Below, one piece after another: positions 1-8,860 of a stretch of 8,860 bases of DNA. The translations under genes and the position numbers were made by a program. Within the stretch, counting starts at the first letter, position 1; each line of letters starts with the position of its first letter. The stretch is taken from contig JAGUYV010000011.1 of the NCBI GenBank assembly GCA_020061125.1, positions 1-8,860 of the forward strand, in the 5' to 3' direction. Origin of the DNA: a bacterium (GTDB lineage: Bacteria > UBP15 > UBA6099 > DSWB01). The notes under the pieces were generated by a model that worked only from the letters and a program-made list of their open reading frames with translations, was not told the origin of the DNA and searched no databases.

Positions 1-245
1 GCAACGCGCCGGGGCGCGGCGGCATGAGCGGCCCACAGGAACAGGGACACGGCGCCCCGCCCCAGGGAGCGCAGCCCATGCAGCCCCCGCAAGAGGCGTT
101 CAACGCCTGCGCAGGATTGTCTCTGAATGACTCCTGCTCATTCCAGTCGCCGAGGGGCGCGGTCACGGGCGTTTGCTCCGGGGATTTCGGACAGGACCTT
201 TTCTGCAAGCCCGAACACGCGCCCGGCGGCCCGCCGCATAGATAA
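1..245 (+). CDS. C-terminal part of a secreted protein with four-cysteine tail (5' end outside window)
   Basis: The frame is open from the window edge (first full codon at 3) to TAA at 243-245. An ATG lies at 24, but codons before it are also open, and the visible peptide is only a low-complexity Pro/Gln/Gly linker plus a tail, so this is most likely the end of a longer gene rather than a 73-residue protein. The tail has the spacing C-x8-C-S-F-x2-P-x4-T-G-x-C-x9-C and is preceded by P-P-x-E-A-x3-A. The DUF1566 lipoprotein that follows ends in exactly the same pattern, so the two are probably tandem paralogues or share a C-terminal module. The tail presumably acts outside the cytoplasm, where its cysteines could form disulfides; this is inference. 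The catalytic or binding part of the protein is not visible, so no function can be given. Confidence 0.7.
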   Translation, partial: NAPGRGGMSGPQEQGHGAPPQGAQPMQPPQEAFNACAGLSLNDSCSFQSPRGAVTGVCSGDFGQDLFCKPEHAPGGPPHR

Positions 246-338
246 CGCGTCCGCACCCATCTTCAATCCTCAAAAATAAATATCGGCGTTTGTATTCTTT
301 TAATTCCCTTTGCAGCTCCATGCATGCGGCATTTTGAA

Positions 339-354
339 TGTGACGCGGATCACT
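339..354. promoter_or_regulatory. CRP/FNR-family-like palindrome upstream of the DUF1566 lipoprotein gene
   Basis: TGTGA at 339-343, six bases, then TCACT at 350-354 matches the CRP consensus TGTGA-N6-TCACA at 9 of 10 half-site positions. A further GTGA at 355-358 makes a second overlapping palindrome, TCACTGTGA (350-358). The site lies about 67 nt before the ATG at 421. No clear sigma70 promoter could be placed beside it, so its role (activator, repressor or chance) is open. The rest of 246-420 is non-coding; it holds an AT-rich patch around 270-305 and the ribosome binding site. Confidence 0.35.
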
Positions 355-420
355 GTGACAAATCCGGGGCGGCGCCGTCAAAACCCACAAACAAACAATG
401 GAGAAGAAAGGAGCAAAGCA

Positions 421-2430
421 ATGAAAGCACACTACAGCAGAACGGCGGTGGCGCTACTTGCGGCATTGATGATTTTCACCCTGGCGTCGTGCGGGGGCGG
501 CGGGGGCGGAAGCGCGGGCGGCGGGACCGTTGTTGACACGGACACCGGCGCAGCGGAAGGCTTCGTGTACATGTCCGTGGACGGCGATCTGGAGCAGACT
601 TCCGCCCGCGCCGCGGGCCGCACCGCGGGCCGCGTGCCCCTGGCCGGCGCAAGCGTGATCTGCGAAGGCAGAACCGGAACCACGGATGCATCCGGCTATT
701 TCAAGCTCACGGGCATCCCCTCGGGACCAAGAACCCTCGAAATCACAAAACAGGGTTTCAATCCCCTGCGCATCCCGGTCACGATCCGCAGAAATGAAGT
801 GGTGAACGCCATCCCGGCGGATTCCACTAACGGCGTGCTCCAGCCCTCGGCCGCGGGTTCCATATCTGTGTCGTCCACTCCCGCGGGCGCGGAGATCCTG
901 CTCGACGCACAGGCCACGGGCTTCATCACCCCGAACACGCTCGCCAATGTGTCCGCGGGCAGCCACGAGGTGAGCGTGACATTGGACGGCTACGACACCC
1001 CGGCCGCGGTGTCCGTGCAGGTGGCGGCGGACCAGACGGCCGCCGCGGATTTCACGCTGCATGAAACATCCGCCAACCCGGACCCGGCGCCGGCCGCTTC
1101 GGGCTTCGTGATCGTGGACACGAACCAGAGCAGTTGCTATTCCGCTACTTCCTGGCAGTCGTGCCCCGCGGCGGGCGCGGGCTTCTTCGGGCAGGACGCC
1201 CAGTACGACGGCGTGCAGCCCTGGTACACGGACAACGGCGACGGCACCGTTACGGACAACCGCACGGGCCTCATGTGGCAGCAGGATCCCGGAGACAAGA
1301 TGACCTATTCCCAGGCCGTGGCCGGCGCGTCCTCTTTCAGGCTCGCGGGCTACTCCGACTGGCGCCTGCCCTCCATCAAGGAACTCTATTCCCTGATCCT
1401 CTTCAGCGGGCTTGACCCCAGCTCCGATATGTACGGCGGCACGGACGGCCTGGTCCCGTTCATTGACACGGACTATTTCGACTTCAGATACGGCGACACC
1501 TCCGCGGGCGAGCGCGTGATTGACGCCCAGTTCGCATCCAGCAATGTGTACGCGGGCGACGGGTTCGACGCGCAAACCGTGTTCGGCGTAAACTTCGCCG
1601 ACGGCCGCATCAAGGGCTACGGAACCACCATGGGCGGCACGGAAAAAACATTCTTCGTTCTCTATGTTCGGGGCAACACCAGCTACGGCCGCAACAACTT
1701 CGCGGACAACGGCGACGGCACGGTCACGGACTACGCCACCGGCCTCATCTGGCAACAGGCGGACAGCGGCTCGGGCATGATCTGGGAAGACGCGCTCGAT
1801 TACTGCGAAAGCCTCTCCCTCGCGGGCGGCACGGACTGGCGCCTGCCCAACGCCAAGGAACTCCAGAGCATCGTGGACTACTCCCGCGCGCCCAGCCTCG
1901 GCTCCGCGGCCATTGACCCCGTGTTCCGCACCTCCGGCATCACCAACGAAGCGGGACAGGCCGACTACCCCTACTTCTGGACGAGCACCTCGCACGCCAG
2001 CGCACAGGGCGCCAACAGCGCCGTGTACCTTGCCTTCGGCAGGGCGCTCGGATACATGAACTCGGCATGGGTGGATGTGCACGGCGCGGGCGCGCAACGC
2101 AGCGACCCCAAAACCGGCGACCCCGGCGACTACCCCACAGGCCACGGCCCGCAGGGCGACGCCATCCGCATCTACAACTACGCCCGCTGCGTGCGCGGCG
2201 GCGCAACCTTCACAGGCACATCCGGCAGCGCACAAGACATTCTCCCGGACAGCGGCGCCACCGGCGGAGGCTCCACCGCACAGACACAGCCCGGCGCGCC
2301 GCCCGCGGAAGCCGTGGCCGCATGCTCCGGCAAATCCACGGGCGCATCCTGTTCATTCAGCGCACCGGACAAAACCATCACCGGAACCTGCCGCACCGGC
2401 ATCGAAAACATCTTCGCCTGCATTCCGTAA
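421..2430 (+). CDS. Secreted lipoprotein with CarboxypepD_reg-like, PEGA and two DUF1566 domains
   Basis: 669 residues if started at ATG 421. This start is chosen because AAAGGAG (407-413) sits 7 nt upstream and the product begins with a lipoprotein signal peptide: basic n-region, hydrophobic core and lipobox LASC with Cys24, then six Gly. An upstream in-frame ATG at 310 would bury the signal. Order after the anchor: carboxypeptidase-regulatory-like beta-sandwich (about 45-122), PEGA domain (about 147-213), DUF1566 copy 1 (about 268-413, TDNGDGTVTDNRTGLMWQQ and DWRLPS), DUF1566 copy 2 (about 428-593, DNGDGTVTDYATGLIWQQ, DWRLPN, YARCVR), Gly/Ser linker, and a cysteine tail (631-669). DUF1566 is found in extracellular and cell-surface proteins and has no settled biochemical role. 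The protein is probably membrane-anchored and binds or displays something at the surface. GC is high, like the fragment upstream and unlike the block downstream. Domain calls are strong, function is unknown. Confidence 0.92.
   Translation: MKAHYSRTAVALLAALMIFTLASCGGGGGGSAGGGTVVDTDTGAAEGFVYMSVDGDLEQTSARAAGRTAGRVPLAGASVICEGRTGTTDASGYFKLTGIPSGPRTLEITKQGFNPLRIPVTIRRNEVVNAIPADSTNGVLQPSAAGSISVSSTPAGAEILLDAQATGFITPNTLANVSAGSHEVSVTLDGYDTPAAVSVQVAADQTAAADFTLHETSANPDPAPAASGFVIVDTNQSSCYSATSWQSCPAAGAGFFGQDAQYDGVQPWYTDNGDGTVTDNRTGLMWQQDPGDKMTYSQAVAGASSFRLAGYSDWRLPSIKELYSLILFSGLDPSSDMYGGTDGLVPFIDTDYFDFRYGDTSAGERVIDAQFASSNVYAGDGFDAQTVFGVNFADGRIKGYGTTMGGTEKTFFVLYVRGNTSYGRNNFADNGDGTVTDYATGLIWQQADSGSGMIWEDALDYCESLSLAGGTDWRLPNAKELQSIVDYSRAPSLGSAAIDPVFRTSGITNEAGQADYPYFWTSTSHASAQGANSAVYLAFGRALGYMNSAWVDVHGAGAQRSDPKTGDPGDYPTGHGPQGDAIRIYNYARCVRGGATFTGTSGSAQDILPDSGATGGGSTAQTQPGAPPAEAVAACSGKSTGASCSFSAPDKTITGTCRTGIENIFACIP
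1231..1721 (+). repeat. Duplicated 17-bp segment marking the two DUF1566 units
   Basis: GACAACGGCGACGGCAC occurs identically at 1231-1247 and 1705-1721, 474 bp apart and in the same reading frame. It encodes the DNGDGT core of each DUF1566 copy. A second matching patch (DWRLP) follows each. This is intragenic domain duplication, not a mobile repeat; it could still recombine and delete one copy. Confidence 0.7.
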
Positions 2431-2476
2431 CTCGCGCACCGCGCGAAAGCCGTGTCAGACATTAAGCATAAACCAG

Positions 2477-2513
2477 GCCGGGGACATGACCCGGGGACCG
2501 CAAGCTCCCCGGC
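2477..2513 (+). terminator. Putative terminator hairpin after the DUF1566 lipoprotein gene
   Basis: CCGGGGA (2491-2497) pairs perfectly with TCCCCGG (2506-2512) around an 8-nt loop. An upstream GCCGGGGA (2477-2484) can pair instead with TCCCCGGC (2506-2513), giving an alternative 8-bp stem with a larger loop. The hairpin starts about 60 nt after the stop codon at 2430. The T-tract is poor (CTTCATTCCTCGGCTTTC), so rho-independent termination is plausible but not certain. Confidence 0.5.
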
Positions 2514-2816
2514 TTCATTCCTCGGCTTTCTTCGTATTTGGATACACAGCGCCGGCGTCACGCTAATCGGCATGACCCATATTTTTATTATCTGGCCAAA
2601 ACGCATCAAAACCCCGGAATGTGGTATACTTGACAACAGGACAAAAAGAACCGTGTACACGGCATAAAACGGAGACACCGTGAGTACCTGTCGCGACAAT
2701 GTCGCGGCCGGAAACCAGCGCTGCACCGCATGAGGACACAACCCGAATGCGTTTTTCAGAATCGTAAATCTGTGCCCGGAGCCGGACAAAAGCTGCTTGA
2801 ATGGAAGAGGGAGGCA
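2514..2816. other. Intergenic stretch without a recognisable gene
   Basis: About 300 bases between the hairpin and the left inverted repeat. Both strands were read and no frame gives a recognisable protein. A plus frame is open from 2634 to a stop at 2817-2819, but its start is unclear and its composition is unconvincing. A 17-codon GTG reading frame (2680-2733) follows a GGAG but resembles nothing known. The main content is the promoter/operator-like patch at 2625-2698. The stretch may be the scar of a gene lost when the neighbouring block arrived. Confidence 0.5.
2625..2698 (+). promoter_or_regulatory. Promoter/operator-like patch with two perfect palindromes
   Basis: TATACT (2625-2630, 5/6 match to a -10 box) overlaps TTGACA (2630-2635, a perfect -35 box). 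Fifteen bases further on is the perfect 12-bp palindrome CCGTGTACACGG (2651-2662), and then the perfect palindrome TGTCGCGACA (2689-2698). The layout resembles a small autoregulated promoter such as those of repressor or toxin-antitoxin loci, but no such gene follows. The -35 has only a poor -10 (TGTACA, inside the palindrome, 18-bp spacer), and no good -35 was found for TATACT. Confidence 0.3.
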
Positions 2817-2844
2817 TAATTAAGTATGGTGTCCCCAAAACTCC
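2817..2844 (+). repeat. Left copy of inverted repeat (GTATGGTGTCCCC type)
   Basis: This 28-bp sequence matches the reverse complement of 5330-5356 with one extra A (in TAATTAAG versus TAATTAG) and one substitution (AAAACTCC versus ATAACTCC). Its core is GTATGGTGTCCCC (2824-2836). It starts 8 bp past the end of the minus-strand lipoprotein gene (stop at 2854-2852). Short dispersed repeats of this look are, from memory, often seen near IS200-like/REP-associated transposase genes, but no transposase is present here. Confidence 0.8.
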
Positions 2845-2864
2845 CCGCCATTCATGGCCCGGGG
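2843..2864 (-). terminator. Possible terminator hairpin over the stop of the propeller lipoprotein gene
   Basis: CCCCG-CCA (2843-2850) pairs with TGG-CGGGG (2855-2857 and 2860-2864), with a 4-nt loop and a two-base bulge. The stem spans the stop codon. Read on the minus strand it is followed by AGTTTTGGGG, a short T-run supplied by the repeat. Weak evidence; it may be chance. Confidence 0.25.
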
Positions 2865-4654
2865 TGATAGTCCGGGTTGCTTCCCCCAAGGCCATAACTC
2901 ATTGACGCGCTACCGTCTGAATACATGACATGCAGATAATTATTCTGGTCTGATAAAAAAATAAATTGCCCGTCACTGCTCGCGGTTATGTTGCCTTTAA
3001 TATCTGTCAGTCCCGCCGGCATGGGAATTTCCGCCACATTCGTGCCATCGGCATTCATAACAAAGATGCCACGCGTTCGATCCCCAATGTAATTATGTGT
3101 TTCGTAAATAATACGGTTGTCATCAAGCCACGCGAAGCCTGTTTCCGTAGTCGTGTTATTCGTTAGTCTTAATATATTGCTCCCGTCAGAATTCATGACG
3201 ACGATTTCGTAATTGTCTCCTCCATAATTTTTTGCAAATGCGATCTTTGTGCCGTCGGGTGATATTTCCGCAAACAATCCGCTTGTGTTTGTGAAAGTCA
3301 ATCGTTGTTCATTTGACCCATTGATGTTGACTTTGTAATAATCGAGTGAACCGGAGTAATATTTGTATTTTAAAACTTCATTATTATCAAACCAATCCGA
3401 AGGTCCATATTGCATGCTCGTCGTGGTTTGTCCGGTGCCATCCGAATTGATTAAAGCCATGAATGAATCAGGTCCTGTCGGGCCTGTCGAATATGCAATT
3501 TTTGTTCCGTCTGGAGACCAGTGGCCATCTCTTTCGCCAGTTTCATTTTCTGTCAAGTGGAACAAATTGCCGCCATCGGCATCCATTGTGCATAATTCCG
3601 CATATGCGGTGCTTTTATAGCTGCAACCAAAAACAAGTTTTCCAGATAGTTTTGCGATATCAATAACAACCGTGTCCGATGCGCTCTGCAGAAAACCGTC
3701 ATTGACCTTTAATGAAAACTCGTAAGTTCCCTCCTGGATTGGAACAAAGGAAGCCGTAGCGGAGTTAGGGTTTATCAATGATACTACAGGCCCGTTTGTT
3801 TGCGCCCATTGATATGATAGCATGTCGCCATTCGGATCGGCGCTGGCTGTTCCATCCAGCGATATCGTAATGTCGGCAGGCGTATAAACATATTCTGAAC
3901 CATTCCATCCCTCATATATATATTTTGTTCCCGCAAAGCCCTTGAAATCATCTCCTGCATTTGCATCTGGCGCCTGATTCCCCGCCGGGTTTAATGAAAA
4001 TGTTACAGTTTCTCTCTGCCCTGAAATTACGGTCAATATTTGCTCTGTCACAGCGTCATAACCCGTCTGCAATATTGAAACTGTGTGTTCGCCGGCGGCA
4101 ATTCCATCGAATGCATATGACAATCCGGCCGGAATCGCAATCCCGGTGCTCTGCCCATCTATAAAAACCGTGCCCCCGCTGACATTGGCATATACCATGA
4201 TTGAACCTGACGAAATCGGAGACAACGCTATTCCGGTGCTTCCTCCAACGGCAGTAGTGCTGTCCGGCTTCACGGCAACGCTTGTCTGATAATTGTTGAA
4301 ACCGATATAAGACACCGTCAAAGAACATGTGCCGGACGGCAATGACGTAATTTTGAAATAACCGGACGCGATAGTTGAAGTGTCTTTCCTAACGCTCCCG
4401 CAGGCAACCACCACACTTGCGCCCTGTACGGGCTTCATACCTGCCGGCGCCGTTTTTGCCTCTCTGGCTCCACTGCCGACCGGGGCATATACATAACCGT
4501 CAATAGCGCCATATTGCGGAGGCGCAACCACTCCACTGCCGCCTCCACCGCCTCCGCAGGCTGATATATTGACAAGAAATAAACATATGTGAACAACCTT
4601 AACCATACTCCAAATGCGGTCTTGTATGATTGAATGATATTTCTTTGGCCTCAT
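2852..4654 (-). CDS. Lipoprotein with CarboxypepD_reg-like, PEGA, PKD-like and TolB-like beta-propeller domains
   Basis: 600 residues from ATG 4654, chosen because GGTGA lies 6 nt upstream. TTG 4666 and GTG 4663 are in frame upstream, and ATG 4606 (MVKVVHICLF) would give a tidier signal peptide but has GGAG only one base away. The signal ends in a lipobox-like NISAC with Cys33, then six Gly. Order: carboxypeptidase-regulatory-like domain (about 50-126), PEGA (about 150-222), PKD/Ig-like domain (about 228-335, SLDGTASADPNGD and KVNDG), and a TolB/PD40-type propeller (about 337-595). Propeller blades show the typical motifs MDADGGN, HWSPDGTKIAY, EISPDGTKIAF, VVMNSDGSN and VMNADGTN. Such propellers bind proteins or small ligands at the periplasmic face or cell surface; the ligand is unknown. 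The start lies 5 nt after the stop of the dockerin-like frame, so the two were cotranscribed. Base composition is clearly AT-richer than the DUF1566 lipoprotein gene, suggesting separate origin. Confidence 0.88.
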   Translation of the reverse strand: MRPKKYHSIIQDRIWSMVKVVHICLFLVNISACGGGGGGSGVVAPPQYGAIDGYVYAPVGSGAREAKTAPAGMKPVQGASVVVACGSVRKDTSTIASGYFKITSLPSGTCSLTVSYIGFNNYQTSVAVKPDSTTAVGGSTGIALSPISSGSIMVYANVSGGTVFIDGQSTGIAIPAGLSYAFDGIAAGEHTVSILQTGYDAVTEQILTVISGQRETVTFSLNPAGNQAPDANAGDDFKGFAGTKYIYEGWNGSEYVYTPADITISLDGTASADPNGDMLSYQWAQTNGPVVSLINPNSATASFVPIQEGTYEFSLKVNDGFLQSASDTVVIDIAKLSGKLVFGCSYKSTAYAELCTMDADGGNLFHLTENETGERDGHWSPDGTKIAYSTGPTGPDSFMALINSDGTGQTTTSMQYGPSDWFDNNEVLKYKYYSGSLDYYKVNINGSNEQRLTFTNTSGLFAEISPDGTKIAFAKNYGGDNYEIVVMNSDGSNILRLTNNTTTETGFAWLDDNRIIYETHNYIGDRTRGIFVMNADGTNVAEIPMPAGLTDIKGNITASSDGQFIFLSDQNNYLHVMYSDGSASMSYGLGGSNPDYHPGP

Positions 4655-4659
4655 AATTT

Positions 4660-5316
4660 TCACCAATTACAATCCGGTATTTCAGTTGTAGCAATGTCAT
4701 CACAACAATCACCATAATTGCCGAAAGGTGTGGTTACCGTTGAAAAATCATCATCGCACACATGACAAATCGCAAGAACATCTTGAAATCTACTAATCGC
4801 TTCACATCTAGTTTTACCCCGTGCGAAGCGAATCCAATCTTCGAGGGACAAATCGTTGTCGCGAAACCAGTTGACGCGCTCGAAGCCATCGCGGTCGTTG
4901 CGCCCGTGTCCCTGATTGTACCATGTCCCCAACAATACGATATCCGCAATATCTATGACATTGTCGAAGTTCAGGTCGGCGTCGGCCATGCGGATAAGGT
5001 TTCCGGTGGCGTAGTGCCGCAGGCAGTTGGCCTGGCAGGGGGCTGTGCCGTTTGTCTGGCACCAGGTGAATCCGGCGGGATTGGCTTTGGCGGTTTCGTA
5101 AAAAGATGGTTCGTAAAAGCACGTGTCCGCATTGGGCGGATCGCCCGGCGATGAGGGCGCCGGGCCGATGAGGTTGACGCCGAGTGATTGCGTTGCCACC
5201 ATATAATAATCTTTGTAGCTCACACGCTGGTCCCCGTCAATATCCGCGCGTACCCCCCCTGTGCCCCATTCCTGGTTTCCGTATTGCGCGCCGAACGCGA
5301 CGAAGTCCTCAAGGAG
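4660..5316 (-). pseudogene. Dockerin/EF-hand-like protein, 5'-truncated at the inverted repeat
   Basis: The frame is open from 5316 down to TGA 4662-4660 (218 codons). It has no plausible start at its beginning: the repeat at 5313 supplies the first codons and an in-frame TAA (5319-5317). A GTG at 5223 would give 187 residues, but the 31 codons before it clearly belong to the same protein (EDFVAFGAQYGNQEW, then RADIDGDQRVSYKD) and contain the first Ca-binding loop, so that start would cut a domain. Dockerin-like loops: DIDGDQRVSYKD, DLNFDNVIDIAD (D1, N3, D5, D9, D12 all present), and a degenerate one at RDNDLSLED. Eleven cysteines sit between and after the loops. This arrangement is usual at the C-terminus of large secreted proteins, so the missing N-terminal part probably held the main function. 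GC falls towards the 3' end. The remnant may still be transcribed with the lipoprotein gene. Confidence 0.72.
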
Positions 5317-5356
5317 TTATGGGGACACCGGAGTTATGGGGACACCATACTAATTA
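5313..5356 (-). repeat. Right copy of the inverted repeat, with tandem 17-mer
   Basis: GGAGTTATGGGGACACC occurs twice head to tail (5313-5329 and 5330-5346) with no gap. The outer copy continues into ATACTAATTA, completing the match to the left repeat at 2817-2844 in inverted orientation. The tandem copy exists only on this side. The repeat starts exactly where the GC-rich dockerin-like coding sequence stops. Confidence 0.85.
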
Positions 5357-5594
5357 GAAATCCGTAAATAGTAAAGAGATAACAAAAGAGATATTTTATC
5401 GCTTGCTTTTAGACAATGGGAAACTTGGGACGCTTACCGTTAAGGAAGTGTTTGAATGAAGGTTAGAGGCCAGTAACCATGGAATGGAGACATTTGAAAT
5501 TTGATATGGAATGTAAAATGTTAATGTATACTTATATGCTGTTCTCGTTGCCCGCGAACCTGGATGGCATTCCGGAACTGGAGAGGGCTGTGAA
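5357..5594. other. AT-rich spacer upstream of the membrane glycosyltransferase-like gene
   Basis: No complete gene was found on either strand. A plus frame from 5361 to TGA 5457-5459 reads like coding sequence (32 codons, containing LLLDNGKLGTLTVKEVFE) but has no start codon and begins just beyond the repeat, so it may be a gene tail. Towards the end are a possible promoter (TTGATA 5501-5506 and TATACT 5527-5532, an over-long 20-bp spacer) and the GGAGAGG ribosome binding site at 5580-5586. Confidence 0.4.
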
Positions 5595-7646
5595 TTGGCG
5601 GAATATGTAAATCAAAATGGCATACCGGGAATCCGTGTGGTTCCTGAATCAGCAGAAGCGGCCCCTTCCGGAAATTACGATGCATGGCTAAAAATCACAT
5701 GCGCCTCAATTATCATAATAGGCTTGATTATCAGGACGGGAACGCTCTTCTCTTACAACAGCTTCTACGAAAACACTTATTATTATCTCCAGGCACTGGG
5801 CCAGTCTGTGACCGGAAGGCTGATGCACACCGGCAATCACGCGGGCGGGTTTTCAATTGTTCAAGGACCGCTCGTTTTTTATCTGTTTTCGTTGTTTCTT
5901 CGTATCAGAAGTTCTTTTGTCGATATGATGGCGCTGTCGTTTTTTTTGAATGTCGCAACTGTTTATTTGTTTTTTATCGCTTTTTCCAAAAGAACAAATG
6001 TTAATACAGCCCTTGCGGCGGCGGCCCTTGCGGCGGCGTGCAACGGTTATATTCTAATCACGGGTAATGTGCGCCCGCTGATGTTCCTGCCTTTTTCCAT
6101 AGTGCTCTGGGTCCATGCCCTTTTGAAAGGGTTTGAGGGAGGCAAGCATGCCGCCGCGTATTTCCTTTTCAGTTTCTTCATGCTGTCATGCGCCTTGAAT
6201 TCCCATGCTTCGGGTTTTCTTCTCATCCCCGCGGCACTGTTCATTTATTTCATTCTCAAGCCGAGGCCAAAACTGGTTTTTGTGCTCATAGGGATCTGGT
6301 TGATACTCTCAACCTACTATCTTTACATTGAAGATGAATTCACAGCGGGTTTCCCGATCCTGCTGTCTGTGCTGGGCGCTATGGGGTCACAACCGGCGCA
6401 CCCCGGCTCATCGTTTTTCCCGGCTTTAACCAGGCTGGCATCCGATTATTTTTCGACTCTCGGAATTGTTTTCGGCGCCACATCGCTGATAACTCTTGTC
6501 TTCGGCATTTGCATCATGGCGCGGAAATACAGCCCGGACAGAAGACTGTGGGTGGTGTGGGCCGGAATTCAGTTCTGGGGCCTGGCCGGGCTCCTGGTCA
6601 AAAGTGATTCCGAACGTTTCTTTCTCGTGTATCTCACAGGTGCTATTGGAACAGCCGGGTTGGCGTTGCGGGCTTTGCTGTCTCAAAAGAGGATACCCCG
6701 GCCAGCGGCCGTGTCGCTGGCATTATTGTTCCTTTGCTTTTGTTCGCTTGCATCGATCAGGAGGAATATGGAGGCCATCCCTCCGCTGCGATCCATGATA
6801 ACGAAAACCGCCGGGTCGCATGATATCAGGCGGAGGGTTCCAACCATTGCCCTTTCCAGGCAGGCGTATGATCTGTTCGAATTCGAGGAAACCACGCCAA
6901 AGGATTATCACCGCCGGTTCCATACATTTGCGGGCGAGTACAGGAAGCCGGGCCTCATACAACTCGATGCGTTCGCTTATCATTATTTCGTTGAGAGAAC
7001 CCCGTCCAGAGAAGAGAAAATGACGCATGACATCCTTTTTTTCCTTGAAGAGGGCCGGCAAGGGGAATTGTTTGAAAAAATTGACAATATCCCGTTGACC
7101 CGTGAAAAAGGCACATCCTATATATTTTATGAAAGCCGCATTGACCCCGACTCTTGGACTTACTGCCCCGGTCCTTTGAAGGGACGGAATTACGAGCTTT
7201 TGAAGAGCGATTTGGATTGCACCGTCTTTTCCCGGTATTTCATGGGCAAGGATCAGCAAATGTTCCTGGATATGTACCCGGAACTCGAAAAGGACCCGGA
7301 CTATGGGCCTCCTCCGGAATGGGAATCGGGAAGCACATACAGCATTTTCATGTCAATAGATTCCGGGAAGCCTCGGGCGGGCAACCGGTTGCTGGTAATT
7401 CAAACGATCGGGTGTGTCGGCGATACCGTGTTGCTGAATGGACGGCTATACCCCGTGCAAGGATATATGAAAACAGCCCTTACGGCGGATACTGATGCCT
7501 ATGCGTGCAGCGCCTGGGTGGTATTGCCCGCGGATGGAGGGCGTGTGGGATTTGAATGGCATTATAAATATCCGGACGCGGATCTGTTTTTGGATGTCAT
7601 TGATATTGACATTCCGGGGAAAGCGTCCGTTAAGAAGACAGGTTAA
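5595..7646 (+). CDS. Multi-pass membrane protein, GT-C (GT39-like) glycosyltransferase candidate
   Basis: 683 residues. The start is TTG 5595: no ATG or GTG in frame lies between it and the upstream stop (5514-5516), and GGAGAGG (5580-5586) sits 8 nt before it. The N-terminal 390 residues hold about ten hydrophobic segments (roughly 33-54, 90-104, 112-132, 137-156, 160-178, 186-220, 226-244, 284-308, 318-335, 340-361, 370-387). The layout fits GT-C enzymes, which transfer sugars from polyprenyl-phosphate donors on the outer face of the inner membrane: first helix, short loop with acidic residue (FYENTYYYLQ, Glu59), then an amphipathic stretch and GPLVFYL, like the family's PPL-type motif. The usual Asp-Glu pair of the first loop is not present as such. 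Residues 395-683 form a large non-membrane part whose last 100 residues look beta-rich. It could instead be a non-catalytic membrane protein of this fold. It ends 36 bp from a convergent radical SAM gene. Confidence 0.7.
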   Translation: MAEYVNQNGIPGIRVVPESAEAAPSGNYDAWLKITCASIIIIGLIIRTGTLFSYNSFYENTYYYLQALGQSVTGRLMHTGNHAGGFSIVQGPLVFYLFSLFLRIRSSFVDMMALSFFLNVATVYLFFIAFSKRTNVNTALAAAALAAACNGYILITGNVRPLMFLPFSIVLWVHALLKGFEGGKHAAAYFLFSFFMLSCALNSHASGFLLIPAALFIYFILKPRPKLVFVLIGIWLILSTYYLYIEDEFTAGFPILLSVLGAMGSQPAHPGSSFFPALTRLASDYFSTLGIVFGATSLITLVFGICIMARKYSPDRRLWVVWAGIQFWGLAGLLVKSDSERFFLVYLTGAIGTAGLALRALLSQKRIPRPAAVSLALLFLCFCSLASIRRNMEAIPPLRSMITKTAGSHDIRRRVPTIALSRQAYDLFEFEETTPKDYHRRFHTFAGEYRKPGLIQLDAFAYHYFVERTPSREEKMTHDILFFLEEGRQGELFEKIDNIPLTREKGTSYIFYESRIDPDSWTYCPGPLKGRNYELLKSDLDCTVFSRYFMGKDQQMFLDMYPELEKDPDYGPPPEWESGSTYSIFMSIDSGKPRAGNRLLVIQTIGCVGDTVLLNGRLYPVQGYMKTALTADTDAYACSAWVVLPADGGRVGFEWHYKYPDADLFLDVIDIDIPGKASVKKTG

Positions 7647-7653
7647 GCGATTG

Positions 7654-7674
7654 CGCGCCGCGTGTGGCGGCACG
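7654..7674. terminator. Hairpin between convergent genes
   Basis: GCCGC (7657-7661) pairs with GCGGC (7667-7671) around a 5-nt loop, extended by CG/CG across one mismatch. It fills most of the 36-bp gap between two converging stop codons, where a shared terminator would be expected. No T-run follows on either strand, so termination would have to be rho-dependent or weak. Confidence 0.3.
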
Positions 7675-7682
7675 GCGGGGCC

Positions 7683-8729
7683 TCACTCCGGCTTTATGAA
7701 AATATCACCCCGGAAACTGTTTTCCGTGCAATCCTTGCACATGCCGATGGACTCGGGATCCTCGGCGAGTTTTCTTCTGAATGAACGGTACTTCTCGTTG
7801 TTCCATACGGCCGCAAATCCGCCCCTGCCGTGGATGTTGCCCATGACATGGCGGAATCCGGAATCAATGCAGCAAGGGACGACATCCCCGTTCGTGGTGA
7901 TGACCGAGCTTCGCCAGGGCCTGTTGCAATACAGTGCGGCCGGTGGGCCGTGCCCGTCCGCTCCGGCACATTGGAATTCCTTCCGGGCTGGCAATAATTC
8001 ACCGGCATTTTCCGGGTTGTGATATGTTACCAGCCTGCGGAATGTGATCCTGTCGACCCCGAGCTGCGCCCCGAGTTTCTTGAATGCCTGAATTTCGTTT
8101 TCATTCTCTTTTGTGAGGATCATTTTCAGCTCCACCACCGGTGTGCGCGAGCGCAGCTTTTTCTTTTGTTCCATGAAATCCATTGTGTTGTCCGTGACGG
8201 TGCTAAAGTTTTCTTTTCCGCGGATTGCCCCGTATGTTACTGCGCGGGCGCCGTCCATGGAAATCACTAAATAACACAAGCCGCTGCTGATGAGGGATTC
8301 TGACATTTCCGCGCCGAGATTTTTGCCGTTCGTATGCATCACCGTCATGATCTTCTTGCCTGTTGCCATTCGGGCCATTGCGCCAATATTTTCGTTCAAT
8401 AATGGTTCGCCCCAGTCCCAGAGACTGAAGAAAATCGAGGTGGCGCATAATTCGTTGATGATAGCGGTGTAAGTCTCCATGTCCATGAAAGCAGGTTGCC
8501 GGGGAGCGGAACGCTGCAAGGCGCACATGGGGCATTTCATGTCACAGATTGCGGACGGTTCGACCATGAGCGCGAAAGGCAGCCCTTCCACGGTTTCCGC
8601 GCGCTTGCGCTCGGATTTGAGCACGCGGCACGCATTCATTATTTTTCTGTGTGAAAAAGAGGCTTTCATCGCCGAGGGCATTAATGAGAGAATGTCCGCC
8701 AGCCCGAATTCCGCGTTGAAGACCCTCAT
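7683..8729 (-). CDS. Radical SAM/SPASM domain protein
   Basis: 348 residues from ATG 8729. A TTG at 8822 is in frame but would overlap the preceding gene by 43 nt and add an unremarkable 31 residues, so ATG is preferred; its ribosome binding site is weak either way. The radical SAM cluster motif CDMKCPMC is seen (Cys62, Cys66, Cys69), which binds a [4Fe-4S] cluster and S-adenosylmethionine, followed by the GE motif WGEPLLN (about 106-112) and the strand YLVISMDG. The C-terminal SPASM region carries Cys268 (CNRPW), Cys286-Cys287 (VVPCC), Cys331 and Cys334 (CKDC), the usual ligands of an auxiliary cluster. SPASM enzymes modify peptides, proteins or small molecules; many relatives of this type lie in cell-surface polysaccharide loci. 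No precursor peptide gene was found next to it. The substrate cannot be read from the sequence; the family call is firm. Confidence 0.93.
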   Translation of the reverse strand: MRVFNAEFGLADILSLMPSAMKASFSHRKIMNACRVLKSERKRAETVEGLPFALMVEPSAICDMKCPMCALQRSAPRQPAFMDMETYTAIINELCATSIFFSLWDWGEPLLNENIGAMARMATGKKIMTVMHTNGKNLGAEMSESLISSGLCYLVISMDGARAVTYGAIRGKENFSTVTDNTMDFMEQKKKLRSRTPVVELKMILTKENENEIQAFKKLGAQLGVDRITFRRLVTYHNPENAGELLPARKEFQCAGADGHGPPAALYCNRPWRSSVITTNGDVVPCCIDSGFRHVMGNIHGRGGFAAVWNNEKYRSFRRKLAEDPESIGMCKDCTENSFRGDIFIKPE

Positions 8730-8779
8730 GCCGTCGTCCGCCCGCTTGTCAATAAGTTTCCGAGACCTCTGAAAAACCG

Positions 8780-8860
8780 CTATAGAATCCCGCCCCCTGC
8801 ACCCAATGCGCTTTTCAGCCAATCTATTGTGAAAATCAGCGGGTTTTCACGCATGCCGAA
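8780..8860 (-). CDS. C-terminal end of an unidentified gene (5' end outside window)
   Basis: Reading leftwards from the window edge, a frame runs 26 codons to TAG at 8782-8780 and includes NPLIFTIDWLKSALGAGG. The residue mix and clean stop 50 nt before the radical SAM start suggest the end of a real upstream gene in the same transcription unit. Too short to assign to a family. Confidence 0.42.
   Translation of the reverse strand, partial: FGMRENPLIFTIDWLKSALGAGGGIL

Follow-up and report, generated by a model that had tools for sequence, protein, structure and literature searches.

The window analysed here is a DNA stretch of 8,860 nucleotides that represents an entire contig (C409) of a bacterial genome assembled to 4.1 Mb in 513 contigs with 79% completeness. 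It contains a block of 2.5 kb that is delimited by two short repeats in inverted orientation and encodes a putative lipoprotein together with the remainder of a dockerin-like secreted protein. The following features were assigned:

2730–2816, plus strand: left arm, beyond the block; remnant of a transposase 3′ region from a TIRtron-derived copy, assigned by alignment to a relic in contig C302
2817–2844, minus strand: left repeat (28 bp), copy of a terminal repeat (TIR) of the right-end (RE) type with its outer side (GGAGTT) toward the block
2852–4666, minus strand: lipoprotein gene with CarboxypepD_reg, PEGA, PKD and TolB-like propeller regions (Pfam)
4660–5316, minus strand: gene for a dockerin/EF-hand-like secreted protein, located upstream of the lipoprotein gene, 5′ part missing (stop-to-stop frame 4663–5316)
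5313–5329, plus strand: perfect tandem 17-bp partial TIR copy, a stutter of the outer end
5330–5356/5357, plus strand: right repeat (about 27 bp), left-end-like TIR copy (R type) with its outer side toward the block
5358–5405, plus strand: R-type arm outside the block, conserved with contigs C23 and C70

The left repeat reads GGAGTTTTGGGGACACCATACTTAATTA on the minus strand and the right one GGAGTTATGGGGACACCATACTAATTAG on the plus strand. A single T/A substitution and a single T indel distinguish the two, exactly as the preliminary description of this DNA had reported, and the motif GGGGACAC is present in both of them as well as in homologous loci. In shuffled windows the observed count of the 28-mer (up to 3 mismatches) was reached in none of 200 shuffles, and the same applies to the 13-mer core GGGGACACCATAC with two matches against 0.01 expected. 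Correctly described were also the location of all block genes (both main open reading frames) on the minus strand and the lack of a transposase in the window, although a Y1 gene is found elsewhere in this genome. The asserted difference in base composition holds for the left side only (48% GC in the block versus 64%): on the right side the GC content is 51%, and the change on the left occurs near position 2500 and does not coincide with the repeat.

A genome-wide count and the search for a Y1 transposase elsewhere, both proposed in the preliminary description, gave positive results. The 17-mer of the repeat occurs in 19 copies (up to 2 mismatches) versus one for the reversed control, and the 20-mer GGGGACACCATRCTWAWTWA in 31 copies (up to 3 mismatches, the weakest of them doubtful) versus none, so that the family comprises about 25 dispersed copies. 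One closely fitting Y1_Tnp gene is located in an intact locus on contig C460 (positions 581–1249), with plus-oriented TIR copies directly upstream and minus-oriented copies starting at the stop codon of the gene; the coding sequence finishes (...GPKGKREA) in what is also the tail of the downstream TIR. Its product matches the Pfam family Y1_Tnp with 46.9 bits and reveals the HUH signature as NHIHL and the tyrosine in RYVELNPV. Three further Y1 genes (on contigs C84, C79 and C406) were considered as sources of the R-type arm and rejected as their flanks carry no such repeat. On contig C291 (L078:3486–4911) an IS4-like transposon, which encodes a transposase of 401 amino acids (judged by sequence only), is located precisely where a right end and a left end of the TIR family abut; a perfect inverted repeat, about 34 bp long, encloses it.

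The window repeats are identified as TIRs of a TIRtron/TIRYT element, that is, of a RAYT-like Y1/HUH transposase with TIRs of the GGGGACAC type. Such elements were described by Di Nocera et al. 2013 with TIRs sharing GGGGWSAS (PMC3733652). In both cases a RAYT-related Y1/HUH tyrosine transposase lies between these TIRs at near-constant distance, and the TIRs form a moderately abundant, dispersed and often clustered family; in contrast to the described elements the window retains only two ends, in reversed order and without an intervening transposase. Of the 26 described TIRYTs 20 were assigned to TnpA_REP subclass 2.1 (RAYT group 1), which possesses GGGG[AT][CG]A[CG] repeats instead of REP hairpins (PMC6006769). 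For the C-terminal helix-turn-helix extension of this subclass, Pfam gave no match in the C460 protein at an E-value of 0.1. With the REP/REPIN/REPtron systems the present one shares a related transposase (70.6 bits against NF047646, below the cut-off of 80) and the occurrence of repeats in inverted pairs, but the window repeat has neither the GTAG/GTGG foot nor a stable hairpin. Its classification as REP or REPIN was rejected with the missing GTAG foot and the folding of the window copies (−1.8 to −4.4 kcal/mol, z-scores −1.4 to −1.9), and that of the C460 gene as an IS200/IS605 insertion sequence with 18.5 bits for NF033573 against a curated cut-off of 55. The preliminary suggestion of an IS200-like or REP-associated system acting in trans was therefore right insofar as the repeats belong to a Y1 system encoded elsewhere, but the block as its mobilised cargo is not supported, given the reversed polarity of the ends.

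This polarity was deduced from 79 homologous loci of many phyla, with orientation counted on the 70 that have a recognisable core. Their general order is 5′-(GGAATT)GGGGACACCATACTTAATTA–transposase–TTAAGTATGGTGTCCCC(AATTCC)-3′, laid out as GGAATTCYGGGGACACCATACTTAATTA followed by TTGACA and the gene and then by TTAAGTATGGTGTCCCCGGAATT. A plus-oriented TIR is found upstream in 68 of the 70 loci (opposite orientation in one) and a minus-oriented TIR downstream in 47 (opposite in two); 45 of them, like C460, have both in the plus/minus order. Same-strand TIR copies at a distance of up to 60 bp occur in 23 of the 70 loci, in parallel to the stutter at 5313–5329. The boundaries can be read in two copies from one metagenome-assembled genome (MAG; L144:1142–1901 and L160, about 9940–10698), which are 92% identical over 760 bp. 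Identity begins exactly at AATTCCAGGGACAG (AATTC) and ends at CTGTCCCNGGAATTC (GAATT) whereas the flanks are unrelated, and thus the GGAATT side, or GGA(A/G)TT in general, is the outside of the element. The pairs L133/L147 (91%) and L105/L151 (86%) behave in the same way. This comparison provides clean TIRtron boundaries (AATTC...GAATT, about 760 bp), and the two copies in one MAG support the movement of TIRtrons as complete units, in contrast with REPtrons, which were reported not to appear to move as a unit (PMC6006769). In two loci (L015:1250–1300 and L105:10668–10700) an ATG supplied by the right-end TIR (ATG GTG TCC CC.) matches the frame of the open reading frame that follows, which means that an insertion can provide the adjacent gene with a new start codon.

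In the window the GGAGTT side of either repeat is turned toward the interior of the block. Since the external sides point inward, the block corresponds to flanking DNA between two decayed ends, and because the minus/plus order is unchanged by reverse complementation neither strand yields an element with the established polarity. A TIRtron, either with its transposase or with an internally deleted body, was rejected since the block contains no Y1 domain and its ends stand in reverse order. A non-autonomous TIR-bounded element (MITE or cargo) was dismissed for the inward direction of the external sides and for the presence of the gene pair in relatives that have no repeat.

On both sides the conservation with other copies runs outward from the block. 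Alignment of the left arm with the decayed transposase relic on C302 (L077) gives a score of 58 for the part left of the repeat, a value attained by none of 500 shuffles (mean 21). Positions 2730–2782 are common to the window and this relic, 47–49 bp at 2795–2842 are 91–92% identical to C460 and C302, and the reading KREA just before the left repeat, followed by a stop, agrees with the C-terminus of the C460 transposase. The right arm shares positions 5332–5405 with C23 and 5330–5387 with C70 (79–83% identity over 58–75 bp including the repeat) and shows no recognisable transposase remnant. Both elements lack their partner ends.

The stop codon of the lipoprotein gene lies 8 bp from the left repeat, and its product shares the terminal YHPGP motif with the lipoproteins of relatives, so that the 3′ end of the gene is intact. 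The dockerin-like frame, on the other side, opens only inside the right repeat; its 5′ part is absent beyond this repeat and was not found elsewhere in the assembly, a weak absence at 79% completeness. The nearest genomes available for comparison belong to the same taxonomic order, and in two of them (G003, contig C130; G004, contig C2) the dockerin–lipoprotein pair is present with identical order and orientation, with the dockerin-like gene – a frame of 372 amino acids in G003 – directly upstream of the lipoprotein gene. The 22-mer of the repeat (up to 2 mismatches) has no copy in the six genomes G001–G006, and within the operon loci of G003 and G004 no copy was detected even with up to 5 mismatches. 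The same gene order thus exists in relatives with no repeats, the very finding that the preliminary description had named as speaking against its proposal. As the homologous lipoprotein genes of G003 and G004 have 44–53% GC, the 48% of the block need no foreign origin. The two block genes are to be regarded as a native operon. In G004 the same operon is followed (L198:8271–9580) by an unrelated REPtron, whose RAYT gene at 8721–9266 is accompanied by GCGGCGATGAATCGCCGC repeats, and then by a second 3′ fragment of a lipoprotein gene. From this it seems that such elements accumulate at this gene family, which appears to be a place of rearrangements too. Additionally, a contig end of G003 (L199:2946–3071) repeats its own start, which suggests that the dockerin–lipoprotein pair is tandemly repeated there.

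The arrangement in the window is not unique. The genome contains seven blocks of 0.4–2.5 kb with minus/plus order versus a single plus/minus pair, which is the intact element. Several of these blocks carry AT-rich orphan genes (31–40% GC, flanks about 57–64%), and by our reading of the outer arms six of the seven are RE–cargo–LE and one is RE–cargo–RE. Many of the TIRs involved are at most about 700 bp away from a contig end, and breakage at repeated bodies therefore probably inflates the pattern. On contig C70 (L082:1–3350) two right-end and two left-end arms in tandem surround a 1.9-kb block, and this nested doublet is embedded in a second dispersed repeat family. Toxin- or immunity-related genes were seen directly beside right ends of TIRtrons in other loci, namely an orphan toxin end with a small gene (L125:10575–11470), an AHH fragment with an Imm11-like gene (L163:675–2073) and a CXXCG immunity-like gene (L015:1250–2038). 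A general association of TIRtrons with toxin/immunity cassettes, suggested by the cases L163, L125 and C460, was rejected because a Pfam tally of the 144 nearest open reading frames showed no enrichment over 71 frames located 6 kb away. It would be rather surprising if in this lineage the TIRYT ends around short, mostly AT-rich blocks with orphan or immunity genes (some of them fragments cut at the repeat) in RE–cargo–LE order reflected real capture or exchange at TIR junctions and not chance.

Most probably, the window thus contains one decayed end each of two TIRtrons with 2.5 kb of host DNA between them that is not a transposing unit; the lack of both partner ends, the right arm with no recognisable transposase remnant and the closer spacing of the minus/plus blocks than scattered solo ends would give count against this explanation. 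Several other scenarios have to be weighed against it. A non-autonomous cassette, in which the lipoprotein operon is moved in trans by the TIRYT via the inward-facing pair, could be invoked for the seven blocks, several of them AT-rich and with a single gene, and similar TIR-to-TIR intervals are found in other phyla (L133, L163, L088). Its polarity would be opposite to that of every element with readable boundaries, on whichever strand it is read, relatives carry its genes natively, the boundary cuts the upstream gene short and among the blocks compared none has a second copy, which makes this scenario very improbable. Very little probability is likewise left for a composite transposon, in which two complete TIRtrons flanked the operon and all was moved by the outermost ends. 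The RE–cargo–LE order of most blocks, with neighbours of the same direction, and the intact element beside such a block on C460 are in favour of it, but the window retains no outer ends, the operon is native and no duplicate of such a composite was found.

The right boundary could also be an assembly join or the scar of a deletion or recombination event involving dispersed TIR copies, by which the R-type arm would have come to abut the broken dockerin gene, with the left TIR as an independent insertion. In favour of this are the dockerin 5′ part, missing beyond the repeat and from the assembly, and the tandem 17-bp copies at the joint. Against this stand the weakness of that absence in an incomplete assembly and the length of the sequence shared at the joint: with only about 45 bp it falls short of the 97 bp by which the ends of C424 and C23 overlap, and hence a mis-join is unlikely. 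Altogether we consider a scar improbable. It is very unlikely that the sequence between the repeats represents a mobile gene cassette, and the preliminary view of a repeat-bounded element with lipoprotein cargo is not supported in light of the reversed polarity, the element sequence outside the block and the native operon inside it.

Under the two-TIRtron explanation, one TIRtron-derived copy would have settled just behind the stop codon of the ancestral lipoprotein gene and left the transposase 3′ relic. The end of a second element would have hit the dockerin-like gene upstream, coinciding with the loss of its 5′ part. Neighbouring DNA and the distal ends may have been lost later while the remaining ends decayed. 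We infer that TIRYT-mediated insertion, by itself or combined with deletion, placed both ends here and that they decayed afterwards, and that the block itself is immobile. The near-perfect inverted repeats that frame a gene block can be inside-out, i.e. the outer ends of two neighbouring elements, and this case corrects a natural misreading of repeat-bounded blocks.
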